This document shows, piece by piece, positions 1 to 64,000 of a stretch of DNA of 64,000 nt. The notes below the pieces were generated by a model that worked only from the letters and a program-made list of their open reading frames with translations, did no database searches and was not told where the DNA came from. Numbering within the stretch: the first letter of the stretch is position 1; each line of letters opens with the position of its first letter. The position numbers and the translations under genes were made by a program. Where the stretch lies: the NCBI RefSeq assembly GCF_004118375.1, contig NZ_SDHX01000001.1, positions 1,305,693-1,369,692 of the forward strand. The letters are read 5' to 3'. Source of the stretch: Oleiharenicola lentus. GTDB lineage: Bacteria; Verrucomicrobiota; Verrucomicrobiia; Opitutales; Opitutaceae.

Positions 1-1
1 C

Positions 2-67
2 GCGCTGGAGCGCAAGGACGGTCGCTGGGCCCTGCGATGGCAGGTGTCGCCCAAGGAAATCGCCTGA
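2..67 (+). CDS. 3' end of an unidentified protein
   Basis: An open frame enters from the left edge and stops with TGA at 65-67, leaving about 21 residues that end in VSPKEIA. The charged, tryptophan-containing tail (KDGRWALRWQV) resembles the last strand of many small soluble domains, but it is too short to assign. It converges on the membrane protein that starts on the other strand 8 bp later. Confidence 0.45.
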   Translation, partial: ALERKDGRWALRWQVSPKEIA

Positions 68-75
68 GCGTTGGC

Positions 76-678
76 TTACTTCTGCGCCTTGGCCCGGCCG
101 AGCAGCATCCACTCGAGCAAAATCAGGTTGGGCACCCAGCAGAGCCACGCCTGCACCGGGTAGAAATCCTCGAAGGCGATGCCGGCGGCAAAGAACAACG
201 GCATGTAGAGCCGCAGGGTAACCGCCGCAAAGGTCAGGGCGAAACTGCGCAGCGCCCAGCGCTCATGTGCCTCGAAATCACGACGGCGCGCCGCATGGAT
301 CGCAGCCAGTGCGGTCCAGAGCCAGACCAGCGCCAGCATCCCGAACCCGACCCTTGCCACGAGACCTCCATAGGCAATGAAGGCCGTGCAAAAACCCGCG
401 ATTCCTCCGCCCATCACACCGAGAAAATAGAGGTAACCGAGCCCGCGGTGCAGCCTTCGCCGGGCTCGCAAGGCCGGGAAAAATTGCAATGGCCCGACTG
501 CAAGCGCCAAGGCGGAGAACGCCACGTGCGCCACAATCCGACCGGGGTGCGCGGCGTAAGCGGCCTTCATGTCGGGATGGACCGACGTTCCCGGCGGAAG
601 GGCGAGGTAAGCGTAGAGGCCGTAACCGGTCACCCCCAGCGAGAGAATCAGCACCAGCCAGCGGGAGAACGAAATCAT
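76..678 (-). CDS. DUF2306-type integral membrane protein
   Basis: The 200-residue protein has an N-terminal hydrophobic segment (residues about 5-28) and at least four more: about 48-68, 80-105, 107-128 and 148-195. The pattern of a histidine-rich cytoplasmic edge (HPGRIVAHVAF), a small RRLHRGLGYLY loop and a later AHERWALRSFALTF segment is characteristic of the DUF2306 family. These are uncharacterised bacterial inner-membrane proteins. The gene stands alone, convergent with the partial frame at the window edge and divergent from the metallophosphoesterase. Function is unknown; the family assignment is from memory of the motif order. Confidence 0.75.
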   Translation of the reverse strand: MISFSRWLVLILSLGVTGYGLYAYLALPPGTSVHPDMKAAYAAHPGRIVAHVAFSALALAVGPLQFFPALRARRRLHRGLGYLYFLGVMGGGIAGFCTAFIAYGGLVARVGFGMLALVWLWTALAAIHAARRRDFEAHERWALRSFALTFAAVTLRLYMPLFFAAGIAFEDFYPVQAWLCWVPNLILLEWMLLGRAKAQK

Positions 679-777
679 GGGAGTGGACTGGCAAGTTCGT
701 CGGCAGGCATGCCGGGATGAGGCCGGCCCTGCGGCGGGGAGTCAAAGCGACAGTGCGCGGTCTCCGGGCAAACCTCG

Positions 778-1632
778 ATGGTTGCCATGCCGGCGCGAGC
801 GGCATTGCCTGCGGGCGTGATCCGCATCCTATCGGACCTTCACTGCTACGACGCCCGCACGCTGGTCCGGGACTTCCAGCAGTTGCTCCCGCTGCTCGAG
901 GGCGTGCCGGAACTCGTGCTCAATGGCGACAGCTGCGAGATGCGGCGAGATGTGTCGCCCGCCATGGTCGAGGCGTTGCGCAATTTTTTCCGCCAACGGG
1001 TGCCTGCGGTGACGTTTATCACCGGCAATCACGATCCCGACATCAGCGACACCCATGAGCTCCTGCTGGCAAAAGACCGAATTTGGGTGACGCATGGCGA
1101 CATCTTCCTCGACGGGCTGACGCCCTGGAGCCGGCATGCCGGGCAGCTCCGGCGCTTGCTGGCCGCGGAACGCGCCGCCGATCCCTCCGCCGATTTTGCG
1201 CTGCCGGCCGTGCGCCTGCGGCTGGCGCGCGCGGTGGCGCGGGCGGAGGAGGATTTGCCCGATTACGTGACCGGCGGCTGGCGCGCACACCTCAAGTGGA
1301 TCGCGCGCACCTTCTTCCCTCCGCGCCAGGTGCTGGCGATGCTGCGGGCGTGGCGCGACTTGCCAAGTTTGGCCGCGCGTCTGGCCGTGGCGCAACGTTC
1401 CTCCACGCAGGTGGTCGTGACCGGTCATGTGCACTTTCCGGGGGTGTGGCGTCATTCGGGCGGCCCCACGATCATCAACACCGGTTCCTTCTTCCAACCG
1501 CTGGGCGGCAATCTCGTGGACATCTTCGCCGACCGGGTCGAGGTCCGCCGGATCCGGCGATGCGGGAGCGATTTTGCGCCGGGTGCGTTGCTGGCCACGA
1601 TTCCGCTGCACCTTTCCGGCTCGCGAACTTAA
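778..1632 (+). CDS. calcineurin-like metallophosphoesterase (LpxH-like)
   Basis: The 284-residue protein carries the ordered motifs of dinuclear metallophosphoesterases: SDLH (about residue 20), LNGDS (about 50), GNHDP (about 82), THGD (about 105) and TGHVHFPG near residue 215. The arrangement resembles UDP-2,3-diacylglucosamine pyrophosphatase LpxH and related phosphatases, but the protein is longer than LpxH (about 240) and has an insert after the THGD motif, so the substrate is not certain. No signal peptide is evident, which suggests a cytoplasmic enzyme. ATG at 778 is used; an in-frame ATG at 787 would remove only three residues. It is a single gene. Confidence 0.8.
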   Translation: MVAMPARAALPAGVIRILSDLHCYDARTLVRDFQQLLPLLEGVPELVLNGDSCEMRRDVSPAMVEALRNFFRQRVPAVTFITGNHDPDISDTHELLLAKDRIWVTHGDIFLDGLTPWSRHAGQLRRLLAAERAADPSADFALPAVRLRLARAVARAEEDLPDYVTGGWRAHLKWIARTFFPPRQVLAMLRAWRDLPSLAARLAVAQRSSTQVVVTGHVHFPGVWRHSGGPTIINTGSFFQPLGGNLVDIFADRVEVRRIRRCGSDFAPGALLATIPLHLSGSRT

Positions 1633-1706
1633 TCCTGAGCCGCGGCGTTTTGCGCCGCCAAGGCGCGGATGCGCTCGGCGTGGAAGACCTTGGCCTTGCG
1701 CACGGC

Positions 1707-2096
1707 CTAATCAAAGAACGCCTCGCCGTGGATGGCGGTGAGATGACGCTCCATGACTTCGTTGTATTCATCGACGTAGCGCATTTGCCCTTTCGTCACG
1801 ATACAACCGGCCACGGTGCGCAACTCGATGCCGTGATCCCGGTGCAGCACTTCCATCAGGGCGAGACTCCACGGGGCCGGCAGCCCGTAGGTGAGAATCG
1901 TCAGCCGGCCCCGGCGCAGGTCGGCCGTCGCTTCCTTGCGGCCGTCGCGATGGGCAAACTCGTCCACTGGTGCCGCGGTTGGATCAGTGCAGCGGGAATG
2001 ACACCGCGGGGCCGCCTGCAGGGTGTTCCAGTGCTGGTAGTAGATGGCGAAGGCGGCGAGGCCGAGCAGCGGAATCAGCCAGAGTTTGCGCTTCAT
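1707..2096 (-). CDS. hypothetical membrane-anchored protein
   Basis: The 129-residue protein begins with a typical positively charged start and one hydrophobic segment (MKRKLWLIPLLGLAAFAIYY), then a soluble periplasmic domain of about 105 residues. No catalytic motif is recognised. It contains GRLTILTYGLPAPWSLALMEVL and two cysteines (about residues 32 and 36). It lies downstream of rsmH on the same strand, but a long hairpin repeat separates them, so co-transcription is doubtful. The function is unknown. Confidence 0.6.
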   Translation of the reverse strand: MKRKLWLIPLLGLAAFAIYYQHWNTLQAAPRCHSRCTDPTAAPVDEFAHRDGRKEATADLRRGRLTILTYGLPAPWSLALMEVLHRDHGIELRTVAGCIVTKGQMRYVDEYNEVMERHLTAIHGEAFFD

Positions 2097-2151
2097 CTCC
2101 GGACAACGCGCCAGCGGGAAAAATCTTAGCGCCTCCCGCAGATGGCTTTGT

Positions 2152-2210
2152 TGTAGCGGCGGTCTGTGGCCGCCAATTCGCTCCGACGGCGGTCACAGAC
2201 CGCCGCTACA
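2152..2210. repeat. REP-like long hairpin
   Basis: The two arms (2152-2174 and 2188-2210) are inverted copies, TGTAGCGGCGGTCTGTG...CACAGACCGCCGCTACA, about 23 bp each with a single mismatch around a 13-nt loop. It sits between rsmH and the hypothetical gene, both on the minus strand. There is no U-tract, so it is more likely a dispersed palindromic repeat than an intrinsic terminator, although it could act as an RNA 3'-end stabiliser. Confidence 0.75.
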
Positions 2211-2281
2211 GATTGCCGATTCCGGCGGGGACGGCCAGATGGGCTCTCTGCCCTCCACCGGGATATTCCTCCCGCCGGCGT

Positions 2282-3361
2282 TTATTCCGCGCGGATGGCC
2301 CAACGGAGTTTGGCCGAACTGCTCCGGGGATTGGCGCGGCGCTCGGCGGGGCCGGCGCGGACGACTTCCTCGTTGGTGGCGGTGTAGAGGCCGGTGCGCA
2401 CGCCTTCCCGGAAGGCCTGTTTCACGCGCCGGTCCTCGCCGGAGTGGAAGGTGAGGATCGCGACGCGCCCGCCGGGTTTGAGGCAATGGGGCAGGTGGCG
2501 TAGGAACAAGTCGAGCACGCCGAACTCGTCGTTCACCGCGATGCGCAGGGCCTGGAACACGCGCCGCACGGTGTCGTTGGCGGCCTCCGTATCGAGGCGC
2601 GGCTGGTGTTCGCGCAGGATCTCGCGGATCGCGTCGGCCAGTTGGATGGTGCGCGTGAAGGGTGTGTCGGTGCGACGGCTCGTGAGCTCGCGCGCGAGAA
2701 GAGCCGCATGCGGTTCGTCGGAATTGGCCGCGAGCGCTTCGGCAAGCGCATCCTCCGAAGCCTTGGCCAGCCAATCCGCCGCCGAGGGTGGGCGCGACGG
2801 ATTCAAGCGCAGGTCGAGCGGGCTGTCGGTCTTGAAGGTGAAACCGCGGGCCGGATCGTCGAGTTGCATCGAGGAGACGCCGAGATCAGCGAGGATGGCG
2901 TCGGCCCCGCTGAGGCCGAGCTGCGCGAGGACCTTGGCCAGGCCGGCGAAGTTGGAACGGACGGCGGTGAAGACGTCTTCGCCGAAGCCGGCGTCGCGCA
3001 GACGGGCGGTGGTTTTTGGGTGTTCGATGGGATCGACGTCGAGGCCGATGAGGCGGCCGCCGGGCGCGAGCAGCGGCAGAATCTCGCGGGAGTGGCCGCC
3101 ATAGCCGAGTGTGCAGTCCACGGCGGTTTCACCGGGTTTGGGGGCGAGCACTTCCAAAATCTCGGCGACCATGATTGGCCGGTGCATGCCGGCGGGAGTC
3201 TTGCCCGAGGCGAGGACTTTGGCGACGTCGCCGGCGTAGCGCTCCGGGTTCAGCTCCTTGTATTTCTCCTCGAACCGGCGGGGATGCTTGCCGGCGTAGC
3301 GGGGCCGGCGCTTGGGCTTCTCCGGCGACGGGGCGCCGGGATCGGGATGGGGATCGCTCAC
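2282..3361 (-). CDS. rsmH: 16S rRNA (cytosine(1402)-N4)-methyltransferase
   Basis: RsmH (MraW) uses S-adenosylmethionine to methylate N4 of C1402 in 16S rRNA. The family hallmarks are present: HRPIMVAEIL, the SAM loop DCTLGYGGHSREIL, the LGLDVDP motif, ILADLGVSSMQLD, and the C-terminal FHSGEDRRVKQAF, ending RSSSAKLRWAIR. The frame is open far upstream; the GTG at 3361 (VSDPHPDPG) is the most plausible start and still leaves an N-terminal extension of about 60 mostly charged residues compared with E. coli RsmH. In many bacteria it opens the dcw cell-wall cluster (mraZ-rsmH-ftsL-ftsI); here neither mraZ nor ftsL flanks it. Confidence 0.93.
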   Translation of the reverse strand: MSDPHPDPGAPSPEKPKRRPRYAGKHPRRFEEKYKELNPERYAGDVAKVLASGKTPAGMHRPIMVAEILEVLAPKPGETAVDCTLGYGGHSREILPLLAPGGRLIGLDVDPIEHPKTTARLRDAGFGEDVFTAVRSNFAGLAKVLAQLGLSGADAILADLGVSSMQLDDPARGFTFKTDSPLDLRLNPSRPPSAADWLAKASEDALAEALAANSDEPHAALLARELTSRRTDTPFTRTIQLADAIREILREHQPRLDTEAANDTVRRVFQALRIAVNDEFGVLDLFLRHLPHCLKPGGRVAILTFHSGEDRRVKQAFREGVRTGLYTATNEEVVRAGPAERRANPRSSSAKLRWAIRAE

Positions 3362-3642
3362 GGCGTCGGAATGCCGGAGGCGGCACCCGGACACAAGGTC
3401 CGGTTTGGGCGGCGGAGGATTTGGGCCGCCGGTTCCTTCAGCGAGTTGACCAATTCGGTGGCCAAGCCCTAGCCGTCGCATTCGTCGCCGAGGAGTCTCC
3501 CGTGGGAGCCGGGACTACTGGGTTGGGACGGCAGAGGCATGTATTGGGATAGTATGCCTGGAGTTTTTTCTGAAGGAACCGGCGGATACTTGTATTTCGG
3601 CACAAGCGGGCCGCGGTTGAATCTTAACCGTGCTTTCGGCGC

Positions 3643-4353
3643 TCAGCGACGGTGGCGGGCCAACGCGACAAAGCCGGCCATGACCGTACCCAGACAGAGC
3701 AACGGGCTGCCGCCGTCCGGCACCGAGTTGGCGGGCGGATTGGCGGGGGAGGTTTTGGCCGTGACTGAGAGGTTGTCCAGGAACACCACGGTGCTGCCGG
3801 GCGCAGGGTTGCGCACCTCGAAGAGCAGGTCGGTTGCCGAGGCGACGAATGAACCGTAAGCGAGCATCCAGGCTACGTTCCCATGTGGGTCCGGCGTGTA
3901 GCCGCCCATGGCCACGGAGAGACCGCCGACCTGCACGGCCGAGGCGACGCCGAAAAAGTCGAAAGCCACATTGTAAGTCTCGCCGACCACGAGGCCGTGG
4001 AGCGTCTGTTGCAGCGCTCCGTTGGGTGACGAGGCACCGAAGCCGCTCAGGTCCACGAAATACGTGCCGGCGGCGGCGTTATAGCCGTCGCTGGTCGGGC
4101 TCTTTGCCCAGACGATCTGTCCGGTGGTGCCAGCAGCCACCGTCCAACCCGAGATCGTGGTCGAACCCGGTCCGAGCGCCATGTAGTTGGCGGCGTGATT
4201 CACGAAACCCTGGTTGGTATCCTCCAGGCTGCCGTTGTGGAGCAGGTTTGGATTGGCGTGCAAGGCGGAGGGCAAGGCGATCAAGCACGCCAAGAGGAGG
4301 GGCTTGACGGCGGTCAGATTTGAAGCGCGGAGGAAGCGGGCGGCGATAGTCAT
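3643..4353 (-). CDS. secreted VPDSG-CTERM (PEP-CTERM-like) sorting-domain protein
   Basis: The 236-residue precursor has a signal peptide (about residues 1-33, cleaved after SALHA). Its body of about 170 residues begins NLLHNGSLE and resembles the beta-sandwich of DUF642-type carbohydrate-associated proteins. The tail has the three-part sorting signal: VPDGGS, a hydrophobic helix (LLCLGTVMAGFVAL) and a basic end (ARHRR). Such tails are recognised by exosortase-type enzymes, and the proteins are thought to end up at the surface or in exopolysaccharide. No exosortase is present in the window. A second member of the class is at 22982-23608. Confidence 0.85.
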   Translation of the reverse strand: MTIAARFLRASNLTAVKPLLLACLIALPSALHANPNLLHNGSLEDTNQGFVNHAANYMALGPGSTTISGWTVAAGTTGQIVWAKSPTSDGYNAAAGTYFVDLSGFGASSPNGALQQTLHGLVVGETYNVAFDFFGVASAVQVGGLSVAMGGYTPDPHGNVAWMLAYGSFVASATDLLFEVRNPAPGSTVVFLDNLSVTAKTSPANPPANSVPDGGSPLLCLGTVMAGFVALARHRR

Positions 4354-4538
4354 GGTTGCCTTGGTCGGGTTGCTGCCGGATGCCGCATGCTCTAGGGTCG
4401 GCCAATTCTGTCAACGGCCTGCTCCTGCGTGTTCCCACGTAGGGAACACGTCGGCGGGGCTTACACGAAGACGACCGGGTCGGGTCATGTTCCGAGGATA
4501 ATTCCTCTAAGGTTTCGGCGCCCCGTGCGTGATTCACG

Positions 4539-4982
4539 GTGAACCCCTTCATCCCCATGCTCCTGCGCTCCTCCCGTTTTGCCGCCACCGCGCGCCCCCG
4601 GGCCCGCGTCGAGATCATCCCGCTGATCGACGTGGTGTTCTTCCTGCTGGCGACCTTCGTGTTGTTCACGCTGTCGCTCAACCGCGTGAAGGTCCTGCCC
4701 CTCATCTTGCCGTCCTCCGGCGAAGTCCGGGAAAAGCCTGAGCTCGTCACCATCCAAGTTACCGATGGCGGCGCCGCCTACTGGAACCGTGAGCTGGTCG
4801 AATTAAACCAGATTCCCGGGTTGTTGAATCATTACAAGTCCCAGACCGACACGCCCCGCGTGCTCATCACCGGCGATGAACGCGCGAAGTTCGGCCCGAT
4901 GATCGCCGTGCTCGACGACGTGCGCCGGGCCGGCATCACCCACTACTCGGTCGAGACCAAGGCGCGGCGCGGCGGCGACTAG
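4539..4982 (+). CDS. exbD: ExbD/TolR biopolymer transport protein
   Basis: The 147-residue protein has the ExbD layout: a short cytoplasmic N-terminus, a single membrane helix about residues 27-48 containing the proton-channel aspartate in IIPLIDVVFFLL (Asp31), and a periplasmic domain. It would couple inner-membrane proton flow to outer-membrane TonB receptors together with ExbB and TonB, none of which is adjacent. The frame opens with GTG at 4539; ATG at 4557 is an alternative start that leaves the helix intact. It converges with the MFS gene 9 bp downstream. Confidence 0.85.
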   Translation: MNPFIPMLLRSSRFAATARPRARVEIIPLIDVVFFLLATFVLFTLSLNRVKVLPLILPSSGEVREKPELVTIQVTDGGAAYWNRELVELNQIPGLLNHYKSQTDTPRVLITGDERAKFGPMIAVLDDVRRAGITHYSVETKARRGGD

Positions 4983-4991
4983 GCCCGCGCA

Positions 4992-6308
4992 TCAGGTTGG
5001 CGTCACCGACGGTCGTGGTTTGAGGAACGGCAGCAGGGCCAGGCAGAAGATGCCGAAGAGCGAGTCCATCACGAGCGTCTGGGGGTAGCCCCAGCGCTCG
5101 ATCGCGAGGCCCTGCCACGTCGCGGAGTAGGAGATCACGAAGTTGAAGATCGCCATGTAGGCGGTGAACTGGGTGGCGGCGACGGCGGGCGTGGTGATGT
5201 CCATCATCAGCGCCGTGCGGGTGCCATACATCAGGCCGTGGAAGACGGCGAACGACAGGCAGGCGACCCAGAACGCCGTGACGAGCGCGGCCGCCGGCAC
5301 CGGGCGGTTGGCCTGGTCTTGCGCGACGGGCATGATCCAGCCGTGCCGGGACATTTCCCAGGCCAGATAAAGTCCGGGCAGCAGCGTGCCGGCGATGAAC
5401 AGTCCGAGCATCTTGCGCCGGCCGTAACGGTCCGAAAGCCAGCCGCCCGCCATGCAGCAGAAGGCCGTGATCACGGTCGTCGTCAGGTTGAGCCGGGCAA
5501 TGGCGCTGTCCTTCAGGCCGAGTTCGACGGCGAGGTTGGATTGGAGGGCGAGGTTCAGCGCATAGGCCCCGCTCGGCATGATCGCGAAGACCAGCCCAAG
5601 CCAGGCGGCCCGCGAACGAGTGAACGCCCGAAAGGCGTCGCGGCAAAAGCGGCCGATTTCCCGTCCGGCGGCGGCAACGGCCGGGCCGGAGACGGGTTCG
5701 CGGGGCGGCCCCTTGGGCTCCTTCAGCGGCAGCGCGATGAACACCGTGACCGACACAATCACGGCGGAGACAAAGAAAAACGTGGCCGGCAAGCCCGTGT
5801 AGGGGATGAGTAGCAGCACGCCGGCGCCACCGATGGACTGACCCAGGTAGGCGCCACCAAACATGACGCCGTTGGCGAGGCCGCGTTCCTTTTCGGACAG
5901 CACCGAGCAGGCCAGCGCGTCGATGGCCACGTCCTGCGTGGCGGCAAAACAGTTGTGCAGAAAAATTATCAGCGTGAATAGTTTCACCTCGGTGGTGAAG
6001 TTCACCGGCAGCGCCGCCATCAGCGAAAGCACGAGCAGGCCCTGCATGGCGATGATCCAGGCGCGGCGGCGGCCGAAGCGGTCGGAGGACAGCACGTCCA
6101 CGAAAGGCCCCATCACCCACTTGAAAGCCCAGGGCAGGTAGAGCGAGCCGACGAAGGCGCCGATCTCGGCGGGTCCCAGGCCCTGCCGGCGCATCTGGGT
6201 CGCGATGGCGGTCGCCGTGAAACCGAGGGGAATGCCTTCGGTGAGATAAAGCGTGAAAAAGGTGACCAGGCGCCCGGTCTTGGTGGCCAGCAGATTGGGG
6301 AGTCTCAC
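4992..6308 (-). CDS. major facilitator superfamily transporter, AmpG-like
   Basis: The 438-residue protein has about 12 hydrophobic segments. It carries motifs shared with the AmpG muropeptide permease branch: LYLTEGIPLGF near the N-terminus, LPWAFKWVMGPFVD, ATQDVAIDALA in helix 4-5, and RGLANGVMFGGAYLG. The open frame continues upstream to 6773 but that part overlaps engB in another frame and is proline/serine-rich artefact; GTG at 6308 (VRLPNLLATK) gives a normal N-terminus. AmpG imports anhydromuropeptides in enterobacteria, but close relatives carry other solutes, so the substrate is open. It lies 118 bp downstream of engB. Confidence 0.8.
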   Translation of the reverse strand: MRLPNLLATKTGRLVTFFTLYLTEGIPLGFTATAIATQMRRQGLGPAEIGAFVGSLYLPWAFKWVMGPFVDVLSSDRFGRRRAWIIAMQGLLVLSLMAALPVNFTTEVKLFTLIIFLHNCFAATQDVAIDALACSVLSEKERGLANGVMFGGAYLGQSIGGAGVLLLIPYTGLPATFFFVSAVIVSVTVFIALPLKEPKGPPREPVSGPAVAAAGREIGRFCRDAFRAFTRSRAAWLGLVFAIMPSGAYALNLALQSNLAVELGLKDSAIARLNLTTTVITAFCCMAGGWLSDRYGRRKMLGLFIAGTLLPGLYLAWEMSRHGWIMPVAQDQANRPVPAAALVTAFWVACLSFAVFHGLMYGTRTALMMDITTPAVAATQFTAYMAIFNFVISYSATWQGLAIERWGYPQTLVMDSLFGIFCLALLPFLKPRPSVTPT

Positions 6309-6426
6309 GGCGGGTGCGCGGCAGCTTGCCGGCGACCCGATATGACACAAGGCCGGATTCGTGCCGTCGGTGCCGGGCGGGCGCTTTCCCGGCGCGCAGA
6401 ACCAGGATCTGCGGCCAGGTTCCGGC

Positions 6427-7014
6427 TCAGAGCCGGCTGGCGATGTAGCGGAGGATCTCCGTGCGACCGGCCTTGGTCTTGGCGGAGCTGAGGAAAATCG
6501 CGGGCGCAGGGTCGAGGCCGTCGAGGGCGACGGCGCGGAAGCGCGCCACGCTGGCCTGGGTCTGCGAGACCGACTGTTTGTCGGTCTTGGTGAAGACGAC
6601 GCCGAAGGTGACCTTCGTTTCCACGAGCCACTCGACGAAGGCCAGGTCAATGGGCTGGGGCTCGAGGCGTGAGTCGATGAGCACCAGGACGGCCCGCAGG
6701 TTTTTCCGGCCTTCGATGTAATCGGCGGCGGCTTCGTTGAAATCGGCGCGCTCGGACTTGGAAACCTTGGCATAGCCGTAGCCGGGCAGGTCCACGAGGC
6801 GCCAGTTGCGGTTGATGGAATAGAAATTCATCAGGCGCGTCTTGCCCGGCAGGTCGGAAACGCGGGCGAGGTCGCGGCGCTCGGCGAGCAGGTTGAGCAA
6901 CGAGGACTTGCCGACGTTGGACCGGCCGATGAGCGCGATCTCGGGTTGGGCGAGGCGGGGGACATTGGCGAGGCCGGTGGCGCTGGTCTCGAATTCGGCG
7001 GATTTTATCTTCAT
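6427..7014 (-). CDS. engB: ribosome biogenesis GTPase YihA/YsxC/EngB
   Basis: The 195-residue protein (from ATG at 7014, MKIKSAEFETSA) is a compact TRAFAC GTPase. The G1 P-loop GRSNVGKSSLLN, G3 DLPGYGYAKV and G4 TKTDK are intact, and the G2 threonine is in the GKTRLMNFY segment. EngB assists assembly of the large ribosomal subunit and is essential in several bacteria. The start codon overlaps the stop of the upstream YkgJ-type gene (ATGA), so the two are translationally coupled. An upstream in-frame start exists inside the neighbour but the family length supports 7014. Confidence 0.95.
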   Translation of the reverse strand: MKIKSAEFETSATGLANVPRLAQPEIALIGRSNVGKSSLLNLLAERRDLARVSDLPGKTRLMNFYSINRNWRLVDLPGYGYAKVSKSERADFNEAAADYIEGRKNLRAVLVLIDSRLEPQPIDLAFVEWLVETKVTFGVVFTKTDKQSVSQTQASVARFRAVALDGLDPAPAIFLSSAKTKAGRTEILRYIASRL

Positions 7015-7715
7015 GGGTCGGAGAGGCAGTTGTCGGGGAAGGCGGCGGACCGGCGCATCCAGCGCACGAGGCACAGGCTGTTGGTCAGCGCCTCATGCAG
7101 GGCGGAGCCGAAATCGTAGGAGCGGTCGTCGTAGCCGGCGGCCTCGATGGCCTCGTCCAGTCCCAGCGTCACGGCAAACATGCGGGCGCGGAGGGCCGGG
7201 ATGTAGGCCTTGCTGATGTCCACCGTCGGATCGGCCAGGTGGGCGGCGCAGAGCGCGGCGTCGCTGGTGTGGTGCGAGCGGCAGGCCTCGGGGCGGCCTT
7301 CGTAGATCGAGCAGGCACCCTCGTGGAGGAGTTCGCAGGTCTGGCGGCTGTGCTCGCGCGTGCCGGCGGCAAAGGCGGCGACGCGGCGCCGGTGGCCGGC
7401 GAGGCGGGCGATGACATCGGCGAGGGCGGCGGGCGAAAAATTAACCTGGATGTGATCGGCGGCGAAGAAGACCTCGTGGGCCTGCACGTCCACCGGCACC
7501 CGGCAACAGGCGTCGCACCCCGACCGGCAGGCAACGGTGGCGCGCACCCGGGCGGAGGTCCCGGCATAAGTCCGGTCCAGTTCCTCCATGCCCCAGCGCA
7601 GGGTGGCCAGCATCTGCGGCGGATGCCGGACCTTGAGCAACCGTGCCCCCATCTGCTCGATGGTGCGGTCGAACAGGGCGAATCGTTCGGCGAGGGGCGG
7701 CGGGCGGGCGGGCAT
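7011..7715 (-). CDS. YkgJ-family cysteine cluster protein
   Basis: The 234-residue protein has the zinc or iron-sulfur chelating arrangement of the YkgJ family (CxxxCxxCC followed by CxxxxxxxCxIYxxRPxxCR): CRSGCDACC at about residues 63-71, then CELLHEGACSIYEGRPEACRSHH at about 127-149 and further cysteines downstream. The biochemical role of the family is unknown; metal chelation is predicted. It is followed by engB with a 4-bp stop/start overlap. A much smaller member of the family is at 16280-16537. Confidence 0.85.
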   Translation of the reverse strand: MPARPPPLAERFALFDRTIEQMGARLLKVRHPPQMLATLRWGMEELDRTYAGTSARVRATVACRSGCDACCRVPVDVQAHEVFFAADHIQVNFSPAALADVIARLAGHRRRVAAFAAGTREHSRQTCELLHEGACSIYEGRPEACRSHHTSDAALCAAHLADPTVDISKAYIPALRARMFAVTLGLDEAIEAAGYDDRSYDFGSALHEALTNSLCLVRWMRRSAAFPDNCLSDP

Positions 7716-7837
7716 GGGCTCCCTGAGGTGTCGCAGGGTCCCGCGGAATTGCGACCACTATCCTCGGGCATGAAGCCGACGGTCCTCCGCCGGGAACTTG
7801 CCGCTCAGGTCAACCGACCAGGCCGCAGCGCGGTAAC

Positions 7838-8761
7838 CTATTCCGCGCGGAATTTTTCCGCATCCGCCTTGTTCCAGGTGATGGTCGCCTCGCCGGAGAT
7901 GAAGTTCGTGTTGAGGTAGGGCCCGAAGGTCACGCGTTCCTCGCGGGCGGTGCCGGCCTTGATGTCGGCGATGAGCTTCTGCATATCGAGGAGGTATTGC
8001 ATCGTGAGTTTTTCCTTCTCTCGCTTCTGCCAATGGTGGCCGCCGAAGATGACGAGCCGGCTCTCGTCGATGCCGTTGGCCGGTGTCCGGATATGGGTGA
8101 TCAACCGGTCAACGGTTCGGCGGTATTGGGCAAACCCCTCGGCGGAGAAGATCCACACGCCGTTGCCCGAGCCGAGTCCGTCGCCGGTGAACACCAGGTT
8201 TTTCCCGCGCAGAAAATATGCGGTGGAATGGTCGGTGTGGCCGGGGATCTTCAGCGCCTCCACCACGAAGCCGCCGCCGAGGTCGAGGGAGGAGTCGCCG
8301 CCGATGGGGACGGTGCGTTCCGGCGGAAAGATTTCCCGGCCCTTGAATTCATCCGTCTGGATCCAAAACGTCACGGCGGGGTTGTCCCTGAAGGCCGGCA
8401 GCATGCCCGTGTGGTCGCCGTGGTAGTGGGTGATGGCGATGTGGAGTTTGCGCGCGCCGATTGCCTCGCCGACCAGCGATTGGAGTGAAGCGACGGCCGA
8501 GTCATCCCACTTGATCGCGTTGGAGAGGTCGATCAGCAGGGCCCGCTCGCGTCCGACGAGCAGATACATGTCGGAACAGTTGTTGAAACCGGTCACGGCG
8601 CCCTGGGCATCGCGCTGGATGCCGGCGGGGTTGCTGCGGTTGGCATCCTCGATGCGCATCACGCCCGGGATGATCGGGTGGACCGTGAAGGGCCCGACTT
8701 CGCGGGGCTGGGCCAAGCCGGTGGTGACGAGCAGGAGGAGCAGGACGGGGTGGAATTTCAC
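7838..8761 (-). CDS. secreted metallo-beta-lactamase-fold hydrolase
   Basis: The 307-residue protein has a signal peptide of about 17 residues (LLLLLVTTGLAQ), then a metallo-beta-lactamase fold. It shows the zinc-binding HxHxDH signature in THYHGDHTG (about residue 112), the distal histidine in IPGHTDHS, the bridging aspartate in FTGDGLG and a late FGGHHW. Export suggests a periplasmic hydrolase. The fold is shared by beta-lactamases, lactonases, glyoxalase II-like enzymes and others, and nothing here fixes the substrate. Resistance activity should not be assumed. It stands alone, divergent from the lipocalin gene. Confidence 0.85.
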   Translation of the reverse strand: MKFHPVLLLLLVTTGLAQPREVGPFTVHPIIPGVMRIEDANRSNPAGIQRDAQGAVTGFNNCSDMYLLVGRERALLIDLSNAIKWDDSAVASLQSLVGEAIGARKLHIAITHYHGDHTGMLPAFRDNPAVTFWIQTDEFKGREIFPPERTVPIGGDSSLDLGGGFVVEALKIPGHTDHSTAYFLRGKNLVFTGDGLGSGNGVWIFSAEGFAQYRRTVDRLITHIRTPANGIDESRLVIFGGHHWQKREKEKLTMQYLLDMQKLIADIKAGTAREERVTFGPYLNTNFISGEATITWNKADAEKFRAE

Positions 8762-8851
8762 GAAGGGCGTGGGGCGCGGTTGTCTCTAGGGCGGAGCAGG
8801 GCGCAGCGCAAGCGGAGGGCGTGAGCGCATCCGGTGGCCGCATTGCCGCGT

Positions 8852-9403
8852 ATGGTGGATGTGATCCCGCTCCGTCATCTTTTCCTTCCGCTGTTCCCCC
8901 TGCTTGGCCTGTTCACCGGGTGTGCGAGCGTTTCCCGCCCGCCGATAACCCCCGTGCCCAAGGTTGAGCTGCCGCGTTTCATGGGCGACTGGTATGTGAT
9001 CGCCCACATCCCGACCTTCATCGAGCGCGATGCGCATGAGGCGGTGGAGAGCTACGCCCTCGCGCCCGACGGGACGATCGCGACGACCTTCACGTTTCGG
9101 GAAGGCGGATCGGACGGGCCGGTGAAACGCTACACGCCCACGGGCTTTGTGCGTGACCGCGAAGACAATTCCACCTGGGGCATGCAGTTCATCTGGCCGG
9201 TCAAGGCCGAGTTCCTCATCGCCTACCTCGACCCGGGCTACACCCAGACGATCATCGCGCGCAATGCCCGCGACTATGTCTGGATCATGGCGCGCACGCC
9301 GGTGATCCCGGAGACCGACTTCGCCGGCCATGTCGCCCGGCTGCAGGCTTGGGGTTATGATGTCAGCCAGCTTCGTCGCGTGCCGCAGTCGCCGCGGCCC
9401 TGA
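8852..9403 (+). CDS. outer-membrane lipocalin lipoprotein (Blc-like)
   Basis: The 183-residue protein starts at ATG 8852 (a GTG at 8834 is in frame). It has a lipoprotein signal ending in LFTGC, so it is predicted to be lipid-anchored. The bacterial lipocalin motif follows, FMGDWYVIAHIP, with later YxPTGFVRD, WGMQFIWPVKAEFLI and the barrel-closing ARNARDYVWIMARTP. Blc-type lipocalins bind lysophospholipids or fatty acids at the outer membrane and help in membrane maintenance under stress. The length matches E. coli Blc (177). Confidence 0.88.
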   Translation: MVDVIPLRHLFLPLFPLLGLFTGCASVSRPPITPVPKVELPRFMGDWYVIAHIPTFIERDAHEAVESYALAPDGTIATTFTFREGGSDGPVKRYTPTGFVRDREDNSTWGMQFIWPVKAEFLIAYLDPGYTQTIIARNARDYVWIMARTPVIPETDFAGHVARLQAWGYDVSQLRRVPQSPRP

Positions 9404-9422
9404 GCGGGCCCGCCGCAGACCA

Positions 9423-9854
9423 TCACGCGGGGGCTAAGGCTGCGCGCACGGAGTCGGGCATGGGCTCGGCTTCCATGCGGGCGGCAGCATCTTTGCGGAC
9501 ATGGATGGTGGTCATTCTTCCGTGTGCCACCTCGGTCCAGCGGCCGGCCCGGTCTTTCTCGAACACGAAGCCGTAGGCGAGGAACGCGGCGCCCGCTTCC
9601 TCGATGGTGGCGCAGATGCGCACCACGTCGCCGCAGCGCAACGGGCGCAGGTGCGTGCAGCTCGACTCCCGCCGCGGCCAGCCGCGGGCGTGGCCGTCGG
9701 CGCCCACCGTCATGCTTTCCAAGCCGAGGGCGCGGAACCACTCGTGTTCGCAGACTTCCATCCAGCGGTAGTAGTTTGAGAAATGCATGAGACCGGCGGC
9801 GTCGGTCTCGTGGAATTCCACGCGCCGGGTGAGGGTGAAGGTGGGTCGGATCAT
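9423..9854 (-). CDS. acyl-CoA thioesterase (YbgC/4-hydroxybenzoyl-CoA thioesterase family)
   Basis: The 143-residue hotdog-fold protein has the YbgC signature EFHETDAAGLMHFSNYYRWME, with the catalytic aspartate at about residue 18, followed by the E-E-W segment of the hot-dog helix. It hydrolyses acyl-CoA thioesters; the acyl group is unknown. The ATG at 9854 overlaps the stop of the DUF2256 gene (ATGA), so the two are coupled. An upstream continuation of the frame to 10205 is an artefact, because it runs through DUF2256 and the SDR gene in the wrong frame. Confidence 0.88.
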   Translation of the reverse strand: MIRPTFTLTRRVEFHETDAAGLMHFSNYYRWMEVCEHEWFRALGLESMTVGADGHARGWPRRESSCTHLRPLRCGDVVRICATIEEAGAAFLAYGFVFEKDRAGRWTEVAHGRMTTIHVRKDAAARMEAEPMPDSVRAALAPA

Positions 9855-10012
9855 CGGAGAACCGGGCCGCTGCGGGGTGCGTGGCGTTTTTGACGGCAGG
9901 CGTCGGAGCAATATTTCACCTCGTCCCACACTTTCGCCCACTTGCGTCGCCACGCGAAGGGTCGCCCGCACCCCCCGCAGGTTTTCTGCGGCAAATCGGA
10001 TTTGCGGCGCAT
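9851..10012 (-). CDS. DUF2256 small zinc-binding protein
   Basis: A 53-residue gene lies between the SDR and the thioesterase. Its product reads MRRKSDLPQKTCGGCGRPF...WAKVWDEVKYCSDACR. The pattern CxxCGRPFxWRKKW...WDEVKYCSDxC is the complete DUF2256 motif, with four cysteines (about residues 12, 15, 35, 39) placed like a treble-clef zinc site. An ATG nine bases upstream (10021) is an alternative start. Its stop overlaps the thioesterase start by four bases. The function of the family is unknown; these proteins are often near redox or photolyase-related genes. The assignment rests on the motif and is firm despite the size. Confidence 0.88.
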   Translation of the reverse strand: MRRKSDLPQKTCGGCGRPFAWRRKWAKVWDEVKYCSDACRQKRHAPRSGPVLR

Positions 10013-10026
10013 GCGCGGCATCGGGC

Positions 10027-10869
10027 TCAGGGGGTGGGGAATTCGGTCGCCGCGGCGACCGGGGTCCAGGCTTCCAGTTCGCGCTGCGCCGCCGTGAGGG
10101 TGCGGCGGGCCTTGTCGGTCGCGTAGGCGCCGAGCACGAGCCGCAGCGGCGGGCGTTCGGCGTCCACCGCGGCCAGGATGGCGGCGGCGGCGCGGGCCGG
10201 GTCACCGGGCTGCCGTCCGTCCATCGCGGCGAGGGTGCGCGCGAACTTGCCGCGCGTGGTGTCGTAGTCGGGCAGGGGAGCGGCGACGTGGGCCAGGGAC
10301 GCCCCGATGAAACCGGTGCGGAACGGGCCGGGTTGCACGAGCGTCACGCGGAGCCCGAAGGGCCGGCCCTCCTGGGCCAGCGATTCCGCGGCGCCTTCCA
10401 GCGCGCGTTTGGCGGCGCCGTAGATCCCGAATCCCGGATAGTTCGCGATCGCGGCGGCGGCGCTGACGAACACCACCTGACCGCCGCGCCGGGCGCGAAA
10501 GTGGGGCAGCAGGGCCCGGGTCACGCGCAGAGCACCGAGGAAATTCACCTCGAAGCAACGCGCGATCTCGGCCTCGTCCGTCTCCTCGATCGCCCCCAGC
10601 AGGCCCGCGCCGGCGTTGTTCACCAGCACGTCAATACCGCCAAAGGCTTCCAGCGCGGCCAGCACGCTGGCGGTGACCTGGGTGGGTGAGGTCACATCCA
10701 GCGCGAGGGCGCGACAGGTGTCGGGATGCGCGGCCGTCAGGGCCGCCAGGTCGAGCGGATTCCGCGCGGTGGTGACGACCCGGTCGCCCCGCGCGAGCGC
10801 GGCCACGGCCAGGGCGTGACCGAGGCCGCGGGAGCAGCCGGTGATGAGCCAGACTCGGGATGGATTCAC
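10027..10869 (-). CDS. short-chain dehydrogenase/reductase
   Basis: The 280-residue classical SDR starts at GTG 10869 (VNPSRVWLITG). The nucleotide-binding TGCSRGLG is at about residues 10-17, NNAGAG at about 83, the catalytic serine in VFVSAAAA, and the YxxxK pair in YGAAKRALE. QPGPFRT follows, as in the KR-like oxidoreductases related to retinol and ketoacyl reductases. The basic residues around TARN after the second strand suggest NADPH preference. Substrate is unknown. It is the first gene of the cluster SDR - DUF2256 - thioesterase; only 6 to 14 bp separate it from DUF2256. Confidence 0.85.
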   Translation of the reverse strand: MNPSRVWLITGCSRGLGHALAVAALARGDRVVTTARNPLDLAALTAAHPDTCRALALDVTSPTQVTASVLAALEAFGGIDVLVNNAGAGLLGAIEETDEAEIARCFEVNFLGALRVTRALLPHFRARRGGQVVFVSAAAAIANYPGFGIYGAAKRALEGAAESLAQEGRPFGLRVTLVQPGPFRTGFIGASLAHVAAPLPDYDTTRGKFARTLAAMDGRQPGDPARAAAAILAAVDAERPPLRLVLGAYATDKARRTLTAAQRELEAWTPVAAATEFPTP

Positions 10870-11126
10870 GGAAGAAGAAAATGGCGCCCGCCGCGGGGTT
10901 CGCGACGAGGCACACCCATCCAACGGCTGGCCGGGCCGGGCGGATGCATCGGCTTGTCCGCAGGGGACCGGATCCCGACCGCCAAGCCCACGGCGCCATG
11001 CACCATCTCGTTTTCGGGCTGCTGCTTCCTTCATGATCACCGGCGAATACGAACCCATTGGAAACGGGGCGTAATCGCGTAATGGCCGCCGCCACCGGGT
11101 GTGACTATTTTGTGCACTCATTCCTC

Positions 11127-12107
11127 ATGAACGATTCCGAGAAACGCTCGATCCTCGCCCTGGTGGTCATGGCCGCCTTCGCCGATGGCGCCAAAGATGA
11201 TGCTGAACGCGCCGCCGTGCGCCGCGTCGCCGAAAGCCTCGGAGCCGGCGCCGACTCCGGGCCCAATTTCTGGACCGTTTATCAGGACGTTGTCGCGAAG
11301 CGCATCGACCTGGCACAGGCCGTCGCCGGCCTGACCTCGCCCGAATCGCGCGTGCTGGCGTATGAGATGGCCGTCGGGGTCTGCGACACCGACGGGCCGC
11401 CCAATCCGGGCGAAGCGGCCTTCCTCGCGCAGCTGCGCGGTGCCCTGGGCCTGGCCGGGGCCGGGCCGGCCGCGCCGATTGAGCGCGAAGCGGCCGTCGT
11501 GGCCGCCGCCCTGCCGCCGGTACTGCCTTCCGTTTCCGTGGCTCCCGCCGCCGCGCGGCCCCAGCCGGCGGTGGATTCCGCTGCGGTGGACAAGATGGTG
11601 CTCAACTACGCGATCCTGAACGGCGCGCTGGAGCTGTTGCCCCAGTCGCTCGCGTCCATGGCGATCTTGCCGTTGCAGATGAAAATGGTTTTCCGGGTTG
11701 GCCAGCTGCACGGCTACAGCCTCGATCGCGGCCACATCCGCGACTTTCTGGCGACGGCGGGCGTCGGTCTGGCCTCGCAGGCGGTTGAGGGCTACGCCCG
11801 CAAGCTGTTGGGCGGGCTTGTGGGCAAGGCGCTGGGCGGCGGGATGCTCGGCGGTCTCGCCCGGGGCACCGCGCAGGCGGCCACCGGGGCGGCCTTCACG
11901 TTCGCCACGACGTGGGCCCTCGGCCAGCTCGCGCACCGCTATTATGCGGGCGGCCGCAAGATGGAGACGGCGGTGCTGAAGGACACCTACGCACGCCTCA
12001 TGGGCGACGGCCAGCAGCTCTTCTCCCGCCACGCCGGCAGCATTCAGCAACGCGCCGCCATGCTCAATCCGGCCGAGGTCATGAACCTTGAACGGGACCC
12101 CGCGTAG
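11127..12107 (+). CDS. TerB-like N-terminal plus DUF697-type membrane-associated protein
   Basis: The 326-residue protein has an N-terminal all-helical region (ALVVMAAFADGAKDDAERAAVRRVAESL) resembling TerB/DUF533 tellurite-resistance-like domains. An Ala/Pro linker (about 125-160) follows, then a C-terminal half with LPLQMKMVFRVGQLHGYSLDRGHIRDFLATAGVGL and a glycine-rich amphipathic stretch, as in the YcjF/DUF697 family. That family is thought to interact with membranes and small GTPases. No GTPase is adjacent. ATG 11127 is chosen because translation upstream reads unrelated sequence. Domain names are inferred from pattern only. Confidence 0.65.
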   Translation: MNDSEKRSILALVVMAAFADGAKDDAERAAVRRVAESLGAGADSGPNFWTVYQDVVAKRIDLAQAVAGLTSPESRVLAYEMAVGVCDTDGPPNPGEAAFLAQLRGALGLAGAGPAAPIEREAAVVAAALPPVLPSVSVAPAAARPQPAVDSAAVDKMVLNYAILNGALELLPQSLASMAILPLQMKMVFRVGQLHGYSLDRGHIRDFLATAGVGLASQAVEGYARKLLGGLVGKALGGGMLGGLARGTAQAATGAAFTFATTWALGQLAHRYYAGGRKMETAVLKDTYARLMGDGQQLFSRHAGSIQQRAAMLNPAEVMNLERDPA

Positions 12108-12174
12108 GCTGGGGCTTTCTGAATCGGCCTTGCGACTTTGGGCAGCCCGGGCCAAATACCGGCCCCGGTTGCCC

Positions 12175-13098
12175 ATGCGCTGCTTCCCGCTATCCCCTCG
12201 GTGCCGGTCGATGCTGATCCTGCTGTTGCTGCCGGCGAGCCTGTCAGCCGAAAAGCTGGTCATCGCCCGCAGTTCCGTCTTCGGCGACTACCTGGAAAAG
12301 CGCCGGGTGGACGGCAAGCTCCAGCCCCAAAGCTATGTGTTCATGCCGGGACGATTTCTGAGCGGGAACACCCGGGACCGGAGCCTCGAGCGGTTTTCCT
12401 TCCGGGCCCTGGCGGGGCGGCTGGCACAGGATCTCCGGCGGCAGGATTTTCATCCGGCCGCATCGCTTGCACAGGCGGACCTGCTGCTCGTGGTGCACTG
12501 GGGCGCCACGGCCGGTCGCAACCGCGACCTCGTGGCGTTGTCCGATGGTTTCGACACGCTCGCCAACCTGGGCACCCAGGCGGAAGTGTTCCGGGGAGAG
12601 CTGGATCAGGCGATCGAAGCCGGCGACTTTCTCCAAGCTGATGCTCTCCGGGGCAACCTCGACCAGCTCGCCAACTCGGCGCGGCAGGAACAGCAGTCCC
12701 TGCTCAATGAGGAACGGAATGTGGGCGGCGCCGACACCGCCACGTTGCTCGGCTTCACGGCGGAAATGAGCCGCGACGACGGCACGCTCGCCGAACAGGA
12801 GCGGCGCAAGACACTTTTCGACCTGACCCGCGAGGAGTGCTACTTTGTCGTCGTGATGGCCTATGATGCGCGCACGCTGGTCGGGACGAAGAAACTGAAA
12901 CGCGTGTGGACCCTGCGTGTGAGCATCAACACGGCCGGGGTGAATTTTCCCGAGGCGCTGGATCGCATCTCGCAGGTCTCGGGCCAGCATTTCGGCCGCC
13001 CGCAGGAAGGTCTCACCTTTGCCTACCCGCCCAAGCGCCTGCACGAGGGCAGCGTCCGGCTCGACGACATCGTCGTGCTGGGCACGGTCGTGCCTTGA
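12175..13098 (+). CDS. secreted protein, paralogue of the gene at 54041-54952
   Basis: The product of about 307 residues has a hydrophobic signal segment (LILLLLPASLSA) and a soluble body. A short hydrophobic strand (ADLLLVVHWGATAG) stands near residue 100, and the C-terminal half reads CYFVVVMAYDARTL...KRVWTLRVSI, then a segment with ALDRIS. The same landmarks in the same order occur in the protein at 54041-54952 (TDLLVMVYWGGTAT, YYVILQAYDFRLL, LLWETRFSI), so the two are paralogues. The family is not recognised. ATG 12175 is selected for the signal peptide. Confidence 0.7.
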   Translation: MRCFPLSPRCRSMLILLLLPASLSAEKLVIARSSVFGDYLEKRRVDGKLQPQSYVFMPGRFLSGNTRDRSLERFSFRALAGRLAQDLRRQDFHPAASLAQADLLLVVHWGATAGRNRDLVALSDGFDTLANLGTQAEVFRGELDQAIEAGDFLQADALRGNLDQLANSARQEQQSLLNEERNVGGADTATLLGFTAEMSRDDGTLAEQERRKTLFDLTREECYFVVVMAYDARTLVGTKKLKRVWTLRVSINTAGVNFPEALDRISQVSGQHFGRPQEGLTFAYPPKRLHEGSVRLDDIVVLGTVVP

Positions 13099-13230
13099 GT
13101 GGGCTTCGGGGGAGTCGTGGGTGGGGCACTTGAGCGAAACAAGGGCTATTTCAGAAAAGGCGGATTCCCGATACGCGAGTGAGTCCCGCGCCTACGGGAC
13201 GAAAGCGTGGCCGGGAGGCGATCACGTTGG

Positions 13231-13320
13231 CGCCGTTTCGACGAGCTCAAGCCGTTCGACAAGCTCAGGCCCTGAGCAGCCGCCGAAGGGGTCCCGAGCC
13301 TGTCGAGGGACTGCGCTCCA
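13231..13320. repeat. dispersed inverted-repeat sequence (CGACAAGCTCAGG class)
   Basis: The stretch 13099-13529 has no convincing gene. Within it lie two mutually inverted words, TTCGACAAGCTCAGGCCCTGAG and CCGAGCCTGTCGAGG, typical of short palindromic repeats that spread through many bacterial chromosomes. The remainder of the intergenic sequence shows nothing recognisable. Confidence 0.6.
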
Positions 13321-13529
13321 ACGAGGCTACCTTTCAATTTAATCCGCCCTTGAGGGTGGGGAAAATCGTCACGATTGGGTCTGGCTATTGCCCGGAATGT
13401 CCGGATCGTGAGGGCGGCGTGGCATGTTGCGCCGCAGTGACTGGTGGTCTTCGCTGGAACCTCGGTTTGCGCGGATCTGAAACCCAACTCCGGGAACGGA
13501 CTGTTTACCTCGTCCACATGCATATCCGT

Positions 13530-13865
13530 ATGAATAGCCGCGTTTACGTCAGCAACCTGCCCGAAGTCACCACCGAAGAGAACCTGCGCACCGCCTTCGG
13601 GCCGTTCGGGGACATTGCCAAGGTTTTCGTCGCCACCGATCGCGACACGGCTCTGCCCACTTATGCGTTTATCACCTATGCCACGGTCGGAGACATGACC
13701 GCCTCCATCGCGGGCATGAACGACGCGGATTTTCACGGCCGCAAGCTGGCGGTCAGCGTGGCCCGTGAGGCCAAGGTCGCTCCGGCGCCCCGGCGGATCG
13801 TGCTGCCGATGGCAGGCCCGCGCCGCGGACCCGGCGGTCCGGCGCGCGGTCCCGTGCGGCGCTAA
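13530..13865 (+). CDS. RRM-domain RNA-binding protein
   Basis: The 111-residue protein is a single RNA recognition motif plus a short basic tail. RNP2 reads VYVSNLP (residues about 4-10), RNP1 reads LPTYAFITYA (the position normally G-F-x-F-V is weakened), and the last strand is GRKLAVSVARE. The C-terminal 25 residues are Gly/Pro/Arg-rich (RRGPGGPARGPVRR), like cold-induced bacterial RRM proteins (Rbp). Such proteins bind single-stranded RNA. Start ATG 13530 fits family N-termini; ATG 13518 in the same frame adds four residues. Confidence 0.85.
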   Translation: MNSRVYVSNLPEVTTEENLRTAFGPFGDIAKVFVATDRDTALPTYAFITYATVGDMTASIAGMNDADFHGRKLAVSVAREAKVAPAPRRIVLPMAGPRRGPGGPARGPVRR

Positions 13866-13978
13866 GCCCGGGGCCTATCCGCTAACCCACCGGCTTCCGG
13901 CCCGCAGACTCGGGCCGGACCCGCAGGTTACGCCTTCAGGCGATTCAGGTATCCTCAACTCCCGCGTCTTCCCGCCCG

Positions 13979-14326
13979 TCAGCGCTGCGCGGGCGGGCGC
14001 TCGCGCATTTCTTCGCGACGCATGGGCATGGTGTCCACGAGCGCGAACAGTTCCTCGGGAGGCAGCGGGGTGGAGCGGCGTAGCTTCTCGCCGCCATCCT
14101 TGCCGATCAGGGTGACGGTGAACGTCGAGGCGCCGAAACGCGTCTCGATCACGAAGTCCCGCTCGATCAAGCCGGACCACGCGGGTAGCAGGAGCGCCGC
14201 TTGGTCGCGGTATTGGTCATTTTTGACCGAGGGCGCGGCGATCACGAGCACGCGGTGGTCGGCGGCAGCCCGAGCCGGCGTGGCCAGGCAGCTGCCCAGG
14301 AGGACGATCAGCAGGAGGATGCGCAT
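13979..14326 (-). CDS. DUF4174 secreted protein
   Basis: The 115-residue protein has a signal peptide (about 20 residues, ending TPARA), then the DUF4174 landmarks: HRVLVIAAPS near the start, the RDFVIETRFG region, LIGKDGGEKLR, and the terminal DTMPMRREEM. Members are small periplasmic proteins of unknown function. The family's full length is preserved. It lies downstream of deoC on the same strand with about 75 bp between them. Confidence 0.85.
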   Translation of the reverse strand: MRILLLIVLLGSCLATPARAAADHRVLVIAAPSVKNDQYRDQAALLLPAWSGLIERDFVIETRFGASTFTVTLIGKDGGEKLRRSTPLPPEELFALVDTMPMRREEMRERPPAQR

Positions 14327-14401
14327 CGGGCAACGTGCACATCTGGCGCGGCCGCGCCAGCAGGGAACTTGCCGTCGAGGTGGAGCGATCGGCTCTTGGG
14401 A

Positions 14402-15169
14402 TCAGTAGCCGGCGGGGGTGGGGGAAGTGTCGAGGTGCGGGCTCGGCAGGGAGCCGGGGAAGCCGCGTTGGATGGCCGCGTTGAGGATGGCCTTGGTGGC
14501 GGTGGCGCCGATGCGGGTGACGCCGAGCGCGCGCACGGCGAGGAGATCGTCGAGGGTGCGGACACCGCCGGCGGCCTTGATCTGGATGTGGGGCGCCGTG
14601 TGCGCGCGCATGAGCCGGAGGTGCGCCGGCGTGGCGCCCTGGTAATTGTAGTGGCCGTTGGCCTGCTTGACGAAGCCGTAGCCGGTGGAGGTTTTCACGA
14701 ACGCGACGTTCACCGCGGAGCAAATTTCGCAGAGCCGGATGATCTCCGCGTCGGTGAGGTAATCGTTTTCAAAAATCACCTTGAGGATGGCGCCGGCGGC
14801 GACGGTGGCCTGATTGATGAGGTCGATCTCACGCTGCACGTAGTCCCAGGCGCCGGACTTCACCTTGCCGTGGTTGACGACCATGTCGATTTCCCGGGCG
14901 CCGGCGAGGGCGGCGGACTCGGCCTCGACGACCTTGATGCGGGTGGTGCTGTTGCCGTGGGGGAAGCCGATGACGGCGCAGGCCAGCACGTCGGTGCCGG
15001 CGAAGATGTCCAGGGCCTGGCGGATGGAGTAGGGTTTCACGCAGGCGGTCGCGACGTTGTAGTCGCGCGCGAGTTGGCAACCGGCCCCGACCTCGGCATC
15101 CGACATCGTCGGGTGCAGGAGGGAGTGATCGATCATCTTGGCGAGAGCAGTGAGGCTGGGCTGGGTCAT
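14402..15169 (-). CDS. deoC: deoxyribose-phosphate aldolase
   Basis: The 255-residue class I aldolase splits 2-deoxy-D-ribose 5-phosphate into glyceraldehyde 3-phosphate and acetaldehyde in deoxynucleoside catabolism. IDHSLLHP at the N-terminus, VIGFPHG (about 67-72), the substrate-binding EIDMVVNHG, the Schiff-base lysine in FVKTSTGYG (Lys159) and the phosphate-binding IKAAGGVRT are all present. The start is ATG 15169 (MTQPSLTALA); the longer open frame is an artefact. No other deo gene is nearby. Confidence 0.95.
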   Translation of the reverse strand: MTQPSLTALAKMIDHSLLHPTMSDAEVGAGCQLARDYNVATACVKPYSIRQALDIFAGTDVLACAVIGFPHGNSTTRIKVVEAESAALAGAREIDMVVNHGKVKSGAWDYVQREIDLINQATVAAGAILKVIFENDYLTDAEIIRLCEICSAVNVAFVKTSTGYGFVKQANGHYNYQGATPAHLRLMRAHTAPHIQIKAAGGVRTLDDLLAVRALGVTRIGATATKAILNAAIQRGFPGSLPSPHLDTSPTPAGY

Positions 15170-15457
15170 GGTGGGGCGGGAGCTGCAGAAAACCGCGACC
15201 CGAGCCCGGCGACAATCCGGGAATAACCCCGGGCGGAGAGTCAGACGGCAATCGGGAGACGAGGGACTAAGGACCATGGACTACGGACTAGGGACAGCGG
15301 AGTGGCGATCTTTAGGGTATGCATCGAGCGGGTAACCACAGAACACACTGCACACGGAAGGAAGAAGGCCGGGCCGTGAACTTTACTGGCGGCGACTGCC
15401 GGGCAGCGGTTGCTGGCTTTCGGGGGTGAGCAGCGTGCGGACTAGAGCCAATGCATC
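15170..15457. other. intergenic region without a gene
   Basis: This 288-bp stretch carries no supported gene. It contains a run of near-repeats of the word GGACTA (about 15265-15295: GGACTAAGG, GGACTACGG, GGACTAGGG) that looks like decayed short tandem or dispersed repeat sequence. Confidence 0.5.
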
Positions 15458-15925
15458 TCAGCTCGGGGCGGTCAGGGTGAGGGTGAGTTCCTCGATTTCG
15501 GTGTCGGGAAATTTTTCGCGGCCCGTGATCACGAAGCCGCATTTCTGCAGCACGCGGATCGAGGCCGCGTTGTGCAGGGCAACGTGGGCGTGGAGCGGGC
15601 GGGTTTTCAGCTCGGCGAGCAGCTGGTCCAGCGCGGCGCTGGCGAGGCCGCGGCCCCAGAATTCGCGGCCGAGCCAGTAGCCGACCTCGCGTTGCCCGGC
15701 CTGGACCCAGCTGCCGAGGTGGCCCGCCACCCGGCCTTGGAAGAGGATGGTGCGCGTGATCGTTTCCAGCGGCGTCGCCCGGATCTTCGCCCAGTGCGCC
15801 ATGAAGGCGTCGTGGTCGCGCGACGGAAACGCCGCCAGGCGGGTGGCCTCCGGGTCCAGCTGGTGGACGAAGAAGACCGGCAGGTCGCCATCCTCCACCG
15901 CGCGCAATCGCACCTCATTCGTCAT
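15458..15925 (-). CDS. GNAT family N-acetyltransferase
   Basis: The 155-residue protein has the RimJ/RimL-type layout: VRLRAVEDGDLPVFFVHQLDPEA at the N-terminus, the acetyl-CoA-binding loop in YWLGREFWGRGLASAAL (equivalent of the Q/RxxGxG/A motif), and the HNAASIRVLQKCGF helix near the C-terminus. The family includes protein and small-molecule acetyltransferases; the substrate is unknown. The start is at ATG 15925 (MTNEVRLRAV); a longer open frame upstream lacks family similarity. Confidence 0.88.
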   Translation of the reverse strand: MTNEVRLRAVEDGDLPVFFVHQLDPEATRLAAFPSRDHDAFMAHWAKIRATPLETITRTILFQGRVAGHLGSWVQAGQREVGYWLGREFWGRGLASAALDQLLAELKTRPLHAHVALHNAASIRVLQKCGFVITGREKFPDTEIEELTLTLTAPS

Positions 15926-16279
15926 GCCCCAGCCAATCAGGACCGGGGCGCCGTGTGCAACACGACGTTGCGGGAAGCCTTCAAAACAGACCACATACGC
16001 TGCCCCCCGCTCGGACTCGACGGGTTTGGTCTGGCTTGGATCAGGAATACCAGGGGCTAACGACGACGCTTCTCCACGAAGCTCCGCTGCGGTGCAGACG
16101 TTCCCTGTCGCCGGACTCACAACGGGCGCCGCAATTCCGAAACACCATCACGGTCACCTCGTCCGGGACTTCACAGTCGCCAGTTGGGAAACCGAGCCGA
16201 CTGTAATTCGGTGGGAGAATTTCATGGGCAGGGGCGTGTTGAAAGCATGACGGATGCTGCAGGCCGTTGGGAAATATAC
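15926..16279. other. intergenic region without a gene
   Basis: The 354-bp gap has no frame with recognisable protein features on either strand, no clear hairpin with a U-tract and no tRNA. It separates the GNAT gene from the small cysteine-rich gene that follows. Confidence 0.45.
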
Positions 16280-16537
16280 TCACAGAGAGAGAACCTGGCG
16301 GCAGAGGGTGCCGCCGCGGGCGAAGTCGCGGCAGGTTTGCGGCCGCGACTCGTAGAGGGTGCAGAGTGCGGTCAGGGGATCGAGGGCCACGCAGGCGCCG
16401 TCGCCGCGTTGGTCCATGCAGGGCACACCATCATGGCAGGCGATCAGTTCCTCTGGAATGCAGTCACCGGGGCGGAGTTCGACGACGAGATGGCAGCAAC
16501 GCCCGCAGCCGGAGCAGGCAGGGAGATAGGGAGTCAG
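16280..16537 (-). CDS. small YkgJ-family zinc-chelating protein with damaged or non-standard start
   Basis: The frame reads LTPYLPACSGCGRCCHLVVEL, then VPCMDQRGDGACVALDP and LYESRPQTCRDFARGGTLCRQVL, 85 residues in all. This is the full cysteine pattern of the short YkgJ family (CxxCGxCC...C...CxxYxxRPxxCRxF...C). No ATG, GTG or TTG opens this frame: the nearest ATG (16551) is out of frame by one base, just before a CTCTCTCT run. Either translation begins at CTG 16537 or a frameshift in the dinucleotide run has cut the gene from its ATG. Coordinates mark the conserved part only. Confidence 0.65.
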   Translation of the reverse strand: MTPYLPACSGCGRCCHLVVELRPGDCIPEELIACHDGVPCMDQRGDGACVALDPLTALCTLYESRPQTCRDFARGGTLCRQVLSL

Positions 16538-16649
16538 AGAGATGGAGGCATGACAGCAGGTCGGTCACCCCGTGGCGATGGTTCTTTGCCGGGACCGAAG
16601 AAACGAGGCCCGGGGTTCCCAGATTTGACGGACAGAGGCCTCGAGCAAA

Positions 16650-17063
16650 CTAGCATCTGGCGGCACGGCCTTGGGTGGTTTTCGGCCGCAGCTCCCTGTA
16701 GTCCCAGAGATCCTTCCCGGCCTGCTTCAACCAGCGGCGGAGTTTTTGGAGGGGAATCTGCGTCACGTCGGTGAATTGAATCTGCGCGGCCTTGAATTTG
16801 CCGGCGGGCTTGAGTTCCGGTGCACCGAGCGCCTGGCCGTTCCAGAAGAGCAGGGTCACCTGTTTGGCGGTGGCCTTGTAGCCGACGACGGGAATATCCC
16901 CGACAAACCAGACGGGGATGGCGTGCCACACCTTCGACGTGGCCGAGGGCAGGGTCGCTTCGATCTCCCCGCGGAGCGTCTCGCATACGGCGGCCAGTAT
17001 CGGCGTCTGCGCTTGGGTGTATTGGGTGATGGCAGATGGGTTGCTCGCTGGCTTTGTTTTCAT
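16650..17063 (-). CDS. DUF1801 domain protein
   Basis: The 137-residue protein shows the DUF1801/YdhG features: a helical N-terminal part, LRGEIEATLPSATSKVWHAIPVWFVGDIPVVGYKATAKQVTLLFW, then a C-terminal helix pair ending LRRWLKQAGKDLWDYREL. Members are small cytoplasmic proteins of unknown function, related to frataxin-like folds. The start is ATG 17063 (MKTKPASNP); a longer upstream frame from 17108 is unlikely. Confidence 0.82.
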   Translation of the reverse strand: MKTKPASNPSAITQYTQAQTPILAAVCETLRGEIEATLPSATSKVWHAIPVWFVGDIPVVGYKATAKQVTLLFWNGQALGAPELKPAGKFKAAQIQFTDVTQIPLQKLRRWLKQAGKDLWDYRELRPKTTQGRAARC

Positions 17064-17374
17064 GGTGTTCAACCCTTCAACGAATGACGGGCCATTGGAC
17101 GGACACAAATGCAGGCCGGAACAAGCACTGGCATCCGCAGCTTGGGGTTGCCCTGACTTGACGGACTATTGGGAAGGCGATGAAGCCGGGCGGACATCAG
17201 CTAAGTCAAATCAAGGAATAGCGGCCGACCCCGTCCGTCGGCCACCGGGAGCGCGCCGCTCGGCGCGAGGGTGACTTGAGATTGCCCTTGGGTAAAACGG
17301 GCCCTAGCAGATCTAGCAGACCGGAGTGGAAAATCCAAGGATGCCCCTCCCGAACCAACCGCGAATATTGCGTC
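17064..17374. other. intergenic region with degenerate dispersed repeat
   Basis: This 311-bp gap has no gene. At 17144-17168 the sequence GGGGTTGCCCTGACTTGACGGACT is the inverse of the ACTGTCCGTCAAATCAGGGCAACCCTA element seen at 29161 and 30134, with a few substitutions. That places an old copy of the repeat family 12 kb from its main cluster. Confidence 0.55.
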
Positions 17375-17983
17375 ATGAACCCAAACAGCGCCCCGAACCC
17401 AATTGATCCTTCGGAAACACCGCCGCCGGGGGAGAACCCGGGCGCGGCCAAGGGCGGGCCGAAAAAAGTCTGGGTCGCCGTGATGTTTCTGGCGGTCACG
17501 CCCCTGGTCACGATTCCGTTTGGCTTTATCTTCAGCTGGCTGGCGCCGTTGGTCGGCGGGCTATTCCTGACGGGCTTGGGGTTGCTGCTGGTGGCGGCGG
17601 TGCCCGCGTTGGCCGTGGTGGCTTGGCTCGTCCGGGTGGGGCTGCGCCGTAACTGGGCGGGCAGTCCCGGCGCGTGGGGCCTGCTCGGTGCTTTTCTGTT
17701 CATCGGCTGGGGCGCCGTGTTCTGGTTGCTCATGGGTGCCCGGGCGTCGAGCGATCAGAAGGCCGTGATGGGGATCGCCCGGCAAATCTCGGCCGCCGCC
17801 GATCAATACTACCTGGAATATGGGGGCTCGTCCGTGAGGCTGGAGGAACTCGTCGGCCCCGACCGCTACATCAAGCAAATCTACCCGGTGGCGGATGAGA
17901 CCTATCCGTCCGTTCTCATCCAAGGCCGCACGATCACCATCACCGGGGTGGCGGGGCTGAGGACGGTCACCTACGCGCCCTGA
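17375..17983 (+). CDS. membrane protein with pseudopilin-like C-terminal domain
   Basis: The 202-residue protein (from ATG 17375, MNPNSAPNP) has a proline-rich cytoplasmic start of about 30 residues and three or four hydrophobic segments (about 32-50, 52-88, 100-118). After the last membrane segment comes a soluble region, AVMGIARQISAAADQYYLEYGG...LVGPDRYIKQIYPVADETYP. It resembles the conserved helix-and-loop region of type II/IV pseudopilins and related Opitutaceae proteins. It lacks a prepilin peptidase site. The function is unknown; it may be a membrane-tethered homologue used for binding or sensing. Confidence 0.6.
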   Translation: MNPNSAPNPIDPSETPPPGENPGAAKGGPKKVWVAVMFLAVTPLVTIPFGFIFSWLAPLVGGLFLTGLGLLLVAAVPALAVVAWLVRVGLRRNWAGSPGAWGLLGAFLFIGWGAVFWLLMGARASSDQKAVMGIARQISAAADQYYLEYGGSSVRLEELVGPDRYIKQIYPVADETYPSVLIQGRTITITGVAGLRTVTYAP

Positions 17984-18194
17984 AGGCGACCGGTGCGGGT
18001 TGCCCTGATGGGGTGGCTGCCACCGCCCGCGGCCTGACCCATGCCGGGGTTCCTCGACTCCGTGGCGCGGTCTCCTGCTCCCTCGCCGCCCGCGGATCGG
18101 GTTGCGCCTTGTGCTGACAGGGTGCTGTCAGGAGGTTGTTCACAATGCCGTTTAGGGTCTTGCGGACGGTTGCCGCCGGGCGGCGAATGCCGGT

Positions 18195-19499
18195 ATGCAC
18201 CCGCTCCGGACGCTCGCGGTGGATTTCAACTCCTTCTTCGCCTCGTGCGAGCAGCAGGAGTGTCCGCCGCTGCGCGGGCGGCCGGTGGCGGTGGTGCCGG
18301 TGGTGGCCGACACGACCTGCACGATCTCGGTGAGCTACGCGGCCAAGGCCCGGGGCGTGCGCGCCGAGATGGGCGTGGGCGAGGCGAAGCTGCGCTGCCC
18401 GGAGCTGGCCCTGGTCGAGGCGCGACCCGAGGTCTATATCGCCTACCACCGCCGGCTGCGCGAGGCGATCGAGGCCTGCATCCACGTCTCGGAGATCAAG
18501 TCCATTGACGAGATGGAGTGCGACCTCACGGCCACCTTCGCCCCGCGGGAAAAGGCCGAGCGCGTGGCCCGCGAGATCAAGGCGCGCGTGCGCCGCGCGG
18601 TCGGGTCCTGTCTCACCAGCTCCATCGGCATCGCGCCCAACTGGATGCTCGCGAAGATGGCGTCGGACCTGCAGAAGCCTGACGGCCTCGTGGTGATCGA
18701 GGAACGCGACCTGCCCGCACGCCTGCTCGGCTTGAAGCTGCAGGACTTCCTCGGCATCGGGGAACGGATGGAGGCGCGGCTCCTGGCGCATGGTATCGAC
18801 ACCGTGGCGAAGCTCTACGCCGCGACCAAGGCCGAGTTGCGCGGCGTGTGGGGCGGCGTGGAGGGCGAGCGCATGTTCTGCCGCCTGCGCGGGGAGCACA
18901 TCCCGTTTCACTGCGAGAGCCACAAGACCGTCGGCCACTCCCACGTGCTGCCGCCCGCCCTGCGCACCGACGTCCGCGCCGGGGCCGTGCTCCACCGCCT
19001 GCTGCAAAAAGCCGCCATGCGCCTGCGGCACATCGCGCACTGCGCCGGCGCGCTCAGCGTGTTCGTGGGCTACCGCGACGACGCGAAGTGGGCCGACGAG
19101 ATCCGGTTCAACGAGACGCAGGACACCTTCGCGCTGAGCCGCGCCCTCGCGCTGGTGTGGGCGCGGCGCCCGGCCGAGCTGCGCCGGCGCGCGCCCTTGC
19201 AGGTGGGCGTGGTGCTCACGCGCCTGCTACCGCTGCACACGCACACGCCCGACCTCTTCGACACCGGGCAGGCGGACGCCCGCGAGCGGTTGTTCGGCGC
19301 GGTGGACACGCTCAACCAGACCTACGGCCACGGCACGGTCTATCTCGGCGGGGCCTTCGGGGTGACGAAGGATGCCCCGATGCGCATCGCCTTCACGCGC
19401 ATCCCCACGCCCGAGGTCGAGGAGATCGACCCCCGCCGCGAACGCCGCGTGCGCCCTCTGAAGCGGACCGAGGCCCCGGATTTCTGGGAAGGCTGTTAG
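18195..19499 (+). CDS. Y-family DNA polymerase (DinB/UmuC-like)
   Basis: The 434-residue translesion polymerase keeps its catalytic acidic residues: Asp10 in LAVDFNSFFASCEQ and Asp105/Glu106 in KSIDEMECDL. It also has the finger motif SYAAKARGV (equivalent of YEAR/ARxxGI) and the Ser/Gly-rich SSIGIAPNWMLAKMASDLQKPDG helix-turn. The little-finger region lies at about 250-380. This active-site set separates it from ImuB, which has lost them. No imuA, dnaE2, umuD or lexA is adjacent, so it stands alone. SOS control is likely from family knowledge but no operator was recognised. Confidence 0.9.
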   Translation: MHPLRTLAVDFNSFFASCEQQECPPLRGRPVAVVPVVADTTCTISVSYAAKARGVRAEMGVGEAKLRCPELALVEARPEVYIAYHRRLREAIEACIHVSEIKSIDEMECDLTATFAPREKAERVAREIKARVRRAVGSCLTSSIGIAPNWMLAKMASDLQKPDGLVVIEERDLPARLLGLKLQDFLGIGERMEARLLAHGIDTVAKLYAATKAELRGVWGGVEGERMFCRLRGEHIPFHCESHKTVGHSHVLPPALRTDVRAGAVLHRLLQKAAMRLRHIAHCAGALSVFVGYRDDAKWADEIRFNETQDTFALSRALALVWARRPAELRRRAPLQVGVVLTRLLPLHTHTPDLFDTGQADARERLFGAVDTLNQTYGHGTVYLGGAFGVTKDAPMRIAFTRIPTPEVEEIDPRRERRVRPLKRTEAPDFWEGC

Positions 19500-19696
19500 G
19501 CCGGGCGGCACGGGGCCCGATCAACCTCAACCAACAGCGGCCTGAACCCGTCCGGTCGCTTGAGTGACCGCACCCAAGCCTTGGTCTCCGCCCTGCAACA
19601 TGGAATCGTTCACCTGGATCGGTGAGCTCGGCGCACCCCGGCCCATGTCGATGGAGTGAGTCCGGCCAAATTGCGCGCGAGGCGGGTTGAGCGGTC

Positions 19697-21562
19697 TCAG
19701 GGCTGCCGGGCGGGAGGTTTCCCGGTGATGCTCTCGATCAGGCTAGCGACATAACCATTGAAGCGAGGATCGGGCAGGGGACTGCGCGGATCTAGGCCGG
19801 CCACGAAGGGGTGGAGCTCCGCCGCGCGCTCGCCGAGGGCCTCGATCGCCTGCAGGGCGGACAAGGAGACGAAGACGCCATTCTCCTGCGGAGAGGCGAG
19901 CCCGCGCAGAACCTCGAGGGCGGCGCGGCGCTGCTCCGCGGTGCCGAAGTGACCGAAGGCTTCGGCCGCGACGATGCGCACGTCCGGCGATTCGTCCGCC
20001 AGGGCCCGGCTCAGCGCGCCTTCCTCGGCGCGCACGGTGTCAGCTCCGCGCAGGCGCAGGCCGAGGATCGCCCAATAGCGCACGGCGCTGTCGGCGTGTT
20101 GGGCACGCTTCACCAGCACCGGCGTCGCGGCCGGGTCGAGGCCGGAGGCGAGCTCGGCCGTCTCGAGGATGATTTCCAGCGGGTAGCGGGCGGCATCGCG
20201 ACCGAGCGCGTAGGGCGTGTCCCCGCTGGCCCGGGCATGCAGTTCGCGCTCAGGCAGAAAGCCCAGGTCGCGCGACTCCAGCAGGTGGGAGCGCAACGCC
20301 TCGCGGAGCCGCTCCAGGACCGGCCGGTGCTCGGGCCGGGCGGCGAGATTGTGCACCTCGTCGGGGTCGGTGGTGAGGTCGTAGAGTTCCTCCGGCGCCT
20401 TCGGCACCTGCCAGAAGAGCGACTGGGCCGCATTGGTTTTCCCTTGGTCGAAGTGCGCGCGCCAGATCCGGGTGGTCGGGGTCTGGAACTGATAGCCGAC
20501 GTGTTGCCCCTGCGAAACCTGCGGCAGGTAGTTCCGCACATACACATAGCGGCCGTCCGTCACGCTGCGGACCAGGTCCAGCCGCTCGTCCATGCGGCCC
20601 CGCTCGCCGAAGAGCAGCGCGCGGCCCGGAGCGGCATGGGGTCCGGCAAAGGCCTGACCCTGCATCCAGGCGGGTGGCGGGGTTCCGCCCAGACTCAGGA
20701 GCGTCGGCGCCAGATCCACAAAGCTGACGAACCGCGCGGACTCACCGCCCGGGGTGTAGTCCGCGGGCGCCAGGTGGCGCCAGCGTTCGGGGAAGTAAAC
20801 CACCAGCGGGACATGCAGGCCGGAGTTCGACGGCCTGCGCTTGCTCCGCGGCATGCCGCTGCCGTGGTCGCCGTAGTAGAAGATGATGGTGTCTTCCGCC
20901 AGGCCGGCCGCCTCGATCTCCCGCAGGCGCGCGCCGGCGTCGGCGTCGGCCTCGCTGACCTTGTCGTAGTATTGGGCCCAGTCCTGGCGGACCTCGGGCG
21001 TGTCCGGATGGTAGGCCGGGACGCGTACCTTCGCCGGATCCGTGACCGCCACGTGCGGACGTTTCCGGATCTGCGATTCATGGCTCTTCATGGAGTTGAA
21101 GATCGCGAAAAACGGCTGGCCCGGCGCCCGGTTTCGCCAGTGGGCGGTTTTCGACGATTCATCCCAGAGGTCGGCCGGCGCGCGGAGGTTGTAGTCCTCC
21201 TTGTCGTTGTTCGTGGTGTAATAGCCGGCCGCCCGCAGGTAGTGCGGGTAGAGATGCATCCCCGGCGGCAGGGACACCATCGAGCGCATGTGGATGCCGC
21301 CGGAACTCAACGGATAAAGGCCGGAGATGATCGCGGTGCGCGCGGGCGCGCACACCGGGGCGGTGGACCAGACGAGCCGGTAACGCATGCCCTGCGCGGC
21401 GAGAGCATCGATGTTCGGCGTGCGCGCCAGCGGGTCGCCGTAGCAGCCCATCTCGGGGCCGTGGTCCTCGCTGGTGAGCCAGACAATGTTCGGACGTTCC
21501 TGGGCCGCATGGCCGCCCAACGCGGTCAGCAGCAACACCGTGGCCAAGCGGAGTAGGTTCAT
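19697..21562 (-). CDS. type I sulfatase with HEAT-like C-terminal tail
   Basis: The 621-residue secreted enzyme has a signal peptide (ends GGHAA), then a sulfatase core. The metal aspartate is in LTSEDHGPEMGCYGD (Asp33), and the formylglycine motif CAPAR at Cys71 (C-x-P-x-R) identifies a type I sulfatase needing post-translational Cys to formylglycine conversion. YYGDHGSGMPRSKR follows. After about residue 470 the sequence turns into helical repeats (RYWAILGLRLRGADTVRAEEGALSRALADESPDVRIVAAEAF), like HEAT/PBS-lyase repeats. Such enzymes desulfate polysaccharides or sulfated sugars. No formylglycine-generating enzyme is in the window. It is a single gene. Confidence 0.92.
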   Translation of the reverse strand: MNLLRLATVLLLTALGGHAAQERPNIVWLTSEDHGPEMGCYGDPLARTPNIDALAAQGMRYRLVWSTAPVCAPARTAIISGLYPLSSGGIHMRSMVSLPPGMHLYPHYLRAAGYYTTNNDKEDYNLRAPADLWDESSKTAHWRNRAPGQPFFAIFNSMKSHESQIRKRPHVAVTDPAKVRVPAYHPDTPEVRQDWAQYYDKVSEADADAGARLREIEAAGLAEDTIIFYYGDHGSGMPRSKRRPSNSGLHVPLVVYFPERWRHLAPADYTPGGESARFVSFVDLAPTLLSLGGTPPPAWMQGQAFAGPHAAPGRALLFGERGRMDERLDLVRSVTDGRYVYVRNYLPQVSQGQHVGYQFQTPTTRIWRAHFDQGKTNAAQSLFWQVPKAPEELYDLTTDPDEVHNLAARPEHRPVLERLREALRSHLLESRDLGFLPERELHARASGDTPYALGRDAARYPLEIILETAELASGLDPAATPVLVKRAQHADSAVRYWAILGLRLRGADTVRAEEGALSRALADESPDVRIVAAEAFGHFGTAEQRRAALEVLRGLASPQENGVFVSLSALQAIEALGERAAELHPFVAGLDPRSPLPDPRFNGYVASLIESITGKPPARQP

Positions 21563-21917
21563 GGGAATTTCGCGGGGTCGGTGCCGGCGGGTTCAGGGCT
21601 CGCGCAAGCAATGGAAGGCGAGGCAAAGGGACCGAAGGGCGGGGGTAACGCGCACCCCGCATGAGCAATCCAGTTTTGGCCGGCACGCAAGAATTCCCAT
21701 ACTGACCACGAGCTTCGCCCACCGCATGATTCATCTCATCGCCGGTCCTGGGGTTGTCCGAAATACACAGACTCCGACTGATTCAACCCCCAGCCCCAAG
21801 GGCTGACCTCGTCTGGTTGCCTTGGGCGGTTGGATGCGGGCGTGACGGCAGAAGCATGCGGGCGCGGCGGGTTCGGGGCTTGTGCCACGCGCCGGGCGCG
21901 GCAGGGTGACGGCTGCC
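21563..21917. other. intergenic region with degenerate copy of the dispersed repeat
   Basis: This 355-bp gap has no gene. From 21757 to about 21846 it carries CAGACTCCGACTGATTCAACCCCCAGCCCCAAGGGCTGACCTCGTCTGGTTGCC and then GGGCGGTTGGATGCGGGCG, a decayed version of the composite repeat found intact near 28.6 and 30.0 kb. The two sub-elements are in the reverse order of the copy at 29.98-30.13 kb. Confidence 0.6.
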
Positions 21918-22781
21918 ATGAGAACGGTCGCGCGCTTGATCGGTTTTTTTCTGGGTCTGATCGCTGCCGGATGTTGGGCGGCGGAGAGCCGCTATGGCAC
22001 GTTGCCGCCGGGCGCGCGGAGCGTGTCGGAGTTGTCCGATGTGGCCGCGGAGATTTGCCGCGATCATCTCTTTGATCCCGCCACGACGGGCGTTTCGCTG
22101 CCGGCGGGTTATCGGTGGGTCACCGTGGAGGAGTCGGCCAAGAGCGATCCCGCAGTCGCGACCTTCCTGCGGGAGCATCCGCAGGTGGCGCGTTATGCGT
22201 TGGGGAGCGTGTGCTTTCTGTCGGTCGGCCGGTTTCTCGTCGATGGGGTGAGTCCGGTGCCGGCGGGCCGCACGCCGATGGCCTTCTGGTGGGCGCGCGT
22301 CGAGGGGCCGCGTGACGGGCGCATGCGCGGGCCGCTGGAGTGGATCCAGCTGGCGAGTTGGTATTCGCGCGAGGTGCCGAACCGGGCGGCGGTGCTGGCC
22401 ACGGATCCGACCGCGGAGTTTGTCGACCTGGCGGTGGACGAGACCAAGCCCGGGGTCTGGCGCCTGCACCTCGCCCTGGAAGGGGAAACCCTCGAGGCGG
22501 AGGTGAGTTGCCACGGCGAACCGGAACCGCGGCGGAGTTCGGCGGACAACTTCATGTCCGTCGCGATGGGCGGCAAGGCGGCGGGACAATTCTGGGTGAT
22601 CACCTATTTCGGGCACCACCATCGGCCGGCCGCGGGCACTTGGCGTGCGACCGGCCGGGGCGTTTTCACCACGGCGTGGCAGATCCCCGGGGAGGCCGGA
22701 ACCTTTGGCACGCTGTTCCAAAGCGGTTGGTCGGCGCTCTCCGGCCTCTACGCCACACCGGCCGTGTCCGGCGCCCCCTGA
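21918..22781 (+). CDS. secreted protein of unknown function
   Basis: The 287-residue protein has an N-terminal signal (MRTVARLIGFFLGLIAAGCWAA) and an extracytoplasmic body rich in beta strands. It includes GYRWVTVEESAKSDPAV, a WARVEGPRDGRMRGPLEWIQLASWYSREVPN stretch and YFGHHHRPAAGTW. I do not recognise the family. ATG 21918 is selected because the signal peptide begins there. The gene stands alone, with the repeat-rich gap upstream. Confidence 0.6.
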   Translation: MRTVARLIGFFLGLIAAGCWAAESRYGTLPPGARSVSELSDVAAEICRDHLFDPATTGVSLPAGYRWVTVEESAKSDPAVATFLREHPQVARYALGSVCFLSVGRFLVDGVSPVPAGRTPMAFWWARVEGPRDGRMRGPLEWIQLASWYSREVPNRAAVLATDPTAEFVDLAVDETKPGVWRLHLALEGETLEAEVSCHGEPEPRRSSADNFMSVAMGGKAAGQFWVITYFGHHHRPAAGTWRATGRGVFTTAWQIPGEAGTFGTLFQSGWSALSGLYATPAVSGAP

Positions 22782-22922
22782 CGGGAGAATGGGAGCGGCG
22801 AGTCTCGGGCTTGGACGGAGCGTGACGGCCGGACGCCTCGTGCGTGCAAATCAGCAAACAACGGCCCCGTCCTGCTGCTGCATTGCACGCAGCGTTCCTG
22901 GGGGCTTGAGCGAAGCGGACAC

Positions 22923-22949
22923 AAAAAAGCCCGCGTCCAAGACGCGGGC
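22923..22949 (-). terminator. intrinsic terminator after the CTERM gene
   Basis: On the minus strand GCCCGCGTC, a TTG loop and GACGCGGGC form a 9-bp GC stem followed directly by TTTTTT. It is 33 bp past the stop of the gene at 22982-23608. Confidence 0.9.
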
Positions 22950-22981
22950 TCGAGATGAACGAACGAGGCTGAACCGGAGGC

Positions 22982-23608
22982 TCAGGCGCGGCGCTGCCGG
23001 CGATGGGCAAGAATACCCACCAGACCGACAAGGCCCCAGATCAGCGCGATTGAACCGTGATCCGGCACGCCGGCGGCATCACCGTTGATGCGCACGCCCA
23101 GGTGCAAGTGGTCCCACGCATTCGCATAATTGGCCTGCCAACCGTAGTTGCCGGAGGCCTGGGAGTATTGCGCCAGGGGGTTCGGCGCAGCATCGGGCAT
23201 CGTGCCAGCGATGTTGCTGTCGGGCATGAAGGAAACCCAGTAGGTGCCGGCGGCGATGCTCCAGTTGAGGCCGAAGACGCCATACCAGGAGAGCGGATCT
23301 GAACCACCCATGGCCAAGGCGGAGGAGTAGAGCACCGCGCCCGGGTTGTAGCTGTTGTCCGCATGCAGCGCAAACGTCACATTGCCGGCGGTGCCCCACT
23401 GGTTGCTGAAGTACCCCTCGACGCTGCTGATCACCGTGTCTTGGGTGACGTTGAACTCGGCGCCGAAGTATTGCCAGTTGGCGAAGCTCCACGGCGTGGA
23501 GTCGTCTGGGGTGCCGGTATCGACGATCACATCTGCTCGTGCGTGGATCGCGAGGGATCCGAGGCAAAGCAAGGATAGGACTGCGGACTTGAGGGCATTA
23601 ATTTTCAT
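22982..23608 (-). CDS. secreted VPDSG-CTERM (PEP-CTERM-like) protein
   Basis: The 208-residue precursor has a signal peptide cleaved near ARA (residue 25). Its compact beta-rich body contains WSFANWQYFGAEF, GTAGNVTFALHADNSYNPGAVLYSSALAM and a TYWVSF strand, as in many choice-of-anchor/PEP-CTERM proteins. The tail is VPDHGS, then ALIWGLVGLVGIL, then HRRQRRA. It ends at a strong terminator. Upstream is an AT-rich 5' region suited to a promoter. Surface sorting by an exosortase is inferred from the tail alone. Confidence 0.85.
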   Translation of the reverse strand: MKINALKSAVLSLLCLGSLAIHARADVIVDTGTPDDSTPWSFANWQYFGAEFNVTQDTVISSVEGYFSNQWGTAGNVTFALHADNSYNPGAVLYSSALAMGGSDPLSWYGVFGLNWSIAAGTYWVSFMPDSNIAGTMPDAAPNPLAQYSQASGNYGWQANYANAWDHLHLGVRINGDAAGVPDHGSIALIWGLVGLVGILAHRRQRRA

Positions 23609-23844
23609 AGGGTGGGTTCTATTGGGGATGAAGGACGGGTAACAGTTGCTGTGTGCAGCGTGCGGCTGGTCACCGCGCGATCGTTAATGCAATAAAAGTG
23701 CCAAAACAAAAATACTCTAAAATAGACGCCCTTTATATTAATGTGCATTGGTTTAAGGGATTGTAATCCCCCGAGACCAAGCAGTGATTCCTCTCCAAGT
23801 CGTAAACAAAAGCGACGTTTCAGAGCCAAACTGAAGACGTCGCG

Positions 23845-24420
23845 TTAGCGTGGCGGGAGCAGGCTTGGTCGGTGGATGATTTTCTGGGTGGCGATCACCA
23901 GCAGCTGGGCTCCGGTGCCCGCGACGCACCAGTTGCCGATAGCCTGGGGATCCAGCTTGAGCCGCCTGCTGCCGCGCCAGACCAGCCCGAGGAGGATGAC
24001 GCAGACGATGAGCGCGACCGTGTATTGGCCCAGGCCCAGCCGGGCGGAGATGAATGCCTCGTCCTGTTTGGCGAAGCCGCCGAGGAGCAGGGAGAACGTC
24101 CGGCAGTAAAGCGGGAAGAACAGGAAGGGGTAGGCGTAAACCGTTCCGAATTTCTCCACGACGATCCAGGCCGCCGCGGCCATCAGGATCGAGCAGCCCG
24201 GCCCGCCCAGGCTGCTCGCCACCGCCTGCCAATCCTCGCGATAATGCCCGCTGGTGGGCCAGGCTAAGTTCAGATTCATGCTCATCGGATTGCCGAGCAG
24301 CGCGCCCACCAGCCAATGGCCGAACTCATGGAACAGGTTGTGGGCAAAGGCGGCGGCGAGCAGCACGAGGAGAAGACGTGTCGTGAGCTTGCGATCCGTC
24401 GGGGCCAGATAGAGCCGCAT
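23845..24420 (-). CDS. membrane zinc metalloprotease, M50-like
   Basis: The 191-residue protein has five hydrophobic segments. The first contains the zinc-binding HExxH in FHEFGHWLVGALLG (His31, Glu32, His35), inside the membrane. This is the M50 or site-2-protease layout, although the protein is shorter than most members and the second motif (NPxPxxxLDG) is not obvious; KQDEAF and the GQY segment do not replace it. It may be a divergent intramembrane peptidase or an inactive homologue. It has no obvious partner (anti-sigma factor) next to it. Confidence 0.65.
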   Translation of the reverse strand: MRLYLAPTDRKLTTRLLLVLLAAAFAHNLFHEFGHWLVGALLGNPMSMNLNLAWPTSGHYREDWQAVASSLGGPGCSILMAAAAWIVVEKFGTVYAYPFLFFPLYCRTFSLLLGGFAKQDEAFISARLGLGQYTVALIVCVILLGLVWRGSRRLKLDPQAIGNWCVAGTGAQLLVIATQKIIHRPSLLPPR

Positions 24421-24685
24421 GATTGCCTCCGGGGCAGGGAGTCAGACGAGGATGACCGCTGGTCGGTGAAGGTGAAGAATGAACGCGTGGCTCAATCGGC
24501 CGCTGGGTCGGCAAGGGGTTGGTTGGGGCAGAAGGCCTGTCGGTCTTCAACGCGATGCCGGCCAGTCAAGATGACATCTTTAGCTCGCACCAGCGCTCCG
24601 TGCCGGCCCCGGCCGCGGATGCCAGACCCCGGCGGCGGTCGCTATGTGTTTGCCTCACGGCTGGTCGGATTCTTTCCTGCCCCGC

Positions 24686-26023
24686 ATGACTATCCGCTTT
24701 TTCGGAAGCCTCGTGACCGGAGTTGTGCTGTCCCTTGTCCTCACGGCTCAGGAAAAACCTCAGGTCTTCCGCGGCGCCCAGATTTTTCCGATCGCCGGGG
24801 AACCCTTGGCCGACGGGGTGCTCGTGGTTTCTGCCGGCAAGATTGTCGCAGTCGGAGCAACCGGCCAGGTGTCCATTCCCGCCGACGCCGTCATTCATGA
24901 TATGTCCGGCAAGGTCCTGATGCCGGGACTCGTCGACTCCCACAGTCACATCGGCGGTGCCAGCGGGGGCGACGCCTCGAGTCCGCTTCAGCCGGAGACA
25001 CGCGTGCTTGATTCCATCGACGCCCGCGATGCCTCGATTCAAAAAGCGCAGGCCGGCGGGGTCACCACCGTCAACGTCATGCCTGGCTCCGGCCATCTCA
25101 TCAGCGGTCAGACGCTTTATCTCAAGCTCCGCGAGGCGGGCACGGTGAACGGGCTCCTCATCGAGCTGCCCGACGGCTCCGTCGCCGGCGGCCTCAAGAT
25201 GGCCAACGGCACCAACTCCATCAAGGCGAGCCCCTTTCCGGGCACGCGCGGCAAATCTGCGGCGTTGGTCCGCGCGCAATACATCAAGGCGCAGGAATAC
25301 CGCACCAAGGTCCGCAATGCCAATGGTGACCCGGAAAAGGCGCCGCCGCGCGACCTCGCGCTGGAAAAACTCGTCGAGGTCCTCGACGGCCGGCGCATCG
25401 TCCATCACCACTCCCACCGGGCCGACGACATCGTCACCGTCCTGCGCATCGCCCGGGAGTTCGGCTACACTCCCGTGCTGCACCATGTGAGCGACGGCTG
25501 GGCCGTGGCGGAGGAAATCGCGGCGGCCCGGGCACCCTGCTCGGTCATCATCGTGGACTCCCCGGGCGGCAAGCTGGAGACGAAGGACCTCGACTGGCGC
25601 ACACCCGCCATCCTCGAAAAGGCCGGCGTGCTCGTCGGGCTGCACACCGACGATGGGATCCTCGACTCGCGCCGGTTCCTCCGCTCGGCCGGGCTGGCCG
25701 TGCGCGCCGGCATGACCCGCCAGGGCGCGCTCGCGGCCGTCACCCTCGCCAACGCCACCATGCTCGGCCTGGACAAGCGCGTGGGCTCGCTCGAGCCCGG
25801 CAAGGATGCCGACTTCATCGTGCTCTCCGGCGATCCGCTGAGCGTCTACACGCACGTGGAGCAGACCTGGGTCGAGGGCCGGATGGTCTTCGACCGCTCC
25901 GACCCGGCCGATCATTTGCAGGCGGTTGGAGGACCGGGCGCCGGCGAGTCCCGCCGCGCCCACCTTTGCTGCTACACCAGCGCCTGGGACTTGATCCAGG
26001 CCGCCCAGGGAGGTGCCCAATGA
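24686..26023 (+). CDS. secreted imidazolonepropionase-like amidohydrolase
   Basis: The 445-residue protein starts with a signal peptide (about 21 residues, ending LVLTA). It has the TIM-barrel amidohydrolase metal ligands: HxH in DSHSHIGG (about residue 83), HHHSHRADD, VLHHVSDGW and the catalytic aspartate in GLHTDDGI, followed by ATMLGLDKRVGSLEPGKDADFIVLSGDPL. The export signal suggests a periplasmic enzyme acting on a peptide- or amide-like substrate. Its stop overlaps the start of the next gene, a paralogue, and an SD-like GGGAGG lies inside its 3' end. Confidence 0.88.
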   Translation: MTIRFFGSLVTGVVLSLVLTAQEKPQVFRGAQIFPIAGEPLADGVLVVSAGKIVAVGATGQVSIPADAVIHDMSGKVLMPGLVDSHSHIGGASGGDASSPLQPETRVLDSIDARDASIQKAQAGGVTTVNVMPGSGHLISGQTLYLKLREAGTVNGLLIELPDGSVAGGLKMANGTNSIKASPFPGTRGKSAALVRAQYIKAQEYRTKVRNANGDPEKAPPRDLALEKLVEVLDGRRIVHHHSHRADDIVTVLRIAREFGYTPVLHHVSDGWAVAEEIAAARAPCSVIIVDSPGGKLETKDLDWRTPAILEKAGVLVGLHTDDGILDSRRFLRSAGLAVRAGMTRQGALAAVTLANATMLGLDKRVGSLEPGKDADFIVLSGDPLSVYTHVEQTWVEGRMVFDRSDPADHLQAVGGPGAGESRRAHLCCYTSAWDLIQAAQGGAQ

Positions 26024-27258
26024 AAATTAACGCCCGACTCCGTCTCCTCCTGCTCGCCTGCCTCCTCGCGCCGGCGCTGCGCGCGGCCGAAACCCTCGCC
26101 ATCCTCGGCGACACGGTGCACACGCTCACGGGCGCGCCGCTGACAAACGGCGTCGTCCTGCTGCGCGACGGCAAGATCGAGGCGGTGGGCCCCGCCGCGA
26201 CGCTGCCGGTTCCCGCGGGCTACCGCGTGGTCCGCGCGGCGGTTGTCACGCCGGGCCTCATCGATGCCCACGGCACCGTCGGCCTGTCCGGGCTGCTCAA
26301 TCAGCCGCACGACCAGGACATGCTGGAGCGGTCCGCCGCCATCCAGCCCGAGTTGCGCGCCATCGACGCCTACAACGCCAAGGATCCCCTCGTCGCCTGG
26401 GTGCGATCCTTCGGCGTCACCACCGTCAACACGGGCCATGCCCCCCGCGCGCTGGTCTCCGGCCAGACCATGATCGTGAAGACCTTCGGCCGGACGACCG
26501 ACGAGGATGTGATCGTCCCTGCCGCCATGACCTCCGTCACGCTCGGCGCCGACGGCCTGGCGCAGGGCGACGGTGCCGGCCCGGGCGCACCCGGCAAGTC
26601 GCCCGGCAACCGCTCGAAGGCCATTGCCATGCTGCGCGCGGAACTCATCAAGACGCAGGAATACGCGCGCAAGCTCGCGGCCAAGGATGAGACCAAGCGT
26701 CCGGACCGTGACCTCAAGTATGAAACCCTGCTGCGCGCCCTCGACGGCAGCCAGCCGCTGCTCGTGACCGCCAACCGCCACCAGGACATCCTGTCGGCCC
26801 TGCGCGTCGCCCAGGAATTCAACCTCCGCATCATCCTTGATGGCTGCGCCGACGCCCTGCTGGTGCTCCCGGAAATCAAGGCCAGCGGCTTTCCCGTCAT
26901 TGTCCATCCCACGATGCAGCGCAGTTTCGGGGACATGGAAAACCTCAGCATGGAGACAGCCGCGAAGCTGCATGCCGCGGGCGTGCCGATCGCCCTGCAG
27001 AGCAGTTATGAGGCCTACGTGCCGAAAACCCGGGTTGTGCTCTTTGAGGCCGCCGAGGCCGCCGCCCAGGGGCTGGGCTTCGAGGCCGCGCTTGCGAGCA
27101 TCACGCGCGGTGCCGCCCGAATCCTCGGGATAGACAGCCGCACCGGTGCGCTGGCCGCAGGCCTCGATGCCGATTTGGCCCTCTTCGACGGCGATCCTTT
27201 CGAGTACACCACCCATTGCACCGGCACCATCATCGGCGGCCGGCTCTATGCCCCCTGA
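26020..27258 (+). CDS. amidohydrolase paralogue lacking metal-binding residues
   Basis: The 412-residue secreted protein (signal ending LRAAE) follows the amidohydrolase at a 4-bp overlap with an upstream GGGAGG site. The fold landmarks remain (PGLIDAHGTVGL, GVTTVNTGHAPRALVSGQTMIVKTFG, GAARILGIDSRTGALAAGLDADLALFDGDP). The N-terminal HxH is HGT, and the loop holding the catalytic Asp (GLHTDDGI in the first gene) reads ALQSSYEAY. The missing residues suggest an inactive partner or regulatory subunit, perhaps forming a heteromer with the first protein. Both end in the same TIM-barrel tail. Confidence 0.85.
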   Translation: MKINARLRLLLLACLLAPALRAAETLAILGDTVHTLTGAPLTNGVVLLRDGKIEAVGPAATLPVPAGYRVVRAAVVTPGLIDAHGTVGLSGLLNQPHDQDMLERSAAIQPELRAIDAYNAKDPLVAWVRSFGVTTVNTGHAPRALVSGQTMIVKTFGRTTDEDVIVPAAMTSVTLGADGLAQGDGAGPGAPGKSPGNRSKAIAMLRAELIKTQEYARKLAAKDETKRPDRDLKYETLLRALDGSQPLLVTANRHQDILSALRVAQEFNLRIILDGCADALLVLPEIKASGFPVIVHPTMQRSFGDMENLSMETAAKLHAAGVPIALQSSYEAYVPKTRVVLFEAAEAAAQGLGFEAALASITRGAARILGIDSRTGALAAGLDADLALFDGDPFEYTTHCTGTIIGGRLYAP

Positions 27259-27325
27259 TCCGGCCGCCCACCGGGCCGGTCGATTTCGCGCCCGCGGGGA
27301 AGCCAAAGACTTCTTTGGCTCGGCT

Positions 27326-27381
27326 TACCCCAAGCCCCAGGGCCTGACCCATCCGGTTGCCCTGACCCCGTCCGGTTGCCC
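27326..27381. repeat. dispersed repeat, B-type, double copy
   Basis: TACCCCAAGCCCCAGGGC followed by CTGACCCATCCGGTTGCC and directly by a second CCTGACCCCGTCCGGTTGCCC. This is the B element seen at 28.6-30.2 kb. The second unit is complete and the first has two changes. Confidence 0.7.
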
Positions 27382-27452
27382 TTCCGGTCGCCTGAAGTCT
27401 TACGATTGGCGTTCCGGCTGGTCAGGGACTGTGTGGCGGGTAGGGTGGTTGC

Positions 27453-27920
27453 ATGAATCGCAAGGAATTCCTCACGGGTGCGGGGGCGATGGCGGGCGTG
27501 GCGTTCCTGCCGGCGTCGCTACAGGCGGCCACCGCAGAGGAGGCGGAGGAGATTCGAGCCTTCGTGCGCGAGGTCTATCGGGTCTACTCTGTGACCATGG
27601 ACCCTGTCGCCTACCGGGCCTTGCTGGCCGAGGGCTACCTGCTGCTGGAACATGGCGAAATCATGACCGTCGATCAGGACGTCGCGGCCCTGCCCAAGCC
27701 CGAGAACGATTTCAAGCGGACCGATGGCTTTGAGTTTCACCAAGTGAAGGCGGCGGGGGACATGGCTTGGGCCGTCTACACGCTCCGGTCAGACATCTAT
27801 GACAGCAAGCGGGGTGCACGCCATCGCGACTACCTGGAGAGCATGGTGCTGCGTCGCTCCGGCAAGGGCTGGCAGGTGGCGCTCCTGCATTCGACGCGGA
27901 TCGAACCGGCGAGGAAGTAA
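27453..27920 (+). CDS. exported NTF2-like (SnoaL/DUF4440) protein
   Basis: The 155-residue protein has a Tat/Sec-like export signal (MNRKEFLTGAGAMAGVAFLPA). A compact alpha-beta body follows, with LLAEGYLLLEHGEIMTVDQDV, an FEFHQVKAAGDMAWAVYTL strand and the final SGKGWQVALLHSTRIE. This is the cone-shaped fold of SnoaL-like/DUF4440 proteins, which bind small ligands or hydrolyse them. Ligand and role are unknown. It stands between two repeat clusters. Confidence 0.75.
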   Translation: MNRKEFLTGAGAMAGVAFLPASLQAATAEEAEEIRAFVREVYRVYSVTMDPVAYRALLAEGYLLLEHGEIMTVDQDVAALPKPENDFKRTDGFEFHQVKAAGDMAWAVYTLRSDIYDSKRGARHRDYLESMVLRRSGKGWQVALLHSTRIEPARK

Positions 27921-27945
27921 GCGAAAGATAGAAAACGGAGCCATG

Positions 27946-28032
27946 GTGGCGGACCGGACGGTTGGATGCAGGCGCAGTGGCTGAACCGGCGGTCAGGCTG
28001 CTTTAGTCAAAAATCAAGACATGACGTCTTCA
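27946..28032. repeat. dispersed repeat, A-type
   Basis: GGCGGACCGGACGGTTGGATGCAGGCGCAGTGGCTGAACCGGCGGTC..., ending in CATGACGTCTTCAG. A close copy is at 29983-30056 and a decayed one at 21823. The CATGACGTCTTCAG end recurs at 30188, and its inverse at about 23830. Confidence 0.7.
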
Positions 28033-28152
28033 GATTGGTCTTATAGGTCGACGAATGAGAAAAGGTGAAAGGTAAGGCATGACCCCTTTGGCTCTTCCCG
28101 CGAATCCTCGAAATCCGTCCTCACCCGCATCCGCCAACTCCGGGAAACCGCC

Positions 28153-28476
28153 ATGGCCGATGCCCGTTACCGCCGGGAACGCGAGCTGAAGCAAAACGCC
28201 GGCAACCGCTTCCTGGACTCCTACCTCGCGCAAGAGCGCGAAGCGGCGACCCGGCTGGTGGAATCGCAGCCGGGCCCGGCCGTGACGTCGGGCGCGGCCT
28301 TCGACTTCCAGGGTCGCCTCAAGGGTTCCGGACAGGCGTCCCGCCGCCGCTGCGCCAGCTGCCTCGGCTCGGGCAAAGCAGGCTATGTCACCGGCAGCCG
28401 GTTTGAATCCACGGCGACCGGCCAGGAAGTCGCCGCACCGTCTTGCTCCGCCTGCAACGGCACCGGCTGGCGTTGA
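28153..28476 (+). CDS. DnaJ-type zinc-finger protein, possibly 5'-truncated
   Basis: The 107-residue product ends with two CxxCxGxG motifs, CASCLGSG and CSACNGTG, separated by 26 residues, as in the DnaJ cysteine-rich zinc centre (half of the usual four). The N-terminal half is basic and helical (RYRRERELKQNAGNRFLDSYLAQEREAA). The frame continues upstream of the ATG to 28069 with convincing coding-like residues (DPFGSSRESSKSVLTRIRQLRETA), but no start codon, and that sequence follows the repeat word GGCATGACCCC. The gene therefore seems to have been cut at its 5' end. The final 52 codons are duplicated downstream. Confidence 0.6.
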   Translation: MADARYRRERELKQNAGNRFLDSYLAQEREAATRLVESQPGPAVTSGAAFDFQGRLKGSGQASRRRCASCLGSGKAGYVTGSRFESTATGQEVAAPSCSACNGTGWR

Positions 28477-29009
28477 GCCGGGAGCTTGGTCGGAGCGCCA
28501 GCGGGAAAGCGGCTGAGTCGCACCGGAATTGCGGGGCCGCGGGCTTGTCGGCTTCGTCGAGATTCATGGCCTGACGTAGTCTGATCGGTCCCGGATCGAC
28601 CCTGATTTGCCGGACTCCGACAGTTTCAACCCCAAGCCCCAAGGCCTGACCCCGTCCGGTTGCCCAAGGGTTCCGGACAGGCGTCCCGCCGCCGCTGCGC
28701 CAGCTGCCTCGGCTCGGGCAAAGCAGGCTATGTCACCGGCAGCCGGTTTGAGTCCACGGCGACCGGCCAGGAAGTCGCCGCACCGTCTTGCTCCGCCTGC
28801 AACGGCACCGGCTGGCGTTGAGCCGGGAGCTTGGTCGGAGCGCCAGCGGGAAAGCGGCTGAGTCGCACCGGAATTGCGGGGCCGCGGGCTTGTCGGCTTC
28901 GTCGAGATTCATGGCCTGACGTAGTCTGATCGGTCCCGGATCGACCCTGATTTGCCGGACTCCGACAGTTTCAACCCCAAGCCCCAGGGCCTGACCCCGT
29001 CCGGTTGCC
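28320..29009. repeat. 345-bp tandem duplication (two copies)
   Basis: Bases 28320-28664 and 28665-29009 are near-identical direct repeats. The unit includes the last 52 codons of the zinc-finger gene, its 3' flank and a B-type dispersed repeat (28602-28665 and 28947-29010). Differences seen by eye are few (for example A/G at 28405/28750). Because 345 is divisible by three, the reading frame is unaltered between copies. The near-identity indicates a recent event. Confidence 0.9.
28666..28821 (+). pseudogene. duplicated 3' fragment of the zinc-finger gene
   Basis: This copy within the tandem duplication encodes KGSGQASRRRCASCLGSGKAGYV and CSACNGTGWR without a start codon; it is preceded directly by a B-type repeat. 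It encodes both CxxCxGxG motifs in the original frame but is unlikely to be translated. Confidence 0.75.
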
Positions 29010-29010
29010 T

Positions 29011-29189
29011 CCAAGCCCCAAGGCCTGACCCCGTCCGGTTGCCCCACAATTCTCGAACGTCCTCTTGATTCAGCCGCACGACCCGGCGCCGAGGTAAAGC
29101 ATGACCCCGTCCGGTTGCCCTCCCGGCTTCAGGCGGACTCCCCAGGTTTTATCTCCGGTCCACTGTCCGTCAAATCAGGGCAACCCTAG
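29011..29189. repeat. cluster of B- and C-type dispersed repeats
   Basis: The cluster holds a partial B element at 29011-29043 (CCAAGCCCCAAGGCCTGACCCCGTCCGGTTGCC), another B core at 29101-29120 (ATGACCCCGTCCGGTTGCCC), and a C element at 29161-29189 (CACTGTCCGTCAAATCAGGGCAACCCTAG). No gene is present; the following DUF6624 gene ends at 29228 on the other strand. Confidence 0.7.
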
Positions 29190-29227
29190 CACGCTCACTT
29201 CCGGCCACCCTGACGTCCTCCGATTGG

Positions 29228-29923
29228 CTACGGGCTTTGCGGTTTGGGCGGGCGGCGGACAGCGGTGGAGAGCTTGGCGATCAAGTCGGGGAGGCGGGCT
29301 TTGTAGGCGGCAAGATCCCAGGTGAGATCCCAGCGCTTCAGGTAATCGGCCATGGGTGGCAGGCCCACGGCGGCGCGACGTTCGTCCACGTGGTCGGGAT
29401 CGATCATCGCTTGGACATAGAGGGCACCGCCGCCGTCGGAGCGCAGCTGGCTGCCGTAGATCTGCGGGCGGCCCTCGTGCAGTTCGATGCGGTCTTCGAG
29501 CAGAGCGAGCGAGGAACCGCGGGCCTTGCCGGCTTTCACGGCCTCGCGCATGGCGGGCAGGTATTTCTTTTGGGTCGGCAGGTTGCTGTGCTGGATGACG
29601 AGGAAGAAAGCGCCGCTGGCGTCGGGACCGACATCGTCGGGACCGAGCCAGCCGTGCTGGGCGAGGATGGCTTCGAGTTTCGGAAGATTGGCGGCGTCTG
29701 CCTCCTGCATGTTCCGGGTCAGCGTGCGCATCTCGGCATCGGGGACCGGATGGATGCGGGCGAGTTCGTTGTAAGCCTCGCGGTATTTCTGGTCCGACTC
29801 CACGATCGCCAGCAGTTCGGTGCGGACGGCGGCGAACTCCGGGCGGCCTACAGTGCGGTCGGCTGGTGATTGTTCAGCAGCCGCGCCTGTAGCCAGCAAC
29901 AGGAGGACTAGAATGACGCGCAT
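29228..29923 (-). CDS. DUF6624-type secreted protein
   Basis: The 231-residue protein has a signal peptide (MRVILVLLLLATGAAAEQ). The body carries the DUF6624 landmarks: an N-terminal helical pair with IHPVPDAEMRTLTRNMQEAD, ILAQHGWLGPDDVGPDASGAFFLVIQHS, LLEDRIELHEGRPQIYGSQL, and a C-terminal VDERRAAVGLPPMADYLKRW. Proteins of this type are found in soil bacteria without known activity. It is flanked by repeats on both sides. Confidence 0.8.
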   Translation of the reverse strand: MRVILVLLLLATGAAAEQSPADRTVGRPEFAAVRTELLAIVESDQKYREAYNELARIHPVPDAEMRTLTRNMQEADAANLPKLEAILAQHGWLGPDDVGPDASGAFFLVIQHSNLPTQKKYLPAMREAVKAGKARGSSLALLEDRIELHEGRPQIYGSQLRSDGGGALYVQAMIDPDHVDERRAAVGLPPMADYLKRWDLTWDLAAYKARLPDLIAKLSTAVRRPPKPQSP

Positions 29924-29982
29924 AAACCCGGTGGCCCGTGAGGGGAGGAAGACCGGAATCGGGCGCGCAGGCAATCCTGCGT

Positions 29983-30184
29983 TGGCGGGCCGGGCGGTTG
30001 GATGCAGGCGCGGTGGCTGAACCGGCGGTCGGCTGGTTCAGTTATGAGTCAAGACTTAGGGTCGGCCTGATTTGACGGACACCGACGGTATCAACCCCAA
30101 GCCCCAAGGCCTGACCCCGTCCGGTTGCCCTGCCCACTGTCCGTCAAATCAGGGCAACCCTAGCCTGACCCCGTCCGGTTGCCC
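29983..30184. repeat. composite dispersed repeat cluster (A, B, C, B)
   Basis: The A-type element is at 29983-30056 (GGCGGGCCGGGCGGTTGGATGCAGGCGCGGTGGCTGAACCGGCGGTC). A full B-type element with its prefix is at 30067-30130 (CTGATTTGACGGACACCGACGGTATCAACCCCAAGCCCCAAGGCCTGACCCCGTCCGGTTGCCC). A C-type element is at 30134-30163, and a B core is at 30165-30184. The CATGACGTCTTCAG word follows at 30188. This is the most complete array in the window. Confidence 0.75.
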
Positions 30185-30216
30185 TAACATGACGTCTTCA
30201 GTTCGGCCCCAGTTGA

Positions 30217-31476
30217 TCAAAGACTGCTGCCGTGGCATCGCTTGAATTTTATGCCGCTACCGCAAGGGCATGGATCATTGCGCGGTATTTTGCCAAACCT
30301 TTCAATAATCCGCTTGCGCTCTAGCTCCGCCGAATGCGCAGCGATCTTGTTGTCGACCTTATCGGCTAGTTGCTGATCCAGAAAAACGGAAGGATGCCAA
30401 TCATCTAGGAACGAATTGAGTAAGAAGCTCGCCGTTTTTGAGAGTAGGCTGCCTCCGAGCGAATCACTGATCTTCAAGGCGCTTGGCACAATCCAACGCA
30501 CTGCTTTCTCTGAGAATCCCGCTTTGATTCTCGGTTCGAGAAGCTTCTTTTGCACAATATCTTTGTCGTAGTGAGAGCTCGCGATCCACTGTCGAAACAT
30601 AATCCCATCAAGGCCGTCGCGGATCTCCAATACGTCTCGCATGGTTATAATCTTGGAGAGATACAGAGTTCCAAGATCTGGGATGCTCTTGCCGAGCAAG
30701 ATATCCTGAAACACTTCAATCGAACTCAGTGTGCCTTGAGACGAAAGGGAGGGCGGAATCTTTGTTTTGAGAACGGAACGGCAACCGGCTTCGATATTAA
30801 CTGCGGCCGCTTTTAATCGGCGCGTCAAAATGAGATGAGAGTTTACTTCGAGGACGCGTAGAACCTTGAAGACATCTTCGGGAAGAATAGAACTGGTGTT
30901 CAGTGACTTCAGTCCTAGGAGGCTACGCACGTTTCCGTTGTTCAGGTCATACTCAAATTCCGCGTGCACCAGTTTGCCAAGTTCTTCGAGATTTGAGACA
31001 TCAATGGTGTGTCGCTCTAGTTCGGTTTGAATCAACTTCAGTCTGAAATGATCGGTGCCGAGAATTTGCGGCAACCTTTGTTCGAAACGGCCGGGCATCC
31101 TTTCGGTGGGAGGAACCTTATTGCGAGGAACGTCTGCCATCGTAGTGACCTCATATGCTTTAAAGTTCTTCCTAAGGGCGGGGGTGAAGCCGCCATCATC
31201 TGCGATCTCAAGCATTCCAGTTTCAAATAGGAGGAGACAATCATCTGCCCCGATAATCTTAAGAAGCTCCAAGAAGCTAAGTTGGGTTACGATTATCGAA
31301 TCGTGTAATATAAGCGCAGACAACAGATCCCGAATCACGCGTTGTCGGTATTCGTATGCGTCCTCCGAGACATGGATGCCTTTCACTATCTCAACATCAG
31401 AGAGACTGTCTTGGGACCTCGCAGCGATTCGCTGATGAGGATGCAGGAAATTGGCTAGATATACTTTCTGCTTCAT
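30217..31476 (-). CDS. SEC-C motif protein of unknown function, atypical base composition
   Basis: The 419-residue protein (start ATG 31476 after an AGGAAGAAG site) ends with a SEC-C zinc motif, RNDPCPCGSGIKFKRCHG, as at the C-terminus of SecA and YecA. The remaining 390 residues show mixed helices and strands with hydrophobic stretches such as DSIIVTQLSFLELLKIIGADDC, but I recognise no domain. The DNA is near 47% GC by inspection, far below its neighbours (over 62%), and uses AT-rich codons. The gene sits alone between the repeat array and nrdA. This suggests horizontal acquisition; an accessory role such as defence is possible but not shown. Confidence 0.75.
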   Translation of the reverse strand: MKQKVYLANFLHPHQRIAARSQDSLSDVEIVKGIHVSEDAYEYRQRVIRDLLSALILHDSIIVTQLSFLELLKIIGADDCLLLFETGMLEIADDGGFTPALRKNFKAYEVTTMADVPRNKVPPTERMPGRFEQRLPQILGTDHFRLKLIQTELERHTIDVSNLEELGKLVHAEFEYDLNNGNVRSLLGLKSLNTSSILPEDVFKVLRVLEVNSHLILTRRLKAAAVNIEAGCRSVLKTKIPPSLSSQGTLSSIEVFQDILLGKSIPDLGTLYLSKIITMRDVLEIRDGLDGIMFRQWIASSHYDKDIVQKKLLEPRIKAGFSEKAVRWIVPSALKISDSLGGSLLSKTASFLLNSFLDDWHPSVFLDQQLADKVDNKIAAHSAELERKRIIERFGKIPRNDPCPCGSGIKFKRCHGSSL

Positions 31477-31541
31477 TGATTCGGCTTCTTCCTGAAAATC
31501 CAACTCAAAGAGTGCGGGATAATGGCATAGTGGAGCAATTG

Positions 31542-31573
31542 AAAGGCCGCGGTGACTTTCGTCGACCGCGGCC
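31542..31573 (-). terminator. probable intrinsic terminator downstream of nrdA
   Basis: On the minus strand GGCCGCGGT and ACCGCGGCC form a perfect 9-bp stem with an 11-nt loop, followed by TTTCAATTG, a short T-rich run. The hairpin is 75 bp beyond the nrdA stop. Confidence 0.6.
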
Positions 31574-31647
31574 CGGAAGTTTAGGAAGTGTGGTTGGGAT
31601 GCATTATCCGCCTTCGCATAATGCTACGGCGCGATGACGCTTTCGCG

Positions 31648-34600
31648 TCACTGGCAGGCTTCGCATTCCTCGCCGTTCTTCATGGCTTCGATCGAGCACA
31701 CGCGCTTCTCCTCAGCGGTATAGGTCTTCTTCGGCGCGGGTGAGGAAGCGGTCGGTGCGGAGACCGACCCTCCAGGGGCGACGGTGGCCGAGGCACTGGC
31801 GACGGCGAAGGGGGCGGCGGTGGCGGTCGCGGCCCGTTCGACGTTGCTCAGGGCGGTCGCCGCGGCGGTGTCGCGGGCGGCGGTGTCGGCCTTGGATTCG
31901 CCGGCGATGCCGCGGACTTCCTTCTTCACCGTGACCGTGGCTTTCTCGATGTTCGAGGCGCCGAGGGTGCGGAGGTAGTAGGTCGTCTTGAGGCCGCCGT
32001 GCCAGGCGGAGCGATACATGTGCGAGAGGGTCTTCAGGTCGGGCGTCTTGAGCCAGAGGTTCACCGACTGCGCCTGATCAATCCACTTCTGGCGGCGGGC
32101 GGCGGCGTCGATCACCCACTTGAACTCGACGTCGAAGGCGGTGAGGTAGCGGGCCTTGAGGTCGGCGGGGATGGCCTCGATGTCCTTCAGCTCGCCGTCG
32201 AAATACTTGAGGGCGTCGATCATCTCCTGGTTCCAGAGGCCGCGGGCCTTGAGGTCCTTCACGAGGAAGGGATTCAGCACCACGAACTCGCCCGAGAGGT
32301 TCGATTTCACATACAGGTTCTTGTAGGTGGGCTCGATGCAGGGGGAGGTGTTGGTGATGTTGGAGATCGTGGCCGTGGGGGCGATGGCGAGAACGTTGGA
32401 GTTTCTCATGCCCTGCTTGGCGATCTTCTTGCGGAGGGGCTCCCAGTTCATGCGGCCGCCGCGGGGGACCTGGATGGGCAGGCCACGCTCCTGCTCGAGG
32501 AGGTCCACGGTGTCGGGGGGCAGGAGGCCGCGGTCCCACTTCGAGCCCTTGTAGGTCGAGTAGGTGCCGCGCTCGGCGGCGAGGTCGGAGGAGGCCTCGT
32601 AGGCGTAGAAGGCGATGGCCTCCATGAACTCGTCGTTGAACTCGACGGCCTCGGGCGAGGCGAAGGCGAGGCCCTTCAGGTAGAGGGCGTTGGCGAGGCC
32701 CATGACGCCCATGCCGATGGGGCGGTGGCGCAGGTTGGAGCGCTTGGCGGCCTCGGTGGGATAGTAATTGATGTCGATGACGTTATCGAGGGCGCGGATG
32801 GCGACACGGATGGTCTCGCGCAGCTTCTCGAGGTCGAGGTGGCCGTCGGGCTTGAGGTGGCTGTCGAGGATGACGGAGCCGAGGTTGCAGACGGCGGTCT
32901 CGTCGTTGGAGGTGTTGAGCGTGATCTCCGTGCAGAGGTTGGAGGAGTGGATGACGCCGACGTGGTCCTGCGGGGAGCGGACGTTGCAGGGATCCTTGAA
33001 GGTGATCCAGGGGTGGCCGGTCTCGAAGAGCATCGAGAGCATCTTCTTCCAGAGCTCGAGGGCCTCGATCTTGTGGCCCTGGATCTTGCCCTCCTCGGCG
33101 AGCTTCTCGTAGCGGAGGTAGGCCTCCTCGAACTTGCGGCCGTAGAGGTGGTGGAGGTCGGCGGTCTCGTTGGCGCGGAAGAGGGTCCAGTGGCCGCGCT
33201 GCTCCATGCGCTTCATGAACAGGTCGGGGATCCAGTTGGCCGTGTTCATGTCGTGGGTGCGGCGGCGGTCGTCACCCGTGTTGCGGCGGAGCTCGAGGAA
33301 CTCGAAGATGTCGTTGTGCCAGGACTCGAGGTAGGCGCAGCCGGAGCCCTTGCGCTTGCCGCCCTGGTTGACGGCGACGAGCTGGTCGTTGTGGAGCTTG
33401 AGGAAGGGGATGACGCCCTGGGACTCGCCGTTGGTGCCGGCGATGTGCGCGCCGGTGCCGCGGACGGAGGTCCAGGAGCCGCCGAGGCCGCCGGCCCACT
33501 TGGAGAGGTAGGCGTTGTCGGCGATGCCGCGCTGGAAGATGCCCTCGATGGTGTCGTCCACGTAGTAGAGGTAGCAGGACGAGAGCTGGCTGTGGAGGGT
33601 GCCGGCGTTGAAGAGGGTCGGGGTGGAGCTGCAGAAGCGGCGGCTCTTGTAGAGGTCGTAGAGGCGGATGGCCCAGTCCTCGCGGGACTTCTTCTTCTCA
33701 TCGAGGAAGAGGCCCATGGCGACGCGCATCCAGAAGAACTGGGGCGTCTCGATGCGGCGGGAGCGCTTGCCGGTCTTGTCGATGATCAGGTAGCGGTCGT
33801 AGAGGGTCTGGATGCCGAGGAAGTCGAACTCGAGGTCGGCGGACGGGTCGAGGGCGGCGGCGATCTTGGGAAGGTCGTATTCCTTGAGGCGCGGGGAGAG
33901 GCGCTTGATGTTCACGCCGTGCTCGATGTATTTGGCGAAGGCCTGCTGGTGGAAACGCTTCAGCGCGCCGATGCCGTCGCGGACGATGTCCCAGCCGAGG
34001 ACCTCCTCGTAGATGTAGGTGAGCTGGATGCGGCCGGCGAACTTGGCGAAGTCGGCGTCCTTCTCGATCAGGGTCTTGGCGTTGAGGACGATCGTGTTGT
34101 TGAGGTCGCCGAGGGCGATGTTGTCGAAGAGGGCGCGGCGAAGCTCGGTCTCGATCTCGTCGGAGGAGAGGCAGAGGTCGAGGCCGATGGAGGCGAACTC
34201 GATGCGCTTCTTGAGGTCCTCGCCGTTCCAGAAGAAGGTGGAGCCGTCTGGCTTGGTGACGACGACCATGGTGTTCTGCTGGGCGGGAGCGGCGGGCGCG
34301 AAGGTCTCGTCGGCGTTGCCGGAGGCGATGCGGGCGGCGGCGCGGTGGGCGCGGTAGAGGATGTAGTCCTCGGCGACCTTGTAGTGGCCGGACTTCATGA
34401 GTTCCTCCTGGACCATGTCCTGGACCTCCTCGATGTGGAGGAAGGCCTGCTTCACCTGGCGGGCGCGCTCGCTGATGGCGCGGGCGATGGCGGTGGCGGG
34501 GGCGGGATCCTTCTGGAGGGAGAGGAAGGCCTTGCGGATGGCGATCTCGATCTTGGCCTCGTTCCAGGGCACGACCTGGTTGTTGCGGCGGATGAGGCGG

Positions 34601-35058
34601 ACGGTGACGCCGTGGGTGTCGCGGGAGGCGTTGAGCTTGGAGGCGCGCTTGAGGAGGAGGCTCTTGGCGACGTCGTGGGCGTTGTTGTCGACGAGGGTCT
34701 TTTCGATGAGCACGTAGAGGTCGTGGAGGGAGACGCGGAGGGGCCCGCGCTCGAGGGCTTTCTTGGTGAGGTTGGAGGCGACTTCGCGGGTCACGCCGGC
34801 GACGAAGCGCTGGTTCTTGTCGGAGAAGATGTCCTTCTCGCCCTTGGCGAGGAGGAGGTTGGCGAGGGAGCGGCCGACGGTGTCGGCGACCTCGCTGAGG
34901 TCGAAGCGTTCCTCGCCGTGCGGGCAAAGGACCTGGACCTCGGGGACGGAGACGTCCTCATCGCGGAGGATGTCGCGCCAGTTGTAATTCGGTTTCTGAT
35001 CCTGGGGGGTGACGGTGAGCTTCTTGAGGGCGAGGTCTTGGGTGACTTGGTTGCTCAT
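31648..35058 (-). CDS. nrdA: class I ribonucleoside-diphosphate reductase, alpha subunit
   Basis: The 1136-residue alpha subunit reduces ribonucleoside diphosphates to deoxyribonucleotides. An ATP-cone (allosteric) domain reads VRLIRRNNQVVPWNEAKIEIAIRKAF (about residues 125-215), preceded by a degenerate cone-like segment and followed by a third cone-like stretch. The catalytic core includes FSSTPTLFNAGTLHSQLSSCYL, NLCTEI and ACAVCNLGS-like VCNLGSV. The C-terminal redox pair is CEACQ (Cys1132, Cys1135) after a long Ala/Thr/Ser-rich linker. Large size with extra cones matches chlamydial class Ic alpha subunits. The start at ATG 35058 has a pyrimidine-rich leader without a Shine-Dalgarno. It is downstream of nrdB (118 bp). 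Confidence 0.95.
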   Translation of the reverse strand: MSNQVTQDLALKKLTVTPQDQKPNYNWRDILRDEDVSVPEVQVLCPHGEERFDLSEVADTVGRSLANLLLAKGEKDIFSDKNQRFVAGVTREVASNLTKKALERGPLRVSLHDLYVLIEKTLVDNNAHDVAKSLLLKRASKLNASRDTHGVTVRLIRRNNQVVPWNEAKIEIAIRKAFLSLQKDPAPATAIARAISERARQVKQAFLHIEEVQDMVQEELMKSGHYKVAEDYILYRAHRAAARIASGNADETFAPAAPAQQNTMVVVTKPDGSTFFWNGEDLKKRIEFASIGLDLCLSSDEIETELRRALFDNIALGDLNNTIVLNAKTLIEKDADFAKFAGRIQLTYIYEEVLGWDIVRDGIGALKRFHQQAFAKYIEHGVNIKRLSPRLKEYDLPKIAAALDPSADLEFDFLGIQTLYDRYLIIDKTGKRSRRIETPQFFWMRVAMGLFLDEKKKSREDWAIRLYDLYKSRRFCSSTPTLFNAGTLHSQLSSCYLYYVDDTIEGIFQRGIADNAYLSKWAGGLGGSWTSVRGTGAHIAGTNGESQGVIPFLKLHNDQLVAVNQGGKRKGSGCAYLESWHNDIFEFLELRRNTGDDRRRTHDMNTANWIPDLFMKRMEQRGHWTLFRANETADLHHLYGRKFEEAYLRYEKLAEEGKIQGHKIEALELWKKMLSMLFETGHPWITFKDPCNVRSPQDHVGVIHSSNLCTEITLNTSNDETAVCNLGSVILDSHLKPDGHLDLEKLRETIRVAIRALDNVIDINYYPTEAAKRSNLRHRPIGMGVMGLANALYLKGLAFASPEAVEFNDEFMEAIAFYAYEASSDLAAERGTYSTYKGSKWDRGLLPPDTVDLLEQERGLPIQVPRGGRMNWEPLRKKIAKQGMRNSNVLAIAPTATISNITNTSPCIEPTYKNLYVKSNLSGEFVVLNPFLVKDLKARGLWNQEMIDALKYFDGELKDIEAIPADLKARYLTAFDVEFKWVIDAAARRQKWIDQAQSVNLWLKTPDLKTLSHMYRSAWHGGLKTTYYLRTLGASNIEKATVTVKKEVRGIAGESKADTAARDTAAATALSNVERAATATAAPFAVASASATVAPGGSVSAPTASSPAPKKTYTAEEKRVCSIEAMKNGEECEACQ

Positions 35059-35176
35059 GGCAGGATGGGGAGGGTGCGGGGAAAAGGGACGGGAGAAGGA
35101 AGGAGGGAGAAGGGAGGAAGGAAGGACGGAAAGACGGAGGAGGCGGGGTGCGGAGACCCCGCCCGCCAACGGAGGC
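35059..35176 (-). promoter_or_regulatory. nrdB-nrdA spacer: polypyrimidine leader and hairpin
   Basis: On the transcribed minus strand, the nrdB stop is followed by a GC hairpin (arms 35156-35163 and 35142-35149, GGCGGGGT/ACCCCGCC) and then about 60 bases that are almost all pyrimidine up to the nrdA ATG. No U-tract of the usual sort follows the hairpin. It could attenuate, or set different levels of the two subunits, or simply provide an S1-type ribosome entry leader. Confidence 0.4.
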
Positions 35177-36262
<1,086 letters not shown>

Positions 36263-36822
36263 GGCAGTAGCCTAGGCGAGAAGCGAGTGAGAGACGGAAC
36301 TTGATGGGGAAAAGCGATGCGTGTCCCGTGGTCTAGCGACGCGCGAAAAGCCGTAGCGAGCAGAACTTGCTAAAACTTCCCGACACGTTGTCGACCACCA
36401 CAGGATGTGGATGCCCGGAACCTTGACCACAACTAATGGGAATCGCTTCCGGCACGGTCAAATAGAATTCCGAACGCTTCTGCAAATTTTCCGTCACTTT
36501 TTGTGTGGACAACCTGCACGCTGCGGCGCGTTTGCGAAAATCGCGTCCAAGCGGGCGGGGGGAAGGACGTTTTCACTCTGAAAAGGCGCAGGAACGTAAC
36601 GAAGCTGCGCCGCGGAAATTTTTTCTTGACCGGAAAATTTTGGAGCGGGGCGGAAATCCCCGAGGGAAATTCGCGGGCGCGAAATTTTTCAGGGGCACGC
36701 GGTGGGCGGGATTTTTTTGCGGAGGCAGCCGCGGGCGCAGGGCGGCGCCTGTGGGGGCGGGCGCGTTGCCCGTGGTCGGGCGACACCATCGTCCCCTGGC
36801 TTTTAGAGCAGTTTAAAAAGAA

Positions 36823-36902
36823 GTGTAGCCGCTTTGGAGCGCCGCGACAAAGTGGTCGTCCCCTGACCACGCTTTCGCCTCCGGCTCAAGCGCGGCTGGT
36901 AC
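36823..36902. repeat. 80-bp dispersed repeat, inverted copy of 55070-55149
   Basis: GTGTAGCCGCTTTGGAGC...CGCGGCTGGTAC. The reverse complement is found at 55070-55149 with about six differences in 80 bases. It contains the internal inverted pair GTGGTC/GACCAC. Confidence 0.8.
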
Positions 36903-36925
36903 GCCTTTTCTGAAAAGGCTCTAGC

Positions 36926-37075
36926 CGGTCATTGCGAGGAGCGTAGCGACGAAGCAATCCGGCTGGATCGCCACACCCCGCCCTGCGGGCACCCCTCTCG
37001 AGCGGGGATTTTCGCCATCATGGTTTGAGGTCCCCTCTGGAGAGGGGTGGCGCACCGCGCCGGGGTGTGGCGAAG
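36926..37075. repeat. dispersed repeats of the GAGGAGCG-type and CCCCTCT hairpin type
   Basis: GGTCATTGCGAGGAGCGTAGCGACGAAGCAATCCGGCTGGATCG (36927-36970) is a well-known dispersed word in many bacterial genomes. It is followed by ACCCCTCTCGAGCGGGGA (about 36990) and its partial inverse TCCCCTCTGGAGAGGGGT (about 37031), a second repeat family, then GCGCACCGCGCCGGGGTGTGGCG. Confidence 0.65.
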
Positions 37076-37402
37076 TCGGCCACCGTGCTTTTGCGACATT
37101 CGACCTGCGGTCATCAGCAGCCAGGCATGGATCCAGCGGCATAACCGCCAACGGATATTCTCGTGGGTCCTTCACGTCGTTCAGGATGACAGGTTGCGTG
37201 GATTTGAGGGGTTGGTGGACACGGCCGAGGGATTCCGTCGAGTGTGGCTCCTCTTTTGATTGAGTCGCACGGGTGCGCACGCGGCGTACCCCTGCGGGTG
37301 CGGCCCGCCGGGACGCGGGCCCTCCGAAAATCAGAGGGAGATTTCATCGTCCAGCGCGGTCGAGACGGAGTCCTCGAAGTGCGCCCCGAAGCCATGCCCA
37401 AA

Positions 37403-37432
37403 GAAAAAGGCGCCCCGTTTTCACGGGGCGCC
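37403..37432 (-). terminator. intrinsic terminator after the TonB receptor gene
   Basis: On the minus strand GGCGCCCCG and CGGGGCGCC form a 9-bp stem with loop TGAAAA, followed by TTTTTC. It lies 34 bp past the stop of the receptor gene. Confidence 0.9.
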
Positions 37433-37465
37433 TTGAGGCAAATGAAGCGGTGGTCAGCGGATTCC

Positions 37466-40400
37466 TCAGAAGAGGATCTTCGCGCCGAGCTGGATGCGCC
37501 AGCGGGACATGCCGTTGTCGATGGCGAAGCCGGCGGGCGTGGTCGCAAAGCGCGGGGCGATGCGGCCCGACGAGGTGTAGCTCGTGGCCGAGGTCAGCGT
37601 GCGGGTGCGGAACACGCCGTTCGAGAGGTTCGGCGCCAGCTCGGTGTAACCGAAGGTGTCCTTGCTGATGAAGGAGCCGAAGTTCACGAAGTCGAAGAAC
37701 AGCTGCATCTTCGCGAAGCCGGCGACCGGGATGTCCTGCACGAGCTTGAGGTCGAGGCGGTTGACCCACGGCTCGCGGTGCGAGTTCTTGGGGGCAATGC
37801 CACCGGCCCACTGGCTGAGGCCCTCGGCGTCAATGAAGGCGAAGAACGCATCGCGCTCGGCCTGGGGCATGGCGGCGAAGTCGAAGCGGGGATCGTTGAC
37901 GTCGGTGGGGATGGCCACGCGGTCGTTGAAGCTCGTGCCGTCACCGTTGAGGTCGCCGTTGAAGACCCAGCTGTAGGGGTTGCCCGAGCGGCCTTCATAG
38001 TAGAGCGAGGCGGTGGTGCGGAAGTTCTTCACGAACTCGAACTGGCGGGTGAGCGACAGCTGGATGCGGTCGCGGATCTCGAAGTCCGAACGGCCATTCT
38101 CGACCTTGTTCTGGTTGAACACGGCATTGCGGAACCACTGGCCGCCGGCGGTCGTCTGGCCGATGGACTGGGCCTCGGTCGAGCTGCCGCGGGTGTAGGC
38201 GAGGTCGAAGCCCCACTTGTTCTTCACCGGGCGGGACCACTGGATGGAGAAGTAGGTGGAATCGCCAACGTCGGTGTTACGCACGCGGATCATCGCCGTG
38301 TAGCCGGAGTATTTGCGGTTGGCGAGGTTCGAGGGAGCGCCGGCAAAACGCTGACGGCCGTCCGCGCCGATGGTGGTCTCGCGCAGATTCTCGTTGGTCA
38401 CGAACAGGGCCTGGTCCACGCGGCTGTGGACAATCTCAGCGGTGAGCATGGAGTCGAGGAACGCCATCTTGTGGTCGAAGGCGAGGTTGGCGCGCCAGGA
38501 CTGGGGCAGCTCGGTGCCGTCATCCACCCAGTTCACCTCGCGGGCGATGGCGGGGTTGTCGGTGTAGGTGCCGATCGGCTTGGCGGGATCGAAGTGGTCC
38601 CGCAGATAGGACACCAGGCTCGTGGGCAGCTGGCCCTGGGCGGAATCGAGCGTGCCGCTGCCGACGCCGGTCTGGCCGTAGGAGTTCGAGAAGATCACCC
38701 ACGGGGCGCGGCCGAAGAAGTGGCCGACGCCGCCGCGGACCTGCGTCTTGCGGTCGTCATCGATCGAGAGGTTGAAGCCGACGCGGGGCGAGATGCTGCT
38801 CGTGCCATCCGGGGTGCCGTCGTTGCGGAAGCCCGTGGCGGAGAAGAAGGTCGGGTTGAAGGTCGGCGTGCTGCTGTCCACGAACTCATAGCGCAGACCG
38901 CCGGTGACGGTGAGGCGGGAGTTCACGTCCCAGCGGGCCTGGCCGAAGACGCCGGTGGTGGCCAGGTCGGACAGGTCGGCCACGTTGCGGACGTTCGGGT
39001 CATACACGTTGCGGGTGATGCGCGCGACGTCGCCGGTCAGGAAGTTGGCCAGTGACGAGAAGTGCACGATACCAAACGAGCCTTGGCGGAACAGATTGTA
39101 GAAGTCGGTCTGCTCGCGCTCGAAGCCGCCGGTGAAGACGAAGTCGCCCCAGAAGTAGTCGCCGGTGGCCCCCATCTGGGTGCTGTCCACGCCGATCTCG
39201 TTGCCGTGGCGGAACTGCTCGGTGCCGGCGACATAGGTGCCGGTGGCGGCCGTGTTGGTGTTCAGGTTGGTGCCGCTGATGCCGTTGATCTGGATGATCG
39301 GGGCGACGGTTTGAAGCGGGGTCAGCTGATCCTGGGTGGTCGAGGAATAGCGGATCTCCGTCTTGAAGTTCGGCGTCCACTGGCTGTTGATCTGACCGGC
39401 GATGGTCTTCTCCTCGCGGGTCTGGGAGTAGAAGTGGCCCTCGGGGGTGTGCACGAGGTTGCCGGTGCCGGCGCTGTTCAGGTTGATCGAGTTGTTGGCG
39501 AAGTTGCCGAACTGCGGCACCACACCCTCGGTGGTCGTGTAGCGCAGGGTGGCGCGGTGGTCGGAGTTGATCTGCCAGTCGAGCTTGGCGGTGATCTTCT
39601 CGTCCTCGGAGGTGTTGGCGGTCTGGCCGGTGACGGCGGAACCCCAGTCAATGGACTTGCCGGAGGCCGTGGCGATGGCGTTCAGGCGGTCGAGGAGCTG
39701 CTGCTCGTTGGCGGGGGCGAAGAGCGCGTCGCGGCCGGCGATGGTGCTCTCGAACTTCTCATAGTTCACGAAGAAGAACAGCTTGTCCTTGATGATCGGG
39801 CCGCCGAGGGTGGCGCCGATGGTCTCGCGGTCGAGGCGGGGGAGGAACTTGGCGCCGGTGAGCGTCTCTTCACGGGGGTTGTTGCCCTGGAGATCGAGGC
39901 TGCCGAGCGAGTCGCTGCGGTAGTAGTAATAGACGGAGCCCTTGAACTTGTTGGTGCCGGACTTGGTCACGGCGTTGATCGAGGCGCCGGTGAAGCCGGC
40001 CTGGCGGACGTCATAGGGGGACACGGCGACGGCCAGCTGCTCGAGGGTGTCGAGGGAGAGCGGGTTGAAGAACGAGGCGAGGCCGGTCGCGTTCAGGCCG
40101 AACATGTCGTTGATGCGCGAACCGTCGATCTGGATGGAGTTGTAGCGGTTGTTCTGGCCGACGGCGGTGATCTGGGATTCTTCGCGGTCGCCGAAGGTGT
40201 CGCGGAGGGTGACGAGCGGCGAGGCGCTGATCATGTCGGCGAGGGAGCGCTCCGAGGTCGGCTTGCTGCCGAGCTTGTCGCTGCCGATGATCGTGCCGGA
40301 GCCGGTGGCCGAGGCGTCGAGGTCGGTCTGGTCGCCGCCGACGACGAGTTTCTCGAGCTGGAGGACATCGGACTTCAGGGTGAGGTTCACCTCGATGTCG

Positions 40401-40717
40401 GTGCCGAGCGCGGCGGTGATCTCCTCCACCTTGCCGTCAGCGTAGCCGGTGGAGCTGGCGGTGAGGGTGTAGGGACCGCCGACGGGCAGGCCGCGGAAGT
40501 TGAAGCGACCGGCGGCATTGGTCACGGCGGTGAACGTGGCGTTCGTCGGTGTGTAGACGGCGGTCACGGAGGCGCCGGCCACCGGATTGCCATCAGAACC
40601 GCGGATGGTTCCAGTCAGGCCCGAGGAAACAAGCTGGGCCAGAGCGCTGGGAGAAAGTGTCAGGGCAAGGCCCGTGATCACGGCGAGAACTAACGATTTT
40701 AGGAACGATTTTTGCAT
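37466..40717 (-). CDS. Oar-like TonB-dependent outer-membrane receptor with carboxypeptidase-regulatory-like domain
   Basis: The 1083-residue protein starts with a signal peptide (MQKSFLKSLVLAVITGLALTLSPSALAQ). A carboxypeptidase-D regulatory-like (CnaB-type) domain follows at about residues 35-115 (LTGTIRGSDGNPVAGASVTAV...NFRGLPVGGPYTLTASSTGYA). The plug domain (SERSLADMISASPLVTLRD, QIDGSRINDMFG, GFTGASINAVTKSGTNKFKG) and a large beta-barrel ending in FALGxK-like QLGAKILF come next. Oar-like receptors take up large oligomers such as proteins or glycans. No typical TonB box was identified. Neighbouring ExbD is 33 kb away; no SusD-like partner is present. Confidence 0.92.
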   Translation of the reverse strand: MQKSFLKSLVLAVITGLALTLSPSALAQLVSSGLTGTIRGSDGNPVAGASVTAVYTPTNATFTAVTNAAGRFNFRGLPVGGPYTLTASSTGYADGKVEEITAALGTDIEVNLTLKSDVLQLEKLVVGGDQTDLDASATGSGTIIGSDKLGSKPTSERSLADMISASPLVTLRDTFGDREESQITAVGQNNRYNSIQIDGSRINDMFGLNATGLASFFNPLSLDTLEQLAVAVSPYDVRQAGFTGASINAVTKSGTNKFKGSVYYYYRSDSLGSLDLQGNNPREETLTGAKFLPRLDRETIGATLGGPIIKDKLFFFVNYEKFESTIAGRDALFAPANEQQLLDRLNAIATASGKSIDWGSAVTGQTANTSEDEKITAKLDWQINSDHRATLRYTTTEGVVPQFGNFANNSINLNSAGTGNLVHTPEGHFYSQTREEKTIAGQINSQWTPNFKTEIRYSSTTQDQLTPLQTVAPIIQINGISGTNLNTNTAATGTYVAGTEQFRHGNEIGVDSTQMGATGDYFWGDFVFTGGFEREQTDFYNLFRQGSFGIVHFSSLANFLTGDVARITRNVYDPNVRNVADLSDLATTGVFGQARWDVNSRLTVTGGLRYEFVDSSTPTFNPTFFSATGFRNDGTPDGTSSISPRVGFNLSIDDDRKTQVRGGVGHFFGRAPWVIFSNSYGQTGVGSGTLDSAQGQLPTSLVSYLRDHFDPAKPIGTYTDNPAIAREVNWVDDGTELPQSWRANLAFDHKMAFLDSMLTAEIVHSRVDQALFVTNENLRETTIGADGRQRFAGAPSNLANRKYSGYTAMIRVRNTDVGDSTYFSIQWSRPVKNKWGFDLAYTRGSSTEAQSIGQTTAGGQWFRNAVFNQNKVENGRSDFEIRDRIQLSLTRQFEFVKNFRTTASLYYEGRSGNPYSWVFNGDLNGDGTSFNDRVAIPTDVNDPRFDFAAMPQAERDAFFAFIDAEGLSQWAGGIAPKNSHREPWVNRLDLKLVQDIPVAGFAKMQLFFDFVNFGSFISKDTFGYTELAPNLSNGVFRTRTLTSATSYTSSGRIAPRFATTPAGFAIDNGMSRWRIQLGAKILF

Positions 40718-40984
40718 GGTGTGATGCAGTTGTTTGCTAACTTTGTCAGGTAGGTGACCCGAACAATTGAACGTGCGCAGCGAACGCCTCGACCGTGTCA
40801 TAGTCAAGCTCCCAACCCCTACAAATTACGGACAAGGGCGGGTTGTTGCGTGGATGTAACGCAGTTCAGGCGACCACGCTGAGCATACCTTTTGCCAAGC
40901 ATGTGCAGTCTTCCGGTCGGACCCGGGGAATCGGCTGGAGAAAACAGTTTTCTTCGCGGGCATTCCTGCTTCCTATCCGGGGGC

Positions 40985-42943
40985 GTGACCCAGACACCCC
41001 CGCCCAAGCCTGCTGACCGCCGTGGAGTCTGGCTGGGCGCAGCGGGGCTGCTCCTCCTGCTGGGGTTGGCCTATCATAACAGCTTCAGGGGCCCCTTCGT
41101 GTTCGATGATCTGCCGGCGATCGTGCACAACGAGAGCATCCGTGCGCTCTGGCCGCTCACCCGGGTGCTGGCGCCGGAGCTGGGCGATGGCGGCGTGACC
41201 GTCAGCGGGCGTCCCTTGGTGAACCTGAGTCTGGCGCTGAATTATGCCCTCGGAGGGGAATCCGTCACCGGTTACCACGCGGTCAATTTACTGATTCACG
41301 CCGCCGCCGCCCTGGTGTTGTTTGGCGTGGTCCGGCGTAGCCTGTTGTTGCCGGCCCTGGCGCCGCGGTGGAGTTCGGTGGCCTTGCCGGCGGGACTGAG
41401 TGTCGCGGCGCTGTGGGCCTTGCACCCGCTGCAGACCGCTGCGGTCACCTACATTGTCCAGCGGGCCGAGGCGCTGATGGGGCTGTGTTTCCTGGTCGCC
41501 CTGTATGCTTTCATTCGGGCGACGGAGAAACCTGAAACGGGAAACCTGAAACCTGAGGAGGGAAGGCTGGCCTGGCTGACGCTGTCGGTGGCGGCCTGTC
41601 TTGCCGGCATGGCCTGCAAGGAGGTCATGGTGATGGCGCCGCTGATGATTTTTTTGTATGACCGGACCTTGGTGGCCGGCACGTTTCGCCGGGCCTGGCA
41701 GGTGCGCTGGAAATGTTACCTCCCGCTCGCCGCCACCTGGTTGCTGCTCGCCTGGCTCGTGGCCGGCACCGGCGGACGCGGCCGCACGGCGGGCTTTGGG
41801 GTGGAGGTGTCGCCGTGGACCTATGCGCTCACGCAGGGCGAGGCCATTATTCATTACCTGCGGCTGACGCTCTGGCCGCAACCGCTGGTCTTTGACTACG
41901 GCACGGCCACGGTGGCCGGCTTCGGGGCGGTCTGGTGGCAGGTCGCCGTCATCGTGTTTTTGCTGGTGGCCGTCGCTTATGCACTGGTGCGGCGTCCGGT
42001 GATTGGCCTCGTTGGGGCCTGGTTTTTCGGGCTGCTGGCCCCAAGCTCCAGTTTCGTGCCCGTGGCCACCCAGACGATGGCCGAGCACCGCATGTATCTG
42101 GCGTTGCTCGCGCCGGTCATGCTCATCGTGATCGGGCTCCATCGGCTGCTCGGGTCGCGGGCGGGCATCGCGGCGGCAGGGCTGGCCGTGATCTGGGCGG
42201 GGGTGACGTATGCGCGCAATTTTGACTACGCGACGGCGCAGGGCCTGTGGGCCGATACGCTCGCGAAACGCCCCGCCAATGTCCGCGCCCATCACAACCT
42301 CGGCCTCGCCGAGCTGGCCGCCGGGCGCTTGCCCGAGGCGGAGCAACATTTGCGGCGGGCCGTGGCACTCGATCCGGCGGCGCCGGAGCCGCACTACAAC
42401 CTCGGCGTCGTGCTGGCCCGCGCGGGGCGACCGCGGGAGGGGATGGCCGCCTACCGCGAAGTGCTCCGCTTGGAACCGGCCCATGGCGCCTCGCGGCGCA
42501 ACTTGGGGGATTTGCTGATGGAATCCGGCCGCCCGGCCGAAGCCCTCGCCGAGTTTGAAGCCGCGATTCGGGCGCAGCCCGGGGTGGGCGAGTTTCATTT
42601 CAGCGCGGGCAACGCTGCCGCGGCGCTCGGGCGGTTTGAGGCGGCTGCGGCTTATTACCGCGAAGCGGTGCGCCTGCGGCCGGACTACGCGGAGGCCCAC
42701 AACAACCTCGGCAACAGCCTGCTCGAGCTCGACCGATTACCCGAGGCTTTGGAGGAGTTCGAGACGGCGCTACGCCACCAGCCGGATTATTTCGAGCCGC
42801 GGCGCACGCTGGCCTTGCTGCTGTTGCTGCATCTCAACCGCCCGGCCGAGGCGCGGACGCATCTGGAGATCCTGGCCCGCGCCCGCCCCGGGGATCGCGA
42901 AATTGCCGACGCGCTGGCGCGTGCCCGGCAGCTGACGCGTTGA
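40985..42943 (+). CDS. TMTC-like multi-spanning membrane protein with TPR repeats
   Basis: The 652-residue protein (from GTG 40985) has about ten hydrophobic segments in residues 15-420, including DLPAIVHN-like acidic loop motif FVFDDLPAIVHNESIR (like the DUF1736/TMTC luminal Asp pair) and LVNLSLALNYALGG. Five to six tetratricopeptide repeats follow (VRAHHNLGLAELAAGRLPEAEQHLRRAVALDP, then EPHYNLGVVLARAG, YAEAHNNLGNSLLELDRLPEALEEF). Bacterial homologues are predicted glycosyltransferase-C (O-mannosyl-type) proteins; the acceptor is unknown. An ATG at 40892 opens the same frame but adds a poorly supported N-terminus. Confidence 0.8.
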   Translation: MTQTPPPKPADRRGVWLGAAGLLLLLGLAYHNSFRGPFVFDDLPAIVHNESIRALWPLTRVLAPELGDGGVTVSGRPLVNLSLALNYALGGESVTGYHAVNLLIHAAAALVLFGVVRRSLLLPALAPRWSSVALPAGLSVAALWALHPLQTAAVTYIVQRAEALMGLCFLVALYAFIRATEKPETGNLKPEEGRLAWLTLSVAACLAGMACKEVMVMAPLMIFLYDRTLVAGTFRRAWQVRWKCYLPLAATWLLLAWLVAGTGGRGRTAGFGVEVSPWTYALTQGEAIIHYLRLTLWPQPLVFDYGTATVAGFGAVWWQVAVIVFLLVAVAYALVRRPVIGLVGAWFFGLLAPSSSFVPVATQTMAEHRMYLALLAPVMLIVIGLHRLLGSRAGIAAAGLAVIWAGVTYARNFDYATAQGLWADTLAKRPANVRAHHNLGLAELAAGRLPEAEQHLRRAVALDPAAPEPHYNLGVVLARAGRPREGMAAYREVLRLEPAHGASRRNLGDLLMESGRPAEALAEFEAAIRAQPGVGEFHFSAGNAAAALGRFEAAAAYYREAVRLRPDYAEAHNNLGNSLLELDRLPEALEEFETALRHQPDYFEPRRTLALLLLLHLNRPAEARTHLEILARARPGDREIADALARARQLTR

Positions 42944-42999
42944 TCGGACCGCGGCCTTTGCACTCGTGCCGGTGGCGGGGCTGTGCCTTTCTGAGCACC

Positions 43000-43653
43000 A
43001 TGAGCACTGCCCCCAGCTATCCGCGAGCCGAAGAGTTGGCCAACCGCCTCACGCACGGGGTGGGGGCGCTGCTCGGCGTGGCGGGATTGGTGCTGATGGT
43101 CGTGGCCTCCGCCCGGCATGGCGACGCCTGGCATGTGGTCAGCACCGCGATCTTCGGCACGACGCTCGTGCTGCTCTACACGGCGTCCACCGCCTATCAC
43201 AGCGTTGAAAGCGAGAAACGGCGGCTCCTGCTCCGCAAGTTCGACCACGCGGCGATTTTCCTGCTCATCGCCGGCACCTACACGCCGTTCGTGCTCGTGA
43301 CGCTGCGCGGGGTGTGGGGCTGGAGTCTGTTCGGCGTCGTCTGGGGGCTGGCGGTCGTCGGCGTGACGCTGAAGTTCTGGTTTGCCGGACGCTTCCGGGT
43401 GGTCTCGACGCTCATCTACCTCGCCATGGGTTGGCTCGTGATGATTGCGATCAAACCGTTGATGGCGGCGCTGTCGGCCGACGGCATGAAACTCCTCGTG
43501 GCCGGCGGGCTCTGCTACACGGGCGGGGCGGTGTTCTACCTTTGGAAGCGGCTGCCCTATCACCACGCGATCTGGCACCTGTTCGTGCTGGGCGGCAGCA
43601 TCTGCCACTGGGCCGCGGTGTATTTTCACGTCGTGCCCTCGGGGCCGCAATAA
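43000..43653 (+). CDS. hemolysin III family membrane protein (YqfA/PAQR-like)
   Basis: The 217-residue protein has seven predicted helices. It shows the HlyIII/PAQR signature residues: ELANRLTHGVGALLG at the N-terminus, STAYHSVES and the helix with KFDHAAIFLLIAGTYTPF (His and Asp positions of the zinc site), and the C-terminal YHHAIWHLFVLGGSICHWAAVYFHV with three histidines. In eukaryotes these zinc membrane proteins include adiponectin receptors with ceramidase activity. The bacterial role is poorly known. ATG 43000 follows the previous gene by 56 bp. Confidence 0.92.
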   Translation: MSTAPSYPRAEELANRLTHGVGALLGVAGLVLMVVASARHGDAWHVVSTAIFGTTLVLLYTASTAYHSVESEKRRLLLRKFDHAAIFLLIAGTYTPFVLVTLRGVWGWSLFGVVWGLAVVGVTLKFWFAGRFRVVSTLIYLAMGWLVMIAIKPLMAALSADGMKLLVAGGLCYTGGAVFYLWKRLPYHHAIWHLFVLGGSICHWAAVYFHVVPSGPQ

Positions 43654-43789
43654 GGGTGGAGCCTGCGCTCCGCGCCGGCTGGATCGGAAAGCCCGCCCGG
43701 AGCGCGGGCGCCACCTGGCGCCACGGTCGGTCGTTGCTTTTGGGCGCGGGGCGGGTAGCCTGCCTTTACCCCGGAAGGCGCGTCACCCC

Positions 43790-44233
43790 ATGTCCGATCC
43801 GACCGACAATTTCATCCGCCGTTTGCCCGTCATGGCCGGGCTGGATGACGAGGCGGTGCAGTTTCTCCAGGGACTTGCCTCCGAGGAAACCCATGCGGCC
43901 GGCAGCGTGATCGTGCGCGAGGGCGCGCCGGGTGACCGCATGTATTTCGTGCGCTCGGGCCGGGTGCGGGTCATGAAGGCGCCGGCGGTGCAGCTGGCCG
44001 AGTTCGGCCCCGGGGATTTTTTTGGGGAGATGAGTTTGGTGGAGAGCGTGGCGCGTTCCGCGAGCGTGATCGCGCTGGAACCGACGCGGGTCTGCACGCT
44101 GCGGGGCGTGGACTTCTACAAGCTCTACCGGCAGCGACCCGAGCAATACGGCATCGTGATGCTCAACATCGCGCGGGACCTCGCGCGCCGGCTGCGGCAC
44201 ATCGACGACGATTTCTGCCACGTGAAGCATTAG
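43790..44233 (+). CDS. stand-alone cyclic-nucleotide-binding domain protein
   Basis: The 147-residue protein is one cyclic-nucleotide-binding domain. It shows the beta-roll REGAPGDRMYFVRSGRVRVM and the phosphate-binding cassette FGEMSLVESVARSASVIA, with Arg and Ser in the expected places, then a C-terminal helix rich in Arg/His (LNIARDLARRLRHIDDDFCHVKH). There is no helix-turn-helix as in Crp, no kinase and no channel. It may modulate another protein by binding cAMP, cGMP or another nucleotide. It has no obvious partner next to it. Confidence 0.88.
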   Translation: MSDPTDNFIRRLPVMAGLDDEAVQFLQGLASEETHAAGSVIVREGAPGDRMYFVRSGRVRVMKAPAVQLAEFGPGDFFGEMSLVESVARSASVIALEPTRVCTLRGVDFYKLYRQRPEQYGIVMLNIARDLARRLRHIDDDFCHVKH

Positions 44234-44301
44234 CGCGGCGGAGCCGCGCGGAGCGGGGAGGCAGGAGACCGGAGGCCGGAGGCAGGACCAAACTTTCTCA
44301 C

Positions 44302-44385
44302 CGTCATCCTGAGCCGCGCGAAGGATCCAAGCGGAGTTGAAGGTCACGCCGACACCTTGGATCCTTCGTTCCACTCAGGATGACG
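44302..44385. repeat. inverted-repeat element, MITE/REP-like
   Basis: Arms CGTCATCCTGAGCCGCGCGAAGGATCCAAG (44302-44331) and CTTGGATCCTTCGTTCCACTCAGGATGACG (44356-44385) are inverse, with mismatches in the middle. This 84-bp palindromic unit is of a kind widely dispersed in bacterial genomes. A half-arm-like word (GTCGTTCAGGATGACA) is at 37176. Confidence 0.75.
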
Positions 44386-44440
44386 AGCAAAGAAACAGGG
44401 CACTATCTTCCGGTGCTCCCGACTCCGGCCTCCCGGGAAT

Positions 44441-45616
44441 TTACCTCCCCGGCAGCGCGATCTCGCCCGCGGCCACGCGGTGGAGGAAGAGCGCCGCGAT
44501 CTGGGCGCGCTGCGTGAGGCTCGGCAGGTGGCAATATTCCTCCGGGCTGTGCAGGTGGTCGCCCACGCAGCCGAGGCCGTCGAGGTTGGGCAGGCCGGCG
44601 GCGGAGAGGATGTTGCCGTCGGAGCCACCGCCCACGTGCTGCCAGTCGAAATCCACGCCGAGTTCGCGCGCGCCCTTGCGCCACTCCTGGAACAGCGCGG
44701 TTTCGGCCGGCGTCTCCACCTTGGGGCCGCGATTGAAGCCGCCGCCAATCTCCAGCCGGTAGCCCTCGCGGGCGTGCCAGGGGGCGCAGATCTCGTGCAG
44801 GCGCTTGAGGAACTTCGCGTCGTCACCGGCGTGCGTGACGCGGGCGTTGACGACCGCCTCCGCAAAATCGGGCACGATGTTGGCCGCCCCGCCGCCGCGG
44901 ACGGAGCCGATGTTCACCATCACGCCGGGCAGTTCGCGCGTGAGCGCCTCGACGCGCGGCAGGATGTCGCAGAGCGCGAGGATGGCGTTGCGGCCGGCCT
45001 CGGGGGCGCGGCCGGCGTGGGCGGCGCGACCGTGGCAGGTGAGGGTGAAGATACCGGTGCCCTTGCGGGATTTGACGAGATCGCCGTTGGCGCGGGCGGG
45101 CTCGAACACGAGCGCGAAGCGGTGGCGTTTCGCGGCCTCTTCCAGCAGCGGAGCCGTGCCCTGCGAACCGGTTTCTTCGTCGGGGCCGAGCAGGATTTCG
45201 TAACCCAGTCGCGCCGCCTGCGGGGTTTTCTCAAAGGCCTGGAGCGCGGCCAGCATCACGACGAGGCCGCCCTTCATGTCGGATGTGCCCGGGCCGCGCA
45301 GTTTCTCCGGGGAGAGCTGGGTGCAGGTCTGGAAAGGATGATCGGCATCGTAGACCGTGTCGTAGTGACCGCTGAGCAGGATCTGCAACGGCGCCCCGGG
45401 GCGCACCCGCACCCGCAGCGCCTGCGCGGAGGTGTCGGCCAGCGGCACGGCTTCCGCCGGTCCGAGCCGCCCAAACTCGGCCTGCAGGAGTTTCAGCATG
45501 GCGGCGAGCCCGGCGGGGCTGGCGCTGCCGGAGTTCTGGTTGCACCAGCGGACGAGCAGATCCCGCAGCTCGGTCGCGCGCTTGGGCAGGGAGGTGATGA
45601 TTTCCGGATGGGCCAT
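44441..45616 (-). CDS. M20 family zinc aminoacyl/peptide hydrolase (CPG2-like)
   Basis: The 391-residue protein has the M20 dinuclear zinc ligands: His84/Asp86 in SGHYDTVYD, Asp113 in GPGTSDMKGG and Glu147/148 in GPDEETGSQ, then a dimerisation segment with CHGRAAHAGRAPEAGRNAI. Its closest pattern is glutamate carboxypeptidase (CPG2), which removes a C-terminal Glu from folate-like substrates or related amides. There is no signal peptide. It is divergent from the NADP oxidoreductase with 68 bp between the starts, a space that probably holds both promoters. Confidence 0.9.
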   Translation of the reverse strand: MAHPEIITSLPKRATELRDLLVRWCNQNSGSASPAGLAAMLKLLQAEFGRLGPAEAVPLADTSAQALRVRVRPGAPLQILLSGHYDTVYDADHPFQTCTQLSPEKLRGPGTSDMKGGLVVMLAALQAFEKTPQAARLGYEILLGPDEETGSQGTAPLLEEAAKRHRFALVFEPARANGDLVKSRKGTGIFTLTCHGRAAHAGRAPEAGRNAILALCDILPRVEALTRELPGVMVNIGSVRGGGAANIVPDFAEAVVNARVTHAGDDAKFLKRLHEICAPWHAREGYRLEIGGGFNRGPKVETPAETALFQEWRKGARELGVDFDWQHVGGGSDGNILSAAGLPNLDGLGCVGDHLHSPEEYCHLPSLTQRAQIAALFLHRVAAGEIALPGR

Positions 45617-45684
45617 GGCAGAAACTGGGACGGTTGCGCCTGTGTGGTTGCCAAAGCCCGCGGAAACGTCAACCTGCGGTCACC

Positions 45685-46335
45685 ATGAAAATTGCGATCA
45701 TCGGCGCGGGCAATCTGGGTGGGGCGCTCGGCCGCAGCTGGGCGAAGGCCGGACACACGATCATCTTCGGGGTGCGCAATCCGGGGGTCGGCAAGACCCA
45801 GCCGCCGCTCGCCGAGATCGGGGCCAGCGCCAGCTCCGCGATGATTCCCGATGCCGTGCGCGTCGGCGACGTCGTGGTGCTCGCCACGCCGTGGCAGGCG
45901 GTGAACGAGGTGATCAGCGCCATGGGCGACGTGCGCAACAAGATCATCATCGACGCCACGAACCCGCTTTCCCTCAACGCCGAGGGCAGTCTCAGCCTCT
46001 CGCTCGGCTCGTCCACCTCCGGGGCCGAGGAAATCGCGCGCCTCGCGGATGGCGCGCGCGTGGCCAAGGCCTTCAACACCTACGGTTGGGAGAATTTTGC
46101 CAACCCCGGTTACCCGGGTTACGGCGACCTCAAGCCGGCGCTGTTCCACTGCAGCGACGACGACGAGGCCAAGGAGATCGTCGAGAAACTGGCCAAGGAC
46201 CTCGGGTTCGAACCGGTGGACACCGGCGGTCTCGGCATGGCGCGCAGCCTCGAGCCGCTCGCGCTGATGTGGATCCGCCTCGCCATCCGCAACGGCCGCA
46301 ACCCCAACTTCACCTGGGGCGTGTTGCGGCGCTGA
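45685..46335 (+). CDS. NADPH-dependent F420 reductase-like oxidoreductase
   Basis: The 216-residue protein has an N-terminal Rossmann motif (IAIIGAGNLGGALGRSWAKAGHTIIFGVRNP) and the features of the F420H2:NADP oxidoreductase/NADP_Rossmann family: DVVVLATPWQAVNEVI, IIIDATNPLSLN, VAKAFNTYGWENF and GLGMARSLEPLALMWIRLA. The basic side chain after the second strand (RNP) suggests NADP. Without an F420 biosynthesis cluster in view, the second cofactor remains unclear. The start is ATG 45685. Confidence 0.88.
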   Translation: MKIAIIGAGNLGGALGRSWAKAGHTIIFGVRNPGVGKTQPPLAEIGASASSAMIPDAVRVGDVVVLATPWQAVNEVISAMGDVRNKIIIDATNPLSLNAEGSLSLSLGSSTSGAEEIARLADGARVAKAFNTYGWENFANPGYPGYGDLKPALFHCSDDDEAKEIVEKLAKDLGFEPVDTGGLGMARSLEPLALMWIRLAIRNGRNPNFTWGVLRR

Positions 46336-46421
46336 GGGTTGTCCGGATTGAAACACCGGGCCGCAAGGCAGCCGAGGGATCGAACTTCGCTTCCTGGCTC
46401 CTTTGTGTTTCCTGACGGGGC

Positions 46422-46988
46422 ATGGTGATCGCCCTCCACAAGCCCTACGGGGTGCTCTCGCAGTTCACGCCCGAGCCGGGATCGCGCTGGCGCACGCTGG
46501 CGGATTTCAAGCTCCCGCCGCGCGTCTATGCGCTGGGGCGGCTGGATGCGGATTCGGAAGGCCTCCTGCTGTTGTCCGACGAGGCCGGGCTCAACTCGCG
46601 CCTGCTCGACCCGGCAGCCGGGCACCGGCGCGAGTATTGGGTGCAGGTCGAGGGCGTGCCGGCCGACGAGGCGCTGAAGAAACTCGCGGCGGGTGTGAGC
46701 ATCGGCGGCTATCGCACGCAACCCTGCACGGCGCGCCGGCTTGATCCGGCGCCGGCGATCGCGCCGCGCGATCCGCCGATTCGGGTGCGGAAGAGCGTGC
46801 CCGACAGCTGGCTCGCGCTTGAGCTGATCGAGGGCAAGAACCGGCAGGTGCGCCGCATGACCGCCGCGGTCGGGCACCCCACGCTGCGTCTCGTGCGCGT
46901 GCGGACCGGGCAGTTTCTGCTTGGCGACCTGGCACCCGGAGAATGGCGCGAATTGACCGCCGCGGAGCGCGCGGCGGTTTTCGCCTGA
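46422..46988 (+). CDS. 23S rRNA pseudouridine synthase, RluE-like
   Basis: The 188-residue protein belongs to the RsuA/RluB/RluE pseudouridine synthases. HKPYGVLSQFTPE is the family's N-terminal KP-x-G segment, and the catalytic aspartate is Asp42 in GRLDADSEGLLLLS. ELIEGKNRQVRRMTAAVGHPTLRLVRVRTG is the C-terminal signature. It lacks the S4 domain, as RluE does, and RluE modifies U2457 of 23S rRNA in E. coli. The precise target here is inferred. Confidence 0.9.
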   Translation: MVIALHKPYGVLSQFTPEPGSRWRTLADFKLPPRVYALGRLDADSEGLLLLSDEAGLNSRLLDPAAGHRREYWVQVEGVPADEALKKLAAGVSIGGYRTQPCTARRLDPAPAIAPRDPPIRVRKSVPDSWLALELIEGKNRQVRRMTAAVGHPTLRLVRVRTGQFLLGDLAPGEWRELTAAERAAVFA

Positions 46989-47000
46989 CGACGGGTGCGG

Positions 47001-47426
47001 TCAGCGCGGGGCGGCGGGCAGCAGCCGGCCGATCAGCTCGTCCACGATCTCCGCCGCCGTCTGGCGGCCGGGGACTTTGGCGCTGTAGCTGATCGTCGCG
47101 ATCGGTTGGGGCGTGCCCCGTTCCATCACGGAAATTTCCAGATGCACCAGGCGTTCGCCGAAGTCCCAGGCCCAGTGGTCCCGGTAGGTGACGGCGGCCT
47201 GGGTGTCGTCGGGCATCATCGTGTGCGGTCCGGACTCGGCGGACAGGCCGCGGGAACGCAGCGAGGCCACGATGCGGTGCTCGAGGCCGCGGCTGTCATT
47301 GCCGTTGGCGACCACGAAGTAGCGCTGCTTGCCCTCGAGCCGGCGGGTTGAGCCCGGCATGGTCTGATACGAGGTGCAGCCGGCCAGCAGCACGGAGAAA
47401 AAAAGGAAGGGGAGCAGGCGCATCAT
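47001..47426 (-). CDS. hypothetical lipoprotein
   Basis: The 141-residue protein has a lipoprotein signal (LFFSVLLAGC, cysteine about residue 17) and an extracytoplasmic domain of about 120 residues with RYFVVANGNDSRGLEHRIVASLRSRGLSAESG and a WAWDFGERLVHLEISVME strand. The final segment, TAAEIVDELIGRLLP, is a likely amphipathic helix. This looks like a DUF4136-type small outer-membrane lipoprotein fold, but I do not assign it. It is convergent with the pseudouridine synthase. Confidence 0.7.
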   Translation of the reverse strand: MMRLLPFLFFSVLLAGCTSYQTMPGSTRRLEGKQRYFVVANGNDSRGLEHRIVASLRSRGLSAESGPHTMMPDDTQAAVTYRDHWAWDFGERLVHLEISVMERGTPQPIATISYSAKVPGRQTAAEIVDELIGRLLPAAPR

Positions 47427-47510
47427 CGCGGCACGGTATGGCCGAGAGAGCGGCCCGGTTTCAACCGGATTCGCGGAGCGATCCGAGCGGCAGGCGCCGC
47501 GCCAACCGGC

Positions 47511-47915
47511 TCAGAGCGAGGCGAAGATCGCGCGCAGGTCGGAGGGGAAGATCGGCTTCGGCAGGATGTGGTCCACCCGGTGGCTGCGGTAGGCCTCGTC
47601 CACCGTCATGCTCAGCTCCGAACTGAAGACGATGATCTTGCCGGGATAGTTCAGCGCGCGCAGTCCCGCCACCAGCTCCAGCCCGCTGATCGTGGGCATG
47701 TGATGGTCGGTGATGACGACGTCGTAGGCCCGCAGGTCCTTGCTCACGCGCTCCAGCGCGAGGCTGCCATCGGCGACCGAATCAACCACGTGCCCGTCGC
47801 GCCCGAGCACGATCTCCATGAGCTGCCGCAGTTCCTTCATGTCGTCCGCGTAGAGCACCCGCAGGGATTTGCGGGTGGCTCCAGAATTGGCGGATTCGGT
47901 GACGGAGGTGGTCAT
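47511..47915 (-). CDS. single-domain response regulator (paralogue 1)
   Basis: The 134-residue protein is a receiver domain only. It shows the acidic pair in LYADDMKE (Asp24/Asp25), the phospho-acceptor Asp70 in VVITDHHMP, Ser98/Ser99 in VFSSEL (position of the switch Thr/Ser) and Lys120 in ILPKPIFP. There is no output domain, so it probably passes phosphoryl groups or controls a partner by direct contact. Its nearest relative is at 50253-50678, with the same TDHHMP and PGKIIVFSSEL words. The M3 peptidase gene lies between the two. Confidence 0.88.
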   Translation of the reverse strand: MTTSVTESANSGATRKSLRVLYADDMKELRQLMEIVLGRDGHVVDSVADGSLALERVSKDLRAYDVVITDHHMPTISGLELVAGLRALNYPGKIIVFSSELSMTVDEAYRSHRVDHILPKPIFPSDLRAIFASL

Positions 47916-48006
47916 GACCAGGTGGGGAACAAGACAACCGTTAACACAATAGTTCCCGGTTGTCGCGCAGGCTTCTGTCAAAAACCTGCCAATCGTTTTT
48001 TGCGTG

Positions 48007-50166
48007 CTACTTCGCCGTCTCGGGCACGAGGCCGCGGCGCTCGAGCAGCGGGCGGATGTCGGGTTCGCTGCCGGTGAAGGCGCGGAAAAGTTCCATGGCG
48101 TCGCGGCTGCCGCCGCGCGAGAGTAGGGCCGAACGGAACCGTTCGCCGTTGGCGCGGGTGAGGCCGCCGTTCTGCTTGATCCACTCGACGGTGTGCGCGT
48201 CGAGCACCTCGCTCCAGAAATAGGAATAGTAGCCGGCGGAGTAGTCGTCGCTTGAGAAGATGTGCGAGAAATAGGTGCTGCGGTAGCGCGGCGGCACGGG
48301 GACGAAGTCCACACCCGCCTTCCGGAGGGCGTCGGCCTCGAAGGCGGCGACCTGGTCGGGCGCCGGCACCTCCTCGGGCTTCAGCTGGTGCCAAGCCTGG
48401 TCGATGACGTTGGCGGCAACGATTTCGGTGGTTTTAAAGCCCTGGTTGAATTTCTCGGCGGCCGCGAGCTTGTCGAGCAGGGCTTGGGGGATGGATTCGC
48501 CGGTCTGGTAGTGCTTGGCGAAGTGGGCGAGCACCTCGGGCCAGATGCGCCACATCTCGTTCACCTGGGAGGGGAATTCCACGAAGTCTTGCGGCACGTT
48601 GGTGCCGGCGAACTTCGGGTAGCGGGTGGCGGAGAACATGCCGTGCAGGGCATGGCCGAACTCGTGGAAGAGCGTTTCGACCTCGTCGTGGGTCAGCAGA
48701 GTGGGCTGGCCGGCGGGCGGCTTCGGGATGTTCTGATGGTTGGCGATGACGGGGCGATTGCCCTCGAGCCCGTTCTGCGGGACGTAAGCATCCATCCACG
48801 CGCCGCCCCGCTTGTTGGGGCGGGCGTAGAAGTCGCCGAGGAAGAGCGCCAGCGGAGAGCCGTCCTCGTTGAAGACCTCGTAAACCACCATGTCGGGGTG
48901 GTAGCCCTTCAGATCGGGGCGGGCCTTGAAGGTGATGCCGAAGAGCCGCGTGGCCGCGTAGAACGCGCCGTTCTCCAGCACGCTCCTCAGCTCGTAGTAG
49001 GGGCGGAGATCGTTTTCGTCGAAGGCGTAGCGTTCCTGGCGGACACGCTCGGCGTAGAGCGCCCAGTCGGCGGCGCCCAAAGGGTGGGGGGCGCCGGAGG
49101 CGTCGATGAGCTTCTGCATGGCGGCGGCTTCGCGACGGGCGTTGGCCACGGCGGGCGCGGCGAGCTGGGTCAGGAGCCGGTTGACGGCGTCCACGGTGCC
49201 CGCGGTCTGCTGCGTCAGCTGGTAAGCGGCATGATTGGGGTGGCCGAGCAGGGCGGCGCGCTCGGCCCGGAGCTTCGCCATCCGCACGACGATCTCGCGG
49301 TTGTCGAATTCCCCGCCGCGGCTGCCGCGGGCGAGGGACGCGGCCATGAGCTTCTCGCGCACGGCGCGGTTCGTGAGCAGGGCGAGCGGCGGCTGGCCGG
49401 TGGTGTTGGTGAGGCGCAGCAGGAACTTGCCCTCGTGGCCGGCCGCCTTGGCGGCCGCCGCCGCAGCCGTGATCGCGGGCTCGGACAGGCCGGCGAGCTC
49501 CTCCCGGGTGTCAACGAGCACAGCCGAGGCGCCGATTTCCTTCAGGACGTTCTGCTTGAACTGCGTGAAGAGCGACGCGAGCTCGGTGTTCATGGCCTTC
49601 AGGATGCTCTGGTCGGACTCGGGGAGGAGGGCGCCGGCGCGGACGAAGTCCTTGTAGTAGCGCTCCAGCAGGCGGAGTGACTCGGGGTCGAGCCCGAGGG
49701 TGGCGCGACGTTCATGCAGGGCCTTGATGCGTGCGAACAGCGCGCGGTTCAGGTTGATGGCATCGGTGTGCGCCGCGAGACGCGGGGCCATGACCGCGTC
49801 GAGCCGGTCCAGCGTCGGGTTGGTGTTGCCGCGCACGAGGGTCTCGAAGGCGATTTTCGTCCGGTTGAGGAGGGAGCGCGTGCGTTCGAGGGCGACGATG
49901 GTGTTGTCGAAGGTGGGGGCGGCGGGATTGGACGTGATGGCGTCGATCTCCCGGAGGCTCTCCGCCATGCCCTGCTCAAAGGCGGGCTGGAAGTGCTCGT
50001 CCTTGATGAACTCGAAGGGCGGCAGTTGGTAGGGGAGCGGGCTGGGGCTGAGCAGGGGATTGGCAGACATGGGAGAGGCGGGGGCGGGGCTCGCGCTGCC
50101 GGGCTGGATGGCGAGCAGGACGAGGGGGAGGACAGGCAGATGACGCAGGCGGAATGGGCGGTTCAT
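48007..50166 (-). CDS. dcp: M3 family peptidyl-dipeptidase/oligopeptidase (Dcp-like)
   Basis: The 719-residue enzyme has a signal peptide-like start (residues 1-32, ending GSASPAPA) and a large helical body. The thimet-oligopeptidase zinc site HEFGHALHGMFS is near residue 500, in the context LTHDEVETLFHEFGHALHG, and DFVEFPSQVNEMW supplies the third ligand. Peptidyl-dipeptidase Dcp removes C-terminal dipeptides. The likely export indicates a periplasmic peptide-degrading role. It is flanked on both sides by the paralogous receiver-domain genes, all on the same strand. Confidence 0.9.
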   Translation of the reverse strand: MNRPFRLRHLPVLPLVLLAIQPGSASPAPASPMSANPLLSPSPLPYQLPPFEFIKDEHFQPAFEQGMAESLREIDAITSNPAAPTFDNTIVALERTRSLLNRTKIAFETLVRGNTNPTLDRLDAVMAPRLAAHTDAINLNRALFARIKALHERRATLGLDPESLRLLERYYKDFVRAGALLPESDQSILKAMNTELASLFTQFKQNVLKEIGASAVLVDTREELAGLSEPAITAAAAAAKAAGHEGKFLLRLTNTTGQPPLALLTNRAVREKLMAASLARGSRGGEFDNREIVVRMAKLRAERAALLGHPNHAAYQLTQQTAGTVDAVNRLLTQLAAPAVANARREAAAMQKLIDASGAPHPLGAADWALYAERVRQERYAFDENDLRPYYELRSVLENGAFYAATRLFGITFKARPDLKGYHPDMVVYEVFNEDGSPLALFLGDFYARPNKRGGAWMDAYVPQNGLEGNRPVIANHQNIPKPPAGQPTLLTHDEVETLFHEFGHALHGMFSATRYPKFAGTNVPQDFVEFPSQVNEMWRIWPEVLAHFAKHYQTGESIPQALLDKLAAAEKFNQGFKTTEIVAANVIDQAWHQLKPEEVPAPDQVAAFEADALRKAGVDFVPVPPRYRSTYFSHIFSSDDYSAGYYSYFWSEVLDAHTVEWIKQNGGLTRANGERFRSALLSRGGSRDAMELFRAFTGSEPDIRPLLERRGLVPETAK

Positions 50167-50252
50167 GCAGAATTTCCCCAAAACACAGTCTCCCCCTGGC
50201 CCGAAAGCAAGTGTCATAAACCAGCCGGCCACCTGCGGGCCGGCTCCACCGC

Positions 50253-50678
50253 TCACAGGGTCGGAAACAGCTCGGCGATGACCGCGCGCAGTTCCTGGGG
50301 GCGCACCGGTTTGGCCAACACCCGGTCCACGCCGAGTGCGAGATACTCCTCGTGCACGGATTCGCTGAGCTCGGAGCTGAAGACGATGATGCGGCCCGGG
50401 TAGGGCAGCCGGCGGATTTCCTCCACCAGTTCCAGGCCGTTCATCACGGGCATGTGGTGGTCGGTGATCACGAGGTCGTAGGTGAACGGCACCAGGCGCA
50501 GATGCGTGCAGGCGAGCAGCCCGTTGCTGCAGGTTTCGAGCATGTGTCCGTCGGCGCCGACCACATGGCCCATGAGTTCGCGCAGCTCGCGCACGTCTTC
50601 GGCGTAGAGGATGCGCAGCGGTCGGGTCTTCGGACGAAAGCTGGCGGCGGCGGGAACGAAAGGGGCGGAGGAAGTCAT
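50253..50678 (-). CDS. single-domain response regulator (paralogue 2)
   Basis: The 141-residue receiver domain has Asp28 in LYAEDVREL, the phospho-acceptor Asp73 in VITDHHMPVMNG, SSELSESVHEEY and Lys122-type lysine in VLAKPVRP. It shares the TDHHMP and PGRIIVFSSELS blocks with the gene at 47511-47915. Its first 20 residues are Pro/Ala/Ser-rich. An AAGGAGG sequence lies about 14 bases before the ATG. No histidine kinase is nearby. Copies before and after an M3 peptidase suggest duplication of the locus. Confidence 0.88.
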   Translation of the reverse strand: MTSSAPFVPAAASFRPKTRPLRILYAEDVRELRELMGHVVGADGHMLETCSNGLLACTHLRLVPFTYDLVITDHHMPVMNGLELVEEIRRLPYPGRIIVFSSELSESVHEEYLALGVDRVLAKPVRPQELRAVIAELFPTL

Positions 50679-50783
50679 CTCGTCGGTGGTTCCTCCTTGG
50701 AAACGCCCGGTTGCGAAATGTTCTGCGAAAATCCTTTGAATAAAACCCGCCCTCGCGGTCGCCTTGCGACGGTCCGAAGACTT

Positions 50784-51629
50784 TCAGCGCGGCAAGTGCT
50801 CCCGCAGAAACGCGTCGATCAGACGGAGGCTCGCCTCGCTGGTGAAGGCCGGGCCGCCGTGCGCGGAACCGTGCGCGACCTTGAAGACCACGGGCCGTCC
50901 GGCTGACTCGTAGGCGCCGGTCAGCTCGTGCGACTGGTTGATCGGCATCTGTGGGTCCTGGTCACCATGCATGAGCAGCAGGGGCGGATCGCCGGCATCG
51001 ACGTGGAACACAGGACTGGCGAGCCGCGCGAGCTCCGGCACGGCGTCGGGTTGACCGCCGAGGAGCAGGTCGAGGGCGGGCTGCCGCACGCTCAGGCCGT
51101 GCGACGTGGATTGCGCGAGAATGGTGGTGAGGTTGCTCGCACCATAGAGACTGACGATGGCCTGCACGTCGGAGGAGATTTTCAGGTCGCTGCCCACGGT
51201 GCCCTCGAGCCCGGGATGGCCGTTGGTTACGCCCACCAGCGCGGCGAGGTGCGCCCCTGCGGAGGAGCCGGCGATGATGAACCGGTTCGTGGGCAAGCCG
51301 AGCTCACCGGCGTGGGCGCGCAGGTGGCGGATCGCAGCCTTGATGTCATGGATCTGGGCCGGGAATTTCGCCGCGGTGGACAGGCGGTAGTCCACGCTGG
51401 CCACCGCCCAACCCAGTGCCGTGAGTCCCTTCAGATCTACGCTCTCCCGCGACCCGCTGCGCCAGGCTCCGCCGTGCACCCAGACCACGACCCCCGCCGC
51501 AGCCCCGTCCGGCCGGTAAAGATCCAGCTTGAGGGTGGTGTCGCCCGCCTGCGCAAAAACAAGCCCGCGGGTCGATTGCTCCGCCCGGAAGACGGCAACC
51601 AGCATCACAAAGCAAAACAGCAGGCGCAT
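50784..51629 (-). CDS. secreted alpha/beta-hydrolase esterase (BD-FAE-like)
   Basis: The 281-residue protein (ATG 51629) starts with a signal peptide (MRLLFCFVMLVAVFRAEQ). The oxyanion HGGAW motif is at about residue 60, the nucleophile in GSSAGAHLAAL (GxSxG), the acid in HGDQDPQMPI, and the histidine in AHGSAHGG near the C-terminus. This set is typical of esterases such as the bifunctional carbohydrate-esterase/feruloyl esterase group. The 280-bp intergenic region towards the divergent PQQ gene contains two strong palindromes. Confidence 0.85.
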   Translation of the reverse strand: MRLLFCFVMLVAVFRAEQSTRGLVFAQAGDTTLKLDLYRPDGAAAGVVVWVHGGAWRSGSRESVDLKGLTALGWAVASVDYRLSTAAKFPAQIHDIKAAIRHLRAHAGELGLPTNRFIIAGSSAGAHLAALVGVTNGHPGLEGTVGSDLKISSDVQAIVSLYGASNLTTILAQSTSHGLSVRQPALDLLLGGQPDAVPELARLASPVFHVDAGDPPLLLMHGDQDPQMPINQSHELTGAYESAGRPVVFKVAHGSAHGGPAFTSEASLRLIDAFLREHLPR

Positions 51630-51719
51630 GGGTTTCGCCCCAGACACTCCTGCGCCGTCAGAAAATAGCAACCTCCCGCACCCGCCCCGGTTAGGCCCAG
51701 ACCCGTCCTCCCGCACTCC

Positions 51720-51813
51720 GCCCTGCGAATGTTCGTATTACGAACATTCGCAGGGCCGTCTCCCTCGGGCGACGGCGCCAAACCCGGCCCAATGTTCGTA
51801 ATACGAACATTGG
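51720..51813. promoter_or_regulatory. pair of long perfect palindromes (candidate divergent operator)
   Basis: The first palindrome spans 51720-51756, 37 bp, perfect on both sides of a single central base, with core AATGTTCGTATTACGAACATT. The second spans 51789-51813, 25 bp, with core AATGTTCGTAATACGAACATT. The centres (51738 and 51801) are 63 bp apart, six turns of B-DNA, so a protein bound to both would lie on the same face. They stand between the esterase ATG (51629, minus) and the PQQ dehydrogenase ATG (51910, plus). The cognate regulator is not in the window, and a mobile REP element is the alternative. Confidence 0.65.
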
Positions 51814-51909
51814 TGGCGGAGTGGCTGACGGGGAGGAAGCGGGATGGGAGCCGGGGCCGGTGCGGGTATCGGGTGGACAACGGCGGAGGGGGTTTTAACT
51901 GTCGGGGGC

Positions 51910-54030
51910 ATGCGGTTACCCCTCCTCGCGCTTTTCGCAGCCGGCGGCTGCTCGTGTCTGCAGGCCTCGGCCGGACGTGACTGGCCGGTTTACCTGGGGG
52001 ACAAGGCGGCGAGCCACTATTCGACACTGACACAGGTAACGCCGGCCAACGTCACCCAGCTTGAGGTGGCCTGGACATTCAACACCGGCGACCTGCGCGA
52101 GGGATCCACGCAGATCCAGTGCAACCCGCTGATCCTCGACGGCGTGCTTTATGGCACGACGCCGCAGACCAAGGTGTTCGCGCTCGACGCCGCCACGGGG
52201 CGCGAACTGTGGCGCTTCGCTCCGGAGAATCCTAACGGCCTCAACCGCGGTCTCGCGACGTGGACCGACGGCACGGAGCGGCGCATCCTCTTCGGCAACG
52301 GCCAGTGGCTGCACGCGCTCGACGCGAAGACCGGCCAGTTGATTGCGACTTTCGGCAACGGCGGCCGCGTGGATCTTTCGCAAGGCCTCGGTCGCGACGC
52401 CACCGGCCTCGCCATCCAGGCCAACACGCCCGGTGTCGTCTTCCGCGACCTCATCATCGTGGGTTTCCGCGCCGGCGAGGGACCGGCGCCGGCCGCGCCG
52501 GGGCACATCCGCGCTTACAGCGTGCGCACGGGCGAACTGGTCTGGACCTTTCACACGATTCCGCACCCGGGCGAACCCGGTCATGAAACCTGGCCGGCCG
52601 ATGCCTGGCAGCGCGTCGGCGGGGCCAATGTCTGGACCGGCATGACGCTGGATGAGGAGCGCGGCCTTGTGTTCTGTCCGGTCGGTTCGGCGGCCTTCGA
52701 CTTCTGGGGCGGCGACCGGCATGGCGACAACCTCTACGCCAACACCCTGCTCGCGCTCGACGCCGCCACGGGCCGAAAAGTCTGGCACTACCAGTTCGTG
52801 CGCCACGACCTGTGGGACCGCGACCCGCCCTCGCCGCCGAACCTCCTCACCATCCGCCGCGACGGGCGGGAAATCCCCGCCGTCGCGCAGACGACAAAGT
52901 CCGGGCACGTGTTCGTCTTCCACCGCGAGACGGGCGAGCCGCTGTTTCCGATCCATGAGATCGCGGTCCCGACCTCCGACCTGGCCGGTGAACTCACCGC
53001 CGCCACCCAGCCGGTGCCGGCCAAGCCCGCGGCGTTTGCGCGCCAGCATTTCACGGTCAACGAGATCACCGACCGCACGCCCGAGGCGCACCGGGCGGTG
53101 TTGCAGCAGTTCGCGCGGCTGAGGCCGCACACGCCCTACATGCCACCGAGCCGCGAGGGCACGATCATCTTCCCGGGTTACGACGGCGGGGCGGAGTGGG
53201 GCGGCTCGGCGGTGGACCCGGCGGGTGTGCTCTACGTGAACAGCAACGAAATGGCCTGGATCCTCACGATGGTGGAGACGGGCGGCGCAGCCACACCGGG
53301 GGAGCAGGTTTACCGGCAGAACTGCATTGGTTGCCACGGGGTGAACCGCGAGGGCAACCCGGCGGCGAGCATTCCCGCGCTCACGGACATCGGCCAGCGC
53401 CTGACCCGCGAGCAGGTGTTCGAGGTGATCACGAAGGGCCGCGGCGTGATGCCGCCCTGGGGCTTTCTCACGGAGAAGCAGCGCGAGGCGGTCACCGGCT
53501 TTTTGCTCGGCGACGCGCCGCCGAACCGCCCGGACAATTCCGCCAAAGCCGCGGAGTGGGTGACGTGGATGCCGGACCGTGCGCCCGGCGTGGCCGTGCC
53601 GCCGCCCTACACGCATACGGGCTACAACCGCTGGCTCGACCCCGAGGGTTATCCGGCCGTGAAACCACCCTGGGGCACGCTGAACGCGATTGATTTGAAC
53701 ACCGGCGAATACCGCTGGAGCGTGCCACTCGGCGAATACCCGGAGCTCGCGGCCAAGGGTGTGCCGACCACCGGCACGGAAAACTACGGTGGACCGCTCG
53801 TGACCGCGGGCGGCGTGCTCTTCATCGGCGCAACCCGGGATGAATATTTCCGGGCCTTTGATCCGAAGACCGGCCGCGAGTTGTGGCGATTCAAGCTGCC
53901 CGCCGGGGCCTACGCCACACCCGCGACCTACGAGGCGGGCGGGCGGCAGTTCATCGTGATCGCCTGCGGCGGCGGCAAGATGGGCACGAAGAGCGGCGAC
54001 GCCTACGTGGCCTTCGCGCTGCCGAAGTGA
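51910..54030 (+). CDS. PQQ-dependent dehydrogenase with embedded cytochrome c domain
   Basis: The 706-residue quinoprotein has an export signal (MRLPLLALFAAGGC..., possibly a lipoprotein signal). It is an eight-bladed beta-propeller with tryptophan-docking repeats: WPVYLGDKAASHYSTLTQVTPANVTQLEVAWTFNTGD at the start and repeated DAATGRELWRF/KTGRELWRF words. A cytochrome c motif, CIGCH (Cys472-His476), with a distal Met in GVMPPWGFL, is inserted between blades. The closest pattern is the membrane-type glucose/quinate-like group (quinoprotein dehydrogenases with haem insert). The substrate is unknown; it would feed electrons to the periplasmic chain. PQQ synthesis genes are not in view. Confidence 0.9.
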   Translation: MRLPLLALFAAGGCSCLQASAGRDWPVYLGDKAASHYSTLTQVTPANVTQLEVAWTFNTGDLREGSTQIQCNPLILDGVLYGTTPQTKVFALDAATGRELWRFAPENPNGLNRGLATWTDGTERRILFGNGQWLHALDAKTGQLIATFGNGGRVDLSQGLGRDATGLAIQANTPGVVFRDLIIVGFRAGEGPAPAAPGHIRAYSVRTGELVWTFHTIPHPGEPGHETWPADAWQRVGGANVWTGMTLDEERGLVFCPVGSAAFDFWGGDRHGDNLYANTLLALDAATGRKVWHYQFVRHDLWDRDPPSPPNLLTIRRDGREIPAVAQTTKSGHVFVFHRETGEPLFPIHEIAVPTSDLAGELTAATQPVPAKPAAFARQHFTVNEITDRTPEAHRAVLQQFARLRPHTPYMPPSREGTIIFPGYDGGAEWGGSAVDPAGVLYVNSNEMAWILTMVETGGAATPGEQVYRQNCIGCHGVNREGNPAASIPALTDIGQRLTREQVFEVITKGRGVMPPWGFLTEKQREAVTGFLLGDAPPNRPDNSAKAAEWVTWMPDRAPGVAVPPPYTHTGYNRWLDPEGYPAVKPPWGTLNAIDLNTGEYRWSVPLGEYPELAAKGVPTTGTENYGGPLVTAGGVLFIGATRDEYFRAFDPKTGRELWRFKLPAGAYATPATYEAGGRQFIVIACGGGKMGTKSGDAYVAFALPK

Positions 54031-54040
54031 ACGGAGACCG

Positions 54041-54952
54041 TCAGGGCTTCGCTCCCGGCTCAAGGTATTCCTTGAACACCGGGTCGCCGAGCTTCACCTC
54101 GCCGGCGGGCGGCCCCAGGCGATCGAGTCCCGAGGTGGCGCGACCGAAATGGCGGGCGGCGGCAAGGGTCATCGCGTTGAGCGCCCCGTCAAAGGCGTGG
54201 CCGCGGGCGCGGATGCTGAAGCGCGTCTCCCAAAGCAGGCGATGCTTCTTTTCCTTCCAGAGCAGCCGGAAATCATAGGCCTGCAGGATCACGTAGTAGC
54301 GCGGGTCCTCCAACTCGTCCACGAGGTCGAGGTAGGTGCGGCCGTTGGGCTGGCGGGAGGCGCGCTCAAAGGCATCGCCGTAACCGAGCAGGTGCGCGGT
54401 GCGCTGGTTGTCCCGGTCGCGCTCGCGGTTCTGCATGCTCGCCATCGTGTCGTAGGCGCCCTGATCAGGGCTGGGTGGCGGCGCGGAGGCCGGGGCGTTG
54501 TTCGGCACGTAAACCCGCACGCGGCCTACGGCGATGACCCGGGGCGGCGGCGGAGGCGGCCGCATCGGCGCGGCGCCCATCGCGAAACCGGCGGCGGTCC
54601 GGCTGTCGGTGGCGGTGCCGCCCCAATACACCATCACCAGCAGGTCGGTCTTTTCCGGGTCGGGGTTGGACACGTAGCCCTGGCGCGCGAGCGCGGGAGC
54701 GAGGGTGCGGGCAATCTGCGGGAAGGACATGCCTTCGAGGTCCGGATCCTTGCTCGCGGTTGCGGCCAGTCCGCCTTCACCGAAGGCGATGAGCTCGGGC
54801 TTGAATGAGCCGTCGGCCAGCAGCGTGCGCTGGTAGCCGTTGTAAACGGAGGCGCTGACGGCGGTGATTTCGTCCTCGGCAGCGAGGATTCGGGGCAGGG
54901 CCGCCGCCAGGACTGCACCGAGTAAGGCGAAGGGGAGGCGCGATTTCATCAC
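54041..54952 (-). CDS. secreted protein, paralogue of the gene at 12175-13098
   Basis: The 303-residue protein has a signal peptide (about 24 residues, ending RILAAE). Its body includes TDLLVMVYWGGTAT, a proline-rich patch (MRPPPPPPR), NRERDRDNQRTAHLLGYGD and the C-terminal YYVILQAYDFRLL...LLWETRFSIRARGHAFDGALNAM. Word order and spacing match the protein at 12175-13098, so the two are paralogues separated by 41 kb. The family is not recognised. It converges on the PQQ gene, with stops 10 bp apart. Confidence 0.7.
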   Translation of the reverse strand: MMKSRLPFALLGAVLAAALPRILAAEDEITAVSASVYNGYQRTLLADGSFKPELIAFGEGGLAATASKDPDLEGMSFPQIARTLAPALARQGYVSNPDPEKTDLLVMVYWGGTATDSRTAAGFAMGAAPMRPPPPPPRVIAVGRVRVYVPNNAPASAPPPSPDQGAYDTMASMQNRERDRDNQRTAHLLGYGDAFERASRQPNGRTYLDLVDELEDPRYYVILQAYDFRLLWKEKKHRLLWETRFSIRARGHAFDGALNAMTLAAARHFGRATSGLDRLGPPAGEVKLGDPVFKEYLEPGAKP

Positions 54953-55069
54953 ATCGGGCGTAACACCTGAAGCGGACGGCGCCCTTCGAAAAAGCCACGA
55001 CGGCCCGTTTATATTTATATCTGCCTTCGGCCCGGATTCGGGTTCCGCCCTAGCGCAGTCAGAAGAGTT

Positions 55070-55149
55070 GTATCAGCCGCGCTTAAGCCGCAGGCGAAAG
55101 CGTGGTCAGGGAACGACCACTTTGTCGCGGTACTCCAAAGCGGCTACAC
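55070..55149. repeat. 80-bp dispersed repeat, inverted copy of 36823-36902
   Basis: This is the reverse complement of the 36823-36902 element, with about six differences. It lies in the 270-bp gap 54953-55225, which otherwise holds nothing recognisable. Confidence 0.8.
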
Positions 55150-55225
55150 TGCAATTTATCCCGCCCTACAACCAATCGGTTCGGGCATTTCAGTCAGGAT
55201 GGGGGCCCGACTGCGTGGTTCCGGA

Positions 55226-55690
55226 TTACAGGTAGCTCTCTTCCTGCTCCTGGTGGACCCTGGCGAGTTCCAGCTGGCCGGCGACGATCAGCAAGCTGGT
55301 GACCTGATAGAGCGTGACACGCTTGGATTTCAGCACCGGGGTGGAGATTTTCACCGGCTGCGGCGTGCCGTTGCCGTTGGTGACGTTGGTCGTGAAGGTG
55401 TAAACCTCGACGTTGTCGGCCAGGTGTTCCTGGGTGACGGTCTCCTTGGCCTTGCGGCGGTAGATCCACTGCTCCGCCTTGAGCGTCTTGTCGGGAGATT
55501 CAATCGGCAAAATCTGATCCGGTGTGCCGTAGGCCTTGCGGATTTCGGCCGCGCCGGTGCCTTTTTCGAGGACGAGTTTCTTGGCGGCGGGTTTGGCGGC
55601 CGGCGAGGGCTCCTTGTTGGCTTCGGCCGACGCAAACGGCAGGAAGAGGGCGGCGGCAAGGAGGGTGGTGAGGGCTGGCTTGATGAACAT
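55226..55690 (-). CDS. hypothetical secreted protein (BamE/OmlA-like region)
   Basis: The 154-residue protein (ATG 55690, MFIKPALTTLLAAALFLPFASA) is exported. A segment AAEIRKAYGTPDQI followed by AEQWIYRRKAK resembles the small alpha-beta domain of SmpA/OmlA/BamE-type lipoproteins, but no lipobox cysteine is present and the protein is otherwise unfamiliar. The C-terminal part has TPQPVKISTPVLKSKRVTLYQVTSLLIVAGQLELARVHQEQEE, a likely long helix. An in-frame ATG at 55702 adds four residues. Confidence 0.6.
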   Translation of the reverse strand: MFIKPALTTLLAAALFLPFASAEANKEPSPAAKPAAKKLVLEKGTGAAEIRKAYGTPDQILPIESPDKTLKAEQWIYRRKAKETVTQEHLADNVEVYTFTTNVTNGNGTPQPVKISTPVLKSKRVTLYQVTSLLIVAGQLELARVHQEQEESYL

Positions 55691-55850
55691 GGCGCGAAGC
55701 ATAACACCGCCAAGGTGCCGAACCCTTCCCGCGAGTGAAGCCGAAAGGCGGGTGTGCGTCCCGTCGGAGGGGATTCTTGTCAGGAATGTGCCGGCCTCGG
55801 TCAGACCGGTCCGGGCTCACCGACCCCGACTCCAGTCGACAGGGGCCAAC

Positions 55851-55877
55851 AAAAAGGCCGTCCCCGCAGGACGGCCT
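55851..55877 (-). terminator. intrinsic terminator after GH43
   Basis: On the minus strand GGCCGTCC, a TGCGG loop and GGACGGCC form an 8-bp stem followed by TTTTTG, 25 bp past the GH43 stop. Confidence 0.88.
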
Positions 55878-55901
55878 GGATGAAGCTGAGACTGAACAGG
55901 G

Positions 55902-56861
55902 TCAGCGCACGAGATTGATCAGGCCCTCGGCGGAGTAGGTGAGTTCCTTGACCTTCACGCAGCGCAGGTGGTTTCTGCCGCCGGAGAGCGAGGCGTCGTG
56001 GTGGAACAGCCACCACTTGTCGCCGTGCTCGACGATGGAGTGGTGCGTGGTCCAGCCGATGACGGGCTCGAGGAAACGTCCGCGGTAGGTGAAAGGGCCG
56101 CGCGGGTTGTCGCCCGTCGCATAGACGAGGTAGTGCGTGTTGCCGGTGGAATAGGACAGGTAGTAAACGCCGCGGTATTTGTGCATCCACGGGCCCTCGA
56201 AGTAGCGGCGGTCGTGATCGCCGGCGAGGAGCGGTTTGCCCTGCTCGTCGAGGATCTGGATTTCGCTCACCGGGCCCTTGAAGGACTTCATGTCGTCGCC
56301 CAGTTCGGCGATGCGGGGGCCGAGGGCCGGTTCGGACGCGGCGGGTTCCTCGCCGTTGGGATCAAAGCTGCCCTTGCGCCACTTCTGGAGCTGGCCGCCC
56401 CAGATGCCGCCCCACACGAGCCAGGCGCGGCCGCTGTCGTGGTCGTTCAGGCAACAGGGATCGATGCTGAAGGTGCCCGCGATGGGCTGCGGCTCGGCCT
56501 TGAAGGGACCCTCGGGGCGATCACCGACGGCCACGCCGATGCGGAACACGCCCTGTTTGTCGCGGGCGGGGAAATAGAGATAGTATTTGCCGTTCCGGAA
56601 AGCCGCATCCGGCGCCCAGAGCTGCTTGCTGGCCCAGGGCACATCCTTCAGGTCAAGGGCCACGCCGTGGTCCACGACCGCTCCGCCCACGCGATCCATC
56701 GAGAAGACGTGGTAGTCCACCATGTCGTATTGGTCGCCCAGGTCGTTGTCGGGGATGTTGCCCTCGCGGTCGTGGGAGGGATAGATGTAGATCCGACCGT
56801 TGAAAACGTGCGCGGAAGGATCAGCCGTGTAGAGATGCGAGATCAGCGGGGTATCAGGCAT
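55902..56861 (-). CDS. glycoside hydrolase family 43 enzyme
   Basis: The 319-residue five-bladed beta-propeller has the GH43 pattern. The catalytic base Asp is in YTADPSAHVF (Asp14), the pKa-modulating Asp in LWAPDAAFRNGKYYLYFP and the general acid Glu in YFEGPWMHKYRGVYYLSYS. GH43 enzymes include beta-xylosidases and alpha-L-arabinofuranosidases. No signal peptide is present, so it probably acts on imported oligosaccharides. It has a good terminator and is followed downstream by other single genes; the SSS symporter at 58156 may supply sugar. Confidence 0.92.
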   Translation of the reverse strand: MPDTPLISHLYTADPSAHVFNGRIYIYPSHDREGNIPDNDLGDQYDMVDYHVFSMDRVGGAVVDHGVALDLKDVPWASKQLWAPDAAFRNGKYYLYFPARDKQGVFRIGVAVGDRPEGPFKAEPQPIAGTFSIDPCCLNDHDSGRAWLVWGGIWGGQLQKWRKGSFDPNGEEPAASEPALGPRIAELGDDMKSFKGPVSEIQILDEQGKPLLAGDHDRRYFEGPWMHKYRGVYYLSYSTGNTHYLVYATGDNPRGPFTYRGRFLEPVIGWTTHHSIVEHGDKWWLFHHDASLSGGRNHLRCVKVKELTYSAEGLINLVR

Positions 56862-56962
56862 GAGGGGGCGAGGATGGGACCCCGACGGCGAGTTTGGCTA
56901 GGTGCATTTTATTCGCTTGTTAGAGCAGAACGGGTGCCGGTTGGACGGAAAGGGGTGGGCAA

Positions 56963-56992
56963 GAAAAAGACCGCCCCGGGTCGGGGGCGGTC
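56963..56992 (-). terminator. intrinsic terminator after the Dabb gene
   Basis: On the minus strand GACCGCCCC and GGGGCGGTC form a 9-bp stem with a 6-nt loop, followed by TTTTTC. It lies 28 bp beyond the stop at 57021. Confidence 0.9.
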
Positions 56993-57020
56993 GGAAGGGC
57001 GCACTGGCCTGAGGAGGCTC

Positions 57021-57392
57021 TCAGTTGGTCACGTCGTGCGTGTTGCTGCGCTCGCGGATCGGAAGGTAGCTCTTATACCACTCCTTCTGGGCGTCGCTGC
57101 CGGAGTAGTCCTTCAGGGCCTGCGCGCTGGCGAACTCCATGACGAACACGGCGGACCAGTCGCCCTGTTTCTTGATGGTGTTGGTCCAGACGCGGGTGAT
57201 GCCCGGGTAGCCCTTCTGGAGGGCATGCACGCCGTCGAGGGCGGCCTTGATCTGCTCCGGCGTGGCGTCGGCCTTCCACTTGACGGAGACGACGTGGATC
57301 ACGCTCTTGGGCGCGGCGTCGGCGGCGGTGGCGGTCGCCACGCCCAGAGAAAGGAAGGTGGCGGCAAGGAGGGTGAGGAGGAGTTTCTTCAT
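57021..57392 (-). CDS. exported Dabb (stress-responsive A/B barrel) protein
   Basis: The 123-residue protein has a signal peptide (about 24 residues, ending TATAA) and a dimeric alpha/beta-barrel (Dabb) domain: SVIHVVSVKWKADATPEQIKAALDGVHAL, then KKQGDWSAVFVMEFASAQALKDYSGSDAQKEWY. Members have varied roles and are often induced by stress. Export is unusual for the family but occurs in Verrucomicrobiota. It has its own terminator. Confidence 0.88.
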   Translation of the reverse strand: MKKLLLTLLAATFLSLGVATATAADAAPKSVIHVVSVKWKADATPEQIKAALDGVHALQKGYPGITRVWTNTIKKQGDWSAVFVMEFASAQALKDYSGSDAQKEWYKSYLPIRERSNTHDVTN

Positions 57393-57537
57393 GGTGGGGT
57401 GTGGTTTTCGATGGATCGACGCGCCGCCGGGGGGCGGTGGCGTCCGGGCCTAGAGGAATCGCGAATCAAGATTCCGCAAGGGCGTTCTGTGTGCGGACCG
57501 GATTGACCGCCTCCGGCAACCGGTCTGAATCACCGGC

Positions 57538-57936
57538 ATGGCCCGGCAACAATTCGGTGCGGTGACCTTTCTCGTGCGTGACTACGACGAGGCGGTCGCG
57601 TTTTTCACGCGGCAGCTGGGTTTCCGGCTGCTGGAGGACACGCCGCTCGGGCCGGACAAGCGCTGGGTGCGCGTGGCGCCAGCGGGCGCGGGGGAAGCGG
57701 GGCCATCTCTGCTGCTGGCCCGGGCGGCCACGCCGGAGCAAGCGGCGGCCGTGGGCCGGCAGGCGGGCGGCCGCGTGTTTCTTTTTTTGGAAACCGACGA
57801 CTTCGCGCGCGATCACGCGGCGATGCTGGCGGCAGGAGTGGTCTTCGACGAGGCCCCTCGTCGCGAGCCCTACGGCACGGTGGCGGTGTTTCGCGATCTT
57901 TACGGCAACAAGTGGGACCTGTTGCAGCGGGCCTGA
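57538..57936 (+). CDS. VOC (glyoxalase/bleomycin-resistance fold) protein
   Basis: The 132-residue protein has the vicinal-oxygen-chelate fold, with paired beta-alpha-beta-beta-beta modules. The first is QFGAVTFLVRDYDEAVAFFTRQLGFRLLEDTPL, and the second begins RVFLFLETDDFARDHAAMLAAGVVF and ends PYGTVAVFRDLYGNKWDLLQ. Candidate metal ligands include the first-strand Gln/Ala region and Asp/Asn near the end, but the classical His/Glu set is not obvious. Members include dioxygenases, glyoxalases and drug-binding proteins, so the function stays open. Confidence 0.82.
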   Translation: MARQQFGAVTFLVRDYDEAVAFFTRQLGFRLLEDTPLGPDKRWVRVAPAGAGEAGPSLLLARAATPEQAAAVGRQAGGRVFLFLETDDFARDHAAMLAAGVVFDEAPRREPYGTVAVFRDLYGNKWDLLQRA

Positions 57937-58132
57937 ACGGGTAGGGCTGTTGAGGTGGAGCGCCCTGCTCCTCAGGGCGCTTGTTTCGCAGCGGAGATCC
58001 TTTGCGCGTTGGGGAGCAACGCGCACCACCGGTTGGTCCTGTCTCTTGCTCGTGGGATGCGCGGCCTCATTCCCGGCTCAGGCGCGGAGCACGGTCCAGA
58101 CTTCCCGCCAGGCCGCACGGGTGCCGAGTTGA

Positions 58133-58154
58133 ACGCCGTCCTTCTGGACGGCGT
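58133..58154 (-). terminator. probable hairpin terminator after the SSS symporter
   Basis: ACGCCGTCC and GGACGGCGT form a 9-bp stem with a 4-nt loop, just beyond the symporter stop at 58156. The following T-rich run on the minus strand is short (TTC), so termination strength is uncertain. Confidence 0.5.
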
Positions 58155-58155
58155 C

Positions 58156-59655
58156 CTAATTGGTCGAGAAGAAGGCCCGCAGATTGCTGCGGGAAAAGGC
58201 TGTCCATTCGAATTCAGCGCGACGGCCGAAGGCCAGGCGGTTCAAAACCAGTGCGAACCCCACGCACAGCCAGAGGTTGACGAACATCAGGTGCAGGAAG
58301 TGCGGCGGCTTCAGGGCCACCACGCCGGCCTGGTGCCACGCGGGCCAGCCGAAGGACAGCAGCGCATAGCTCGCTGCGCCGAAGACGAGCGTCGCGATCA
58401 CGGCGCGGGCGTCCACGTTGCGGAAGAGCAGGCCGGTGATGAAGGCCGCAAGGATCGGCATGCTGAAGAGGCCGAGCAGCTGTTGGATGAGCTGAATGAT
58501 GCTCTCCGCCCCGGCGTAGAACGGCACGAGCGCGATGGAGAACAGCGCGAAGCCCACCTGCAGCCACGTGCTCAGTCGGCCGATGCCGCCGGTGGGGTTG
58601 ACGTAGGCGCGATGCAGGTCGCAGACATAGAGCGAGGCGGCGGAATTCAGCGTGGAGTTGTAGCTGCTCATCACCGCGGCGAACATCGCGGCGGCAAATG
58701 CGCCCGAGAGCCACGCCGGCAGCACGTGCGCCACGATCCGGCCGTAGGTGGCGTCGCCCAGCGGGCCGAACAGCTGCCACGCGCACAGGCCGGGAATCAC
58801 GACCATCGGCGGCACCAGCAGCAGGCGGATGGCCGCCGCGCCATAGGCGCCTTTCTGCGCCTCGCGGATGTTCGGCGCGGCGAGGATGCGCTGGGTGATC
58901 GTCTGGTTCGTGCTCCAGTAGTAGAGCTGCGTGAAGATCATGCCGGTGAGCAGCGTCGGCCACGGCAGCACGGAATCGGGCCCACCGATGAGCGTGAGTC
59001 GCTCGGGCGGCACGTTGGCCAGGCTCCAGCCGGTGGCGTTGAGCGAGAGGAAGGCGACGAGCAGCGCCATGCCAAACACCAGCACGCCGCACCAGGTGTC
59101 GGACACCGCCACCGCGCGCAGGCCGCCGCCGATGGAGTAGGCGGCGCCGATGATCGCGGTCACGGCGGCGATGGCCACCAGCGGCACGTCGAGCGCGAAG
59201 AGCGACTTCATGAGCAGCGAGCTGGTGTAGAGCATCGCCGGCAGGAAGATCAGCACGCTGCCGAGCAGGAAGATGCCGCCGACCGTGGCGCGGATGTGCT
59301 TGTTGCCGCCGTAGCGCCGCTCGAGCAGTTCGGTGACCGTCGTGCAGTTGTATTTGTAGTAGAGCGGCACGAAGACCTTCGCCAGCAGGATGAGCCCGGG
59401 CACGCCGGCCAGTTCCCAGCAGAGCACGAGCAGCATCTGGTTGCCGTTCCAGCCGACGAGCGTGTCGGTGCTGATGTTGGTCAGCGTGAGCGAGCCGGCG
59501 ATGAACACCCAGCTCAGGCCGCCGCCGGCGAGAAACTGGTCGCGCACCTCATCGCCGCTGCTTTTGACGCGCCGGCACTGGAGCCAGGTGATCAGGCCGA
59601 CGAGGCCGGTGAGGAGAAGAAAGACGACGAATTGAACCAGCGCGGAAGCGGACAT
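58156..59655 (-). CDS. sodium:solute symporter (SSS family, SglT-like)
   Basis: The 499-residue protein has about 13 membrane segments. It carries SSS features: SGDEVRDQFLAGGGLSWVFIAGSLTLTNISTDTLVGWNG at the N-terminus (sodium-site helix 1), TVTELLERRYGG and GAAYSIGGGLRAVAVSDTWCGVLV. The SLN-like AVMSSYNSTLNSAASLYVCDLHRAY, typical for galactose/sugar transporters such as vSGLT, lies near residue 340. It likely takes up a sugar or sugar acid released by nearby glycosidases (GH43, GH78). The substrate is not determined. Confidence 0.9.
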   Translation of the reverse strand: MSASALVQFVVFLLLTGLVGLITWLQCRRVKSSGDEVRDQFLAGGGLSWVFIAGSLTLTNISTDTLVGWNGNQMLLVLCWELAGVPGLILLAKVFVPLYYKYNCTTVTELLERRYGGNKHIRATVGGIFLLGSVLIFLPAMLYTSSLLMKSLFALDVPLVAIAAVTAIIGAAYSIGGGLRAVAVSDTWCGVLVFGMALLVAFLSLNATGWSLANVPPERLTLIGGPDSVLPWPTLLTGMIFTQLYYWSTNQTITQRILAAPNIREAQKGAYGAAAIRLLLVPPMVVIPGLCAWQLFGPLGDATYGRIVAHVLPAWLSGAFAAAMFAAVMSSYNSTLNSAASLYVCDLHRAYVNPTGGIGRLSTWLQVGFALFSIALVPFYAGAESIIQLIQQLLGLFSMPILAAFITGLLFRNVDARAVIATLVFGAASYALLSFGWPAWHQAGVVALKPPHFLHLMFVNLWLCVGFALVLNRLAFGRRAEFEWTAFSRSNLRAFFSTN

Positions 59656-59814
59656 GCAGGTTGGGGTGGGGTGGAGGGTTGCTGCCCGAGCGTGGCCGGC
59701 ACCTCAACGACTTCGCGGTGGGACAGTCCGGAAGGGTCTTGTGGGCGGTGAGCTTGCTCACGCCACGTATGCTGATGGAGTGGCGCCAGCGAGCTGGCCG
59801 CCCACTTGAAAACT

Positions 59815-60657
59815 TCAGAACCGCACCGTGGCCGTCACCGGAAAGTGGTCGCTGGGGAACTGCGTGAGCCCGTCGTAATTCACGATGCCGGCGGCGTCGA
59901 CCGCGGCGGGGCGACGGGCGAGGATCCAGTCGATGCGCTCGCCCTCGTGCTTGGCGGGTTCAAAGTTGTTGAACGTGTTCAGCGTGGCGTTCGCGCGCTG
60001 CGGCGCGGCGTCCCAGGTGTCGGTCAGGCCGCCCTCCTGCGTGAAAATCGCGTGGGCGCGGCTGCCGCCGGCGAGGCAGTTGAAGTCGCCCACCAGCACC
60101 ACGGGCACCGTGGCCTCGACCTTGGCGATGCGATCACGCAGCAGCGCGGCGGACTTCTGCCGCGCCTCCTCGACCTCGTGGTCAAAGTGGGCGTTCCAGA
60201 CTTCAAACACGCGGCCGGTGGCGCGCTCGCGCAGGCGCACCCAGGTGGCCATCCGGCGGAAACGATGACCCCAGGTGATCGAGCCCACGACCTCCGGCGT
60301 GGCCGACAGCCAGAGGTGGTCGAAAGCGACCGGCTCGAAGCGGTCGCGCCGGTAGAAGATCGCGCAGAACTCGTCCTGACTGCCGCCCGCGCGGCCGAGG
60401 CCGATCCACTCGTAGTCCGGTAAACCGGCGGCGAGTTCGCGCAGCTGTGGGTAAAGGCCTTCCTGCGTGCCGATCACATCCGGCGCCTCGCGCGTGATGA
60501 GCTGTTGCATCACGGGCCGGCGGTCGGGCCACGCATGGGGCGCACGGTCGCTGGCGTAGCGCAGGTTGTAGGTCATCGCCTTCAGCACCAGCGGTGCCTC
60601 GGCGGCGCGGACCAGGGTCGCGGTCAGGCCGAGCAGCAGGACAAGCAGGGGTCTCAT
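59815..60657 (-). CDS. secreted endonuclease/exonuclease/phosphatase family protein
   Basis: The 280-residue protein has a signal peptide (MRPLLVLLLGLTATLVRAAE) and the EEP superfamily motifs: TYNLRYASD (Asn), GTQEGL (metal Glu about 66), NAHFDH (about 155), VGDFNC (Asp/Asn about 191), RIDWIL and the terminal SDHFPV with the catalytic His. Exported EEP enzymes hydrolyse phosphodiesters in nucleic acids, inositol phosphates or sphingomyelin. The start overlaps the DUF1428 stop (ATGA), so the two genes are co-translated. Confidence 0.88.
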   Translation of the reverse strand: MRPLLVLLLGLTATLVRAAEAPLVLKAMTYNLRYASDRAPHAWPDRRPVMQQLITREAPDVIGTQEGLYPQLRELAAGLPDYEWIGLGRAGGSQDEFCAIFYRRDRFEPVAFDHLWLSATPEVVGSITWGHRFRRMATWVRLRERATGRVFEVWNAHFDHEVEEARQKSAALLRDRIAKVEATVPVVLVGDFNCLAGGSRAHAIFTQEGGLTDTWDAAPQRANATLNTFNNFEPAKHEGERIDWILARRPAAVDAAGIVNYDGLTQFPSDHFPVTATVRF

Positions 60658-61019
60658 AAATCCACGAGGGCCTTGAAGCCGCCGTAATTCATGCGCGTGA
60701 AATCGAAGGGGTTTTTCTTCGGATCGCACATCTGGTTGATGTGCGGATCGGCCATGACCTTCCGGTTCACCGCATCGCGGTGCTTGCGGGATTTGTAGGT
60801 GATGAACGAGAAGCACACGGTCTCGCCGGGCTTGAGGCCTGCGATCTTGGGAAAGGACGAGACCATGCCCTTGATCTTCAGGTCGTCGCCGACGGCTTCG
60901 ACGTAGTCGAGCGCGCCGTGTTTCTTCCACAGTTTGCCGGCCTTGGTGGCGATGATGCGGTAGGCGGCGAGTTTGCTTTTCTTGATCGGGATCACGAAAC
61001 CATCGACGTAGCGGGGCAT
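60654..61019 (-). CDS. DUF1428 protein (YbaA-like)
   Basis: The 121-residue protein matches DUF1428 throughout: MPRYVDGFVIPIKKSKLAAYR, WKKHGALDYVEAVGDDL, FSFITYKSRKHRDAVNRKVMADP and the C-terminal FDFTRMNYGGFKALVD. It has a ferredoxin-like fold and unknown function. A strong Shine-Dalgarno (AGGAGG) stands 7 bases before the ATG. Its stop overlaps the start of the phosphatase/nuclease gene, an odd pairing of a cytoplasmic and an exported protein. Confidence 0.92.
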   Translation of the reverse strand: MPRYVDGFVIPIKKSKLAAYRIIATKAGKLWKKHGALDYVEAVGDDLKIKGMVSSFPKIAGLKPGETVCFSFITYKSRKHRDAVNRKVMADPHINQMCDPKKNPFDFTRMNYGGFKALVDL

Positions 61020-61141
61020 GGCATCCTCCTGGGGTGGTGGGTTGAAACTGCCGGCAGCATGGCTCAGCCGGGCGATGGCTGACGAGCGCAAAGTCCTCCC
61101 GCGGGCTTGTCAGCCCACGCGCCGCGGCGCAGCCTTGCCGC

Positions 61142-63553
61142 ATGCTACCCCAAGGCCTGAGCGGTTTGATCGCGATCACTTCACTTGGTTTGTTAATGGC
61201 CGCGGCGGCCTCCGCCGACCGCGGCCGGCCGGCTCCTGCGCCCGACCTCCTCGCCAAACGCTGGTCCGCCCGCTGGATCACGCACCCGGCGGCGCCAAAG
61301 GCGGACTATGGCGTCTGGCTCTTTCGCCGGAATTTCGATCTGGCGGCGAAACCCGCGCGCTTCGTCGTGCATGTGACGGCCGATGCCCGCTACCGGCTCT
61401 GGGTGAACGGCGAGCCCGTGTTGCGCGGCCCGCAGGCGAGTGATCCGGCCGAGTGGCGCTACGAGAGCCTCGACCTCGCGCCCTGGCTCAAGTCCGGCAC
61501 CAACGTCATTGCCGCGCAGGTCATCGGCTACGGTGACCTCGCGCCGTATCCGAGCATGGGGCTGCGCACGGCGTTCCTCCTGCAGGGCGACACGGCCGCC
61601 GAGCGCGTCGCCGACACGGGTGCGGCGTGGAAGGTCACGCGGGCCGACGCCTACGCGCCGTTCCGGGCGGATCGCGACCGGCTGCACACGTTCGTCGTGG
61701 TGGGGCCGGGCGACGAGGTGGACGCGGCGAAGCATCCGTGGGGCTGGCAGCAGACGGGTTTTGCCGAGAACGGCTGGAGCACGCCGCGCGTGCTCGGTCA
61801 CGGGTTGCCGCACGGGTGGGGCACCGACGTGGATTACTGGCTCAAGCCGCGTTCGATTCCGCTGCTCGAGGAAACGCCCGAGCGCCTCGCGCGCGTCGTG
61901 CGCGCCAGCGGCGTGACGCTTCCCGCCGGGTTTCCGGCCCAGGCCGCGCCGTTCACCGTGCCGGCCGGCACCAAGGCCGCGATTCTGCTCGACCAGGGCC
62001 ACCTGACCAACGCCTACCCGCAGCTCACCGTGAGCGGCGGACGCGGCGCGAGCGTGACCCTGCGCTACGCCGAGGGACTCTTCGATGCGAAGGGCCAGAA
62101 GGGTCACCGCGACGAGCACCAGGGCCGCGAGCTGCGCGGCCTGGGCGACCGCTTCCGGCCCGACGGCGGGACGCGCCGGCTTTTCGCGCCGATGGATTTC
62201 CGCACCTACCGTTACCTGCAGCTCGACCTCGAGACCGGCACCGAACCGCTCACGATCGAGGATCTCAGCGGGGTGTTCACCGGTTATCCCTTCAAGGAGA
62301 ACGCACGATTCACCAGCGACGATCCGGCGCTGGCCAAGATTTGGGAGGTCGGCTGGCGCACGGCGCGGCTGTGCGCGATCGACACCTACGTGGACTGCCC
62401 CTACTACGAGCAGCTCCAATACGTCGGCGACACGCGCCTGCAGGCGCTCATCTCGCTCTACGTGTCGGGCGACGACCGGCTCGTGCGCAACGCCCTCGAA
62501 CTCTACGACCGTTCGCGCCTCCCCGAGGGGCTCACGCAGAGCCGTTATCCGTCCTTCAGCCCGCAGCTTATCAACACGTTTTCGCTCTTCTGGGTGGACA
62601 TGCTGCACGACTACTGGCGGCACCGCAGCGACGACGCCTTCCTGCGGGCGCGGCTCACCGGTGTGCAGTCCGTGCTCGCGTGGTTCGAGGCGAAGATCGA
62701 TCCCGCCACCGGCCTGCTCGGGCCGCTGCCCTACTGGACCTTTGTGGACTGGGCCGACCAGTGGGGCTGGAACGAGGCGATGGGCATCGGCGGCGAGCCG
62801 AGCGGAGCCCGCACCGGCGGGTCGAGCATCGTCACGCTCCACTACGCCGGCACCTTGCGGCGTGCGGCCGAACTCTGCCGCGCGCTCGGACAGGCCGAGC
62901 TGGCCGCCCGCTATGGGCGAATCGCCGATGCGTTGCTCGCCGCGGTGAACCGCCATTGTTGGGATTCAGCCCGCCGGCTCTACGCCGACACGCCAGCCAA
63001 GGATATCTTCAGCCAGCACGCCAACGTCTTTGCCGTGCTCTCCGGTGCGGTCACCGGCGACGCCGCCCGCGATCTCATGCAGCGCGTGGAGGCCGACCGT
63101 TCGCTGATCCAGGCGACGACGTATTTCCGATTCTACCTGCTGCGGGCGAAAAAGGCGGCCGGTCTCGGCGACGAGTATCTCGCCGGTCTGGGCCAGTGGC
63201 ACGACATGCTCGCGCGCGGACTCACCACCTTTGCCGAGAAACCCGACCCGACCCGCTCCGACTGCCACGCGTGGAGCGCGACGCCGGTCTATGAATTCCT
63301 CGCGACCGTCTGCGGCATCGAGCCCGGCTCGCCCGGCTTCGCGACGGTGCGCATCACCCCGCACCTTGGCCATCTCCAGCAGGCATCCGCGAAGATGCCG
63401 CACCCGCGCGGCGAGATCGTCGTGGCGCTGCGGCGCGAAGGCGCCGGTCTGCACGCCGACGTCACGCTGCCCGAGGGTGTGACCGGCAGCTTGGAGTGGG
63501 GCGGCAAGAGCATCGCCTTGCGCGGCGGAGCGCAAAGCCTGCGCCTGCCCTGA
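61142..63553 (+). CDS. glycoside hydrolase family 78 alpha-L-rhamnosidase
   Basis: The 803-residue exported enzyme (signal to about residue 25) has an N-terminal beta-sandwich (WSARWITHPAAPKADYGVWLFRRNF...) and a second accessory domain. The (alpha/alpha)6 barrel begins at about 395 with the GH78 signature IDTYVDCPYYEQLQYVGDTRLQAL, then SFSPQLINTFSLFWVDMLHDYWRH, WNEAM and the general-acid region near YWTFVDWADQW. A C-terminal beta-sandwich contains SDCHAWSATPVYEF. It releases terminal alpha-L-rhamnose from glycans. No other rhamnose gene is in the window. Confidence 0.93.
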   Translation: MLPQGLSGLIAITSLGLLMAAAASADRGRPAPAPDLLAKRWSARWITHPAAPKADYGVWLFRRNFDLAAKPARFVVHVTADARYRLWVNGEPVLRGPQASDPAEWRYESLDLAPWLKSGTNVIAAQVIGYGDLAPYPSMGLRTAFLLQGDTAAERVADTGAAWKVTRADAYAPFRADRDRLHTFVVVGPGDEVDAAKHPWGWQQTGFAENGWSTPRVLGHGLPHGWGTDVDYWLKPRSIPLLEETPERLARVVRASGVTLPAGFPAQAAPFTVPAGTKAAILLDQGHLTNAYPQLTVSGGRGASVTLRYAEGLFDAKGQKGHRDEHQGRELRGLGDRFRPDGGTRRLFAPMDFRTYRYLQLDLETGTEPLTIEDLSGVFTGYPFKENARFTSDDPALAKIWEVGWRTARLCAIDTYVDCPYYEQLQYVGDTRLQALISLYVSGDDRLVRNALELYDRSRLPEGLTQSRYPSFSPQLINTFSLFWVDMLHDYWRHRSDDAFLRARLTGVQSVLAWFEAKIDPATGLLGPLPYWTFVDWADQWGWNEAMGIGGEPSGARTGGSSIVTLHYAGTLRRAAELCRALGQAELAARYGRIADALLAAVNRHCWDSARRLYADTPAKDIFSQHANVFAVLSGAVTGDAARDLMQRVEADRSLIQATTYFRFYLLRAKKAAGLGDEYLAGLGQWHDMLARGLTTFAEKPDPTRSDCHAWSATPVYEFLATVCGIEPGSPGFATVRITPHLGHLQQASAKMPHPRGEIVVALRREGAGLHADVTLPEGVTGSLEWGGKSIALRGGAQSLRLP

Positions 63554-63559
63554 GCCGCG

Positions 63560-64000
63560 TCAGCCGAGGGCTGTTTCGAGACGTTGAAAGGTTCGCTGCG
63601 CGCGCTCTGACGCGATCTGGTAGTCGCGCATTTCCAGGCCGGCTTTGCGGAAATTGTCGGCGCTCGGCTGCCAATAGCTCTCCTCCCCGGCGATGCCTTC
63701 AAACCGGTCGGAGGCGGAGGCCGCGGCCAGGGCGAGCAGGTGGATGATCGGGTTGTGCAGCTGGCCGGGGCGATAGTGGTGCCGGATGGCGATCACGGTT
63801 TCGTGGGGCAGGCGCCACTCCTTGAGGATGACCTGGGCGGCTTCGCAATTGTCCAGGCCCCAGTGGGCCTTTTCCCATTCGTCGATGGGTTGGCCGGCGG
63901 CGGGGTTGAAGGGCTGGATGGCCCCGCCGGTGCGCGGCACGAGTTCCAAGGCCATCATGCCGATGGAGCGGAGCAGGCCGACCGTGTAGCATCTGCGGCG
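63560..64000 (-). CDS. HDOD domain protein (5' end outside the window)
   Basis: The coding sequence enters from the right edge: the last 14 codons at 64000-63959 read RRRCYTVGLLRSIGMMALEL, then the body, ending at TGA 63560. The segments VGLLRSIGMMALELV, WEKAHWGLDNCEAAQVILKEWRLPHETVIAIRHHYRP and HLLALAAASAS follow the HDOD order (GLLHdIG, E-A-a-iG..L...W.lP..i..ai..HH). HDOD proteins link signalling domains to output. The N-terminal portion and any further domain lie outside. It converges with GH78 (7 bp). Confidence 0.8.
   Translation of the reverse strand, partial: RRRCYTVGLLRSIGMMALELVPRTGGAIQPFNPAAGQPIDEWEKAHWGLDNCEAAQVILKEWRLPHETVIAIRHHYRPGQLHNPIIHLLALAAASASDRFEGIAGEESYWQPSADNFRKAGLEMRDYQIASERAQRTFQRLETALG

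Follow-up and report, generated by a model that had tools for sequence, protein, structure and literature searches.

The two long perfect palindromes in the window (the whole stretch of 64,000 nucleotides that was analysed) are part of a set of near-identical sequences scattered through the genome, and would be two copies of a dispersed site that is recognised by a small HTH protein. The HTH protein and the dispersed palindromes quite probably form a recognition pair, with binding predicted from sequence comparisons. We read the system as REP-like dispersed palindromes built around a repressor-like protein in place of a RAYT transposase, the mode of copying and the function both being proposals, and it would work in the manner of REP-type palindromes that are dispersed and bracket a cognate gene. 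It would then be a new class of self-maintaining repeat: an HTH protein and a palindrome that co-evolve and spread through insertions of ~21-27 bp, with copies on either side of the gene, many specificities within one family and a genome-wide rewriting of the copies upon a change of the recognition helix, all without a recognisable transposase. This reading is given a probability of about 0.45. Open-licence PMC papers on palindromes, REPs or XRE proteins in Opitutaceae, Opitutus, Lacunisphaera or Verrucomicrobia, or on in-frame palindromic elements, yielded no description of the system.

The system makes it testable how some 20-50 sites of 21 bp are gained, kept near-identical and rewritten along with a single small protein in which no catalytic domain is visible. 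With dozens of protein-site pairs occurring naturally in a single HTH family, there is also material for reading a code of DNA recognition and for building orthogonal repressors.

Palindromes in the window

Both palindromes (Table 1) contain the core AATGTTCGTA[T/A]TACGAACATT, each with a single centre base, and their centres are 63 bp apart. The nearer palindrome centre is 109 bp from the start of each flanking gene, given the ATGs chosen in the analysis. A preliminary description of this DNA had reported two long perfect palindromes with a shared core at this distance between a divergent esterase and PQQ dehydrogenase, and the window sequence bears this out, the esterase being an alpha/beta hydrolase of the BD-FAE type. 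The 17-mer within the core occurs twice in the window at up to three mismatches, compared with 0.03 expected from window shuffles. No other perfect palindrome of the 64-kb window with an odd centre has arms of at least 9; two with an even centre, both GC-rich, do. A sigma-70-like promoter was sought in 51600-51960 and none was found, the test being a weak one. An outer stem around the pair, C-rich on the left and G-rich on the right, was considered and rejected, as unrelated copies are equally complementary and 976 of 2000 permutations were as good.

Table 1. Palindromes and flanking genes in the window
Feature	Coordinates	Strand	Remarks
Palindrome 1	51720..51756		37 bp, perfect; arms 18; centre T51738
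Palindrome 1, make-up			21-bp core 51728-51748 plus a locus-specific arm of 8 bp per side
Spacer between the palindromes	51757..51788		no obvious conservation among spacers of different pairs
Palindrome 2	51789..51813		25 bp, perfect; arms 12; centre A51801; 21-bp core 51791-51811
Alpha/beta hydrolase, BD-FAE type	50784..51629	-	PF20434, E 2.6e-57; divergent neighbour
PQQ dehydrogenase with cytochrome c domain	51910..54030	+	PF01011, E 4e-193; divergent neighbour

Number and placement of the copies

The genome that holds the window (G000; 4.71 Mb in two contigs) has 52 matches to the 21-bp core at up to two mismatches and 57 to the 17-mer at up to three mismatches, with four matches to a backward control pattern, and the copies are dispersed over both contigs. 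Fifty of these sites (loci L097-L121), which form 29 clusters, were examined. The 17-mer is exact in 48 of them, with one change in another and a symmetrical double change in the last, and by our own count all 21 bases are exact in 44 of the 50. Among 95 genomes, any copy of the 21-mer at up to two mismatches was found in 12, and within the genus in 9 of 21. An exact 21-mer is also present in a public contig (WLRQ01000072.1; L048) filed as Actinomycetota; this contig may be misbinned, since the other 79 records listed bear titles of Verrucomicrobiota groups.

Placement of the copies rests on a simple in-house gene caller that is imperfect and leaves 1.8 kb uncalled at one locus. Based on these calls, the copies are mostly intergenic and have no preference for promoters: 38 of the 50 sites lie outside called genes and 12 inside them, though the caller assigns about 88% of these loci to coding sequence. 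Nine of the 29 clusters are inside genes and 7 are in convergent, 8 in tandem and 5 in divergent intergenic regions; with so many clusters within genes and between convergent genes, the placement is therefore unlike that of promoter operators. The preliminary description had proposed an operator pair for the esterase and PQQ dehydrogenase promoters, a proposal which this placement leaves unsupported. It had also named many copies in non-promoter positions as evidence that would count against its own proposal, and the search that it suggested, for the 21-mer core and its gene contexts, gives about 50 copies, many of them away from promoters. The dispersed element that it had entertained as the competing reading is the better explanation, but it is not a REP of the GTAG-tagged kind. 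Eleven in-gene sites share a reading frame (N or D, V-R, I or N, T-N-I) and the twelfth uses another; the peptide added by in-gene copies is mostly NVRITNI or NVRNTNI.

Outside the 21-bp core, column composition of the 50 sites revealed a C/G bias at positions +-11 and +-12, and no fixed tag around the sites, whether the GTAG (or CGTC) that ends a GTAG REP or another. Palindromy continues past the core in a locus-specific form to about +-17 (181 matches versus 154 in permuted flanks, sd 7) and drops below that of permuted flanks at 18-30 from the centre (167 versus 196). GC skew flips at the 50 sites, being C-rich on the left and G-rich on the right and fading by about 100-200 bp; the flip is present between convergent genes too, and at in-gene sites it is found on one side only. 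An Rfam search of 13 of the 25 G000 loci returned one tRNA.

Spacing of paired copies

Among the 50 sites there are 21 pairs within 160 bp. Spacing was analysed in 56 distinct pairs that have arms of at least 8, share the same half-site and are at most 160 bp apart, drawn from G000, the related genome G020, public genomes and other relatives. No spacing in this set is shorter than 44 bp, 28 fall at 44-54 bp, none at 77-99 bp and 12 at 100-123 bp. Some pairs outside the set lie within the gap, with spacings of 78 bp in G030, 92 bp in G040 and 99 bp in G020. Phasing at 10.5 bp over the 56 pairs is weak (R 0.23). For the G000 pairs alone (n=19) R is 0.58 at 10.5 bp and is better at 9.5 bp (0.73) and 11 bp (0.75). 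For the window pair the spacing is 63 bp in G000 and, at the orthologous place in G020, 54 bp. Thus the six helical turns of the preliminary description hold as arithmetic for the 63 bp, but neither the orthologous pair nor the weak phasing of the 56 pairs follows them, and the phased looping that it had suggested finds no support in a spacing that lacks overall phasing.

A small HTH protein and its bracketed gene

The candidate partner of the palindromes is an HTH protein of 122 amino acids, found in G000 as a profile match at G000:C1:847757-848116; the window lies about 510 kb away. At this locus (L102; G000:C1:847614-848149) three sites surround the 122-aa ORF, with centres 15 bp before the ATG, 16 bp after the gene end and, for the third, 119 bp further upstream. 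The HTH gene also lies between two sites in G020 and at the public loci L016, L018, L037, L063, L070, L072 and L089. The bracketing sites are 379-398 bp apart and some of them are imperfect. L056 carries a more distant relative with no site nearby. Two further sites of the L102 cluster in G000 enclose a YjbR-family gene. This gene (L102:5615-6010, - strand) and its site pair lack an equivalent at that place in G020, where 48 bp correspond to the 672 bp here.

The predicted architecture of the protein is an N-terminal helix, a basic linker and a helical domain, with model helices at 54-112. An AF2 model built on eight public sequences is of moderate quality (mean pLDDT 71.5), and its Foldseek matches are weak, all with E >= 0.28; the first is a CUT domain and most are XRE-type repressors (lambda/P22/HipB/C-protein). 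Searches of Pfam, PHROG and NCBIfam with the HTH protein returned no match of value, none being above the cut-off in Pfam, and the best match in a PDB sequence search had an E of only 0.09. A role in defence was considered and set aside, the best PADLOC match (ZorB, E 0.017) not being taken as meaningful, as was an origin in phages or plasmids, for relatives were found neither in viral contigs nor in plasmids or phages.

Relatives of the protein were detected almost exclusively in one family. A search of 95 genomes with profile A1, in which up to 46 candidates per genome were scored, found relatives in 39: all 21 of the genus, 18 of 40 other family members and none of 34 genomes outside the family. 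In a sample of the phylum with up to 11 candidates scored per genome, relatives occurred in 19 of 387 genomes, of which 18 belong to the same family and one is borderline (E 4e-5).

Covariation of recognition helix and palindrome

Up to eight paralogs per genome occur among the candidates scored, with many specificities, and these paralogs adjoin other palindromes centred on TA[AT]TA, with half-sites such as ATTTGCCG, AGTTTCACG, TTTGTAACG, TTTGTCACC and TTTGTAATA. A palindrome with this centre lies within 400 bp of the gene in 50 of 78 rows of the paralog list (48 of 75 distinct loci), on both sides in 34 rows; for the rows from G genomes the count is 43 of 70, versus 0.00 expected from first-order resampling of the flanks. 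In 22 of the 28 remaining rows a repeat of at least 13 nt occurs in the two flanks alike and is mostly that motif in imperfect form, by a threshold that was set after viewing the list and without a control. Palindromes and flank repeats together give 70 of the 75 loci a palindrome-like site of their own nearby, and five have no such site. At seven loci (L296, L306, L309, L292, L297, L245 and L280) the sites are asymmetric, for example TGTCACC-TATTA-AGTGACA, and the same asymmetry recurs across genomes; perhaps these paralog sites consist of unequal half-sites.

The sequence of the nearest site follows that of the recognition helix. Over 48 loci, nearest-site distance correlates with recognition-helix distance at r 0.67 and with distance in the rest of the domain at 0.37. 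The partial correlation of helix and site is 0.61, a value reached by 0 of 2000 permutations, which do not fully remove shared ancestry. AATGTTCG pairs with HRARxGEYF or HRGRISDYF and AAAGTTCG with HKARVGEFF, while TGTNACG is found mostly with PRQRxxx, TGTCAAC with DRQ(A/Q)VxAYF and GTTTCAC/T with (P/S)PQRVH. Exceptions are L063 and L016, both with HRARIGEYF, where one or both arms of the nearest site differ from AATGTTCG. Since the HTH family co-varies with the palindromes, a previously unknown regulator-like protein is supported as their recogniser. The regulator-like recognition envisaged in the preliminary description is upheld to this extent, and the dimer that it had assumed is suggested by the symmetry of the sites.

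Palindromes and genes also tend to occur in the same genomes. The pattern TGTNAYNTANTANRTNACA is exact in 45 of the 95 genomes, all within the family and none among the 34 outside it, with up to 84 matches per genome and 0-2 for the backward control. Across the 95 genomes 36 have both gene and palindromes, 3 the gene only, 9 palindromes only and 47 neither. Of the 40 genomes in the family but not in the genus, 15 of 18 with the gene hold any copy versus 9 of 22 without it (Fisher 0.0097), and 12 of 18 versus 1 of 22 hold at least 10 copies (3.5e-5, at a threshold chosen after the counts were seen). G040 has 16 matches of the AATGTTCG type, yet its one paralog among the candidates scored pairs with another palindrome.

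Change, erosion and gain in relatives

In G020, whose protein carries HKARVGEFF where AATGTTCG-type proteins have HRAR or HRGR, most of the orthologous sites have changed too. There are 34 pattern matches (control 3), and 20 of the 32 sites examined are exactly AAAGTTCGTA[AT]TACGAACTTT; three others are hybrid or half-changed and nine are of the old type, of which six deviate from that type by our own count. At +-8, 16 of 20 orthologous G000/G020 sites have changed on both arms, two on one arm and two on neither, and the aligned flanks are 81-90% identical. Excluded from this count were L114/L204, L098/L215 and L121/L218, where the alignments place the sites non-orthologously. In-gene sites have changed in G020 as well, altering the encoded peptide. 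Conservation is incomplete, as five or more G000 sites (nadB, and a pair each at L102 and L104) lack an equivalent at that position in G020. In G003 the only family member detected pairs with TGTCAC-type sites, and no protein matching the G000 core was found. Copies in this genome are eroded, with 5 of 21 bases changed in MoeA and 7 of 21 in a glycosyltransferase, and the nadB and cupin copies are missing. One CATG...CATG copy is retained elsewhere in G003 though no matching protein was found.

Presence and absence at a precise place between relatives is seen in nadB, the cupin and the glycosyltransferase. At the nadB site 12 of 15 relatives are shorter than G000 by 27 nt, with 9 other nt lying nearby in one of the 12, and the remaining three, G007 among them, by 18-24 nt. 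The nadB alignment (L320-L335) also holds a near-copy with one mismatch in G007 at the same position as in G000, and none in the closer G020, a pattern that may reflect either repeated gain or repeated loss. The cupin linker has two separate gains in G000 and G020, and is without a copy in three aligned relatives. In the glycosyltransferase G000 and G020 are 51-54 nt longer than seven relatives, with G003 intermediate. The net difference in MoeA is just 3 nt, and therefore insertion is not the sole possible origin. Judging from these alignments, sites likely arise when ~21-27 bp are inserted, the spacer being DNA of the host, and few loci stand behind this.

Possible mechanism and comparison with known systems

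Each palindrome would be bound by a protein dimer, and the HTH gene would be autoregulated through the site that lies about 15 bp ahead of its ATG. A unit of ~21-27 bp would insert, often twice about 50 bp apart, and thereby make new sites. The HTH protein and the palindromes may thus spread and persist together, with the HTH protein taking the place of RAYT. That the sites were born by insertion and that protein and palindromes spread jointly as a REP-like element is suggested more tentatively than the recognition pair, and is somewhat short of an even chance.

Alternatively, the protein could have a role in chromosome architecture, bridging or anchoring dispersed and often paired sites regardless of gene orientation. 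Noc/parS, matS and SlmA are systems in which a DNA-binding protein has tens of conserved sites that are independent of gene orientation, and the palindromes resemble them in offering tens of sites, in any gene orientation, to what is predicted to be one DNA-binding protein. Dispersal over both contigs, a preferred spacing of pairs, and maintenance and change of the sites in concert would all fit this role. It is nevertheless unlikely given the patchy occurrence in the genus, where fewer than half of the genomes have a copy at up to two mismatches, and the many specificities with as many as eight paralogs in a genome; moreover, clustering is not evident by eye among the G000 and G040 positions listed, for which the origin is not known. 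Turnover of specificity between related species, several sets per genome, the pairs and gains by insertion also set the palindromes apart from Noc/parS, matS and SlmA.

A conventional global regulon, with the HTH protein acting as transcription factor on palindromes that serve as operators and are kept by purifying selection for regulation, is more doubtful still. The protein is like autoregulated XRE/lambda-repressor-like regulators (P22 c2, HipB and C.AhdI) in having a palindrome adjoining its own gene, just upstream of the ATG, and may be like them in its HTH fold, to which the weak Foldseek matches point; the covariation of sites with the helix and the conservation of positions in two species would also be expected of a regulon. 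Unlike those of P22 c2, HipB and C.AhdI, the sites flank the gene on both sides and number about 50 genome-wide without being tied to promoters. Against a regulon are the 9 of 29 clusters within genes and the 7 of 29 in convergent regions, divergent regions not being preferred, the in-frame gains represented by some in-gene copies, and the scarcity of degenerate copies, given that 44 of 50 are exact over 21 bases. Degenerate copies are commoner among usual operators than among these palindromes.

The combination of a dispersed palindrome with a bracketed HTH gene, which we favour, is closest to REP/REPIN-RAYT systems. Both have short dispersed palindromes that are often paired and mostly intergenic, with some in frame in genes, a cognate gene flanked by repeats, and several sets in one genome. 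The palindromes differ from REPs in that the bracketed gene encodes an HTH protein and not a Y1 transposase, and in being perfect, centred on TA[AT]TA, without a GTAG tag and poor in degenerate copies. Passages of PMC3733652 describe the gene of the cognate protein as flanked by repeats in REP/RAYT systems and GTAG REPs as occurring in O. terrae, a verrucomicrobium. With such REPs in a verrucomicrobium, with short palindromes, pairs and in-frame intragenic copies, and with four Y1 transposase hits in G000, a GTAG/RAYT-type REP (REPIN) family moved by a Y1 transposase might be considered, but it is very improbable because there is neither GTAG nor another fixed tag and no Y1 locus has sites, the core being absent at up to 6 of 21 mismatches from the loci (3.1-3.3 kb) of all four hits, and the regularly bracketed gene is the HTH gene.

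A further likeness is to the Rickettsia palindromic elements (RPEs), in which in-frame palindromes within genes likewise add a short peptide. RPEs are longer than ~21-27 bp, whereas the unit described here has that size, is tied to a protein family and is found in an unrelated host.
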